DNA from: Lepisosteus oculatus
Taxonomy: Eukaryota > Chordata > Actinopteri > Semionotiformes > Lepisosteidae
Reading direction: 5' to 3'
Assembly (NCBI RefSeq): GCF_040954835.1
Contig: NC_090714.1
Coordinates: 3,646,501-3,710,500, forward strand
Length of the DNA stretch: 64,000 bases
The notes beneath the pieces are model-generated. The model was given only the letters and a program-made list of their open reading frames with translations. It made no database searches and had not been told where the DNA came from. Numbering within the stretch: position 1 is the stretch's first letter; every line of letters starts with the position of its first letter. The translations under genes and the position numbers were made by a program. Of this stretch, positions 1-64,000 are shown in pieces.

Positions 1-435
1 GGTCCAGGACCAGGGAGGAGAGTGCCAAAACGAGTTGCGCTCTCAACACCCTCTGGGTGCAGATTGTTAATTATGATAATCATTCCTGATTGAACTGGTT
101 GGGGAGGACATGCTCTCTGCAGATCACACGTGCCCTAGGGCTGCTGTACCGCAGCAGTGGTTGCTGGGGGCTCAGCCAAATTCAATTTTGGGTCCTTCAA
201 CCGGCGAGTCAACAAGGTGGAGTTGCAAAAGTGAGGGTCTGAATTAAATCTTCAGATTTTTCCAGAAAAATTGGTCTAGGCATAAGTGTGTGTGTCTGTC
301 TGTCTTGCGATGGACCGACGTCCTGACCAGAGTGTATCCTGCCTTGCGCCTATTGCCAAACAGCCTTCAATCTATTTTAATGCTGAAATTGATCAAATGC
401 TGTCTAAAGAGTCCTGAATATGCCCTGTGTTCCGT

Positions 436-663
436 CCATCCATTTTCCGACTGTTTTTTCCAATTCGTGTTCATGGGGGAGCTGGAGCCTATCCCAGCAA
501 GCAAGGGGCACAAGAGAGATTACACCCAGGGGTGGACGTCAGTCCATCGCAGGGCAGACAGACACAGACATGCACACTCACACCAGGGGCAATTTTCTCA
601 TAAGCCAATGAGTAAGCCAAGCCGGAAGGCAGCAATGCTAACAGCTGAGCCACTGTGCCAGCT
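436..663 (-). repeat. tRNA-headed SINE fragment
   Basis: Shows the family body: ccatccattttc, ctggagcctatcccagcaagc, gacgtcagtccatcgcagggc, cacaccaggggcaattttc, ending in the inverted tRNA-like head (gagccactgtgcc). Confidence 0.7.
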
Positions 664-3600
664 AATTGTGTCTAGTTGTATGATTACGTTCTGAAATATA
701 GAATGCAGTATTGCCTGTATTCATATATATGTAGGGCAGTATTTGTATCTGAAACACATTGTTATAACACAGTGAGTCCCGAATTTGTGCTGCTGTAAAA
801 AAAAAAATCAATCCCTGAAACATGGACAATCATAAATCATTTCTCCTTCGGCCGTGGAAATTCTGTCAGTATCTTTTGACAAGGGTCAATGTGGCCCAAG
901 CATCTGACTAAATATCTGCTGTACTCAATGTTGACGCTCAGAGTGTAATCCCTCCGATTTAAAATACCCACTGACCATCACAAAATGCTAAAAATGGTAA
1001 AACTGACGATTAATATTGTATTGGTACAAGAGCTTAAAGTGTCACTATGAGCAATATGGATGTTAATGTAATATTAGAGCACCTAGACTATTTTGTGAGT
1101 GTTGGAGGCTCAGAGACAACTCAAATGACTAATAAATCATTAATATACTTAACCAGCAGTCCCAGCTTCAGCAATACTCATCAGATGAATCGCTGCCATT
1201 TAGCAATAGCTTCGAAAAGAAATTTAGATAAGGTGAACCAGCTCCTAAACTGGGGATACATTTCACCCTAATCTAAAGTAAAAACAAAGCACCATTTGTC
1301 CACTGTTGTTTATGGAGAATTAAGCATTTGTAAGATCGGGGCTGGACTAATTGGAGCTGGCTTTTTCCGGCCATAGTTGAATAATTTAACTTTTCATGGC
1401 TAAAAGCTTGTTTGCCAATGAGAAATCAAGCACGAGTCAAGCAGCAACTTGCAGTACATTCTACCGTGGATGCTGTAAAGCGTTTGAATCAAAATAAGCT
1501 CATCTAATTCATATATAGAAATGTCTGATTTGAGTATAATAAAAGAACATCTGGTTTGCGTGGTACAGATATGCACCATGTGTCACTTTTCATGCAGTGA
1601 ATAGACATGATTTAAATTATTGAATGGTGTCTGTGTGATGGATAGTGTCACACTGGAAATTCTTGAGATGTTAAAAACTCTACACATTTATTTTTTTGCT
1701 GCTCAATACGTTCTGATTGTTCTCCCTGAGGGATGTGTGATGAAAAGAAATGAAAGGTGACCGGTCTCTCATCGATACGACACTAAGCGTGGCTCATGGG
1801 GACCAATTACGCCATACGCAGGGTCGAGTTATTCCTCAATAAATTCAGTTTCACCGGGAAAAAAATGTTGCCAATATTTACCCAAATTAAAAAAAAAGCT
1901 GCGAAAACGTTTGAGACCCGAAAACGCAATCGCACACGAAGCCTCATTAGATTCCAGATTTTTCCAGATAATTATTACGTTAAGAGCAAGATGAGACCTC
2001 AAGCAATATTCAGCAGGGAAATATCCAAACCGCTAGATTGTCCCCACAGCAAGACCTCCGACAATAAGTCACACTTCAAGGCTTGATTGTATCGACCTCG
2101 TGTTAACATTTTCATAAGCGAGCCAAGTGTAAAAAGACATTTATTTTTATGGTTGTAGGAGAAGAAACCTCCCCTCGGGGGGAACTCATTTAAGATTTAC
2201 GCAAAAAATAAAACCGATAACAGCGGTCTGTTCTACCCCCTAGGCGTGAAGAAACCTAATCCGGATCGCATCTGATCGTTATGTCAACCTTAAGGTTGTT
2301 CTTAACCCACCTGGGTGAACTGTTTCGCACATTATTCTGCATTACTGCGCCGGTCTCCTCCCCGCCGGCCTGTCGATACGACAGCACCAAGAACACGCAA
2401 TACGCTGTTTGTGAAGACCGACAGGATAATTGAAGTGGAAAGACGGGGCAGCCCTACTCTCAGCTGCGCTTTAATGACACACTAAGACTCGCGTCCTCAT
2501 CCGTCAATGTGCAGGATGCAAAGGAGCCCGGGTGGAAATGAAGCTCTGCCGGCACACTAAATATAGCAGCACCCCCACAAGATTGGAGAGGTGCAACCTG
2601 TCTGTATAGAGGAATATAATTACAAAGACAGCCTTAATCCTTATTTCTAGTAACCTCTCAGACACTGCAGAGGTGGAACCCTTCCAGACGGCCTGCTTAC
2701 GTTCGTATTTGGCCTCGGCCTTTGTCTTCCCCCCGGAGATATCTGCTCCCGGGTCTGGGCTAATTTATTTTTAGCCTGCTCGTTTCAGTCTCCGTGGCGC
2801 GGCCGACAGTCAGCCGCACCAACCGCCTTCAGTTCGAGGGGCGACGCGGGCCAGTTCACGATCCAAATTAAAGTTGGGGACGCCAGGAGCTAATGAGGTA
2901 GAAAAGAAAAAAAAAGATGCTCAAATTGTTAGGAGCCGGAAATGATGCTGTGTCTTTTGTGCTAATTTGAGCATACATTCGCATAGAAGGAGAATAAAAA
3001 GGTTTGCCAGTAGATATAGATGAAGGGTTTCCATACAGCAAATGTCAAATATCCCTCAAATACACCTCCGCATGAAGATTAACACGTAATAAATGGATAC
3101 TGGTTTCACATACACATCAATAGGCAACATACAATTACTTGTGTCACCGTTTAGTCATTTGTTTCTCTTTCCCAGCTGTGCTCGTGCCCCTGATCCGCTT
3201 TTGAAAGAAACTGAGCAGCTCAACACGTCTTGGAATGCGGCTTGCGGAGAAGGGAAGAACCAGCAGGACGATCCGGGCCTCCGGAGACGTCAGTGCGCCG
3301 GGTCGTGGCCGAAGTCTTCCCTGTTTCCAAGGGATGGGTGGAGAGGCACTCGTTACTGCCAATCCCAGAGTGTCCATGGAAATACAGAAGGGCACCAGCA
3401 TGCGAGACGAAACAAAACAGCGCAATTAAGAAGTAATTAAGTAGTATCCTTTTTCCTGGGAGAGCTAGAAATAAGATCTTTCATACAACAGTTCAAAAGA
3501 TAATATACAAGGCAATAATATGAGCCCTTTTCACAGGTCCTTAGGGTCTGAGAGACTCAATCATTTAAAAAGACCTGGAAAGTCTGCAATATTGCAGCAC

Positions 3601-4053
3601 AAATGGAGGGGGTTAGAGACCTTTCTCACTAAATACCTTGATAAACTTATCTCGGTGTGGATTTTGAATCCACTCTGCAACAGATCCCTGTCCCAGCCTC
3701 TCTGGTAATGGGCCTGTCCGCACGTCCATTAGTAGTGTTCACTTGTGCGAGCAGTGGGCACTGCGCACAGAGCTGGTTTGGGGGGGGGGGGGGTTGTTTT
3801 TGATGCCGTGCACCTGCGAAAACATTTGACCATTTTATCACAAAAATGAAACCGGCATGCAAAACAGGAGTCAAGACAGCATTTAAATAAACATCGGAAC
3901 GCTTCTCTTCATTGAATTACAATTCAACAGGATAATAACAGGGTAGCACATAGGAGCAATAATTATAAGTAACTTCTGATAGAGGGGGTAGGAAAGAGTT
4001 GTAACTGTTGTGAAGAGTCAAAACACTTTGTCACAGTAAGTCTGTAAATGACA
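664..4053. other. No gene seen; CpG-dense pocket at 2.7-2.87 kb
   Basis: Open frames are short and lack splice context. The stretch 2690-2870 is rich in CpG, unlike its surroundings, but no exon is attached to it. Confidence 0.5.
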
Positions 4054-4192
4054 ATTTCATTACAATTAAATGTATGCATAATATATGAACCTCAATGACA
4101 TCTTATATAACACCTATTTTATATTTCATTACAATTAAATGCATGCATGATATATGAACCTCAATGACATCTAATATAAAACCTATTTTACA
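4054..4192. repeat. Two-copy 69-bp tandem duplication
   Basis: Copies 4054-4122 and 4123-4191 share atttcattacaattaaatg and atatatgaacctcaatgaca, with a few substitutions. Confidence 0.85.
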
Positions 4193-4899
4193 TGTATTGG
4201 CATGCATGTGTGTCAAAATACCATGAGCCCTTACTGGGGCTCATCCGAATGGCATAGGCTTCCATAGAAACAGCTGAAAGGGTAGTTTACTTTTTGATGT
4301 CCCATAACTCACAGAGACTTCCGCTTACTTTAAAAATCACTGTAAACCTCAACAGTGGCGCCCACAACACATTAAAATGTGCTCAATTCAATTCTCCGTT
4401 CAGCCATAACTCTCTGTTGAAACTCATTAATGATTAAAAGCGTTTACTTTGACTAAACTCTAGACAGAAAAGAATAAGATGTCTCTCTAGATGGTTCTGC
4501 TGTCTAGCCTGATGAAATTTTCTGAGGTAATGAATGCATCCCAAACAGATCAGTGTACACACTGTAGAATTTCATTTAAGTGCCCAGCCACTGTGTAAAC
4601 ACCCCGGGCAAAAAAGCGGAATATTAACGTCTTGTCTCGGAGAAAACGCATTTTTTGGCTCCGTTTTCCCAACGTGATATCTCCCCCACCCTGAGAGAGA
4701 GAGTCACTGGTCTCGTGCAGCACACCAGCAACGTGAAGCAGCAGAGATTTGTGTGCTCAGGAACAGCTTGCTGTGCCGGTCACTGGAGTGGAGAAAGACC
4801 CAAGTGTGTGGGACAGGCTGTTACTGTTCCACCTCCTCATGCAGTGGTTGCTGGCCCAGCTGCGCAGCAGAGGAGCAGACGCTGCAGAAAGCTTGAACC

Positions 4900-5285
4900 A
4901 AGCAGGGACTGACCAGTGTACTGGGGCTCCACTCCTCAGCTCTGTAGAAATGTGCTCTCCTTCCCTCCAGGGCTCAGTCTCTTGTGAGCTGGGTTCTGGA
5001 CCTTTACTTTCCTGGCTCTTTTTCAGCCTAGTATCCTTACCCTACTTCTCACTCCTGTTCTGTTCACATTATTTTCTCCTGGTTACTCCTTTCCCCTGCA
5101 TCTTGTGTTTTATTTGGCCTTGGATTGTCTGCCTGCTTCCTGAATTCGGCCTGTTCAGGTTTTGTGCTCTAGTGTTCTTTTATCGATCACTGGCTATTGG
5201 TACTATACCTGCACAGGGCCCATTCCTCTCAAGCACTTTGAGGAGCCATCTTGAGAAGTGCTCTGTTAAATAAAGTTGATTATAT
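4900..5285 (+). repeat. Pyrimidine-rich repeat-like block with AATAAA
   Basis: A long T/C-rich stretch (about 4980-5200) followed by tctgttaaataaag at 5263-5276. It resembles the 3' end of a retroposed element. The 174-codon open frame across it (4749-5273) has no recognisable domain. Confidence 0.3.
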
Positions 5286-6005
5286 TCCTCTGCTCACCTG
5301 AGGTGTCTAGGCGAGCACATTCCTTGTTCCAAATCACACCCACCCCCCGCACAAAAGACACAAGAAGAGGACAGAGGGGTCTGGGCACTGTCCCCTTTTC
5401 CTTCACGCCTGGCCACAGGCCCTGTGGCAGTTAGCCACACATTAATGGAAAACTGCTACTGTACCTACCAACCAAACTTAACACAAATAGGTAAATTCAG
5501 TCAATGCCTCTGGCTTCTCTCTGAACTAACAAACAAATCAGTCATTCATCCCTTGTCGTCTTGTTCCACCCCTCAGTGCACAAGAAAAGAGCTTGTATAA
5601 CAGCAACACACCTGTAACTCATTAAAGTCCACAGAGCAGTGTTCTGGGTTAAGATATCACTAGGGTCTCTTCTACCTTCTGGTACTGTGAAGGACTCATC
5701 CCAACCAGACTTGATGGCTGTGGCTGGAAAACTAAATAAGTCATAAACTATGTTATATAGCACCTTTAAAGGTGGCTTCTCAAAGCACTAAGTGAGATTA
5801 GAATCCCAATGCGTTTCCCAAGTCTCCCCCTTTGAGTACAACAAGCTTCCTGTGGAGTAGATAAGTCAAAGGACACATGTATATGTGCAAGACACTGGTA
5901 GGTGACCTTCCTGAAGACTGTGCACGAATTGTATTTATCTTTGTTAAAGTACTTCCTGTGCTTTCACCTGGACTTTACTATACTAGTCAACACTTTTGCT
6001 GTAAA

Positions 6006-6076
6006 GGAACAAGTAAAAGTTTATTCCATGCTGAAAAGAAGAGAAAGTTTCAGCTGTGGAGCCTTCTTCAGGTGTG
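6006..6076. repeat. Single arm of the foldback (MITE-like) element
   Basis: aacaagtaaaagtttattcc, then ccatgctgaaaaga, then tcagctgtggagccttcttc: the same sequence as each arm of the complete element at 38.42-38.58 kb. Confidence 0.75.
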
Positions 6077-7074
6077 CAATACTGAAGATACTCTTACAAT
6101 ATAGTAACCTAAGCATATTATAATACTGTGAATTAGCCCAGCGTATACAACACAATAGTATTTACTGTAGTAAACCATATTACGGCATAAGACAGTATAA
6201 CCACAGAAGAGTAAAGAAAGTACAGTAAAGAGCAGCAACATGAAAATGCAAATTTGACTGAAGACGGACATGTGCAAAAACACCATCACTTTCACTGTTG
6301 TGTGCCCCATGCTCACGTTCCTTTTTTTTTTTTTAGACAAGAGAATCGCTAAAATCTCACAATTACTTCCAAAAGACATAACGGAGATGAAAAGAAAACT
6401 GAAACAATTAAAGGATTCATTAGTATCCATAATGTGTTTAGTATCTTGCCCTGCAATTGCTTTCCAGTTTCTTTCAATGCCTAAGAAAACCCACCGGTGT
6501 ACAGGTGGCAGATAATGAAAATGGAAAGAGAAGGTAGATCATTTTTCATCACAGAGTAGAAAAAATAGCTTCTAGATACTTTGACAAGGGTCACAATCTG
6601 CGTCTTTTATCCGATGACAAAGGAGGCTGTGATTCTCTTTAAAGGCAGACACCTGCGGTTCTGTACCTAGCCAAGCACCCAGAGCACCCACTTCTGAGAC
6701 ACCAGACTGGAAATCTTTTTCTGCTGACTGGCGGTACCACCGCTTAAAGGCGGTCAAGACGGCCGTCATCTCATTTTAAAGACCACAGTGCCGCAGGGAG
6801 TCCTGATTAAGGAGGAGGTGTTGCCCTGCAGTTGCTGATGCCGAGATAGCGAAATCGTCTTTGGAAAACGTTATCTTGTCTAATTTTTCTTCGAGTGCGG
6901 ATTGCTTTGCCCAATGACAGGTGCCGACTGGCACCTTCAGATAAAAATAGAACCAGATGAATGTTTCCAGCAACTGCTGTAAGACGCAGCATGCTGTGCT
7001 GTCAAATGTATTCATCTTTGTGTAATATTGCATTCTATATTTCAGAACTTAATCAGAGAAGTGGACCCAATTAA

Positions 7075-7215
7075 GGCAACACAGTGGCTAGCATTGCTAT
7101 CCCGCAGTGTAAGGGCCTGGGTTCAATTCCAGACCTGGGGTGCTATCTATGCGAAGTTTGCATGTTCGCCCCGGGTTTGTGTGGGTTTTCTCCGAAAACA
7201 TGCTGGCTGGAAAAG
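7075..7215 (+). repeat. tRNA-headed SINE, plus orientation
   Basis: Head with A-box-like cacagtggctagcattgc and B-box gggttcaattcc, followed by the family body gtttgcatgttcgccccg and tgtgggttttctcc. One of only two plus-oriented pieces in the window. Confidence 0.75.
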
Positions 7216-8174
7216 CCCCTGGTGCGAGTGTCTACCCTGCGAAGAACCAGGAAAACAGATGGATTTATTCTTCTTTCTGTACCAAACCTCCAACCGAAAG
7301 CCGACTGCTGGATTTAAATAGAGCGTGTATAAAACCCGCTGTACATTCAGCTTAAATGCTAAAACGTCCTGAAAGAAAAACAACTTTGAGGTGGAGAAAA
7401 GATGAAACATCAAGACGGATTTTTGGAGGGGAAAAATATCTGAGGTGAATCTCCAGCTCATTCCTCACCTGCCTGTGCCCAGAATAACATCAGGCTCCTC
7501 GGGAAAAATGAAAATCAAGAACCGCAAGAGCTTCCTGTGGGGGTTTGATGTTTGGCGGGGAGGGAGGGCCTTGCTGAAGAGGACAGCCTGCTCTCAGGTT
7601 GTTCGCTATTCCAGTTTCCATGGCAACTAGGCAGAGGCTCAACTGGCAACAAAACAGAGAAAGAAGGGAAAAAAATAGACCTGGGATAATTATATCAGGC
7701 GCTGTAATGGAAGGGTTATGTTTCCATTTAAAAAGCAAACTGGGAATGACAAGCTACTCTGCCTTTGAAGGCTCCCTATTCAGATGAAGCATGTTAATAT
7801 CAATGTGGGCCTGGCGCGAATTTGGATCCTGCCACAGTACATCCACACTCATAATAGGTCCCGATTATCCCCGAACATCAGGAAGACCACAGAGGGAAGG
7901 CTGGCCATTTGGTCCTTCGAAGTCACCTGGTTTCTGATCCTCAAGAGCTCTGCCTCGTCGAACTGTCTCTCGGCAAAACACCTCCCCTGCCAACGAGGTG
8001 TTAGAAAGTGCAGAATCTACGTCAAGGGACTCTTTAAAACTGAGCAAAACAGGAGTGATAGTTCATTACCAGTTTGGTCACCAGGTTACAAAAAAAAAAA
8101 GACATCGCAGCTCTGGGAGGAGTCCAGATGCATTCCTAGGCTCAAAAGAATGAAGGAAAATGAAGTCTTATAAA

Positions 8175-8310
8175 TACCCTTACACTTCTATAGTGTTTTT
8201 CTGGACACTCCACTCAAAGACCTTTACCGGTAATGGGGATCCCCTTCACCACCAGTATGCAGCCCCACCTGGATGATGCGACAGCAGCTATCAGTGGGGA
8301 GGAGAACAGT
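8175..8310. repeat. Dispersed repeat (gene-desert type)
   Basis: Contains ctccactcaaagacctttac, ttcaccaccagtatgcagcc and cacctggatgatgcgacagc, a string I recognise from repeats of several fish genomes. A related piece seems to lie at 5755-5815. Confidence 0.5.
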
Positions 8311-9056
8311 GACCTTTTTTTTTTTTTACGCTAAGTGAACATATTTAATTAAGGTTTGTTAATTTAGACACCCTAGTGTTATACAGTGTTTAGATAAGGA
8401 TTATAACAGCAAACACTGTGTACTCTAGTGCACACACTCTCGAGTACCTGACATTGGATCAGAATGAAGTCCTTCCACACTGCCTTAATTCCTGCAAAAC
8501 TTATTTTTAAAGCTCATCTACAAGTGACAAGCTAATTGATGCTGATGAATACCGTGAATTGTGTTGCTCGGTAAAGGCAACGGCATGAGACTTTGAGTTT
8601 CACTTCAGTCCTCGCCGACAGTTTCTCATTGTTCTCTCCTGAAATGATACTCAGACACTCATACATTAAAATTGCAGCAGCCACTCCAACGACCCACATC
8701 TGACTTCTTGAAAAGAGGCTTTTTTTTTTGGTGGTGGTGGTGGTGGAGGGGGTTGAAAAGTCAAGCAGGAAGAGCAATTGATGTGTCTGTCTGCAGCAAA
8801 AACCGTGCTGCTGCTTGCAGAAACACCAATTGCCGACAGATAGAAACAACTGGCATGGAACGGTCAGTGAAATCACAGGCGTTTCTGATCACCAACAGCT
8901 GATGCTCAAACCTCAGAAATACCAGTCCAACCTGTGAGGTCCCCTGGTGCTGCAGGGTATCACAGGCAACAGAGCTTTAAAACCACGGGGTCCCAGCTCT
9001 CATTAAACTATACAACCTTATCCATTTCCTTGACACTCATACAACTGTGCAGTATT

Positions 9057-9345
9057 TTCCATTTTCTAACCCCTTCTTCACATTCGGTGTGGCAGGGGAG
9101 CCTGAGCTGACCCCTGCAAGCAACAGGCACAAGGAGGGGTACACCCTGGATGGGACGTCACCCAGACACTGACAGTCACACCAGAGTCAATTTTCCCAGA
9201 AGCCAATTAGCTTACCAGCATGACTTTGGATTGTGGGAGGAAACACACATTGACACAGAGGAAAACATAAAGACTCCACACAGACAGCCCCCATAGTGCA
9301 GAACTGAACCCACTACTGCAAGACAGCAATGTTGTCCACTGCAAT
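9057..9345 (-). repeat. tRNA-headed SINE, nearly full length
   Basis: Minus orientation: ccattttctaaccc, gtacaccctggatgggacgt, cagaagccaattagcttacc, aaagactccacacagacagc, then a degraded head. Confidence 0.75.
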
Positions 9346-9794
9346 TCCCCCACCTCCCCTCACTGCAATTTCAAGTTGCCATCACATGGCCAACCTGTGG
9401 TTTGAGCTTGATTTCAACATGACCGAATGAGCCTTCTCAAGCTGTCACTGTGCTGGACATGCTGGACCACTGGGAAACAGGACTGACCCAGAGTGGTATG
9501 CCAAAGTGTTTCTACAGATCACCGAGCTCGCAAAGGGAAGACCTGGTGAGATAGGTTACTGTAACAAGCATCTGCAATTTTTACAAAACAGCTATGGGAG
9601 CGTTTCTGTCTTCAGCATTACCTCCTTGCAGAAGTCCGAGTCTGGTCAGTACTGGGATGAGAGACCTCGAAGGAAAAGCAGGATGCAGCCCCAAGTGAGT
9701 GGTGACCCCAACCAGTAGGTGGTGCTCTTCCATCCACAGTAGAATTCCTCAACCAATTTCCATTATGATGACACTGTTGTAAGAGGAACTATCT

Positions 9795-9890
9795 GGATGA
9801 GACATTAAACCAGAGTCCTGCCTATACAGTCATTAAAGATCCCAAAGCAAAGTTCCTGAAAGCGTTAACCTTGGTGTCCTGGCTAAATTC
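9795..9890. repeat. Dispersed repeat, copy A
   Basis: tggatgagacattaaaccag, then agtcctgcc and cattaaagatccc. A second, shorter copy with ggatgaaacataacaccgag lies at 62139-62200. Confidence 0.5.
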
Positions 9891-10019
9891 CACTCTGGGG
9901 CTGTACAGTCTGCCACCTTAAAGTTCCCTCTTCATTCAATTAGTGAAGTGATTTCTCACTTTCTGCACCTTAGCCACCGTGTTCATCATCCCGGCGGGAG
10001 ATGCACTTCAGTGAAGGAT

Positions 10020-13000
10020 GAGGTGGGTTGACTCCTACATGTACAGTTCGGGATCCTCCAGCATGAAATACTTCATAAATACAAGAAATATTGAGAGAGC
10101 ACACCATCATTTTATATTATTCTCTGTATATTACAGTTGTAATTAGATTAAATGGAGGATTACTGCTAAACTCCTGCATAAACATCTAAACAGCTGTGGA
10201 TACAGGAATGAAAACTGTCCAAACGCATAATTCCTACTTGTCTGCAGAGTGGTAGTACTAGCTCTGTTTAAATCCAACAGAGTGTTAAACAAAGCTAATA
10301 ATCATGCTGTCCAAATTACTGTACTTGTCAGCCTTTTCGGTTTTCTTAAATAATCCCCAACCCCTCTGTGTGGAAATGGCAAATGAATTGTTATGCAAAC
10401 CTGGAGGGTTGCCTTATTATGAAGGCTAAGTGGAAGTGGGTTATTTCAACGAGAGTGATCCAATAATGACTGAAAAGTCTACAGCCTTTAAAAAAAGCAC
10501 AATTGTATGATAATCACTTAGGACAGTATGAGCACCAAACATCAAATACCCAACTCCTGGCGAGAATATTTTATATGGTCAACAAAACTATTTCTGCCGC
10601 TTTTCATATACTGTTCTTGATGGCAAGATCCCACTCAAGGTAATTAATGACAATTTCTCAATACAGTTTAGAAATTAGTCCTTAATTTATTCTTAACACT
10701 GAATTCTCAAAGGTTCCTATTTTACGGCCAAAGTCTGCTCTGTTGGCAGTTTATTACTATTATTACTGAAATAATTTTTACAGATGCTTTACCACAGACA
10801 ATCAATCCACATGGCCAGGATAAGCACTCCTGGAAGTTTAGGTCGAATTAATTATGTTAATTTGATCCCACCGAGAGGTCACTCCGAGAACAACTCCTTG
10901 CGATTAGTCACTTAGACCCAAGGTGAGCCTTTCAGACTGGAGACTCCTGGGTCAAACCCAAGGTATACAAAGAAAAGATGACCCACATATTTACTGTAAA
11001 AACCCCAAAGCAGTTATCGGCATGCCAAGTCTGTCTGTGACAGACTCCCCCACTGTTCTGACCTGCTCCACATCTCTGACGGAGTGTTACTCATGACAAG
11101 GACTTGTGTGGTGTAACAATACTGTAGACCATTTTGGAAGGGGGTATTATAGGAAGGAAATGTTGTCTTCATGCACATGCGTTAGGCTTTCATATTCTGA
11201 AGATGCTTGCACTTCACAGCTCAGATACTAAGCCACATTACGAGCTAGCTGTGTGCAGGCTGGTGTACAATTGCTCCGTTTCCCCATGAACGTGCGTTTC
11301 TCGCTTAGCTCTAGCAGAGCGCCAGCGAGTGTGATGCGAGATCAGTCGATTCTCCATCTCTCCCCGCAGTGACATTAAACGAAGACGACTTACATTGAGA
11401 TGTAGCCCTAGACAAAGCCCTGGATGATGCCCGTTGCCCCGACGGATATTTGTGGGCGGTTTTTTTTTTTTCCTCTGCCCTGAGGAGAGATCACAACAGG
11501 TCAGAGCTGAACAATAAGCTAGCCATCCAAAATTGAAGCTTATCAGGAGGATTCTAGTTTGTTTTTTTTTTACAGTTAAATAAAAACACGAGCTGTCAAG
11601 AGGGCTTAGGAAAAGCACAGTTCATCTGACAAAAGTAAAAATCTGATTGCCCCTCAGAAATTTTATGCAGCTAAAACTCCTAAATGACAGGCTTAGGAGA
11701 GCTGCGGGTTAATTTAATTTTCAACCGGCTTTATTTCACAGTTCTGTCTCGTTAAATGCCTATACACGTCTGCCGGGATTAGCAAGAAAAATACTGTAAT
11801 AGAATAAAACTTCATAGCTATCTCGAAGGCGGACAGGTATATTTACAGAGGATCTGAAATGGACAATTATGTCTGTGTCGCACATACAGAGCGACTGTAA
11901 TTTACATGCCCCCGAAGAACGCCTTACAGCCCGTGTTTGAAAAGCTTTTTTCCCCGGTACCTGTAACTTTGAGCAAGGTAAATAACTGGTCTTTATAACC
12001 ACGAATGCATGCATGCAGTAGGTTTAACAAAAGAGAAAATAAGAGAACGTATGTTTCTTCATGGAAAGGGTTCTGGTGGTACCCGAACAACGATGCTTTA
12101 AAGGACGGTCTACAGTACATTAAGACAGACTTTTGAATGTGTGCTTTGTGGCACCTCTGACTGCATGGCAGGTGGTAAATATCACACGTTCTTTGTATTT
12201 TCTGCTTGCGAGGTGACATCCTCTTGTTTACCCGTCCTTCGCAGTGTTATGAGCCTCCGGCTGTTACAGAAACCTAAAACAGATGCCTTCGCTCTGGTTT
12301 GAAAAATGCCATCTTTTATTCATCATCTAGGGGACTGTTAAAACTAATTCATTGTCCAAAAGAAATTCCACAACATCGGTAGTTTCGTATTGCAAACAAA
12401 ATCTGGCCCCCTTTTTAGACTTTTTGACCGTCGCCGTTGGGTTAGGGTATAGCTTTGACTTTAAAGATATTGCACACAATTCTCCCTTTTACTACTTCGT
12501 TACATGCCTGTTTTATTACAGTTTATCGAGTAATTAAAAAAATGCATCGCTATATTCAAGTAAACCCACGACTGTAGTCCCGCACATTGGACGTGTTTCA
12601 GCTCCAACATCTTGCACAAAAGGTACATAAAACGCCAAAATACGATTCTTCCTCCCGAAGACCAACGCTGAAACGGTCACTGTTGTTTTTGATTTGGATT
12701 TGTAGTTAAGATAACGTCACACGTTAATGGATAAGCGTGTGCTTTTTTTGTCTGTGGAGGCGATACTTAATTTCCTTTCAACTGAAGATCACGTTGTTGT
12801 CACAGCGCTCCCCGCGCTGAAACGGGGGTACTGCCGCTCAGGGGCAGCTGCAGGAACGTGCTGTTTTAGGAGGTTGACGGTGCAGGGTGGGTTAAAGCAG
12901 CAGACCAAGCTAAGGGACTTCTACCGGAGGCTGCGACCTTCGGAATGGCAGCAGACCGCCCTGTGCTGCGACCACCCACAGCCCAGGACAGAAGACGGGA

Positions 13001-13200
13001 ACGGCTGGTGCGCAAGTGCATGACGTCTGTTGCAGGATATATAAACAAAGTAAGATATCCTCGAATAAATAATGCTGAAAACCCAAAAGCACAGCACCCC
13101 GACTAAAACTTTAATATATACTTCATGTTCTCTTTTACGGCAATATTAACTGTTATTATTGGGGATGTTGCCATACAGCATGTGCTGTAAGCAGTCTACC
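10020..13200. other. No gene seen; mostly AT-rich unique-looking DNA
   Basis: No exon or known repeat recognised. The AT-rich blocks with aattaattatgttaattt (about 10.85 kb) resemble developmental noncoding elements in texture only. Confidence 0.4.
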
Positions 13201-13860
13201 AGATGCGATTACTTCAATAGAAAGAAAGCAGCTGAAACAGCGCTAACCCGCCCCCAGGCACGGCTGTTTCTTTTTCTTAGAAAGAGGGGGAATAAGGGCA
13301 GAACGGGAAAGGGCTGGGAGGTTATTGCATAAGGACTGTCTCCACGGACGCGCTTTCAGCGACGTGACCTTCCTGGCTCTGCAGGGCTGCCGGAAAACCT
13401 CACCTTCCGACACAATCAGCTCGTCCCCCCTCCCCGAGGAGACAGGAAAACCCTCTGGCGTCAGAAAGCTGACTTCTGAAACTTAATCTCGCCTGCCCGT
13501 GCTCAGGTCTGGGAAAGAGTACATACACCCGACGCCGTGACGTCGGATTCCTTAAAAGACCTGACGTGAGCGTTATATTCTTACACTTAAGACAATCGGG
13601 TTCCCCAAGAACTGCCTTCGGACGGGCGCTCATTACGCAGAGATGTTAGAGACACGCGTATGATGTATTCTACCCAAGTCCTACAAAACGTTAGTGTCCC
13701 TTCCCAGAAAAGCGGAGGACGAGCCTGGTTCACGCGTGGGGGTTGCCCACGGCTAACGGGCCACCTGAAAGCGTGCGCGGTCTCCGCGCGTCTTTTCGGC
13801 AGAACCCCTAACAGACTAGGGGCGCTCACCTGAAAAGGAAGCCCGCACAGTCCACCGTTC
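13200..13860. other. CpG-dense segment without a recognised gene
   Basis: Many CpGs and a CRE-like core in gccgtgacgtcgg (about 13.54 kb). Could be an unmethylated promoter of an unseen first exon; no open frame supports this. Confidence 0.35.
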
Positions 13861-14048
13861 TGTTGCTCTTCCCACGCCGATCTTAAGCACAGTCACTACC
13901 TCTTTTCAGATGAACTCATCCATCCTTCCTTCAGAGGAAGCCTAGACAGAATTAATCGCTCTCCATTACAAAAAATGCAAGATTGTCCCTTTTATACAGA
14001 GACATGCAGTTCTCCAACACATGACCCTCCTTAATGAGGCTCATCCCT

Positions 14049-14228
14049 CCATTTTCTAATCTGTCCACAACATGGGTGCAGGGAAGGCAGAGCAAGCAAG
14101 GGGAACAAGGCAGAATACACCCTGGACAGGACACCAGTCCATCTCCAGGCACACACACGCACCAGGAATGAATTCAGGGCCTTAGTACTGCAAAGCAGCA
14201 ACACCAAACCACTGAACCACCTTGACAC
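14049..14228 (-). repeat. tRNA-headed SINE fragment
   Basis: ccattttctaatctg, atacaccctggacaggacac, cagtccatctccaggcac, and head remnant gcaaagcagcaacaccaaac. Confidence 0.7.
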
Positions 14229-16014
14229 AGTGAAGCATTATGAATTAAACACCAATATAATCCATCAGAGTGACTCTGGGCCACAAAATGCTATCATTCC
14301 TCAATCATGTTTTCCTAATCATAATCCTTGCAAGATCTTCACCCACATACCTATGAGAATCTCTGTTCCATAGACCACAAGGTACTGTAGTATTACCACA
14401 AAGGAGCCCACAGGACTTCCCCTTTTGCACACTGGACTACCCTACAATCTCTTCTTCACACTCTGAGTATCTTTCCTATAAATTTCAAACACAAGCCACC
14501 ATCCTCTACCTCCTGCTATTATCCACCAGCTCACTAATCCAGGGGCGTGGCCAGTCACCCACAGAGCCAATCATATCTGCTCATTTCCTCATGTGGAATC
14601 TCTCTCTCTCTCCCACTGGATGCCAATTATTCAATTAAGCCAGCTGTGTCTCGTTTCCACTCGGGCAGGTGGTTTTCAAACGAAGCCTCTACTTTCATCA
14701 TTACAGAATCAACCCCCCCCCCCCGTAAAGATTCGACACTCGCAGAGCTGAAAAGATGAACATGAGCCTATTTTTGTATAGTACAGAAAGACCTGCGATT
14801 TTCCGCATGAAAATGAGGATAATGATACCACTGGTACAGAAAACGACATTTTCAGAGAGTGTTACTGTCCCTACAGCACATATCACATTGTACTTCACAT
14901 GCTGTGAGCTTATTAAAAACTATTACTGTGAATGTGATGTCGATGACAGCCTGCCGACGGCAATGCTCACTGATTCCTTCTGACTCCTTTCTCTTGCCTC
15001 CTTGATGGTGGTGAGTCTGACGATACAGGTGTAATGTTAGTTGTCGGACCCTATGAATTATAGAAGCGGACATGGCAGCTGAGATACGCGTGCTCAAAGC
15101 CGTCCAGAAATCAACGAGAGAGCATTGTGTAATGCGCAGAAGTTTTCTGCCGCTGCATTCACAAATAACCCCGCGCAGCCCCCGGGTGTCTAATGAAAAA
15201 ACGAGTCTCGCAAACAGCCAGTCGTACCACAATGAACATCACCCAAGCATTTCTGCACGCAAAGCGAACAAAATCGCATTTTGTACAGCTTGACATTTTG
15301 TTTAGCATTAGTTTCTCAAGACAACCGCGCAGTGAGCGACGTCCTATAATAAAAGAGGAAAGCCGATAATTAAGAATTCATAGTGAGTGATAGAAAAAAT
15401 TTCTGTTTGCTATTTCAATGTCAAACTCGCGATAATTGAAGAGGCTTTTCCTTACTGCCTGCATACATTAAGAAACGGACATTCTGTGCTAGTCGGAGGC
15501 TCCATACGAATCATCTCCAAATTGTTTTGGGAGAGTAACAAAAATCTTGTGATGGTTCATCCACGACAGCAGCTTCCAGTATAGCCAGACCATGTTCTTA
15601 CTCACCAAAAGTACAAGCGCTCACTGTCAAAGTGGCTTACAAATGCCACTTAACAAGTGGGGGAAGACACGTGCAGGAAGTCAGCCCAGATACTGAAATC
15701 TCAGGACAAGAGTTAGGTCATCCCGTCAGGCCGCTGGAAACATAAATCCTGCAGTACAAAGTGTGTCCTTGTCGAGGTTCGAAGTGCCCAGGTTATTCAC
15801 AAAACGATATGATTTTCCTAGGACAGCGATGCAGTCAAAGTTACAGGCCAGTCTGTGGTGTTGACAGCCACAGTCTTGCTGTGTGTGTTTTGAATTGTTA
15901 TGCCCAACATAATTAGAATTGTTTTTTCTCCCACGCATTGTTAGGAAGGCACTTATTCCTGGTGGGAGTTGCAGCAGCCCAGAATCTCTCCCAAAAATAC
16001 AGAGTGCAAGACAG

Positions 16015-16190
16015 GGCACACACAGGGATAATTTGGAGACAGTAATTAACCTACCAGAATGGCACTAGGAATAGGAGGTAACCAGAGCTCTGGGCACAAA
16101 GAACCAGTAGAAACATGCAGACTCCACACAGAAGGTAGCCCAGTCTGGAATTGAACCCAGGGACCCTGGAGCTGTGCTAACATCTGCTTC
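16015..16190 (-). repeat. tRNA-headed SINE fragment
   Basis: Head-side half: taattaacctaccag, catgcagactccacacagaa, ctggaattgaacccagg, gctgtgctaaca. Confidence 0.65.
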
Positions 16191-16949
16191 TGCTATTTTT
16201 GTATTTGTTTTTAATTCAGCTGTTCTAGGTCACAGATCAGATGGGGAATGAGAAGAGGAAAACAAGACCCAGAGCAAGGATTGCTCAATACCTCTGGAAT
16301 TCATGTTGCAAAATCGTTCTCCTGCCTTGAAGCACAGTGATGTGATGTGGGATTCGGATTTGTTTGGAGTGCTTCCAGAACTTTGTATTCTTCTCCATGA
16401 CAGTCACCCAGCTGTAACACGACATCATGATTATTTGTTATTTTGTGGTAGACCCATGTCTTGTTAAACGAGTGAAAAGAATTAAGGGGTGATGTCACCC
16501 AGGATTCCCCGGTGAAAGGATTCCAGCAGGCTTGATCTCGCAGAACAAGGAAGAAAGCACTAACATAAGCTGACCGCAGACCTTCAACAGTGAGACAGGG
16601 ATTTCTAGCTGTAGTCTTCAGAGTCACCACAAAGATGGGTCTGAGTTCCCTGAAACCATGATTTGGTCAACTAGCAGCCCACTCAAAAGAAAACGTGCGC
16701 CTTTGGTTGGCATTACCACAGAAAACAAATGGTAAAACTCCCTGAAAACAACAGATGATAAACAAGATATCCTTTAAAAGGTATGTTCTGTATTTGTTAA
16801 CCCTGTTTAGACCACTGAAACCAGAGGCCAAGTCAATATAGCCAACGAACTGCGTTCTGTCATTTTACAGACATTTTCCTGTCCTTCCTTCCATCACAGC
16901 GTGACTCCACCGGGACATGCGGAGCAGTCAGTCTTTTGATGCGTCGGGC

Positions 16950-18240
16950 TCATCTGCTACACACGTGGGCTGTGTGACTCACAGGCTGGGAGATGCTTCC
17001 GAGAGATAAATCCTTTCTAGGGAAGAGCTCTGCTCTCCACAGCAGGGCCGTGACTTAGACCACTGAGACTGGTGCCTTTCAGGCTCGGAGGGCGGTGCCG
17101 AGTTAAGAGGTTGAGAGGGAGTCAGTGTAACGTGCCTCCTGGCCTTAAAAGAGACTGGCATGGAGACGTCACTCGCCTGGGACTCCCAGCAACATTCGAG
17201 CCCTCTGTGGTGAGAGGTCGGTCTTTCCGCACAGCACGTTTATCTACTGCGCTGCTATTGGGCTGTTCTGCTCTGTTCAGACACTTCCAGAGGCCTGACA
17301 GACAGCAGAGTGAGTCTTGGCCAGGGACGAGCTGCACATCTCACACTCGCTACTGCCCTGAGAGACTAGAGGGTGTCACTGTGGCTCAGCTCAGTCTCCC
17401 AGGATTCAACAGCACGGCTGCGTCTTCTGACGAAGCACAAGCGCTCTGCTCCCCGTTAAGCTCGGGGATTAGAAGTAGATGGAAGTCTTTGGCTCCTCTG
17501 CTCCCAGGCGGGCGACGGAGGCCGGGGCACAGCTGGAACTAGGCCCCGCGAGGTGGAGGGAAAAATCTGCCAGAGTGGCGGAAAAAAAAAAACGGCCTCC
17601 TCTCCATGGATTTTCCCAGTTCAAGCCTGAGCTTGACCACTGACTCACTGCGCGTCGCCAACAGCAATGGCCACCCTTGGAGAGGGATGTGACAGTGGCA
17701 TTCAGACAAAGCCCCCTACCCGGAGGCTCTGAAAATTTCGCTGGAAGTGGGAGAGCAGCTAACAAAACGAAGGGCCCCAATCCCATTTATATAAAGCACT
17801 CCCCAATGACCTTATCTCTGTCTATTTTTAGCACAGTCCCTGAAGCTGAAAGCTTCCGCGCTCTATTAAAAGAAGCCCACGGTGCTGTAGGCGTTCTTCC
17901 TGGGTGCTCAAGGGTGTGAATACTGAAACAGCGACAGAGAGGGGGGACGTGTCGGGGGCAGATGGCTGAACCTAAAGCCGCGCGGATCCGCGGCGCTAAA
18001 TATTTCCCACGCTTGGAATCGGCTCTCAGGCCCACAAATGCAACACGCCGACGACAACAGTCGGACAAACGGGCAATTGTTCTGAAGGGCGCATGGAAAA
18101 TGTGGCTCCTAGACAGTTCAAGGCGAGGTTATAGTTCTTCCGACCGCTGTTTTTAGAAATTGAAGCAACCCAGCGGACCGTCGCAAACCCCCGAAGCAGC
18201 AAGCGAGAAATGAAGATGCTCCTAAAATGAGGAGCATCCG
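16950..18240. other. GC-richer segment without a recognised gene
   Basis: CpGs cluster at 17.2-17.55 and 17.94-18.1 kb (agccgcgcggatccgcggcg). The 156-codon plus frame at 17072-17542 shows no domain and no splice partner. Confidence 0.35.
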
Positions 18241-18544
18241 ATCTCTAAAAGCTGCTTATTCCTGGTGGGCGTCATGGCAACCAGTGCCTATCCTGGAAGT
18301 ACAGGCCACAAGGCCGGTTCTACTCTCTGGATGAGACGCCCGTCCACCTTGCACACGCAGGAACAATTGATAGACACAGGCCCGTCTTTGGAAGGTGAGG
18401 GGAAACAGGAACATCCGGAAAAACCGCCCCTGGACACAGGAGGAACAGACAAACTTAACAACAAAGAAATCCCTTAACCGGGCGGCTGTGAGGTTCAGTG
18501 TCTGGCTGAGGGATGCAGAAGTCCAATGAATCCCTCTCTACAGA

Positions 18545-18825
18545 CAGCAAATTGTGCGTGAACTCCTGCAGAACCCCAGTCCCCAGTCTGGGGTCCATAG
18601 CCTGTCTCAACATGCAATGGGAGAAAGGCAGGACACACCTTGGATGGGACGCCAGTCCATTGCCGGGCAGTCATGGGCAGAGACACCCACAAGCGGGCCA
18701 AGGAGGAAGCCCATGTGAATACAGGGAGAACATACGAACTCCACGCAGACAGAACCCCAGGATTTGAATTCAGGGCCCCAGATCTGTGAGGCAGCGATGC
18801 CAACTGCTGTGCCACTGTCCCACCC
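18545..18825 (-). repeat. tRNA-headed SINE, nearly full length
   Basis: Minus orientation, with ttggatgggacgccagtcca, gaactccacgcagacagaac, tttgaattcagggccc, gaggcagcgatgccaactgc, gtgccactgtccc. Confidence 0.75.
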
Positions 18826-19199
18826 TATTTCTAGCAACAGTAAATTAGAATTGTTATATGACCTTATTGTTTTTGAGCTTGTTGATTCGCTGGCCAATTT
18901 CAGCACTGCTGAAATCTACATCGTGTTTCACTGAATACACTAGGCAGAGGTGTCTTGGCTTAAATCAGCAACCTCTGTACTACAAGGCTCATCACTGCCA
19001 TTGCTTTTTGGTTTTCTTATGGCAAGTCATATTTCATGGTGAGAAATACTTTGATTTGCCCTGGAACTTAGATAAAACTTAATTGAGACAAGTTCCAATG
19101 ATGCACGGAGTCTTCTGTGGCCTCTGATGTGGTGTTTATTCAAATGTTTTTGCTAGCCTGCTGGGTCATTGCTTAGGAAGAGAAAGAGACCGACACAGG

Positions 19200-20120
19200 A
19201 AATGCTTCAACATAATATCTTTATATTTAATACAGTTTAAAATACTTTTAAATGCATGTATAAATATGTATATACAGTTTATATAAACAACAGAGGCTAA
19301 TGCAAAACTAGTGTACATATACACATACATTCAGTATCTGATACAGTAAATTACAAATTCCTTACATCTGCAAGTTTAACTGCAACATACCTTTAAAACA
19401 GAGACTTAAACTGAAAATAAGAGGTAGTTTTCTTCTTTGTGGCAAACTGCTAGGGTACTGACAAGCACTACATTAGACGGACTAAATCTGCATTCTGTCA
19501 TTTCATTGTACATTTATTTAACAAAAGATTTGTATACAGAAGTGTGCAAAGCGATTAGAATGTACCACTTTCTGTGTGGTTTAGATGTTAGAGTCAAGAT
19601 TCATGAGACTAAAATTTCGTCAGGAAACGTGATTACAATAGACATGTTAAAGATTGTCTACATTATTTAAGAAATCAAATCTACCACACGCGCCAATGAT
19701 TCTCAATAGCAGTAGAAATGTAAAAAAAAAGCCACCAGCCATACAATGCAGTAGACTGCAGTTTGGCATTACTCAGCATCCAGGAATGCATGGAATTATT
19801 GATAGGAATAAGTCGTTCAGCTGATCGTACTATACTGTCTGGGAAGAATTCCACATTCCCATTGTTTCCAAGCAATGTCTCCGTCCGGGGTTAGTATACT
19901 TTCTGACACGTTTGCAAAACGCTTTGTTGATAAAGTGCAGTCACTATAATGACAATCCTTTGGGTGTTCTGATATTTTTACACACTGAAATAGTACATAT
20001 GCTTACTTCACTGCAGTGCAAAAGACTTACATATCCTAGTCACAATTAGGAGATATAGTATGTGCATGGTGTGAAGGTCCAGAATTTAATCAAATCCTCC
20101 ACCAGGCGGTTATGCTGTTA
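19200..20120 (-). other. AU-rich 3' UTR-like segment, minus strand
   Basis: Read on the minus strand it is unique-looking AU-rich sequence with a Pumilio-type TGTATATA (19276-19269), AATAAA at 19518-19513 and 19140-19135, and ATTAAA near 19.23 kb. No coding exon belongs to it. It could be a distal 3' end of the TMEM100-like transcript or a noncoding RNA. Confidence 0.3.
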
Positions 20121-20599
20121 TCTTATTATTATAACAGCTTTAGCTGGGGTGCGAAGAAAGCAGGCCTGTTGTTTAGTCATCTTTAAATGGAGTTTATGAC
20201 GAAGCTTTGGGAGAAATGCTGGCAACCCCATTACCTTTCATCCCGCTGCTCTTTCTTTGTAATCCTCCACGGCCACTTCCCAAACCGCTATAAAAAAATC
20301 CCAGTCGGCCTCCCTCTTCCTCACATTCATTTCTCTATCGCATCTCTCCTCCACCTCATCTCCCCCTTTGCAGCTGTCCCTTGGGTTAATATCACTCCTC
20401 ATGGGCATCCTGACCTCCTCACCCCACAGCCAGTGGGTGAAGCCAAAACCCCAGAGGGCAGAGGGCATTAGCTCAACATTTTTCAAACATTCTTCACGTA
20501 CAATAACGCGCCCTGATCATGATCTTCAAGGTCTTGATCACAGTAACCCAAAGTACACTATGCTTGAATAGCAGACAAGAGGTGAGGTTGTAGCTGATC

Positions 20600-23220
20600 C
20601 ATCACATTGACCAATCGGATCTAATTGACACATTATCAGGTATGTCTTGTCCTTGGCATCAACATATCCACAAAGCTTAAAGGCTACTTGTTGTACACCA
20701 GAATGCTTCCTTTTCATAATTGTCAGATTAAAACGAAATGGCTACAGTGTCGGTACCACAGACTTGTGCTACTTCATATAGAAGGAAAAAATATTGAGTG
20801 AAAAGAGCAGCAAAACGCCTAAGACCATTGCACAGCAGTGTATATGTGTGAATAAATGTGACCCAGAACACATTTGCAGGTACACATTACACAGGAAAAC
20901 AGGACTTATTTTATTTGCTCTCTCTTTCTTAATCGGCGATAGAGCTGCTGTTGAACACGTGTTGAACGCCTTTCATCTGGGTCAGCACATTCCTGACAAA
21001 ATAGGGTTGTTTTGAGGCAAACATCTACCCAAATAGAAATTTACAAGTATTTATTTCAGAGGCCCTCCCTGTTGAAATCGGGCCTCAGCTGTGTTTCGGC
21101 TGTCCTCCAGGGGAAGGACACCATGCCCTGTGTTTGCAGGTACGTCGCCAGGTCTTTTCATATCTGTCCAGCCTGCCCAGGCAGCGTGACAGACCCCCAG
21201 ACGTGTGTAGTACTGCATTCAGAGCACGCAGGGCTCTTTTTTTCTGAATGAGCAAGAAGGGTTTTTTTCTCTCTCCCATGAATGCAGATAGAGCAGCCTG
21301 CTGTCATCCAGCAGTTAACTCTTCCCCTGCCAGACAGAAGTGAGGCCGCCATAGAGAGAGAGTGAACAAGCAGGGAAGAGCACTCCCTTCCTGGGAGACA
21401 CAAAGGCTGGGCGACTGGCTGTCACCTCACCATTTTACATTTGCAAGCCTGAAGCAGTAACGGGACGTGAGCACAGTATTAGACCCCCACACCCCTATCT
21501 GAAAACTGGCAGAAAGTGGCACAGCCCCTGTCCCACCTGTCGTGCCAGAACGAGCTTTTACAATGATCAGATTTGATTAAGGAGGGCACATAACGATAGA
21601 CTGTACAGCAAATTCCACACGGGCTCCTCTCTCTACTGTGGATTAATCGGCACCTTTGCGGATATTCAACCACAAACTCTCGACCTGTCAAAACTCAAAA
21701 GTTCGAGGCCGTCCGTGGCGAAGACGAAGTGGTGTTTGGCTTAACGCCGCTTGGCTGACACCCCCAGGACTGAGGAGGTGACCAAGGGGGCAGCGACAGA
21801 AGTCGAAATGGGGTGGAGGAAGGAAAAGAGAGGTTTGCTTATCCAATATATCGTTTTCGAGAACTGCCATCAGGAATGACTATAATTCGGAACAGCCAGG
21901 TCAAAGAGAGGCTTGGTTGTCGTCATCCCTCACTAGGAATAACAGCCCCCAGGAATTAAGGATACTGAAAGGATTACAGAGTGTTTAGTCAAAATTTGGC
22001 TTAACCTGCTGGGCTGAGGGCTGACCTCCTGGCCGGGGGACGAAGGGGCAGCTGCAGAGGTGGCACTGGAGGAGACGTGTGCGAGGGACAGAAGGGGATC
22101 ACGTCCAGTATTTCTAGTGTTTTAGGAGAGGAAATGAGGTCAGCAGTGATGATGAATTACTGACAGCTGCGTCCGATTGAACGTAGCTGATGATCAACCT
22201 TTCGTTATAAACCCCATTTAAGGACTTTGTTTTCATACCAGGACGATGGGTCGGCAGCCAAGGAGCACCCGAGTTGATTTTTATATTTAAAAATGGGAAA
22301 CTGAGCTAATGACACCAGAAGCAGATTGCAAACTTGCCTGGAAAAGAACCGCAAGAAAGCAGCCTGAAAGATCCTACATCAGATTAGGTCCTTAACGAGC
22401 CTTTTGTCTCATCGGAGGATGCCGAAGAAATAAATGACTTTGTAAGGATGAGTCCCCCCCTCCCAACATGAAAGGTTGGGAGGCACAATGCCTGTCTGCT
22501 TTTAGGGACTGCTACTCAAGCAGACGTCTTCTATTAAGGGGATAAGAAACAAGCCAGTGAAACATTACTGTCACCCGATTTATCGGATGAAGAAATTCAT
22601 TAGGCTTTTTACCTTCCACAGCTTTCCTCAAAGACATGAGGTGCAATATATTCAAATATTCTTTTTTTGCCCAAATAGTCATTTTTGCTATGCTGTGTCG
22701 CAAAAACCTGTGTTAACAATACTAAATAGCTGACTACATTCGGTAGCTGAATCTGGTATTGTTTAGAAAATACCCTCCTGTTTTACTGAAGGCAGGGTTA
22801 GAAAACACCATAATCAACCATAGCTATGTGGTTGGATTGGGGAATAGGCAGGGAATATGAGGTAATTAATATGTTTTTTTATTTAATAAGCAGGCTTAGA
22901 GCCACAGTTACATTATGTGCCTTTAAGACTCATTGTACAGCAGAATTTAAAATCTGTGTGCTGTAGTTCTCAGCAGAGATTTTTGCTTTTGCTTATGCTT
23001 TTATAGGCACTATAATTTTTTGTATATTTTTGGCAAATTTGTATCTAAATTTGCTATGCATTTTGAAAAAGGAATGCAACGAGATATTTCAGGAACTTTC
23101 ACAGCAAATGTAGGAACGCTTATGCAAGTCAGCTGAAAGAAGGATTTAACATTTACAGCTTCGCTCCATGCTCTTAATAAGGACACAAGAAGACTGTGGT
23201 TTTAGCAAGGCAGTAAGTAT
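20600..23220. other. No gene seen
   Basis: Mixed unique-looking DNA with purine-rich pockets (21.7-22.1 kb). No exon or repeat family recognised. Confidence 0.4.
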
Positions 23221-23404
23221 TTTAATGAGGATGGCACAGTGTGTTGAGGCCATACTGGCATCCTTGTACTATTAAACCTCTCTTGCACTCTGACTCTACA
23301 CTGCACACAGATCAGGCAGAAAGTTTGAACAGCAGGTATGACCTAAGAAGGCAGTGCTAGGAATCTAGCAGTGCTTTCTGCATTTTTAAGAATAGATATT
23401 GCAC

Positions 23405-25071
23405 ACCTGCACCATTCCTACTTACTTTTTAATATATACACAGTTGAATAAAGCGTTACACCAGCTGTTAAATACTGTACACAGCTTCATTGTAAATTTC
23501 TGATGAAAAACCATAGAAAACGACATAACAAAAATACAGCTTAGGGCTTAAGTGAATCTGAAAACTACCCATACTTAGCTAACCAATACAGAACCGACCC
23601 AGGGTTAATAGCATTCACAAATACTGTCGAACCAAGGATATCGGGATGTTCAGCCAACAGACCTCGCAGTCGACAAACCTGTCTGTTCGGTTCCTAGCCC
23701 CTCGGCTCGCTAATGCCCCTGCTTGGCTGTCGTCGGCTGTTTCCACAGAGAGCTGGCGCGGACTGTCTCCCGGCAGGAAAGGGAAGAAAGGAGTGGGCGA
23801 CAAAAGGTTAACATCCATTTGAAATCCCCCCTTTTGGGCTCTGAGCCACGAGAAGGGAGGGGGGGAGGGAGCTGGCGGCCTCTCGGAGCAAACAGAAAGC
23901 GGGGCTCTTGCTGAGTCTGGTTCCTGCCGCGTGCAGGGGGACCCCCCCTCCGTGGGCCAGTCCAGTGGGGTTGGCAGTCAGCGGGAGCAGCGGGCATCAG
24001 GCATCAGGCAGGATGAGAGGCCAGACTGACGTGGTGACAGAAGCACATGCTCCTCTCCCACACACCTTGCACACACAAGGCACTGTGGTCGAATTCAGGC
24101 AGATCTTGTTCTTTTAAGGGGGCTGAGGCACTGCTGCCAGGAGGGATCTCAGACTTGTTTCCGTGTGACCCCCCTGGGCTCTGGAGAGCCCCGTGTCCCA
24201 TCCTGGGCCGGCCATGGAGCTCCCGACAGCGAGACGACGGAAGAGCGCCGAAACCGTCTCTTACGGGTTGCTGCCCCCAGCGCGGTTTCTCTGTGTGAGC
24301 GGCAGCACCAGCTCTCACGGGTCGGGACTCCAAAGCGAAAGTTAACCTCCGCGTCAGACGGGGCTTCTTTCCAAACGCTTCCCGAACGCAGCCGGAGCTT
24401 ATCAGCTAGCTCAGACGGACATTTGTGATCTCGGTGGAGTTGGGAAAGGCATTCAGCCAGGACTGGGAGTTCTGGCGCTGAAGTCCCTCTGCGGGGGGGG
24501 AGGGGAAAGTGAAAGAGACTTCTCCTTCAAGCAAAAAAAGCAAGTTGCAGAACATACCAGGTTCGGTGTCCAGTGGCACAATATCTGTAGTGTCACCAGG
24601 TGCCCTGCTCTGCCAGTGGATCCTTCTCAGACATGTGAAGTTAGGAAGCCAGCTTTCCCTGCCTGTCAGAACACTCTACTCAGACCGCCTGCGTCCGCGT
24701 GCGCCTGTGGGGGGGGAGGGTCTGTCGTCTTCTTTTCCATTGAAGAGAAAAAGAGAAGAGCTTGTGACAAAAGCAGTTGAAAGACCCCCGCGGATCAGGC
24801 AGTTTCTTTCTTCCCAGCAGATATCCTGCGGCCAGCCGAATTGTCCGGCTGGGGGCAGCAGGTGGCCGACGTTCCGGAAGGAGCAAAGCGAGGAAAAGCG
24901 CCGGAGAAGTGGGAAAGAGGGTGCCAGGAGGGCACCTCCTGTATCACCCAGTCGCCCCGCAGTTCTGTTCAATCCCACAGCCGAGGCGACCAGTGGCTTA
25001 ACCCCTCACCCACTACAGACACTGCTCGAGTCCAGGTCCAAGGTGGGGGGGCACAGTCTTGTGTCTGCTCT
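23405..25071 (-). other. Possible 3' UTR of the TMEM100-like gene
   Basis: The stretch after the stop codon is GC-rich to about 23.7 kb, then AU-rich on the minus strand. Candidate poly(A) signals ATTAAA lie at 23433-23428 and 23226-23221. Plus-strand open frames here (for example 24509-25234) look like antisense artefacts. Confidence 0.4.
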
Positions 25072-25452
25072 TCACAGGGGGCAGTGCTCTGAGCTGAAGG
25101 AGCCCCCCTCCTTCTTTTTCCTCCTCTTCCTCTTGTGCACCTGCCAGCAGGCCGTGGCCATGGCCAGCAGGGCGAGCCCCATCCCCAGCAGCACCACGGA
25201 CACCACCTTGGCCTGCTGCAGGTTGTTGAAGTAGAAGGTGACGCCCGTGCCCGCCACCCCGATCACCAGCGAGATGACGCCGAAAGGGAAGATGCAGCGG
25301 TACCAGGACTTCTCCGCGCCCCCCGTGGCCTGGGCCAGCCGCTCCAGGGTGGAGAGGGGCTCGGGGGGTTTGGGGGTCCCATCTGAGGCGGCATCCTGGG
25401 CTTCTGGGGCCTGAGTCTGCCGGCAGGCCAGAGGTCCGGACTTGCAACCCAT
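25072..25452 (-). CDS. TMEM100-like small two-pass membrane protein, single coding exon
   Basis: 126 residues. Residues 1-40 are a P/A/Q-rich head beginning MGCKSG. Near residue 42 starts TGGAEKSWYRCIFPF, the counterpart of the TMEM100 signature TGGTELSCYRCIIPF. Two hydrophobic helices follow (about 55-77 and 83-102), joined by a short loop with FYFNN, then CWQV and a basic tail HKRKRRKKK. In mammals TMEM100 acts in BMP/ALK1 vascular signalling and modulates TRPA1-TRPV1; whether this relative does is unknown. The start at 25452 has G at -3 and +4; a longer frame to 25542 would add 30 residues unlike the family. The N-terminus differs from TMEM100, so this is probably a paralog. Myristoylation at Gly2 and palmitoylation at Cys3 are possible. 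Confidence 0.82.
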   Translation of the reverse strand: MGCKSGPLACRQTQAPEAQDAASDGTPKPPEPLSTLERLAQATGGAEKSWYRCIFPFGVISLVIGVAGTGVTFYFNNLQQAKVVSVVLLGMGLALLAMATACWQVHKRKRRKKKEGGSFSSEHCPL

Positions 25453-25584
25453 TACACCAGGAGTCGCTGAGGGAGCCCGCTCATTGTCAAGGAGAGGAAA
25501 GGCAGCTGGAAAAGACGGCCACAAAAATGCAGCCAGCAGCACTGAAGCTCACTCTGCGTGCTGCCTCCCGGATCGCCAACAACA

Positions 25585-25705
25585 CATTTTCAACTCCTGC
25601 GCTGGGCTGAGGGGAGATATAAGCAGACGAGGGGAGGGGGGGGGGCCGGGAGGGGCGGGCCCCCGCGCTGCCATTGGCTGCTGCCCCGTGTGTGATGTCA
25701 CAGCT
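25585..25705 (-). promoter_or_regulatory. Promoter of the TMEM100-like gene
   Basis: On the minus strand, in order toward the gene: a CRE-like TGACATCA (25700-25693), a CCAAT box in AGCCAATGG (25679-25671), a GC box (25660-25651) and a TATA-like CTTATATC (25623-25616). Transcription would begin near 25.585 kb, leaving a 5' UTR of about 130 nt. Motif order and spacing are typical; the start site is inferred. Confidence 0.6.
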
Positions 25706-26867
25706 AGTGGAGGGGAGGGAGGCGAGCAGAAGGCTGGGGGGGAGTTAACTGTTCGCTGGCCGAGCTGCTTTAACGCAGCCCTCTCCAGCTCAATGAGCCC
25801 TTTCCCGGCCAGGTGAGGCCGAGCTTTTTATGACAGGGGAGCTTTGCTGCTGTTCTTCCCAATAAACGCCCAGTCCAAAGCTCTGCTGCTTTTTAGAAAG
25901 ACATTTACTGGGAGCGGCAGGGGCCTGCTTGTGTACTTGTGCTCTCTGGTCGGGAATATTGCTGGCCTTCCCCCGAGCTCCATCAGTCTTTCATCTTATC
26001 TGTGGGGAAAAGTGCCATCAGTGGCATGTGTGAACCAGACAGGAAAGGAAGGGGGCAAATGCGAATTCCCAGAACGAGCTCCCACAGCCACACACCTACA
26101 CAGGTCCTTTTTCGATGCCCAGTCTGCCTGCTGCTTTGATGACACACCAACTGTCATAGCAGCCAGCACACGGGGGCAGAGGAGGAAGAGTGGGCCGGGA
26201 GGGGATGGTGGGAAGAATTCTACAGCGGGGTTGTCTTCTCGCGGCTCAGATTTCTCAACAGTCCTCTATTGCCGATGCAGTGGTGATGAGCAGTGGGGAT
26301 TACCATTCTCTTTTTAAGGGGATTGTTCGGGTACACAAACGTGCAGTTTTAGAGATCTGGAAATGGGGGGCAGTTAGCAACAACGCAGAGAGAAAACCGG
26401 TGGTGAAAAGGCTTAAAAACAATTTTAAAGCGATTGGCGATCTGTTTCCCTTCGAGAAGCAGAAGTCGCTATCCCTGGAGCATGCTGTAAGTGATTCTGG
26501 AAGTGCTATTTCTTCCCTCCTATTTTTTTTCACAACGTGCGGTTTCTGGGGGATCAGTTGTGTGGGCTTGTTAATTCTTCTTCTCTTCTTATATGAGAAA
26601 ATAATTACAGAGAACAGTGAGAAAACACTGCTCACATGTGGTGGGTGAAAATTGAATTAATCTAAATAAAAGGATCTGAGCTATTGGGTAATAGCACCAG
26701 ATCTGCTTCATTTGTTCAAAAGCAGGAATGATCGGTAACAGACCCCACATCATCCTGAAGGCTCCCATGTGGTCGCTTACAACGAGCGATTTGTAAGCGT
26801 GTGAGTGCCGCTGATCCTGGACAGCTAGAAGTCACCTTGACTCATTGTGCACAGGCACTCATTGCCT

Positions 26868-27325
26868 CTGATCAACTGCCTCCCGATGTGTGTTTCTCAT
26901 GATCAGAGGATGTGATCAGACACCTCCTGATGTGGTGTTTCTGATGACCAGAGGATGTGATCAGCTGTCTCCCGATGCGTGTTCCTGATGATCAGAGGAT
27001 GTGATCAGACGCCTCCTGATGTGGTGTTTCTGATGACCAGAGGATGTGATCAGCTGTCTCCCGATGTTTGATCCTGATGATCAGAGGATGTGATCAGAGG
27101 ATGTGATCAGATCAGAGGTGTGATCAGCTGTCTCCCGATGTGTGTTTCTGATGATCAGAGGCTGTGATCAGACGCCTCCCGATGTGGTGTTTCTGATAAT
27201 CAGAGGATGTGATCAGCTGCCTCAAGATGTGGTGTTTCTGATGATCAGAGGATGTGATCAGCTGCCTCAAGATGTGGTGTGTCTGATAACCGGAGGATCT
27301 GATCATCTCCCTCCAGTTGTTGTGA
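26868..27325. repeat. 44/45-bp minisatellite with alternating unit types
   Basis: About ten head-to-tail units built on tgatcag-(N)-cctcccgatgtggtg-tttctgatgatcagaggatg. Units with cagacRcctc alternate with units with cagctgtctc or cagctgcctc, giving a higher-order period of about 89 bp in the first half. Short TGATCA palindromes recur in each unit. A 45-bp unit keeps a reading frame open, but no gene is evident. Confidence 0.9.
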
Positions 27326-27329
27326 CTGG

Positions 27330-29540
27330 GAAAACCAGAGAATCAACTTCAGGTTCATCAGCTGCTGCAGAAACCTACCAAGAGACTTGTACCTGACAGC
27401 TCAGGAGGTGGAGGGGAGGAAGTAATGTATACTTTATCCATAACACACTACCGTACATAAACAGATACAAAACAGTTGAGTGGCTATCTTAACTGGACAT
27501 TAGCACAGTAGTGTAGTAAATGCAACCAGAAGTGTATCCAACAGAAGCAGAATTATTGACTGGAGCACTTTGATTTAAAGTGATGCGACAAACTTGCGAT
27601 TTTGCCTCTGCAGTGCACAGTTCATAGCAAGGGCCTGTTTCAGAGGTGGGTGAAAATGTAATTACAAATTGCCTCTGTGCCTCCATAACTGTACAAAGTC
27701 ATACCGGTATACAATTTCATTCCAATAAGATTCTATATCTAAGTTCTCTCATTTCCTATTCCCCAATTTCTGAATATCTATTCCTTGCAAGCACAATACC
27801 CCCGCTCCCAGAGAAAGATATCAGTACCCATCAAAATCAATACATATTCATGTTTCGGAGTATTGCCTGGCACTACTATAAAATGAGCAGCCTTGATTAT
27901 AAGAGAACGTGTATGAGACACCAAGTGGAACTGGCACAAACACACCATGCAGGGCCTGACATGGATGCTGGGATTTGTCCCACAAGCTCTAGAAATCTTG
28001 TGGCAAACTGAGCTATTGTACAGTGTTGTGTGTGTGGTGAAGTGTATTCTAATACTGCCAAGTGCTTCACGACAAAGATGGAAAAAACACAGCCCTTTTA
28101 GCTTGTAACAGATCTAAAGCGTGATTATGCGATTGTCTGCATGTTTTCATCTTAACAGAGTGAAAGGTGGGTGAGTAAGACTGCCTTCTGAATTAACAAA
28201 GGCAATTTTTCCTCACCGGGAGCTCACGGCGTAAAGTCACCTAAGCTTCTTGCGTTTTAAGTGTTTCCATTTTCTCCCTCCCCAGTTCTCAATGTCGTGA
28301 CTGAAGCTGTCCCAGAATTACAGGTTTAGGAGAGAAACACAATTTAATTAATGGTCACGATGACTCAACACACTCTCCCTTCAGTGAGGAAAGTAAATTG
28401 CATCTTTATTGATGGCTGCTGTTTCCTGTGTTTACACTATATTATGTCACCAGCTCGGGAATCTTAAATACCTCATTCATGCCGCAGATGGGATCTGATG
28501 CCAAGGAAGGCACATTTTAAGGCACATTCAATTTCAAACAGCACGTATTAAGGGAAGAGCAAATAGGGAAACTGGTGATCAATCAGGTTCCAAAAAGCTG
28601 TCCGCTACAATGCACGATTGCACAAGCTGTTACAAACCAGACCTAATTAGTCTGAGGATTTCTTCACTCCTGTTGCAAACCCAAAAAAGGTTAACAGGAG
28701 AGGTTTGTTATTTGTTTTGGGATTACTGTGGTTGCAAGTAGCTCAGTTATATATGTGTAACACGGGTCTCGTTCACAGAGACTCCATTACGATGATATTA
28801 CACTCCCGGGCATTTAAGAACATTAAACTTCCCCACATCAGGAAGCAATATGGCGCAGGAACAAAAAGAAATGCCTGAGGTGGTGGTCTGACCACACATT
28901 CTACACCGTAACTATTCTAAATCCTGGCTCATCAAGATATCATTTACTGTGTATGGTATATTCAGTGTGTGGGCCATCACGTCATGGAAAAACCCTGCAC
29001 AAAAACTCCTGCTGGATTCCTTTAAATGTGCTGTGGGATTTCTTTAGGAATTGCAGAGGAAATCAAAGTTTCCTGCAAGCCAGGTACAAGGACACATACA
29101 GGATCCATGTAAAATCGCTGTTAGTTTACAGGAATCCAAATAGATTTTGGTCCCCAAATGGTGCAGGATGAACTTTATTATTCATGATAAAACTGCAAGC
29201 CTTTTTGAAGGCTTTTTTTTAAGGCTTCCAAGTCCCACCTGCGTGAACAGTGTGAGTGAAATAAAGTAGTGAAAGTACTGAAATAAAGACCCATAGTGGA
29301 CATATGAGGTATCACTGCATCCTCGGAGCTGCAATGCCAAGTTTAAATCAGAGCGGTGTTTCCCAACAATAGCCTGAACTTTGCAAACAAGAAGGCAGCC
29401 AAGCTGCTGCTGTTGCTTATGCAGAAAACCCTTTTTGCCCCGTCTTTACTGTATTAAGAACGAGGGGCTATTGGAAGCCAGTTTCATCTGAGAAAATCAT
29501 CCGACCATTTCTGGAAAGGGACAGTAACAGATTCAACAAC
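27330..29540. other. No gene seen
   Basis: Between minisatellite and LINE. The open frame at 27646-28011 has no domain. Unique-looking AT-rich sequence at 28.3-28.7 kb could hold noncoding elements. Confidence 0.4.
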
Positions 29541-29547
29541 ACAGCTG

Positions 29548-29960
29548 GGTGTCTTGTTCCATACCCCCACCACCCTTTGTGTAACAAAGTGCCTCCTGTT
29601 CTCTGTTTTATTTGAAAACAATGGATTGGAAAATGTTCATTGCGATGACTTGGGCAATGCCCTTAGGATATTCAATACTTGAACCAGGTCTCCTCATAAT
29701 CTTCTCTGTTCAAGTTTTAGCAATTTCAGTCCCTTTAGCCTGTTAGAACAGGACATTCCTTTAAGCCCAAGAGGGCTCCTCTTTGCACTTATTCAAGAGC
29801 GGCAGTGCAGTTCTACTATCTTGACAACCAAAACTGAACGCTGCATTCTCATTAAAATCTTATGAGTGCACTGTATAATTTTAATATAACATTGAACCCC
29901 TTAATTTGATATGCTCCACTTGTATCCAGCAATGTTGTTGCTTGCTCAAATAATGCAAGT
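29548..29960 (-). mobile_element. Decayed CR1/L2-like LINE, end of reverse transcriptase ORF
   Basis: Minus-strand translation gives GLKGMSCSNRLKGLKLLKLE, then QRRL, a stop, and GDLVQVLNIL. This is the C-terminal pattern of CR1/L2-class ORF2 (GMSYEERLKELNLFSLEQRR). Stops and frame breaks show it is dead. The segment 29985-30170 may be more of the same class. Confidence 0.7.
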
Positions 29961-31074
29961 TAAATAAGACCCACCTCTTCTGAATCTATACTAACTATCC
30001 CTTAGAATATGCCATATGGTTGATCCTCTAATTTAGTTCTAATTATTGTTTCCATACATTTAATAGAGGTCAGATCACTCATCTATAGTTACTAGGTTTG
30101 TGGTGACCAGTTTTATAGATGGGAGCTAACGTAGCTATTATCAAGGGGTTAGAGAACGTCCGCGTTTTGAGAACTAAACAACGGGCATGCAGCCATACCG
30201 ATACATCCAGGAACGAAATCGTCAGATGAGTCGGATGTCAATGACATGCTCGCCAATTGTCAAAATGGTCATAACAGGCCGCGCATCCTCAATCTATCAT
30301 CAGAAAGCTGTGTAATGTAGTATGGGTTGCAGCAACTGGGATCCCCAAAATAGCCTACAGGGTGAGACCATGCAAACTCCACACGGAAGGTGGCCCAGTG
30401 CAATTTGTACAAAGAAATGGGAAGAAAACAAAAACTTTATGCATACTCGAAAGCCTAATCATCTTAAATGCTAAAGGACTCTATTATTATGGGTGTTCTT
30501 AAATGGGTAAAGGCAGAGTAATCCCTGGGGTGGCTGAACATTAGTGGTGTACTCTCTCTCTGGTTTCCCCTCATCCTGCTCTGCCTACACGGACAAGGGG
30601 CATCCCTGGGAGCAAGACACAGCATCGTGGTGAGTATATATTTATACCAGCAGCAGCACTGAGAACTAAGTGGCCAGTCATTTCCTGGGAATTTTAAGTG
30701 GAGGCAAAAAAATCTGTGAAACCAAAACCACCAAAACGTTTGCCTTGTGAAGCTCAGAAGAACGGTTACACCTGACAAGCGTCTCGTTTGCCACTTAGCA
30801 CACTTGCACAGCAGCCTATCGATCCACAGACCCCCGTGAAACAGATGCCTGAAGGTTCTTCAGTGACTCAGCATCTGTGAAACGACTCGGCATTTGGCTC
30901 CACACACCCGCAGTACGTGGCCCAAGAAGAAGCGCAAGCTGTTCTTCAGACTGGAATACTGCCCTTGGTTTCTTCTTCGCGTTTTGTGGCCTGGATAAGT
31001 AGTTCAAGCAAGCAACACCTGCGCAGTGGCATTTGTGGCAGGTGGGACAAACGAGATGATACGCCCATCTCCCT

Positions 31075-31225
31075 GGGACCAGGACTGAACCCTGGGAGGA
31101 ACAATTTAGAGCAGCCAATCAAACCTGTCCTGCGTGTCTCTGGGAGGAAGAAACTTGAAAACTCCACACAGATGGACTGGAACTGAACCTGAGACCACGC
31201 AAGCTCTGAGGCAGCTGCACGAACA
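31075..31225 (-). repeat. tRNA-headed SINE fragment
   Basis: gaaaactccacacagatgga, ctggaactgaacctgagacc, gctctgaggcagctgcacg. A smaller remnant lies at 30358-30412. Confidence 0.6.
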
Positions 31226-31229
31226 ATGC

Positions 31230-34200
31230 AAAGCTGACTGGAGAAAGTATGATTTATAAAATAAATAAATACGACTGGGAGCAAAATGACACTGCCCACC
31301 TGTTAACGATTAGGGACTTTTGACATGAGGGTGAAGGAGAATGGAGAGAGTCTGACTGGTTCACCACCAGACACTCCATGCAATCGTTCCTGACACGAAT
31401 ACTGACTTCTACTGTATATCAGAGATCTACGTTTTTGCTCCTTGGTAAGCCACCTTAGTTTAACAGCCATAACCATGTGCTGTGAAAGAGGGCCCTCATA
31501 ATGCACCACCAAAAGCAGCATTTTGCTCGGCTGCAATCATGCAATTTGGTGCCACTCAGTAATCACTGTACTAAGCAGAAACTTCCCTGAAGAATCTGCT
31601 CCATAGTATTGATGCCACTTGAGTCGAATATTATTCTGTAATGCAAATGAACAGTAGGCATCAATTGCAATACTGCATGCTGTTGCCTGCATGGGTTTTA
31701 TGAAATACACAGGTATATTTATACATTGTTACAGCAGAGTTTTAATGCAAGGCTTAGTTGTCAAAAGTATTTTCTCCTTTTATTCTGCCTTGCTTTAAAT
31801 TCAAACAAATCACCTCTTTAAGGAACTGAAGAAATCGTCACACGTCAACACATTTCCTAAGTGAGGCAAGGAGGACTGGGTGAAGTGACTGGCACACATC
31901 TTAAAGCGTTCAGCTGGAACATCTCCTGCCCGTAAGTTGCAAACTGGCTTCTTTCTGCATGACTGCCAAGACATGCTTACAGTAGAAGCCGGGTTTAATG
32001 TTTTGGCAAAACGGCCTAACTGAATGTACAGGGTGTTGCTAGCTGGTTAAGAAGATGGCCTCCCTATTTGAAAAGATGAAGATTACAAGGGGGATCTGCT
32101 GTTATACATGACAAAAGGACAACTGATGATCTAAAAGGCTCGTAGGAGCCTGGGAACAATGTAAATTATATTCCTTTAATTTGTTTAATGACTTTCAAGA
32201 GTTAAAGGAATTTAGCCTGCCGGACAGGAGCAATCAGAATCACACTGACCGAACAAGAGACTCTAAAGTCAGGACAACAAAATGATCCTGGCAGAAAACG
32301 CTGGGAGGACCTGAAACGATCTTGTGCTTCCACCAATATAAGGGTAGGGTGCCCTCTGCTGAGATAAAGCAACATCACATGGCAGAGTAAATCCCTTCAG
32401 AGCTGGAGTATCCCTGGTCTGAACCCATGCATTAATTAATTCTTTTAGGTTAACCATTATTTAAAGATCAGGAACACTTGTTTAAACAATTGATTCATTA
32501 AGCATGTAACATTTCAGTATAGGGAACACTGGTCCCGGAAGACTCAGAACATTTTGATTGCTGTTGCAGGTGATCCCTAAATTACTTTAAAACACCATGT
32601 GTTTAAGCAATAATAGTTAAATTATCCCTGGCATTTATTTATTGATTTAAAGACTACCTATAAAACCTACTGAACTTTTGTTGTCCAGGACCATTGCTAC
32701 TGAAGCCGGTTTTGGAATGTGGTCTCTTTTGGCTGTTGATCCAGCAGAATTCATAATTAGAAGCTAATTAACTTCAGTTTTATTTTTGTGGCATATTTGT
32801 CAATTTCAGCTTTCAGCTCTTAAAAGCTCCAATGATTTGGAGTTGGTCTCAACTCCAAGTTTCAGAACTGTCCTCATTCAAACATGTTGCCTCAAATGTA
32901 ATCAATTGGACCTCTGGAGGAGGAAATATTTCTCACTGCGGGCGTGTATGATAGTGTCACCTGTGTCTGTTCGCCATCCTTTGATCAGCCTACAAGAGTG
33001 GTTTAGTCAGAAATAATAGCAAGTGAGTTGAGGAGAGGTCTGTGTGCTGAAGCTGTTAAAAACAGTACCCTTGAAGTCGGCGATTTTTGAATGTGAATGA
33101 TGATTGAAGAAATAAGTTTAAACAAGTAAGCAGATCAATTAAGACATTACCGCTGAAGGTGTAGACCTCGGACAGAATAATAACCAGCAGATGCGGTGAA
33201 AGTTCAAATTAAACTATTAGGTTATTAATATTAGGACTATTGAGCCAATTAAGGTTAAGCTATGCAGCTAAGTGCTCAGCCTGAATGGCAAGAGCAGGAG
33301 TTTTATCAGGACACTCAGTCTACAGGCACAAGGGCGGAAACACCCTCAGAACCCTAACTTAGAGGCCCGTCTATCAAGAGTGCAAAGCTGATTGGTGGAT
33401 CTGTAATGAAGAACAGGAAGAAGAGAAAGGAACAGCAAGTACACAGAGGCAGAGCTCGGGTAGATTCAACCAAGACAAGATATCAGTTCCTTTCTGAGCC
33501 TACAGTAAAGACACTACAAGTAAAAGGCACTTTGTTTCTCAGCAAGGATATTTCACGCTGTTTTTCTGCAACCATTACAGTATTCTCCTTATTTAAAAAT
33601 TAAAATGAGAATACTGGCAACGGAAGGTACAAGGAATATTAGTCACATATTAAAAAGAAGAGGTTTAACCTACAATGCATCTTCTAAGAGCAGCAAAGAT
33701 GGTGCCACCGCCTTTCAGAGCTACTCTGAATAAAGAATGAAAACTGGTTAAACAGAAGAGGAAATGGACACAAAGGCATGAAACAGAAGGTCTTTTGTTT
33801 CCCAGACCACACTATGGATTGATATGATGACTGAATAAGCAGCAATAAAAAAGGCTCAAGGCTAACAAAGATTTCTACTACATTAGTTTCACATCCATGA
33901 GGCACCACAATGCAGCGGTGCCGATTAAGACAATCAGAACAAGAGGTCATCCTCTCTAATCAATTACCAGCACACGTGAACTAACTGGTGGCTTAAATGA
34001 GATGGGGTCGTCCTCATGCCTATTTTGAAAGCACCCTGAGTAAAAAATTACATTGGCTCTGAAACAGCTGGAATCAGTCCAAAAACAACATTCCACTCAG
34101 CTATTTTAAATACACTGCATGCCAGACTGCTGTGGGGAGAGACACTTCCCTGCACCATGGCACCTGGAGCGGAGTGCTGTGCTACTATTTTAATATAATA

Positions 34201-34400
34201 GCATAAAAGATCTGGCACTATCTTCCGGTTTCAAAAAGCCTTGAATGCACTGCAAATGAAAAGCACAGGCAAGGCAGAGGGAAGACAAGCCTTGCAGACT
34301 CACACACCACAATGAAACATGCAATGGTCTGAAAAGCTATGAGTCGGGCACTGTGCCAGCGATATGACTAAATTTGCTCCTTTTCAGTCTCCCCACCTTC
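31230..34400. other. No gene seen
   Basis: Intergenic DNA downstream of TEDC2; all open frames are under 90 codons and lack similarity that I can recognise. Confidence 0.45.
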
Positions 34401-34409
34401 CAGTGCACC

Positions 34410-34844
34410 AATTACCATTACAAAAACTTTTATTTGACAGGAAATGATTTCAAGAGCTTTGCGTTTCCCTGAAACCAGCAAGATCTCCTAAAAGGCTTCA
34501 CTCGCTCACTCGCTTAATTTATGTAGTTTAAATTAAGGCATCAGCAAAAAGCCCTTTTCATGAGCAAGTGTGGACACGGTGATCATCACAGTTTTTTTAC
34601 TGCTTCCTTCGATGCAAAATCATCAGCATGTCCTGTGGAAGAGCCCCTCTATTCTTCATCTGAAAGGTGAAGATCGTTTCATGGAGTGCAGTGGGGAAAA
34701 CAAACAAACAGATGGATAAAAAAAAAAGTGGAAAAATAAAGAGAAAAATATCGCGGTATTTGGGCTGTTGTGATCCCTTGAGTAATCGAATTCGGAAAAG
34801 CCTCACGTTCTCGAACGGGTGGGTGCGGCAGATACACGGTCATC
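34410..34844 (-). other. tedc2: Probable TEDC2 3' UTR
   Basis: Starts after the TAA. The first AATAAA on the minus strand is at 34434-34429, predicting cleavage near 34.41 kb and a 3' UTR of roughly 430 nt. The exact end is inferred. Confidence 0.5.
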
Positions 34845-34991
34845 TTAGTCGGGCTCATCGTCCAGTACTAACGTGGGAAACGGCTGTCCCCCCTCACCCA
34901 GCAGGGAGTATAGCCCACGGAGCACAGCTGGGGCGGGACGTCCCGAGGACAGTGCGGACTGTAGCCAGGGGGTCAGCTCTTCACCCATCAC
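34845..34991 (-). CDS. tedc2: TEDC2 coding exon 10 with stop codon
   Basis: 147 nt including TAA (34847-34845), residues 422-469: VMGEELTPWLQ, LYSLLGEGG, LDDEPD. It matches the human C-terminus (LMAELLPL, HSLLCEGG, RDEPAV). Acceptor ctgcgcag. Confidence 0.94.
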   Translation of the reverse strand: MMGEELTPWLQSALSSGRPAPAVLRGLYSLLGEGGQPFPTLVLDDEPD

Positions 34992-37900
34992 CTGCGCAGA
35001 ACAGGTAGAAGGAAGACAAATACTTAGTTATGCAAAAGGACTGTCTTATGCAGCAGGCCGGTCTTTGTGGGGAACGGTATGAGATCCGATCTGCCACTAG
35101 TAGCCGTAAATCATCTGTTATAAATGGACACAGGGGGAGAATTAGATTGCTGATGGACATGAAACACACCCTCATGGGGGTTTGATGAATGTACAATATA
35201 GAGAGGTACAGATCACCAACCATATACAAGATCTCTAAAATACAGGGGTGTGCACTCAGCACCTCCTCACCCATCTTGTTGTCACATTGAAAAAATAATT
35301 CGAATTTTAAACTCTTCATGCGCTATACAGCCATTGATACAACCATCCAAACAAACGTTAAACCAGTATCACTAGTTTTCATGTCAAAAGGTGTTGACTT
35401 TTTAATAGAGCTCACTGCCGGCAGTGACATCGGTCACTGCACATTAATTCAGGTTTTTTTTTTGTGTTTCCAAATTGGTTTTCTCTGCAACCAGACTCTA
35501 CCACACTACATCTTTTTGGAAGAGTACAGTCTAGGACTATAATATTTCCTGATATAGAGATTTAGCGGCAAGGAAACCCATGATGACTACTACCTTCTGG
35601 AGATGGATCTGTTGCTGCAGGATGTCCACTCTGAGTCTCAGCCCTTCAAGCTCTCTCAGCTCCTTTGCAGAAGAGTAACTTAGGACTGGAGGGGACAGAG
35701 CTCCAGCACCTTTCTGTCCCCAGAGCCTCCACATCTTCACTGGACAGTGATCACCAGGAAGAAATCTCTCCCAGGCGTCCACCGCTGCAGAGAGGAACAC
35801 ATGGCTGTCAGATCTGCTTTCACTCTGGGCCAGTCGGTCCTAAAAACATGATTTAGTAAGAAGAACTCCCTTCCTCTCATGTGAACTCAAATATCTTATT
35901 CCCAGATCTTCCTAGAGTGTTATGTCAACACGGACTCTTTCCGACTCCATTGTGTAAGCATGGCTCTTTTCCGGGTCCAGCCTCTAGCACTGGGACAAAC
36001 ATACCTTCCCTCAGCTGGTCGGTTCGCTGAAGAAGCCCTGAGGAGGTCTCCATGAGGCCTTCCAACATCAATAGACTCTCGTACTCCCTCTCCCACCTGG
36101 AGGGACCTGCAACCACACAGCGAGAGAAACATGTCTCCGCAGGACTCGTTTCTTAATTTTAATTTTTTTTCGATTTAATTCTTTGAGCCCATCGAGAATA
36201 TATTCTTGTGTATAAGGGCAACCCTGAGAGTACCTATTTCTACAACAGGACATACACTGGAGCTAAATCAGCAGCAGCACTGTCACTCGGAGATCTGAAC
36301 CCACAAGTCTCAGGGGTCTGGTTTTCAAAATGCATCCAGCATTTTCTTTTTGGATGAGCAAGGCACTATTGAATTGACCTCTTTTAGAAAAACGCACCAA
36401 CTACCTAACTAAAGCTCTATTCTCTACAGTACAGGTAATTAGTGCTGCTATGTTCGCTGGGCCTAGACTAGTTTGCAGGATCTCGACTGTTACAAAAAAG
36501 AAGGCTAAACTGTGTGGTGTGCCAGACATGACTGTGGGTATTTCTCGGTCAGAAGGAGCTCCTTGAATTTTTCCATGATCTGGCTGCTGCAAAAACATGC
36601 ACCGAAGCTCGAGTCGCAACCTCGAGATATTAGTCCACAACTGTGAGCTTGCGCACCAATGTACACCTCACGAAAAAGAAAGCAAACAGTGTAAAACTAT
36701 ACTGACCTACTGCACGATTTTTTTTTAATAACGAAGCACCTGGTAACTTCTGCACTAAAAATCTGTGACTGCATGTAAACGTTAATAATAAAATAAGAGC
36801 TTTCAAAGGCACGTGAATCCAGGTGTACACTAACACTCTGGGGGAAGCCCATTCTTCATGAGAGAAATGGCGTCTCGAGCACCCTGAAGCAGTTCCAGTC
36901 AGGCAGTCGACCCCCCCCCGACCAGGCGTCCTAACTCTGCCCCCCGGTATCGGCTCGCCTGTGCTGTCGGTGCGCTGCTCAGTCCGCCAGCACTGCGCGA
37001 GGTCAGAGCACCGTCCCCGGAGGCTGGAAACCTCATCCTGCACGTCAGCCAGACTGCGGGAAGGGACCTGCGGGTGGAACTGCCGAGAGCGTGTCAAGGA
37101 GACCACAACGCACAAGGAAGGGCGATCCCCCGCCGGAAGCCTCTGTCCGGCATGATTTAGTCTGGCTTAGAGAAATTAAAAAAGAAACTGAAAGCACTAA
37201 ACAGTGAGGGCTTATATATATATTTTACTTTATGTATACTTTATATTAAAAGAAATAAATCAGTAGAATGGGTCAAATATAAGAACAAAAATCACAATGG
37301 CATTAATACGTCCATTCTTATTTTCTAACCAGTATTTAAAATTCTATGTGAAGAAATCATCACGTGGATATTTCTATCTTTTACATCTAAGAAGTCTCTC
37401 CTAAGTTGGTCATTCGCCCTTGACTAACCTTCTCATTAAGGGCTTCAATTTGAAAGTACTCCCTAGAAGGATTCAGTGTTTTAAATTCAGGATTTGCACA
37501 CTTCAGGTTTTAGAATCATCTCCCCGTTTCCATAATGCAACAGCATGTGAGAAGGACTACACGATCAGTGTGAACTAATTGAAATGGTGGAAGGCTGTGA
37601 TGATTCCAGGATCAAAGTCCTGAGAACAGTACAGAACATCTGTTTATAACAAAAGTCTACGCACCACTTTAGTGTAGCCAACTACTTAGATAAAAAATAT
37701 ATCCCCTGAAATTTTATTTTTGATTAGTATATTTGTCTTCATAGTAGAGAGATGCTTGATAGTCTAAATGCACTGAGAATTCACATATACTTTGCACAGC
37801 CACTGTTAAAAACATATATGAATGTTTGTAAATGTTGCTTTTGTTTGCAATACATACTTAATTGAAAGCTGGGCTTTGTCATTAGCTGACTGGCGCTGCT

Positions 37901-40900
37901 TGGCATATTGTGGGCATTTTAGCAGGTTTTTGTTGCTGGCGTGGCTAGGCAGAGGTTGGAGTTGGCAGTTTGCGATGTGTACCTATATACTGTCTAACAA
38001 CACTGACTCCTGTGGACTGTCAGGAGCTTGAGAGCTTGCAGTATAGTCAGCGTCGGCAGCCGTGGTCCTCCATGCGAATCTAGATCTGCTGTGAGGGTGC
38101 TGGGAAGCTCAGAGTGTGAAGACATTACAGATGACGGTGCACCTTTTGCAGAAAGGCAGATCAGTTGTTCCAGATAAAGGATACAGTGCTCTGTAGTCTC
38201 TCCATGAATTGTGTCTTCTCTGGCCCTGGGTTGGCCGATAATGTGGACACTCTCTTCCACAGCCTGCAATGAAGAAAACAGTCAGAGGTTCAACTCCTAG
38301 ATGCCCCGATTTCTGCAATTAAAAAATATATATACTTAGTGAGTATCAAAAGAAACATTTAACTATTTAGTTCGAGTAGGCAGCTGTGTCAGCAGGCAGC
38401 AGGCATAGTCTGCAAAGAAACAAGTAAAGGTTTATTCCATGCTGAAAAGAGAAGAGAAGAAACACGTTTCGGCTGTGGAACCTTCATCAGGCTAAAGAAC
38501 ACACCTGAAGAAGGCTCCACAGCCGAAATGTGTCTTTTCTTCTCTTTTCAGCATGGAATAAACATTTACTTGTTCCTTATTTCACTCTTTATGCATGTGT
38601 GTTTCTAGAAATATTATTCAGATTTTGGATAGTGATTAAATCCTGGGACATTTTGATTAACTGAACATTCATGATTGATCCTAGCACACTATCAAACACT
38701 ACATTTCTTACAGAACTACTGAGCCACCTCCTTACAGGAAGAGAGTTAATTTGGGCAGAGGTGATGTGGTGAATTACCCTGTTCAGAGTAAAGCCTGGGA
38801 CACACAAGACAGAATCCGCAACCTGGCACAAAGCAGATCTAAGCAGATCTTAGTTGGAAGCAATACCAAATAATACATAACTGCTTATGTAAATTAACAT
38901 ATTGTGGCATTTTCCCTAGGTTTTCAGCAACTGAACCACCTGCCTCTTTTTAACAATAACAGAATTAGCACGATTCACACATCCAAAAATGCTTTCATAA
39001 TACATGCGTGTACAGTTAATCAGAATTATAATACATATAAAGCTGAACAACTGTAGAGGTGACCGAAATACATCTAACATCCTACCAATGACAGATAAAA
39101 TGACTAAATATTTTGAAGAAAGCTGGTATCTGTTTCCTCAGATTTACGGTGTACTAATCCCCTTGTTAATCCTCTCTCTGAGAGGATAGAACACGTTATC
39201 TGCATTTTATCGTCTTCTTTCCCAGAGATGCACTGGTGCAGCACGGGAGACAAGGTGTCAATTAGGTAGAAGGTGTTCTGGCACATTCCAGCAGACACCA
39301 GCCTCTCCTGAGCCAATGTGTGCCATCGCCGGGAGCCTCAGGCACAGGCCCTGAACAAGCCAGGAGTCCACGCCACATCCTTGCAGGACTCACCCTGGAG
39401 TCCGTAAGCTTTAATCACATTCTTATGAAGGAATATCTGAACACACTGACCTGCACTGTTTCACCCTCTGCTGTCTCCAGACTGCAGGGAGCTGTAGGGA
39501 CTGCCTGCAGACGAGAACAACAAACCCCAGTGTAAGACAGGGATGGGTAAAGAACCCTGTTGCTGGAGAGCCACAATCCAGCAAGTCTCACAGGTAGGCC
39601 CTGGTCTTGATCGCATGACCTTCAAGGCTCCTACCCTGTAGTTCAATCAACATCATTTAGGCATCTCTGTAGGCACTCTAATCACAGCAATCATTAAGTA
39701 ATCAGCATAGGAACTGTGATTAATTCAACAATTAGAAACTTCATATGATGAGTTTAATTGGTGCAAATCAATAAATTGGTGCAATTAAAGTAGATTAACA
39801 ACTGACGTGTGAACTACATCAAAAATGCATTTCACTGACAATGAGAACAACATTATCCACCTTGTGTACAGTACACTGACAGACTGGACTAAAAAAAAAA
39901 GTAATAAAAGACTGATACAAAACGAGACGAAAACCACAAAAACTAAAGGCCGAGACTGACAGTGGTGAGAGGGAGCCCTCTGGGAAAAAGGAAAAAGAAA
40001 GCTGGAATACCAGCAGGCTGTAACGTGCGATTTGACCGAGTTCTTGGTCTGCCCTAATAGCCTCCCGGAAAAAGTCGACCATCTCGAGACAGCTGCTTTT
40101 CTGAACCAATAATTTCTACAGCAAGAAGAAGACAATCTACACACGGAAGGCAGTACACTGGAGTTGAACCCGGGAATCCTTTGATGCCACGGCGCTTTAT
40201 AACGATGACAGCTTTAAAACAATTCAGGACTCTAGACTGAACTCTTATTTTGTAGGTATTCCTACACTGTAATGGCAAAGGACAGTCGCAGAAGGAGCTG
40301 GCCCTTGATTGATGGCCGGTGCTGTGACAAGGCTGCTCATCAGTATGAGAGCCGATTGCTGTATGCAAGCACACACATTACATAAAAAGCAGCAGTGCGT
40401 AAGTGCCCAACACACATCGTACGAGTCCTACCCATCCTCTTTTAGGGTGAAGGCGCGCTTGTCTCCTGGTCTCACCGAGGAGCCTTCCTGCCTCTTCGGC
40501 TTCTCTGGAAACTCTCGAGAGCCCTGATGGGCTCCTAAGGCCTCCAGGCTGACCGCAGCCCTGCCCAGCTGAGCGCCCTGGCCCTCCCTGGGCGCGGGTT
40601 GTTGAGAAGTGGACGGCGCCCCCTGCTGTCCAGTGGGCTGCTTCATCTTCCCGGAAGCAGCCCCCTTGACCTGTCGGCCCACCCGGCTCGGCTGTGTAGA
40701 GGGGGCCAGCCCCCTGCCTTCTCTGCGAGGCCCAGCGGACGAGGACTTCTTGGCGTCTCGCAGTTCCTTCTCTGACCCGCTGTGGCCTTGTCTTGCCCTT
40801 TGACCTGTGATGTCACCTGGTGCCAGCTGGCTCCGTTTCTCCAGGTGCCCAGACTCCTTCTGCAAGGCAGCACTACGGACCCGCCAGGCTCTCTCCAGCA

Positions 40901-42303
40901 TTCTTTCCACAAGCTCCATCTCCTGCCTCTCTTCCGGCACAGGGTCAGGATCTACACCGGGATCAACATGCACTCCTGCTAAGACTGCTGACACCAACCA
41001 ACCACACGCAACCCTGATTCATTCCGATTCAGACCAGACATCCACATCACTGTTCTGATGCCTGAGAATTCATTTTGGACAAAGAACCGCTATGTAATTT
41101 GCATACCACATTGCTCTTAACTCTCCCACATACTGAACAATGACTATTGCAATGTCAGGTTCAAGAGCAGCAGTTTTGCAATAGACCTGATTAGTGTAAC
41201 AACATAATGTCGTTCAGTATCATTGACAGATACAGTGCAGGCGTCAGCGTACCTTCTTTGACCACTGGAGCTGAAACTTCCTTGGGGTCATCTTGCACCA
41301 CGTTTCTCCTGCACAACAGCGTAAGCCATACAGTTATTGACAAGAGAGGATATACCTACGACTAACTTGCTCACTTAACAGCTCTGCAGACTTAACCAGC
41401 CATCCATTCTCTAACTGCTTTATCAAGCTCTGGGTCACAGAAGGCTCCAAAGCCAAAATGTTGTTTCCTTTCTTATCAGCATGGAATAAACCTATTACTT
41501 GTTCCTTTCCAGCCTTCGCATGCTGATGCAGCTACCCACCTGAACTACATATAGACTCCATTACACATGGATAAATACTCCTTGATTCGTGACTTGATTA
41601 GTGTTGGTAACTATTGCATTCAGTATGGCCTTTTTTGAAACTCTAGAAATAATAAAAAAAAAAGTTTCACGAGGCTCACCAGGGCTGCAGCAACCTCCTG
41701 CACAGACAAATACTCTCTTGCAACCTCTCCTCCTCCTTCTTGCATTGCTCGATGGCTCGGCTGATCTCCCTCAGTGACCTGAGACACACAAGAGTCAGAA
41801 GTCATCAGTCTTTACAGGTGATAGATTTGCACACGTACCAACTCCTGGTCAAAATATAGCAGGCCGCGCTGGATTAAAAATATATATATATATATCCCCC
41901 CCATAACACACCTCATCAAATGATTTCTTACATTTAAAAAGCCCTTTAAGTGAATGAATGTTGCAATGGCAACTGAAAACGAATTCTCTTTCAATATGGG
42001 TAATGCATATCACGGTACAGGTACATAACTCTATACAGCTTTTATTGCCGTGACTGTAAACGACAGCAACCGTCTGCAAAAGCCTCAGCACAACAGACTA
42101 CCAGAACCGAAACCGCTTTTTGGAGTTCCCGGTGACTTGGTGAACTAAAAAAGCCATGCCTCGGAAAACTCAGCAATGAGAATACTGAACGAGACGACCG
42201 TCACGTTGCCGTCCGCAACTCGGAAGACGAAATGCTGTAGAGGTTGTGCGTTTTGCGAAAACAAACTTCCCCGCCGTTTGACTGACCTGCCGGCCGGCTG
42301 CAT
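34845..42303 (-). CDS. tedc2: TEDC2, tubulin epsilon and delta complex protein 2 (complete, 10 coding exons)
   Basis: Centriolar protein. In mammals TEDC2 works with TEDC1 and delta- and epsilon-tubulin to make and stabilise centriolar triplet microtubules. Coding exons, 5' to 3' on the minus strand: 42303-42287, 41778-41680, 41308-41253, 40975-40432, 39504-39451, 38263-38185, 37079-36959, 36106-36005, 35784-35594, 34991-34845. They join in frame to 469 residues plus TAA; human TEDC2 has about 430. Landmarks shared with mammals: MQPAG start, a coiled coil ending LCRRLL (residues 6-38), a low-complexity basic middle (exon 4), AFTLKE, KTQF, REYESLLMLEGL, YSSAKEL followed by QQQIHLQK, and a C-terminal SLLGEGG...DEPD. 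The ATG at 42303 is the first in frame, has A at -3 and aligns with the human start. Intron 6 is U12-type and intron 7 is probably GC-AG. It is head to head with CFAP70. Identity is secure; the least certain boundary is the exon 7 end. Confidence 0.93.
35594..35784 (-). CDS. tedc2: TEDC2 coding exon 9
   Basis: 191 nt, residues 358-421, with a variable start then LSYSSAKELRELEGLRLRV and QQQIHLQK, nearly identical in pattern to human YSSTQELQTL and QQIHLEK. Acceptor ctctgcag, donor AGAAG|GTAGTA. Confidence 0.95.
36005..36106 (-). CDS. tedc2: TEDC2 coding exon 8
   Basis: 102 nt, residues 324-358: GPSRWEREYESLLMLEGL and a following helix, the most recognisable TEDC2 block. Acceptor gttgcag, donor GGAAG|GTATGT. 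Confidence 0.93.
36107..36958 (-). other. tedc2: Probable GC-AG intron (TEDC2 intron 7)
   Basis: Donor ACAG|GCGAGC is a good GC-type site: strong exon-side match, A and G at +4 and +5. It gives the required phase 1 join to exon 8. The nearest GT site with the same phase (36922-36921, GTCGGG) is weaker and would insert unconserved residues. Confidence 0.65.
36959..37079 (-). CDS. tedc2: TEDC2 coding exon 7
   Basis: 121 nt, residues 284-324, with SLADVQDEVSSLRGRCSDL, a helix matching the mammalian region before PMDWMQEY. The acceptor cggcag sits 14 nt past a U12 branch point. The best donor is GC: ACAG|GCGAGC, which alone gives both the needed phase 1 and the expected length. A GT alternative at 36922-36921 would add 12 residues. 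Confidence 0.78.
37080..38184 (-). other. tedc2: U12-type intron (TEDC2 intron 6)
   Basis: The donor GTATCCTTT (38184-38176) matches the minor-spliceosome consensus RTATCCTTT at all nine positions and is a poor U2 donor. The branch-point motif CTCCTTGAC (37101-37093) matches TTCCTTRAC at 8 of 9, with its A 14 nt before the 3' splice site, inside the narrow U12 window. There is no long pyrimidine tract. The intron lies between codons (phase 0). Confidence 0.9.
38185..38263 (-). CDS. tedc2: TEDC2 coding exon 6
   Basis: 79 nt, residues 257-283, containing LWKRVSTLS and EKTQFMERLQST (mammal LWAQLSS and KTQFLQNMQTA). Acceptor ttcattgcag. The donor is the U12-type ACT|GTATCCTTT; reading past it meets an in-frame TGA after eight codons. 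Confidence 0.92.
38419..38575. mobile_element. Foldback MITE-like element with two inverted arms
   Basis: Left arm 38419-38490 and right arm 38503-38575 are near-perfect inverted copies (aacaagtaaaggtttattcc / ggaataaacatttacttgtt; cggctgtggaacc / ggctccacagccg) around a loop of about 12 bases. It lies in TEDC2 intron 5, just upstream of exon 6. No coding capacity. Confidence 0.85.
39451..39504 (-). CDS. tedc2: TEDC2 coding exon 5
   Basis: 54 nt, residues 239-257, reading GQSLQLPAVWRQQRVKQC. It aligns residue for residue with the segment after AFTLKE in mammals (LRLPAAFRKAASQ). Acceptor ctgcag, donor GCAG|GTCAGT. Phase 2 in and out. Confidence 0.88.
39537..39620. repeat. Dispersed repeat in TEDC2 intron 4
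   Basis: ggatgggtaaagaaccctgt, then ctggagagccacaatccag. Related strings occur near 45008-45120 (catcctggtcccggtggacc) and 54520-54595. The family is not identified. Confidence 0.4.
40136..40197 (-). repeat. SINE head remnant in TEDC2 intron 4
   Basis: acacacggaaggcagtac and ggagttgaacccgggaatcc: the inverted B-box end of the tRNA-headed SINE. Confidence 0.5.
40432..40975 (-). CDS. tedc2: TEDC2 coding exon 4 (large, low complexity)
   Basis: Residues 58-239. It starts with a conserved helix (EMELVERMLERAWRVRSAAL), runs through a long S/Q/P/R/K-rich, probably disordered stretch, and ends in AFTLKED, which matches the AFTLKE motif of mammalian TEDC2. Donor GATGG|GTAGGA. The acceptor is a tandem TAGCAG, so the exon may also start at 40978 with one extra Ala. 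Confidence 0.92.
41253..41308 (-). CDS. tedc2: TEDC2 coding exon 3
   Basis: Residues 39-58 (56 nt), a poorly conserved acidic linker beginning WRNVVQDD. Acceptor tgcag, donor GAAG|GTACGC. It is placed mainly because its phases fit both neighbours. Confidence 0.8.
41398..41508. repeat. SINE tail joined to one foldback-element arm
   Basis: 41398-41438 has catccattctctaactgc (SINE tail); 41439-41508 has gaaggctccaaagcc and cagcatggaataaacc (foldback right arm). In TEDC2 intron 2. Confidence 0.65.
41680..41778 (-). CDS. tedc2: TEDC2 coding exon 2
   Basis: Residues 6-39, an amphipathic E/K/Q-rich helix ending LCRRLLQPW that matches the mammalian N-terminal coiled coil. Acceptor ctcag, donor CCTG|GTGAGC. 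99 nt, phase 2 in and out. Confidence 0.92.
41879..41897. repeat. (TA)n microsatellite
   Basis: About nine TA units in TEDC2 intron 1. Confidence 0.9.
42287..42303 (-). CDS. tedc2: TEDC2 coding exon 1
   Basis: 17 coding bases: MQPAG plus two bases of codon 6. Donor GCAG|GTCAGT. No ATG lies upstream in this frame. Confidence 0.85.
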
Positions 42304-42898
42304 GCTGAAGCGAGCCGAATGAAGGACTCCGTCCCGCCGCCCGTCGGGCACAGGCCGCTGTAGGTCCTGCTTGCACTTCGCTAATATCCGGTGCTGTGCA
42401 ACGGGGCAACGCTTCACGAACAATTTAAATCAGACTCTTTGTGCGTGTGTGTCCCGGTGCCCGAGGCAGCACTGCCGTGTTGAGCTGACTTGTACAGGGC
42501 CTTTGTTTATTTTTCGAAAGCGTGACATCGAGCTGCCAGGACCTCTTCGTCAGTTACCGTTGCTACAACACGGAACCTGCACGAACTTTAAAATGGTTGA
42601 TGCACAAAAAATACCTTCAGGGGAGTAAGAGCGTATTGGGCGCTCACCATTACTGTGTATAAATATCAATGATATATTATTGCAAATATAAATATTACTG
42701 TCAAAAATAAATAAATAAAAAACTGCCGTGCCCACTTTTGGTAATATTACCGCTCTTTTCAACTTCCAGTTAATTAGCGCGAGTTTCTCCGTCCCGATTT
42801 CCTACAGTTTGAAATGTAATTTAATTATACATATTATACTATAATCTAACTGTCGTTTGAAAGAAATTAGAAAGTTTTGCTTTTACTTTTTCACAAGA

Positions 42899-42906
42899 TC
42901 TCGCGA
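42899..42906. promoter_or_regulatory. TCTCGCGA core-promoter motif
   Basis: Eight bases of the TCTCGCGAGA element common in TATA-less and bidirectional vertebrate promoters, 12 bp before the X-box. Confidence 0.55.
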
Positions 42907-42917
42907 TGTGATGGCCT

Positions 42918-42931
42918 GTAACCACGGCAAC
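42918..42931 (+). promoter_or_regulatory. RFX X-box
   Basis: GTAACC-AC-GGCAAC fits the X-box consensus GTNRCC-N(0-3)-RGYAAC at every position. RFX factors with FOXJ1 drive ciliary genes through such sites, usually close to the promoter. It lies 166 bp before the CFAP70 ATG. Confidence 0.8.
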
Positions 42932-43096
42932 CACAGACGCCATAACTTGCTCGTCTTCAGCTGCACAAGCAGAAGGAAAACACTTCCAGCATTGCTACAA
43001 GCGGGCGGAAAATTATAGCCTCTTTAAACAGAGTCGTTTCGCTGTGCACCGAAAGACAGCGAAGATTTCGTTGTGCGCCTTGCCTTATTTTCACCC

Positions 43097-43171
43097 ATGG
43101 AGCAGTGCCAGGCGGGTGGCGTTCAGATCGCGGTACCTGTCCAACTCACCGTGTTGCGAGGCAGGAATTTG
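43097..43171 (+). CDS. cfap70: CFAP70 coding exon 1
   Basis: Residues 1-25, [20 protein letters not shown] then RGRNL. Donor TTTG|GTAAGG, phase 0. The start aligns with human MEQ. Confidence 0.93.
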
Positions 43172-46100
43172 GTAAGGCTAATTGATATGGATGGTATGAC
43201 AAGAAAATACGAGATTTGGGGGGCTGACGTGCCCAGAGTTTATTCTAAAACGAGGAGCCATATCACGCAGCTGCATTAAATTAATACAGCAGACGCGAGC
43301 TAGTTTGCTTTACTAGTTATGAACAGTGAGTGAGTCTTGTCACAGAATTTCCCAGAAACACACTAGTCATTCAGCTAACACATTCCAAGGTTTAAGTTTT
43401 AAATCCCAATAAAAAATAGGGATATTTTGTGGATACTGTAATAACAGTACCTTTTTAATTCTTTCCCAATAATTACTTCAATCAGGTAAATTAAGATCAG
43501 AGTAGACATCAACAGTAAAGAGTCTTGGAGGACAAGAGCTGGTCATCCTTGGTCTAAATCCTTTTATTATAGGACCTATTTACTGATTCCTCATCAGCAT
43601 AAATCTCTGCTGTGTGGTGTCAAAGGTGACACATACATCAAGTGTCAAACAATGTCTTTTATTAGTTTTCTCTTCTAACACAGCTACAAATCGAGGAGAT
43701 AAAATATAAAATCTGTGCGTGTTGTACAAAATTGATCCAAAAATGTAACTTTGTCAAATGGCTCTATAAGCGTCTCCTTACTATCTCACAGAAAGGTACC
43801 AAGGGAGAGTCTTTGCCCACCTTCGTCAGAGCTGAGTTCAATGGCTCACAGCTGGGGGACTCTCAGAAGCTCGAGGCCGCTCCAGGGTCTGAACAGGGAG
43901 TTGAGTACAACTTTACCTGCAGCTTTGAATGCACAGAAACAGGCAACACACTTGATGACCTGGCACAAAAACCTGTCCTCTGTGAGTGCTGTGCAGTTTG
44001 GACATGATTTACTCACAGTTTTTTTTAGATTTGTTTATTTTTACATTGGCAAATGCTGTCAGAGCAGTGACATTGTCTTCCTTGTACTGTATGCATGCTG
44101 GTCACAGTAGCTTTGGTATTTTCATGTGGTTGGATACTTGTAGTAGTGCTGTAGCTGTGAACAGTAGTATTCATAGTGAGCTATTGTTACTATCTCAGTG
44201 ACAGAGAAAGTTGACCTAATGTCAATTAAAAATTCACATGCATAATGAAGGTGATTGAACTACACTATGTCCCAGATGGGTCTTAAAAACACAGCTTCTC
44301 GAAAGCTCGAAATGTTGGGGTGATTATAAAATGTTTCTGCATTGCTTTAGTATGGTTAGTTCTTGCTCAACAAACAACATTGGCAATGTGTGTTGAAACA
44401 TAGACATGGCAGCCCAGCAATTCATTCAGTACTATCTATTGGTATGTAGGTCAAAGCATGTTTTTCCATTCCCCCACAGTTTTGTAACACTGTCTGGTGC
44501 TTGTTAGAAGCTAGACAATGTGGAGCGAATTGATCACTCACTCCTTCGTCTTCACAGTGACCCTTTTTGAAATCTTGCCAAAGGAGAAGAAACAGAAAGA
44601 AGAGAAAACTGTTGTTTTGGGCCAGGCTGCTGTGGACTTACTGCCCCTGCTACATGGTGAGTGGAAAAGTACCTTATTATTTTTGGGGTCATTATGCATT
44701 TTAAAGAGGAAACATGCCAGTGTCTTAAAGTATATTATACTATTAGCAATTATTAGAATTACAGAGAATCAAGAGCTGTTGATTAAAAGCTGCTGGAAAC
44801 AAATCAGCTTAAGTGGAGCGTGTGAATTATCTTTTTACTTTAATAACAAACATTAAAATCAGCAGGTCTGTGTTTTACGCTGTCCATAACAAGTTCACTT
44901 CATCCTCCTAAGGTTCACTAGATCTTTAGAAAATAGTCACGACTGTTATAAGGTCATTCCAACCAAGTCTTTCAGCTCATCAGATCTTAATTTCCTCTGG
45001 ACTAAATCAGGGGTGTTCCATCCTGGTCCCGGTGGACCCAGTAGTGTTTTGGGGTTTTCACTGTGCCTCAACTCTTAACAATGTAAATCTTCCTATTACT
45101 GGCCTAACTGGACCAATTAAGTAACATATTCCACCTCTTTGTGTTTTAAAGAGATTTAGAAAACCTGCAAATACTCCAGCTTGTCAGCTGGGATTAGACA
45201 GCTCTGCAGTTATGACCATAACGGATATATTTTATATAATGGACCAAGAATTATCGCCTTTCTCAATCTCTGTCAATCTCTTTCCCCTGTAGGTCAGTAC
45301 ACGTTCACCACGACTGTAATATTGCACCCAACAGCAGGTTCATCAGCAGAAGTATCCACTCTGGAGGGAACGAGTAAGGTAAGGGGAGTGTACCCACAGT
45401 CTGTCGTGTGTCAAATGAGCCCTAACAGAAACTCCAACAATACGATTCCTTTGTTCAGCCCGATATACTATATTTTTTCAGGAAAAACACTGTTTGTACA
45501 GGTGAGCTTAAAATTCCACTTCACGGCCTCTGCTTTTCTAGTCATGTTCATTTGTTTAATGAGAAGTTTGTTTTCATAGTGCGTGTCTGGTATTATCAGT
45601 CTTTCGAAACGACTGAGGGGAAAAAAAATGAAACTTAAGCGACTGCAAGGGTTCCACAGTCACAATGCCCTGTTTTAAATATCTTCAGAAATCCCACTTG
45701 CATTTCTTAGGAAGTAGTCATAGCTATGGCACATGTAAGCACCAGTCTCCAGTAAGTCTGTATGGGGGCTGCTGCTCTGCTTGAGGCTGTGGATGAGCCC
45801 AGTGTGTGAAATGTTGTATCTGCTCTCCTTGGCACAGCCAGCATTGGATGTGGCCATCTGTGTTCCAGAACCTTTGCTCTCCGATGCTCAGCTTGCAGAC
45901 TCCAATCTGCTGAAGGTGGCTGTTGAAACTGCCTACTCGGTCCCTGAAGTCTGGAACCTGGCAGGTCCTGCGTTCAACTGTGTGGCTGCCCTGCAGGTTC
46001 CGGTGACAGCTGAGGTGAGACTCCCGCTGCCCAGCGGGGCCATCGCCGACCAGACAACTGCATTATGACAGGGATGAAATATCAAAGGGACACTCAGGGC

Positions 46101-49100
46101 ATCACCAGAGAACATCAGAACCACCTTTCCTATAACAAAGAAAAAGCATTCCATCAATTTAAGCCTCACTAGTAATCTTTTCTACATAGTACTGCTTGTG
46201 TTGGTGTCACACCTGTTCTTAAACTGTATTTTCTGTTCTTATATTAATGTCTCCTTGTGCAGAAGGAGCAACTGCTGCTGTTCTCCAACGGTGTCCTGAA
46301 GCAGGGGGGAGAGAGGGAGCCCACACCCAGGCTGAAGAAGTGGCCTATGGGTCCTGTCTTGGCCCCTGGAGCCCAGTTCATCCCAGGGGCTTATATAGAG
46401 GCTGAGCCTACTGAGGGGGAAGATGGAGAGCTGACTGGTGTGGAGGTACCCAGAGTCAACGATTTCATTTAATAGGAAACTGGTTTTAAACATTAAAAGG
46501 AGCTTCTTATCAATCTTGAGCACGTTTGCCAGTGAAAATAAAAAAAACATGAAGATATAGTATAGAATAATAATGCTGTGCTTTTTAAGAGACATATGAC
46601 AGTGAGAAGGGTAAAGATCTATAATTAATTGAAAAGTACATTGACATTAAAAAAAAACAAAAACAAATCTAAAGCAATCAGAACACCTCCACTGAAAGTA
46701 AAAGATTTTAACTACAGTGATTGTCCACTGTGGCTCACTGGGTTTTGTCTGAATGGCTTTTCAGTGTCCTCTAAAGCGCTGTGCACGTGTCACGGTGAGC
46801 TGATTGTCCGTGGCTCGGTGTTTCTCAGGACAGGGAGTTCCGAGCCGACGCTGAGTGTGCTAGGAAGCGGGTGAGCTGGGACACAGAGAGGCGCTGTTTC
46901 GTGGAGGCAGGAGGACTGGGCTGGTAAGACCGGCAATCCCATATTAATCCAACAGTGTCCATGTCCTCTGTGTCTCTGCTGGACTCCTGGTAGAAGCTCA
47001 TCATATTCAAGCTAGTCCCCCTCTTACTCTCTGCGCAGGAGAACGCCCAGATGCCAGGGTTTTGGAAACAGGTTCTTCTTTATTCACTGTTCTAAATAAG
47101 GCAAATCTTTGCTGTTGCTGATAAAGTGATTCTTGGCCTCTCGGGGCGGCAGATACAGGCTTAGTTGGCCTGACACTCCGCAGCTTAAATACAATGTGGG
47201 TGCTGACCTGTGAAGCTCCCTGACTTCCTTCCCCTGGTATTATTGCATCTTCCCCTTCCGTGACGTTATTTAAATGAGGCTTATGTTATGTTTATGTTAG
47301 GAATGAGATGCTTCTTTCTTTTCTGAGCTGATGCTTGAGTTTCAATCTAATCTGCTGGGGGTAATAAAGTTGCCCCGTTATGCCCAGTGACGTTGCAGTG
47401 TAGCGACAGATGTGTCTTTCCTCCACAGCCTGCTGAGGCGCATTGCTGACTGCCGTTTCTGGCCCGTGGAGATCATGAGGACGCCACAGAGTAACACCAC
47501 CAAGGCAGGCAAAACTGGCAAAGACAAGGGGGTGAGTCTGTCATGTGAGACCTTCACGGCAAAGTGAGCATAAGATTTCACTGCCACCTTGGGTCAAGTT
47601 GGCTGGGGCTCCCCAAGCGCTTAACCTCTTTAAACAGTTAAATCCTCTCACGAGCTGAAACATGTTAGACACAAAATGACATTAAACAGCTCATGACATA
47701 GTGTGCTGCCTTATAAAAAAGCTGTTTAAGGCAATCAAGTGAAGGTGCTGGAAATGGAAGAGTCACATGCATTTAAAATTGATCCAACCACTGAAGGGTG
47801 GGTTATTTTAGGGATGATCTCACGTGGTTTAGCTCTCCTCCTCTTAAGCTCTGGGCTCCTTCAGGGGGAAGATGACGGACAGATCTCTTTCCATGGAGTG
47901 GCGTATGTGGACATGGCGCCGCTGCTGTATCCAGGAGTGAAGCGCATCAGGGGAGCCTATCCGGTTGTCCCTTTCTACGAAACAGACCTGCTTGCCAAGG
48001 TAGGAGACGACTCACTGTCTGGTTCAGCGAAGCACCTTGCCTGCGTTTCATTTCGTTCCAAGGTGATCCAAGAAACATTAAAACTGAAGCTGAAAAGAGT
48101 GGGGCTCTTACTTTCTTAGAAGACAGCAGAAGGTACTGTATTTTATATCGAATACAGGTTAAATGGAATCCCTTCCACAGCTGAAGTACCATAGTACCTA
48201 GTAGCCACCTTCCTAATTTTTTTTTTGCAGCATTTATTCAATTTTATATCTCCAAATAAAAATCCAAAGGAATGATGTTTACATTCTGGCTATGAATCAT
48301 TTCATAAAGCTGAGAACATACATGGTGTCGGCGAGATCTCTCGGTTTTATTCTGAGGACAATCCGAGATGTGCCTCCTTCAGATCTCTGACTGCTTCATC
48401 CCGTTCAGGGTCAGGAGGGAGCTGGATCCCATCCTGGCAAGCAATGGGCGCACAGCAGGATACAGCCTGGATGGGATGTCTGTCCATCACAGGACAGCAT
48501 TCCAGGATATTTGAGTTAAAATCCTACGATGATCTTAAGCTTTCTTTGAAAACAAGGAAGGGCATTTTGTAGTTGTTGATTTCTGAAATTAGGCTGCTAA
48601 ACTGTCCTGTGCCTTGTTACAGAGGGGGGGAGAAACTTTGGCACCTGCAGTAAATTCCAGGCATTGCAAATCAGTGATCTGCAGCACCTGGGTTAATTAA
48701 GATATTTAGGATCAATTCAGCACTCAATTATTCAAACAGTCCAAGTCCAATTAAGACATGGAATCCAGGCCAAGGTCGATTGCCCCTTGTTATAGAAGGA
48801 GTCAGTCAATCAAATGGCCACGGACAGAATTTTAAAGAATGGCTAGTTTCTAATTAGCTCAGAATAGTTGAACAAATTCACAGGGGCTGGAGGTGCTGTA
48901 TATGTTCAGTGTGTTACCCGTATATTTTGAATTATTGGATAAAAATAGATTATTCGCACAGGTCTTCTTTTGTTTTCTAGATGTAGTGTGAGGCAATCCT
49001 TTCTGATCACAATTGTGTAAGGTGGTTTCTTCAGTCAAGAAACAGGAGGGTTTGATCCTGAAGACAGCTCAATTAGCAGTTTTTGGCATAGCCAATGAAC

Positions 49101-52100
49101 ATTTGCAGACTAAAAATGCTCCCATGTTTTGGAAGTGAGTTAGAAAGTCATCTTGCACCAGCTTGAAGGTGGGAGCACCAGGGAAAGTAACATGGCACCA
49201 TGCAGTCTTGAAGCAGGGTGAGACACTCCTGGTGGTAGATCTTGCTGACACTGGGATGGGAGCAGGACTTGATCCATTTGAAACTTTACAAGAATAAATG
49301 ACGAGCCAACACCATGTCAAATGTGTCAAATACACATTTATTTCTGCTTCATCGGGGCCGTTTGTACAAGCAACTAGTGTGCCTTGCAAAGGATTACATT
49401 TTTTAGAAACGTTACAGCGTTAAAATTCAGTTTAAAGTAGTAAAGCGCAGGGCTATTCATATTTAAATTAGATTATGTTGCAGAAACAGTGAGTAACTGT
49501 ACAATATTAACACTGCTAAATGATGCAAAAGATGTGACAGTACCAATACTTTTTAATGACAGGAGAGTCGAACCTCCACTTTGTCTTTGTGTTTGTCTCT
49601 GTGCAGCCCTGGATTAATCTAATCTGGCCCATCCTGTTGGCTTGCCTTGGACTGGGCCACAGCGGAATCGCTGAAAGACTCTGACGTGTTTGTGGTGCGA
49701 TGGGTGTGTGTTGCAGACGAAGCGCCAGGGCAGCGTCCTGCGAGACAGCCTGCGGCAGGCGGGGGGGCCTGGGAAGGTCAGGGTGCCCTCCTCCATCGGC
49801 TCGCCCCACTGCAAGGGGGCGCCCAGCAAAATCCTCAAAGACGAGAAGGGCGCCCGGGATAAAGAGGCCTCCAAAAAGGTGCGAGATCGGAGACCTGTTG
49901 CGTGTGCGCAGCTGTGTGACCTAAGCACAGAACCTGCACCAAGGAAGAAGATAACCGTTCCTTTTTAACGCTCGTCTTATTAGAATTAGCACTATTAAAG
50001 GGTTATACTATAGTATCCTGATAGTGAAGGGATGAAAGTAATTCAGTTGGACTTGTTTTTTTCTAAATAGGAAGCAATTATCACCTGCTGCGATTTGATA
50101 CCAATTGTGAAGTTCAAATTTAAACAACAGAGCTTTGCCCGTTTAAAGTGATCACTACCAAAATGTGTGTATTATCCAGTTTTCCTACGTGGGTTCTATG
50201 CCCTTAGTAAAAACGGCAGCCTTTTGCATGTGGCCAGTTCTACCACATATGATTATACTGGTTTGTGCTCCATTCTGTGCTTGGTATTTTGTTGCAGCTG
50301 GAATATCTCAGCGTCAGGGCCGCTAATTTTAATATGGCAGAGTCCTATACTCTGGGGAACAACACCAGCCATACTGCATTGAAATCTAGGCGAATGGTCT
50401 AAACATCAACAGATGGCGAACTGTAAAAAAAAAAAAAAAATCTATCACTTTAAACTTCACAGTCCTGTGTTGCAAAGTTAAAAGTGAACTCCTTGATTTT
50501 CAATCAGAGCTCATGATTTCACTGTGTCTGTGTCATAAGCAATGACAAAAGTAAAGCTCCCAAAGCAATTAAATTTAATGGAGCCAGATTGCAGGCTTCA
50601 TTATGAAAATGAGTCATCTGATTAGCCCATCTGGCTGACAGTCACAGTCATCTATGGATGAAGGATTGCAAGCATTCAAAAGGCAAAATGCTGAAAAGCA
50701 GTTGGTATAAGGGCACGGATTGTACAAGTCAGTGTGGAAATTATAGGTTCGTCTGTACGTAGTAAGTGACATATCCAAGGTGTCACAAACCAGCTGCACT
50801 TAATATTTTCACTATTTCTTATAGAAATCAGTATACTGATTTTATCCAAGCTCTCTGCACAGAACCAACAAATGTGCCTGAAGAAAGAGGCCAGGCATTT
50901 CCTTTTGTTAACACTTCATGGTGTGACTTGTTTACCTCTCATTGTTGTGCTGTTTCATATTGCATTAGGTAATATTGATTGATATCAGCTTCTTGAAGAT
51001 TTTCTACCAGGATATTATATCTGTAGTAGCGGCCATTTTAACAGGAGTCAGGAAAGTGTGTAGGAAAATAATCATTAATATTAGATAGAATAACGCTGGA
51101 CCTGTTTTAGCAGAATATTAGGAGCAGCAAGACTTCTGACTTTTACTTTGTTCGCACAAAAACCCCTGCAATTGTTCCCAGTTAGTCAGCCAGTTATATT
51201 TTCTCAGCTTTAGTTAAAACAGGCAGAAAAAACAGAGTGTTTGATGACATTTCAATGGAGTTATTTTTTGGTTAATACTGAGTGATTCTTCTCTTTCTTC
51301 TCTTTGCTTTGTCAGACATCCACACAGCCAGCAGCACAAAAACCGGTGGCATCAGAGAGTGCTTCAGATATTGATACCATAGTACCATTAAACCCTGAAG
51401 GACAGGTGAGCTAGATTTGTCATAGTGCATTAGTGGGGGGGTGTAGCCCGATGGCACCTGAATCACTAACCCCTTGCTCTGGGTTTAACAGTATGCGGTG
51501 GCTTTTAGATTTCCTTTTACAGTATGTCACTCACTCTCCAGCCTCCTGCGTTTAAAACCAGGAATGTGATTCAAGTGCACTCTTAATCAGTTAACACAGC
51601 CTTCACAGATAACAAGATTCACAATAAGATGCATCCCAGGATAGAAATAACAATTAAAGAAGACTAAAAGGCACAAATTCCACAACAGTCACTTTACACA
51701 GTTCTGTGGTTTTGATTTGCATTTTTTATTTAATTGTATTTTTTTTGTAAATTGTAATCATTTAAAAATATTTTAACCAGGGTGACTTAAGTGTTAAACA
51801 GTTACTTCACAAAAAGTAACACGAACAAATGTTAAAATATAACACTCACTATGGCCTTGGATTGGTTGTAAATAAGCAATTATTACATTAACTACAAGCA
51901 AACAATTATGGTTTAGATTTTTACAATTATTGTGCAGAGAGCAGGAACTACAAATACCATCTGTGCAGGTGAGATTTGAGAGGGTCTTTTAGCTGTGAGC
52001 ATCATTTCAAAAGCCTTTACAAAGTCAGGGTACAGTTGGACTGTCTGTTCACAAACCTTATGTAACTTCACATGTTTTTGTTCAATGCTACAACTGCACT

Positions 52101-55100
52101 ACTTGCACATGAGGAGCACATTTGAAATGTAACATTGAGACAGAGACTGTGCCTAACGTTTCCGTCCCTTCTTTTGATGTGTTAGATGTATGCAGAAGCC
52201 AGAACCTACGTGGTGATTGAGATAGCGTTAGACAAACCCCTGGTTCCAAAGAGACCACCAGAAGAGCTTGCCAAGAGGTACTGCCAACTGCAATAGTCTT
52301 TAAAATGACAATCTCGCTCTAATGGTGTCAGTGGTACCTAATACTTACAGCATGTTTGTGGACCTACTGGGGAGGAATTATGTTAACGTTTAGTTCAGAA
52401 TATTTAATAGAAATCTGAACAAAAAGGGCAATATATCGGACTGGATCATAAGGAAAAACTCATAGAACATATATTGTGTATTTTTATATATATATGTATT
52501 TTTTTTAGCCTCTACTCATCCATTGTAGGTAGGTTGGTGACTCAAAACTGCAGCCTATTTTAAATATTTGAAAATCAGAATCTGTTAAAGAGCCTGCATA
52601 CACAACTCTTTGTTAGATCAATACAACCCTAATTCCCCCTTTTCTAACTCTTGAATCTCTACTTGTGTCCGTCTAAAGCCTGCAAACAAATCGGTTCTTC
52701 TGTGTGTGATATAAGCTCTGCTAATGGGATGAGTACACGCTTGCCGTGCTTCAGTATAATTTGTGTTCTCTGATCAACATTTTGTATGAGGAGCTCAAGG
52801 AGCTTTTTTTTGGGTACAGTGGGCCTTAGGAGCCTCTTATAGCATTTTACATGTCCTTGATTGGTATTTGCTCATAGCTAAAGGGATTCAGTATTTTTTA
52901 AAAGATTAAAAAGACCTGAAACATTGGCTTGATATCTTTTTAAAAAATGTCTCATGTGCCCGTTGCAGAGTAGCAGAGCTGATTCCTCCTCGGCCTCCCA
53001 TGCCTCGTCGTCTTGTTGGAGCAGACAGGGTAAGTGACTCGTTAACTCTTTTCTAGAAGTAATTTCCTTGGACGTGCCTCCACAGTCCGATACGGATCTT
53101 CAAGTTCCTCTGCACCTTGTACACTAAGTACCGTATATAGAAACAAAGACTGTTAAGGCAAACCTTATCATCATTTTTTTTTGCCTAGTAGAAACTCTTA
53201 ATGTAGTTTAGGTTTTGGAAATACAGCTTGAGACAGCACTTTATATGGAATTGACCTGACATGTTTTATAAGACCCTTAGCTTACATTTGGATCTTCTTT
53301 CTTTCATTGTTGTTGCCATCAGTCTGAAGTGAAGGCCAGAAGAAGTAAACTCAGTGATGGATCATTTTCTCATGCTGTATTTGAACTTGAGGTTCAGTGT
53401 TGCTTATGTCTTCAGCTCCCTCTTGTGGTTACTGAATGAAAGGCCATATATCCCAGTCACTTGGATGTTGTTGGACCTCAACAACACCATCAATGATGTA
53501 ACACACTGATCTCAAAATGTCACGGATGAAAGAAAGGCTCAAGATAAATTTTATTTTTTAAATTCCATCTTCAAACAGGACTTTCCCTAAATCAATTTCC
53601 AGATTTTATTATATCCTTGCTTCCTAGTGCAACAAGCAACAAGATCCATAGAGTCTAGGTTTCATTCTACATCGTAGGGACAGAAATAATGGTTCAGATA
53701 TGTATAGTTTTAGACAGTGTGAAATTTAGCGGTGGAGTCTTTGAGTTACGTGTACAATTAGAATAAGACTGATCTGGGTTTTTATGTGGGGTCAGAGTTA
53801 CCCGGATTTTTAACTGGTCTGAGAACAGAGAAAGACATTGAGAATTAGTGTTACACTTAAGGTTAGCACCATTAACTGAATATTGTTACTGCTGATCATA
53901 TGTGGTCATAGTTACGCTATCTGTGACCATCACAATAAATAGACTTGTACGTTTTTGAGATAACACTGAAGTAAAATGCTCCCAAATCAAATATTTAAAT
54001 TGCCCACATGGGATGCTGCATTCTTGTGGATCTTTACGAATTGTTTTTGTGGCTTCCTTATGAATAAAATATTCAGATCTAATTTAATGATAACTCATGG
54101 CAGGGAGAGGCAAATGATGCAGGAGGCAGCAGTACTGTTATTATTCTGTTCATAGGTACAGATAGTTTTGTGCTTATGAGGTTTATAAATAGCCCAGGCT
54201 ACTGAAGGGTTATTGCATGCCGGGAGCAGCTCTCTGAATGCCAGATGGCAATGCCAGGGGTCACGCTGTTGTTGTTTCAGCTCTAGGTTGGAACAGGCTT
54301 GCTAATTTCCTTGGATGAGAGATTGAAAGCCCACCTTCTAAGGGAGCTTTATTTAGCACGTTGATTGATGCCAAATAATTCTGCGGTAATGGAGGTCATA
54401 TTGGGGAAAAAAGTCCATTTTGACACTGTAGTACACTAAAAACGAATGACATTTATGTATTAAATGTATAAACGTTATGTATTATGCTGAATGTGATTTT
54501 AGTGGGAGATGTTCCAGCAACACACCTGAATGAAAGCAGTTCTTCTGAAACTGAGAAACTGGTGCAGGGTTGATACCAATTACAAATTCCTTTGGTGTTT
54601 TTAAGAGCTGAAAGTAAAATTATAAACTTGCACCAAACATATTAAGATTAAGAACTGGTGCAGAAACCAGAAGCTGTTCAAAGACCAAGGCTGTGAACAC
54701 CTGCTCCAGGTGATTCCAAGCAACTAAAGCCTTACTGCAATGATTTGCCATTAATCCCTGTATTTAAGGATTAATCTCAGTCCCAGTTTCTCAGACCGGT
54801 TTTTAAATCTCGGTAACAAACTATGAGAAAGTACTGTAGGTCACCATGTTGTTGAGAGTTCGCGAGAATTGTGATGTGAAGCGGCCCTTCCTGCTCACTA
54901 GTCACTCTAATGACTAATGTACTGTGATGTACGAGCAAATAAGTACAGGTCTGCTGCATCACATTTCACCACAGAAATGTTCCAACGTGATCTGCATGCA
55001 GAGTTAACAAGCAAGTTGTATTTGTCAGCAAAACTGTCTCGGACTCGAGAGCAATATTTTATATGTTGGTCTAAAAGAAATGTATTCACAAACCTGCTTG

Positions 55101-58100
55101 TTTATAATGTCACAGGGCCGCCTCATATCACCAGAAGTTTTGTTGCCTCTTTCTGAATCATAGAAAATGGTGCTACGCATACCTGGAAATGTTGTCTTTT
55201 TGTGATGTAAATGTTGTGAGGTTTTACAAGTTACTGTGTGCATTTTACTGTTATTGGGGTTTCAGATGCACTCGTTGATACGGATTCTTTCTCACCCCAA
55301 AATATAAAACTAGCGTTGCAGCTCCCCTTTAACTGAAGTGTTGTCTTGACCGCAGGCGGTGCAGGACTACCATGGGCAGGTGGGGGGCGTGGCGAGGCTG
55401 GTGCTGGAACAGTATCAGGAGCTGTTCGGGGGAGCTCTGGCACAGGGAGAGCTGCCCTTGGACGTGCTTGCCCAAGAGGAACGCAAGACGAAACTCCTGG
55501 GAGAGCTCAACTACTCGGGGAAGTACTTCGCTTTCAAGGAGCAGATGAAGGTACCATCACACAAAACCCACGGGTTTCCCCGTTTAAATTTCCCTCTTGG
55601 CAGTGCTTTTGAACAGTTAGATCGCTTCAGATCCTTATCCTTCAAGGGCCTTACAAAGCAGAACTTGTCCTTGGGAAAAAGAAATGTTTTGGGAAATCAG
55701 GTTACAGATTCAGTGAATGACAGCCTCCCCTCTTTGAAGAAAAAATAAAATACCCCATCGCGTTGACAAGATGCTTTGGACAATATCTAGGATGTTGTGA
55801 TCAAGAGTGGTAAATACTGTATATATTGACCTGCTTTCATAATTGAAACCTTTGATGTTACCCTGATTATTACTTTCCTCCACGTTCCACGTTCCTCCCT
55901 TTAATGTGTGGCAATACTGTAAATTTATCTTGACACATAAAAAGCCCATTTGAGTTAGAAGTTGCCCGTTTACTTCTAATAACCTAATCTAATAGCTATT
56001 TTGTGAGAGACTGCCCTGAATCACCATGGCCAGCATGGCTCATTAGTCTTCTTCGGTGGCTGTGTAAAAAGTTAAATGACTCCTGTCCTTCAGCCTGATT
56101 GCGATCGCTGCTTCGGGCTCCACCGTGGTAAAGATCCAGTAGTGTGGAAGTGTAGGCCGTCACTGTCCTGTGTGGTTCTGTGTGTGTGGGCAGTACTCGG
56201 TGGTGAGGATTGTCAGGGAGAAGATGCTGCGGACAGAAGGCTTCTCTGACCGGGAGCAGCACCAGGCCTTCCTCAGCCAGCTCTACGTGTTCCTGGTGGA
56301 CGAGATGCACGTTGCCCTCAACAAGGTGAGGGGCAGGGATGGTGGGACACTTCTTGCAGCCCAGATGCCTGTAATTGCGGACAAGCACACGGGTTTTATT
56401 TGTGGACATGTTTGCACTCACTCAGACAGCGCGAGCCAGAGCAGAACTTTGTACTACAAATATGTTGCAAGAGCAGTGCTGCTCAGCATTTATTTCTCGA
56501 TTATTTATTTCCCTAAACTATTGTATATTTTGCACCACTGGTTGAGAAAACTAATGAGGAAAGTAAGAATTAAGTAATGGTTCTAGCGAAAGAGCTATAT
56601 ATACAATATATTTGTTCTGTGTGAATGCGGTCAGTCGTAATTAAAACGATTCTTATTTCTCTCCATCTCTCTGCAGACCCTATCAGTGGATGTCCAGGAG
56701 TCTGAACCACAGCCTCTCCTAGACTGTCCTCAGCTAAAACACTTTGCCATGGAGGCACAGATAAACCAGGACTACCAGCTTGCTGCCCAGTACTACCAGG
56801 AAGTATGGACATAGGAATATATACAGTACTTCTTGCAGAATATACAGCATATTTCATCACAGAGAATTTAACCAAGACTTTTACAAACTATGACAAAGAA
56901 CAATAGGGTTTCTGATCATCAAGTAGCTAGAACATTGGTTTAATGTCTCATACAAAGTTCAGCACCTTCTTCGATCACAGTACACTATGTCACCATAGGT
57001 CACCTACTGGTTCATCAGCAGCACTGATGTCCCTCTGGTGTCTCTCAACCCTGTACAGATCATGCTTAGACTTGCTTAGCTTCTGAGATCTGATCGGAAA
57101 AGACTACAAGGAGGTAATGTGTTGCTTATGCTCCGCTAAGGAGCACATCTGAAAGAAAACACAAATCTTCCGCAGTCCAGTGCAACTCCTGGATGTGCCA
57201 ACCCATTACAGTATTTGAAACCATTGGAGAGTCCACCACCCAGTAGAACTGTGTTCAAACTTTATCATTTTACAACACACTGTGCATGTTATGGTCTCAG
57301 AATGAAAGTTTTCAACAGGTTATATACAAGTAAAGTTACATTTCTTATGTATATAAGAGGATGAGATGTATTTAGTAGTTTTCCAGCTTTTCTGACTAAT
57401 GCTTTGATACACAGGAACACTTGTTCTTGCTGTCTGGCTTTCCTACAGTTCTCCTTTATTTAGTCGTTCATTTGCACCACTGAGTGTGATGTAACACTCT
57501 GACTGCTCTACCTTACTGAAGAGAAAGTCTTTGGGAAGGCGTTTCCCAGATTCTGGATTCTGTGGTACTTGAGTCTCGACACGCAGTTCTAGGACAGCAT
57601 GCTCAAGATGTGGTGCTCTCTGTCTGACACTTTTGCTGAACCTTTGCTTGAACATTTTAAACACATCACACATTAGACAAATGCAGGGCATTAAAGAGAA
57701 GCTCACACAAAATGATAAATAATAAATTAGAGGAATAGGTACTAATTAAATATAACATGCATCTGTGACAGGCTGACACATGTTTTACACGAGCACAATG
57801 ATATATAGCTGTACTTCTCTCTGTAGCACAACCTACACAAATGAACGCAACGAAGTGTGAGTGATAGGTATGTCAGTCTCCACCTAGCCCTGCAAAGCAG
57901 ATTTTTTGGCTCCAGCTACATCTACTGTGAAAGGGTGTAATTCCTGGGAACCACTACTGAAAAGGAGTGGCCTGGGGCTCAATAGTACAGTCACACCAGT
58001 TACTGTATATAGCACACCTCTCAGTTTGCCTCAAAAGCATTCGGTCACAAGACACTCCCAGAATATATGTGAGGAGATACCTGTGGCATCCTCAGTGCAT

Positions 58101-61100
58101 CTCTGACAGAGAGGTCAGTCTCATCTAGAAGTGTCCGAATAGTGTTACATAGTGTACACGTCGTGGTCAAATTGAAAAGAGATTAGTTGGTGTGGTTAAT
58201 TTTTAAGGAGAAAGTATTGTCTCAGACTACATCCCAGAAGAGATAACCGACCTGTTTGTCTTGGTCTGACTCCAAAGTAAATTGGACTGGGAGGAGACTG
58301 ATTTTAGCTGGAAACTAAAAGCCATTTTTTGGATTTTTGATTCGGCTAGCAGGTTTCATTAAGACTTTGCCTATGACTTGCTAAGGAACTATTTCTGAAA
58401 AGAACAGCATACTGTATGTTACAAAATGTTCTTCATGAAAAGGAATGAGATGACGCCGGTAACAGTCTGACTATGAATTCTTCCAAATTTGAACATGTCA
58501 TTCCGATGCAAAGAAAATTAAGTTCCAAATTACTTGCAGTCAAACCCGGAAATGCATTTGCAGGAGGAAGTTTTGTTCAGCCTAGCAAGTTACCAGGGAC
58601 CGTGGAGGAGAAAGAGCATAAGGGAATTATTCATGATGACACCTCACAGTTCATAGAAGTGAAAAACGAAGAATGCAGGGATATTATGAACTACTGTGGA
58701 GGATGTTTAGCATATTTTACCATAGAACATATCAGTCAAACTTCTACAGCCTACAACACATTACAAAAATGCAAATATGAAATGTACTTAGGAGAAGGTT
58801 TCCTCCCACCTCCAAAGACATGCTGACGTTTTGATTGACTATTTAGAATACTCGCTTTCCCCACTGCCCTGGGACAGGCTGTCAGGGTGAAAACAGGGTG
58901 GTAAGAATCCCTGTGCTTCCAGAGGCTTCTTTGCTCCTGAAAGCTCCGATCAGTTGTGTTTTTATTTTGTAGAGGCTGGCCCGGGACCGCAGTAACCCTG
59001 CTCACTGGTTTGACTATGGAGCGTTCTTAATGCTCACCTCAGACTATTCCAAGGCAGAAGAGTGCTTCCACCAGGCAGTGGCCTTAGATCAGAGACACCT
59101 GCCAAGGTGAGTGCCGAATGCTCACCAGCCCTTATTGTTCTGCTCTCAGTGCATTGCTCTTCTTGTGTCTCTGGTGTGAATTTTAATTTCCAATTTCCAT
59201 TCTGCATTCGCAAAATCTGCAAAAGAAATCCAATATTTTCAATTGGTTTATTAACTTTGCATAACTTTAGTAATTGATTTGTGAATGGTTTGCATCCAGT
59301 GAAGCAATGCAGAAGATGTTGCCATAACTTTTGAACTCAGAAAGACTGAGCCAGCTGCTTGCTTATCCTTTTTGGGTAGGATGCTATGGCCATTTAAGGG
59401 CATGTTTTCCTACACAGCCCAAAATGGGTAATGCTTCACGCTTATTGTATCTACTTACACAAGACTGATAACTCATGTCCAAGTAAGACATTAGAATTAC
59501 TCTGAAATCTTTCACTCATGAGAAAAAAATTGCACTGCTGATGGTGCAATCTTAAGGTACTTCAGCGAACTCACATGCTTCGATCTTTTTGAGAGTTCAT
59601 ACTGGCTGCTTGCTCTGTGTGTAGCCTCCTGCTGTGTGGGATCCTGGCAGAGATGGGAGGGAGGCATGAAGACACAGAGACCTTCTTTGAAGACGCCACC
59701 TGTGTGGACCCCTCCAGTGTGATCGCCTGGACTCTGTTTGGTAAATTGGGTTCCTTCATGGGCAGTCATTTTCGGTGTCTCTGTTATAGGTTATGCTTCA
59801 CTTTTTTGAATCTCCTTGGCTTCCTGGGGTGAAAAAAGAGAAAATAAAACGTGCATACAAAGATACTGAAATTCTGTTTTGCTGAAATGGTATGTTTAAT
59901 GTGGGGGCTAACTAAACATTAAGCTCTAGCACTGTAATGTCCTTTATCCCTCTTGGTTGATTTCTAGACACAGGCTGTGCGATTGGTAAGATCTAAATCG
60001 AGAAGCAGGGCCATATCAGCTTAAAAAGTACAGCCATTTTACCTTTGGGTTGTTTCAGGGCTGTTCTACGAAGGGCAAGAAAATGCAATACAGGCAGAGA
60101 TGGCCTTTCTGGAAGCCAATAAACAGCTGAAGGCAGCGTCGCAGGTGACTGTGATCTGTGCACCCCAGGCTGAAGATGAACAGGGCACTGAGCGGTCAGA
60201 GGGGGCTCCTGCACAGGAGGCCCAGGAACCTGCAGAGATTGAATCGGACATCCAGAGACAGGAGGAAAGAGGTGAGAAGACAGCACCCAAACTGACCACA
60301 TGTATATATACAGTATATACATGTGCAGTGTATGTACGTATACAGTATATGTACATGTATATGTAAATGTAAGATGTTGTCAAGATGCTACACTGCACTA
60401 TAAAGCTTTGTTCACAAGGTTTATAAGAGAAAATTATTTTTTGCTCAAATTAATTGGAATTTATTTGAACTGGAATATCACAATTGTATAGACAGCTTTG
60501 TCCTTTATTTAAACTTTGTACTTTAAAGTCAGACGAAGTAGAAGATGGAAAAAATAAAGCCATGGGCTGAAAGAGATCTTGAATGCTAGATAGCACCAGA
60601 TCAATAGAAAATGGTGAATATGTTCTCTAATGCATTTATAGTGGTTAGATATTTACAAATGTTATTAATTTGCCTCAGTAACATTAATTAGCCTAAATTT
60701 TCCATTTTATGTGACCATTGAAGTGATTAATACAAAAACAACAGTATGCATTTTAATTAGTTTAACTGCAAAAAAAATACAATACATAACAATTTCGGTA
60801 AGTAGTATGTGAAACAGTGAATATCATATATCCACAAGCCAAAAACATCAGTAATGAAACTGTCTTCCTTTTTAGTAATCCTGAAAAGAACAATCTTCCT
60901 TCTACTCTTTCAGGCAACAGATGGTAATCGTGTGGCTAGATCTGTTCCTGAGAACAGAGCTCCTGTGATCTGAAATGTGATCTGCGTGAAGTAGGCACGC
61001 TCTGGGTCAGTATGTACCTTTGCTTGTCCTGCAGGTGCCGAGGCAGAAACGGAGAGCGTGGCTGCTGTCTCTGAGCACAGTCAGGGGGATGGAGCTGCAG

Positions 61101-63867
61101 TGCCAGAGCCTGACCTGCCTGTGTCCAAGCCCCCAGAAAGCAGTAGCCTCAGACCTACCACCACTATCTTCATGGAGACTGTACACTTCCTCCTGCAGAC
61201 CAACGCCCTTCAGGTTAGGACATCTTCCAGATTCACATGACCATTGTCTCAGTGCAGTCATCCTTGATGCATTATGCTCTTTCTAAAGATCCTCTGATGT
61301 CTGATCACCATGTGTAATTCTATATATTAGTAATTTCATCATATTGCAGCTAGGGTGTTGTATGGGCTGTTGTGTGCTGTAAAGATGCTACTATAACATA
61401 TACTCTTTGTTTCACTGGATGTTGCAAAGAATATTTACAGGGAGGATGATTTACATTTGTTTGCATTGATCAACACTACCCATGGATGCAGAAAAATGCG
61501 CAAGCAAAGTCTGATCTGTAGACTAATGATGCAATGGAGACCAAAGCAATGATCTTTGAAACTATAGTTCCCATAAGATACTTGCATAAGTATTGAGTTC
61601 TTGTTGAGTGAGACTTAATAAAACGAAAATGAATCATGAAAAAAGCACATTTCAGAATTTCACACAAGCAATGAGATTGAAAAGATTGAAAGACCAAGTA
61701 TGTTCAATGGGTGGTGGCTGGACCTTAGTTTTCCGCCCTGTCTGGCTGTGTTGTAGATGGCTCAACGCGCGCTGGCTCAGGAGCTGCTGTGTCCGGACGG
61801 AGGGCCCAGCAGTTCCTATCATGTCGCCCTGGCCAGACTTCACCTCCAGAGAGGGGAGTTTGATGACGCTGATAAGAATCTACAGGAGGCACTACAGGAC
61901 AGCTTTGAGGTAACAGCACAGCTACAGCCTTTACCACACTTTGTTTTAATGGTTTGACATCTACTGACTGTGCTACTCTGTTACAGTCTTGTGATAACCT
62001 TCAGTTTAGTTCTTGGACCAAGTCAGTTCATTCTGAAATACAGTAATATCTCTAGTATTCTATTATCTACAGCATCATTTTCTTGACATTTTTAGAGTCT
62101 AGAACTAGAAACCTGAAAACTAGAAAAAGCACCGTCCTTTGGATGAAACATAACACCGAGGTCCTGCCTCTCTGTGGTTGACTTGTGTGGCAGAGCACTT
62201 TGAGTAGAGATGAGCAGTGGGCAGTCAAATCTGGGAACGAAACCCCTGTTGGTTTTCAGAAACGCCAAGAAGCTGGAGAAAGCCGTCAGAAATGCACAGC
62301 TTTGTGAAACTTTGCCTTTGCAGAACCCAGATGTGTGGGCTCTTTCCGGACACCTTCATTACCTGACGGGGAAGTTCAGCAAGGCTCGGCAATGTTATGA
62401 GAGAACCCTGGACTTTGTGACAGACGCCACTGATATTCATCCCATCTACCTCAGGCTTGGCACCATCTACCTGCAGGAAAAGCAGGTCGGTCTTTAAGTA
62501 CTGCAGGATCCTGTTGCACTGTAGGTGCTGTCGGCTTTCATTCCTCAACGACTCAGAAGTGAAAAGCAACACTCATTGTGTTTTTTCCAATGAAATGTAT
62601 TGTGCGGTTAAATTTGTTATTCTCAGTTAAATTGGATAGATTTAGTGAATACAATCAAAAACATTTCCTCCATTGTATTTTCTCTTCAGATAGTTGAACA
62701 AAAGAACTATCCACAGAAAGCACAGCTTTATAGTTATTCCGTATTGTTGAAGCCGATGGCATGGCATCTAACAAGAAATGGCTGAATAACATCCTTGGAT
62801 CTGTTAACTACTAGATACTAAAAGGGCTAGATCAGTGAGAAGGCCTGATCTCTTTTTTAACTCTTCTTAAATCACCTTCAAACATTGACCTTTATTATGA
62901 GTGATATTATAATGGAAGCATGATTGGAACATGCCTTACCGTTTTCTGTTTTTATACTTTGTTCTGTTGTCTTTCTTATGTCAACACTTTATAACATCGA
63001 TAGAGTGTCTTGGATGAGAAGGTTGATTCGATAGAGCTCTCCACTGATCGTTTCGTGTGTCTCGCCCCCTCCCAGTTTGAGCAGGCCAAGCGCATCTACC
63101 TGAGGGCCTGCAGAGACTCCCCCTCCTGCCTGACCTGGCTGGGGCTTGGTATCGCCTGCTACAGGGTAACTACACCACAGAAAAATGAGCACCCCTATTA
63201 TAGGGCACCATAGATACGTTTGCTTGCAATAAATTGGCCTGACCTTGCGTTCTGCTGGTTGCATTAACGTACTGCTATGGAGTGGATTATAAGGACCGCG
63301 TGTTTCGTACAAGTTTTTGGTCTTGTGAGATTTGTGAGAAGTTTTGTGCCTTGAAAGAATTTCTCCAACATGTTTTTTTATTCCTTTTGGTGTTGCGCAA
63401 GAAATCCAGATGACTGCAGTACATTAGCGTATAGTGCTCACTGAGCTTCAGAACATTCCCTCCTTGCAGTTGGAGCTAAATATGCTGAAATAGTTCAATT
63501 GCATAGTGCATCATGTCAAAATGGAAAATGAGACTTGAAGGTCATGCATAAAACATATTAAAGTATGTGCATTCTGAACTCAGCCCTAGGCTTCTCAGCC
63601 TTATGGCATGTTCCGAGGGATGTCTGGAGAGGATTGTTCATTGGTTGCTCAAAAACACAGGTCTAGTGTCAAGCAAAAGTGATCAAAGTAATATCAAGAC
63701 ATGATACGTTGTAAGATTCCACTTGTGCGACTGCCATTCTCACAACTAACTATATGTGGTTTCAGCTGGAGGAGCTGACGGAGGCAGAAGATGCTCTTAC
63801 AGAAGCCAACACCCTGCATAATGCCAACCCTGAAGTGTGGGGCTACCTGTCCCTTGTCTGTCTGAAG
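43097..63867 (+). CDS. cfap70: CFAP70 (TTC18), cilia- and flagella-associated protein 70; 3' end outside the window
   Basis: Axonemal TPR protein of motile cilia and sperm flagella; loss in humans is linked to defective sperm flagella. 24 coding exons (listed separately) join without a frame break to 1,050 residues. Human CFAP70 is about 1,100, so one or two short last exons are missing to the right. Residues 1-380 hold the conserved N-terminal region (MEQ start, [41 protein letters not shown]). Residues 382-465 are a variable linker, shorter than in mammals. Residues 470-625 contain [24 protein letters not shown] and [15 protein letters not shown]-like blocks. Residues 645-1050 carry about eight TPR units interrupted by a Q/E/P-rich linker (about 780-865). 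The ATG at 43097 is the first in frame. All 24 acceptors and donors read AG and GT. Confidence 0.96.
43792..43981 (+). CDS. cfap70: CFAP70 coding exon 2
   Basis: Residues 26-89, with [17 protein letters not shown] and DDLAQKPVL. Acceptor ctcacag, donor CTCT|GTGAGT, phase 1 out. Confidence 0.95.
44558..44656 (+). CDS. cfap70: CFAP70 coding exon 3
   Basis: Residues 89-122, with [14 protein letters not shown] and [13 protein letters not shown], almost identical to mammals. Acceptor ttcacag, donor CATG|GTGAGT. Confidence 0.96.
45293..45378 (+). CDS. cfap70: CFAP70 coding exon 4
   Basis: Residues 122-150, [13 protein letters not shown] onward, where human has QSSFQTTVPLHP. Acceptor cctgtag, donor TAAG|GTAAGG. 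Confidence 0.93.
45838..46014 (+). CDS. cfap70: CFAP70 coding exon 5
   Basis: Residues 151-209, with [20 protein letters not shown] and ETAYSVPE. 177 nt, phase 0 both ends. Acceptor ggcacag, donor TGAG|GTGAGA. Confidence 0.95.
46263..46445 (+). CDS. cfap70: CFAP70 coding exon 6
   Basis: Residues 210-270, with [20 protein letters not shown] and a following acidic stretch. Acceptor tgtgcag, donor GGAG|GTACCC, the weakest donor of the gene. Confidence 0.94.
46829..46923 (+). CDS. cfap70: CFAP70 coding exon 7
   Basis: Residues 271-302, [20 protein letters not shown], human EFRNQAECIKKRIIWDLE. Acceptor tttctcag, donor GCTG|GTAAGA, phase 2 out. Confidence 0.93.
47429..47531 (+). CDS. cfap70: CFAP70 coding exon 8
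   Basis: Residues 302-336, [17 protein letters not shown] then a Lys/Gly tail. Acceptor ctccacag, donor GGGG|GTGAGT. Confidence 0.95.
47865..47999 (+). CDS. cfap70: CFAP70 coding exon 9
   Basis: Residues 337-381, with [20 protein letters not shown] and [12 protein letters not shown], the best-conserved N-terminal block. Acceptor ccttcag, donor CAAG|GTAGGA. Confidence 0.96.
48395..48505 (-). repeat. SINE tail half in CFAP70 intron 9
   Basis: ggagctggatcccatcctgg, caagcaatgggcgcac, tggatgggatgtctgtccat. Confidence 0.65.
49717..49878 (+). CDS. cfap70: CFAP70 coding exon 10 (variable linker)
   Basis: Residues 382-435, Gly/Ser/Lys-rich, poorly conserved ([16 protein letters not shown]). Open, phase 0 on both sides, acceptor gttgcag, donor AAAG|GTGCGA. 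Accepted on frame and position more than on similarity. Confidence 0.82.
51316..51405 (+). CDS. cfap70: CFAP70 coding exon 11 (variable linker)
   Basis: Residues 436-465, ending VPLNPEGQ where human has LSHNPEGQ. Acceptor ttgtcag, donor ACAG|GTGAGC. Confidence 0.9.
52186..52277 (+). CDS. cfap70: CFAP70 coding exon 12
   Basis: Residues 466-496, [20 protein letters not shown] then PPEELAKR. Acceptor gtgttag, donor AGAG|GTACTG, phase 2 out. Confidence 0.95.
52969..53029 (+). CDS. cfap70: CFAP70 coding exon 13
   Basis: 61 nt, residues 496-516, [20 protein letters not shown], human RVKEMIPPRPPLTRR. Acceptor gttgcag, donor CAGG|GTAAGT. Confidence 0.94.
55356..55550 (+). CDS. cfap70: CFAP70 coding exon 14
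   Basis: Residues 517-581, with LEQYQELFG and [16 protein letters not shown]. Acceptor accgcag, donor GAAG|GTACCA. Confidence 0.96.
56194..56325 (+). CDS. cfap70: CFAP70 coding exon 15
   Basis: Residues 582-625, with [12 protein letters not shown] and [15 protein letters not shown]. Acceptor gggcag, donor CAAG|GTGAGG. Confidence 0.96.
56677..56802 (+). CDS. cfap70: CFAP70 coding exon 16
   Basis: Residues 626-667. The second half, [17 protein letters not shown], starts the TPR array. Acceptor ctgcag, donor GGAA|GTATGG. Confidence 0.93.
57057..57112. repeat. 5S rRNA-like fragment in CFAP70 intron 16
   Basis: gacttgcttagcttctgaga followed by tctgatcgg resembles the internal control region of 5S rRNA (tgcttagcttctgagatcagacgagatcgg). 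It is probably a decayed 5S-derived SINE or pseudogene, not a working 5S gene. Confidence 0.5.
58022..58130 (-). mobile_element. Degenerate L1/Tx1-like LINE C-terminal zinc-knuckle segment
   Basis: Minus-strand translation gives [20 protein letters not shown] then CLVTECF, matching the C-x2-C...H-x-F-W-x-C tail of L1/Tx1-class ORF2. Flanking frames hold stops. In CFAP70 intron 16. Confidence 0.55.
58973..59106 (+). CDS. cfap70: CFAP70 coding exon 17 (TPR)
   Basis: Residues 668-712. TPR pattern [20 protein letters not shown] then CFHQAVALD. Acceptor tttgtag, donor CAAG|GTGAGT, phase 2 out. Confidence 0.95.
59625..59740 (+). CDS. cfap70: CFAP70 coding exon 18 (TPR)
   Basis: Residues 712-751. 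TPR with [19 protein letters not shown] then [19 protein letters not shown]. Acceptor tgtgtag, donor TTTG|GTAAAT. Confidence 0.95.
60059..60271 (+). CDS. cfap70: CFAP70 coding exon 19 (TPR, then linker)
   Basis: Residues 751-822. Helix with [17 protein letters not shown] (human MEMAFHEASKQLQAR) followed by a Q/E/A/P-rich linker. Acceptor gtttcag, donor AGAG|GTGAGA. Confidence 0.94.
60297..60372. repeat. TA/TG-rich simple repeat
   Basis: Imperfect tatatacagtatatacatgt repeats directly after CFAP70 exon 19. Confidence 0.8.
61035..61213 (+). CDS. cfap70: CFAP70 coding exon 20 (linker, then conserved helix)
   Basis: Residues 822-881. Acidic linker, then [20 protein letters not shown] (human [15 protein letters not shown]). 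Acceptor cctgcag, donor TCAG|GTTAGG. Confidence 0.94.
61757..61909 (+). CDS. cfap70: CFAP70 coding exon 21 (TPR)
   Basis: Residues 882-932, with [20 protein letters not shown] and [14 protein letters not shown]. Acceptor gttgtag, donor TGAG|GTAACA. Confidence 0.95.
62139..62200. repeat. Dispersed repeat, copy B
   Basis: ggatgaaacataacaccgag, gtcctgcctctctgtggttg: second copy of the family at 9795-9890. In CFAP70 intron 21. Confidence 0.5.
62324..62485 (+). CDS. cfap70: CFAP70 coding exon 22 (TPR)
   Basis: Residues 933-986, TPR with [20 protein letters not shown] then YERTLDF, and the start of the next unit. Acceptor tttgcag, donor GCAG|GTCGGT. Confidence 0.95.
63076..63165 (+). CDS. cfap70: CFAP70 coding exon 23 (TPR)
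   Basis: Residues 987-1016, [20 protein letters not shown] then [10 protein letters not shown]. Acceptor tcccag, donor CAGG|GTAACT. Confidence 0.95.
63766..63867 (+). CDS. cfap70: CFAP70 coding exon 24 (last in window, TPR)
   Basis: Residues 1017-1050, [20 protein letters not shown] then [12 protein letters not shown]. It ends at a GTGAGT donor, so the reading frame continues to the right of the window. Confidence 0.95.
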
Positions 63868-63907
63868 GTGAGTTTGCTGTGGACATGTATGAGCCCAAGA
63901 TCTTTCC

Positions 63908-64000
63908 CTCCATTTTCTAACTGCTTCTTACCAAGGTCCTCCAGGGAAGAGGGGGAGCCAGAGCCTGTCTTGGCAAGTGGGCACAAAGTAGGGTACGCCC
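63908..64000 (-). repeat. SINE cut by the window edge
   Basis: ccctccattttctaactgct, gggggagccagagcctgtct, gggtacgcc: tail half of the tRNA-headed SINE; the rest is outside the window. Confidence 0.7.

Follow-up and report, generated by a model that had tools for sequence, protein, structure and literature searches.

A putative divergent promoter with a cluster of X-box-like sites at the starts of TEDC2 and CFAP70 in Lepisosteus oculatus

Introduction

In Lepisosteus oculatus the genes TEDC2 and CFAP70 face away from each other across a short intergenic stretch, which raises the question of whether both are served by one promoter and, if so, which sites in it would act on the two genes. A head-to-head pair is defined as two divergent genes whose transcription starts are separated by less than 1 kb (PMC4089025). 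Head-to-head promoters bound by RFX2 have been reported, many of them belonging to ciliary and mitochondrial genes (PMC10362062), and an enrichment of RFX motifs in the promoters of multiciliated-cell genes is described for frog, human, mouse, zebrafish, fly and a cnidarian (PMC5245798). For human X-boxes, the region from -500 to +500 of the transcription start is given as a robust window, and most of those in proven targets are found no farther than 500 bp upstream or downstream of that start (PMC5838959, section 9). A first-pass annotation of the window, by which we mean the whole stretch of 64,000 nucleotides analyzed here, had proposed that TEDC2 and CFAP70 share a head-to-head ciliary promoter with a perfect X-box.

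Results and Discussion

TEDC2 and CFAP70 are divergent neighbors

Exon joints were worked out for exons 1-3 of TEDC2 and for the first three exons of CFAP70 (Table 1). TEDC2 is encoded on the minus strand with its ATG at 42303, and CFAP70 on the plus strand with its ATG at 43097. The spliced TEDC2 protein starts with MQPAGR-SLREISRAIEQCKK..., and three late pieces of this gene in the window, joined in order, match profile positions 141-284 of PF15764 (DUF4693) with an E-value of 3.7e-32; we take this family to be TEDC2 (C16orf59). Since this was the single PF15764 match in the genome, TEDC2 is present in one copy in the searches made. Comparison of the TEDC2 pieces with the PDB gave no convincing match.

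CFAP70 was recognized by four separate queries that are collinear with PDB chain 9ijj_k (Cilia- and flagella-associated protein 70) and cover its residues 11-115, 329-372, 508-591 and 972-1035. The first three exons joined matched this chain with an E-value of 1.4e-29, and further matches to it, in the order of the chain, came from open frames at 47.7, 55.4 and 62.2 kb. A genome-wide search with the N-terminal part found a match at this locus only, and one CFAP70 piece each compared with prokaryote and viral collections gave no match.

The two gene identities proposed in the first-pass annotation are upheld by the PF15764 and 9ijj_k matches, and its claim of divergent start codons 793 bp apart proved exact to the base. 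An assembly join artefact between the genes is unlikely because the window contains no N and lies inside a contig of 17.87 Mb (C19, of which it covers 3646501-3710500). With the start codons at this distance on opposite strands, transcription starts inside the gap would qualify the genes as a head-to-head pair.

Table 1. Coordinates of genes, promoter features and motif sites at the TEDC2-CFAP70 locus (positions in the window)
Feature	Position	Strand	Remarks
Intergenic stretch, putative divergent promoter	42304-43096	.	exactly 793 bp between start codons
TEDC2 gene, coding part	34848-42303	-	exons 1-3 spliced frame, PF15764 match, later coding pieces down to 34848
TEDC2 exon 1	42287-42303	-	GT donor follows
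TEDC2 exon 2	41680-41778	-	spliced frame open across exons 1-3
TEDC2 exon 3	41253-41308	-	spliced frame open across exons 1-3
CFAP70 gene, coding part recognized in window	43097-63165	+	four queries collinear with PDB 9ijj_k
CFAP70 exon 1	43097-43171	+	GT donor follows
CFAP70 exon 2	from 43792	+	
CpG-undepleted island over both starts	42000-43299	.	from CpG o/e bins; GC-poor middle 42600-42899
X-box GTAACCACGGCAAC	42918-42931	+	zero mismatches to GTNRCCN2RGYAAC
X-box-like GTAGCAACGGTAAC	42553-42566	-	one mismatch, 14-bp form; 249 bp upstream of TEDC2 ATG
X-box-like GTTGCCGTCCGCAAC	42205-42219	+	one mismatch, spacer 3; TEDC2 intron 1
X-box-like GTCACCGGGAAC	42125-42136	-	one mismatch, spacer 0; TEDC2 intron 1; judged weakest of the six
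X-box-like GTAAACGACAGCAAC	42056-42070	+	one mismatch, spacer 3; TEDC2 intron 1
X-box-like GTTGCAATGGCAAC	41960-41973	+	one mismatch to full palindrome GTTGCCATGGCAAC; TEDC2 intron 1
TCTCGCGA, 8 of 10 bases of TCTCGCGAGA (CGCG/Banp) element	42899-42906	+	
Forkhead-like RTAAAYA core	42504-42510	-	42 bp from TEDC2-proximal X-box-like site; weak

One CpG island covers both gene starts

A CpG-rich island common to both genes is frequent, although not obligatory, in head-to-head pairs. Here, the observed/expected ratio of CpG (CpG o/e) is at least 0.87 in all 12 overlapping 200-bp bins from 42000 to 43299, compared with 0.44 on average and 1.02 at the 95th percentile for the window, and the merged CpG island extends from 41901 to 43400. 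Both gene starts thus lie in one CpG-rich island without CpG depletion. Undepleted CpG is typical of DNA that escapes methylation in the germ line, and the island at 42000-43299 is probably unmethylated.

The middle of the island is GC-poor (bins of 0.30-0.35) and holds 7-8 CpGs per bin, which makes CpG o/e noisy there. It splits the island into two GC-richer parts and could separate two independent promoters, which counts against a shared one. The main rival explanation for this locus is a pair of back-to-back promoters without functional sharing, in which RFX would drive CFAP70 from about 42900-43100 and a housekeeping or cell-cycle promoter would drive TEDC2 from about 42100-42500. That TEDC2 helps to build centrioles in human cells in culture (PMC11896610) fits this explanation as well; however, CpG depletion is absent across the GC-poor middle too. 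We regard two separate promoters as possible, if on the doubtful side.

X-box-like sites are clustered around the start of TEDC2

The X-box consensus used was GTNRCCN0-3RGYAAC. Its sole zero-mismatch match in the window and in the surrounding 164 kb (the window plus 50 kb on either side) is GTAACCACGGCAAC, just where the first-pass annotation had located a consensus-perfect X-box. This site is separated by 165 bp from the start codon of CFAP70 and by 614 bp from that of TEDC2, a position that would suit an RFX-driven CFAP70 promoter separate from that of TEDC2. As a single site it exceeds chance weakly and is suggestive only: among 2000 dinucleotide shuffles of the 793-bp gap, 19 contained a perfect match, and for the whole window 0.77 perfect matches are expected and at least one was found in 55 of 100 shuffles. 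Across the genome (1.2 Gb, 813 contigs) the consensus has 6999 and 6969 matches on the two strands, compared with 4257 and 4352 for a reversed-pattern control, and the genome rate of perfect matches is about 0.9% per 793 bp.

Measured against the full palindrome GTTGCCATGGCAAC, the perfect X-box has three mismatches, and the sites at 41960-41973 and 7614-7627 have one each. With up to three mismatches the palindrome is found at six places in the window, where 3.39 are expected and 8 of 100 shuffles contained as many. The site at 7614-7627, GTTTCCATGGCAAC, is far from any recognized gene start.

When spacers of 0-3 and no more than one mismatch were allowed, the window contained 20 distinct sites, six of them within 972 bp (41960-42931). 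Four of the six are in intron 1 of TEDC2, one is upstream of TEDC2 and one is CFAP70-proximal; all lie 81-614 bp from the TEDC2 ATG, and five are nearer to it than to the CFAP70 ATG, which argues against two promoters of which RFX would drive only that of CFAP70. Six sites were reached in none of 300 shuffles of the region 41900-42950 (mean 0.42). These bounds were chosen after the sites had been seen, a fault from which the whole-window test is free, and there six sites per 1 kb were reached in none of 40 shuffles (largest number in any 1 kb: 5). For the 14-bp form alone, three of the seven sites in the window belong to the cluster, and none of the 300 local or the 40 whole-window shuffles equaled this. 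Inside the 793-bp gap the excess is modest, with two distinct sites (three strand matches) and as many in 3 of 200 shuffles.

The cluster is also the densest 1 kb in the 164 kb. Among the 21 CpG-rich islands of this region, the island studied here contains six sites and the other 20 contain seven in total (0-2 each), although many of these control islands, which were chosen on CpG content, may be something other than promoters. In the shuffles as in the island comparison, X-box-like sites exceed the expectation based on composition. We dropped the reading by a single box in favor of the cluster, since a perfect site occurs in about 1 in 100 stretches of 793 bp and the cluster was unmatched in shuffles. 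The first-pass proposal of a shared promoter thus stands as regards the presence of an X-box-like site, and its single shared box is replaced by six sites, five of which are nearer to TEDC2. A CpG-rich divergent promoter with a cluster of RFX sites fits the locus better than one shared box. What speaks against a shared promoter is that one site only is perfect and the other five have one mismatch each, and the sites with spacers of 0 or 3 may fail to bind RFX.

Could the motif matches and the gene adjacency be meaningless? About 10% of genes belong to head-to-head pairs (PMC4089025), so that the layout as such is ordinary, and the frequency of perfect X-boxes in shuffles of the gap and of the window would agree with chance, as would the incomplete copy of the CGCG element described below. 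The cluster statistics (shuffles, density in 164 kb, 20 other islands) contradict this explanation, which we consider very unlikely.

The CGCG element is incomplete

In bidirectional CpG-island promoters, the CGCG element TCTCGCGAGA is reported to drive transcription both ways in reporters (PMC6192621). The locus resembles these promoters in having TCTCGCGA, which the first-pass annotation had rightly seen at 42899-42906, inside a putative divergent promoter rich in CpG; its distance to the CFAP70 ATG is 190 bp. It differs from them in that this is a single, incomplete copy: the full TCTCGCGAGA is absent at 42899, where the sequence reads TCTCGCGATG with the last two bases different. The window holds two copies of TCTCGCGA, where 0.36 are expected and 6 of 100 shuffles contained as many; one of them is in the gap, for which 82 of 5000 shuffles of the 793 bp gave a copy. 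With up to two mismatches, TCTCGCGAGA has 12 sites in the window and 13.95 are expected, so such copies are no commoner than chance. As evidence for a promoter TCTCGCGA is weak, and it was downgraded from a defining part because it has 8 of 10 bases and copies of this quality occur at chance frequency. The second TCTCGCGA of the window is at 54860-54867 on the minus strand, between recognized coding pieces of CFAP70.

Other promoter motifs were scanned by consensus in 41900-43150. This region contains one CCAAT, two GC boxes, two TTTGAA, two TATAWA (138 in the window), one palindromic TTTCGAA that matches on both strands, and six MYB motifs (YAACKG; 88 in the window), some of which overlap X-box-like sites. 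No match to the consensuses for E2F (TTTSSCGC), NRF1, ZNF143, ETS or the E-box was found there. The forkhead-like core RTAAAYA is weak evidence, with 51 matches in the window and five in the scanned region, and the scan for Inr was unspecific. Searches for repeats, tRNAs and Rfam families at the promoter revealed none beyond short AT-rich direct and inverted repeats.

RFX may act on both genes through the island

We propose, with moderate confidence, a divergent promoter in which one CpG-rich island is bound by RFX at several X-box sites and both genes are raised. Transcription from the island of about 1.3 kb, probably unmethylated, would run leftwards into TEDC2 and rightwards into CFAP70, each gene having its own start. 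Several X-box sites of the island would be bound by RFX proteins, the strongest candidates being those at 41960-41973, 42553-42566 and 42918-42931. Binding would raise both genes in cells that form many centrioles and motile cilia, or in those forming sperm flagella; on balance, we expect that RFX binds the island and has this effect in cells that make many centrioles and cilia.

What is reported about the two genes would suit such a role. An older name of CFAP70 is ttc18. In zebrafish ttc18 morphants the cilia of Kupffer's vesicle are shorter and fewer, a result for which the authors advise caution on morpholinos (PMC6522010). Loss of TEDC1 or TEDC2 in human cells leads to centriole defects like those caused by lack of delta- or epsilon-tubulin (PMC11896610). 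With this role in the centrioles of human cells in culture, TEDC2 is not necessarily a gene for motile cilia.

The proposed promoter is not of a new kind, and its type of arrangement is already known elsewhere. It is like the RFX2-bound head-to-head promoters (PMC10362062) in its divergent genes, a putative common promoter region with RFX-type sites, and ciliary function; RFX2 binding was measured there, whereas the pair described here is known from its sequence and is not known to be linked in human. With the RFX/X-box promoters of multiciliated-cell genes (PMC5245798) it has X-box-type sites near the start of an axonemal gene in common; unlike those, several candidate sites are spread over 1 kb here, mostly on the side of the centriole gene. 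If the proposed promoter is real, position ties a gene that centrioles need for their triplet microtubules to a gene of the axoneme, and a single island bound by RFX could determine that basal bodies are made first and axonemes after them.

CFAP70 is displaced relative to human

To the left of TEDC2 we found a TMEM100-like gene and then CCNF, recognized by its F-box and cyclin pieces (PDB Cyclin-F, E 5e-17; next best 2.9e-6). To the right of CFAP70 are a DUF4662 gene, a heme oxygenase gene closest to HMOX2 (E 1.2e-80 versus 2.5e-64 for HMOX1) and a gene for a DnaJ-domain protein, presumably DNAJA3. In human, CCNF, TEDC2, HMOX2 and DNAJA3 are all located at 16p13.3, and CFAP70 has DNAJC9, FAM149B1, ECD, NUDT13, a P4HA gene and MRPS16 as neighbors at 10q22. 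In L. oculatus, contig C4 carries DNAJC9 (PF23302, E 2.8e-24), a FAM149-type gene (PF12516), ECD (PF07093), a NUDIX gene that we take as NUDT13, and a P4HA gene. CFAP70 itself was not found on C4 by tblastn of five CFAP70 pieces against ten C4 loci (86.7 kb); the lone match, of 18 residues with an E-value of 0.082, was taken as chance. MRPS16 is on a third contig, C28, apart from the C4 block, so the human CFAP70 block is not whole here anyway. No ANXA7 was seen by eye in the 30 kb around MRPS16.

Because TEDC2 lies near CCNF and HMOX2/DNAJA3-like genes and the neighbors known for human CFAP70 are on other contigs, it is CFAP70 that differs in place from human, whereas TEDC2 has stayed with its group. 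The first-pass annotation had described the two genes as unlinked in human. This holds in the narrower form of a displaced CFAP70 whose neighbors are split between contigs here; linkage was read in one genome, and the order seen in it may be ancestral or derived. A partial literature search found no mention of a TEDC2-CFAP70 linkage in titles or the beginnings of abstracts.

CFAP70 may have moved, alone or with a small segment, from the DNAJC9-FAM149B1-ECD neighborhood to the upstream flank of TEDC2, or in the reverse direction toward human, and the junction may have been kept because the RFX-site cluster drives both a centriole-building and an axonemal gene. Such a regulatory merger at a rearrangement breakpoint is a tentative idea that we think rather unlikely. 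The displacement would also agree with an explanation in which the TEDC2 start is the RFX-rich one and CFAP70 came alongside, so that the cluster would act primarily on TEDC2 and reach CFAP70 because it is close. The four sites in intron 1 of TEDC2 and the one 249 bp upstream fit this order of events, but the sole perfect site is on the CFAP70 side and CFAP70 may have brought its own X-box, and we judge it improbable.

Several other features of the neighborhood were observed. The TMEM100-like gene is at 25096-25443 on the minus strand, between CCNF and TEDC2 (PF16311, E 2.4e-34); human TMEM100 is at 17q22, and this gene may also be out of place relative to human. The DUF4662 gene (PF15578; L008:6446-7165, minus strand) lies between CFAP70 and HMOX2, and no paper on the domain name was found in a partial literature search. 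The C4 block at 28718001-28806000 consists of SPARC-like, NDNF-like, DNAJC9, FAM149-type, ECD, dual-specificity phosphatase, NUDIX and P4HA genes. A tandem array at 26869-27324 is built of units of about 44-45 bp and multiples; open frames at 27124-27396, on both strands, overlap part of it. Furthermore, a near-identical open frame of 64-77 amino acids occurs three times at L008:7854-8967 on the minus strand, with upper ends 461 bp apart, as a local tandem repeat.
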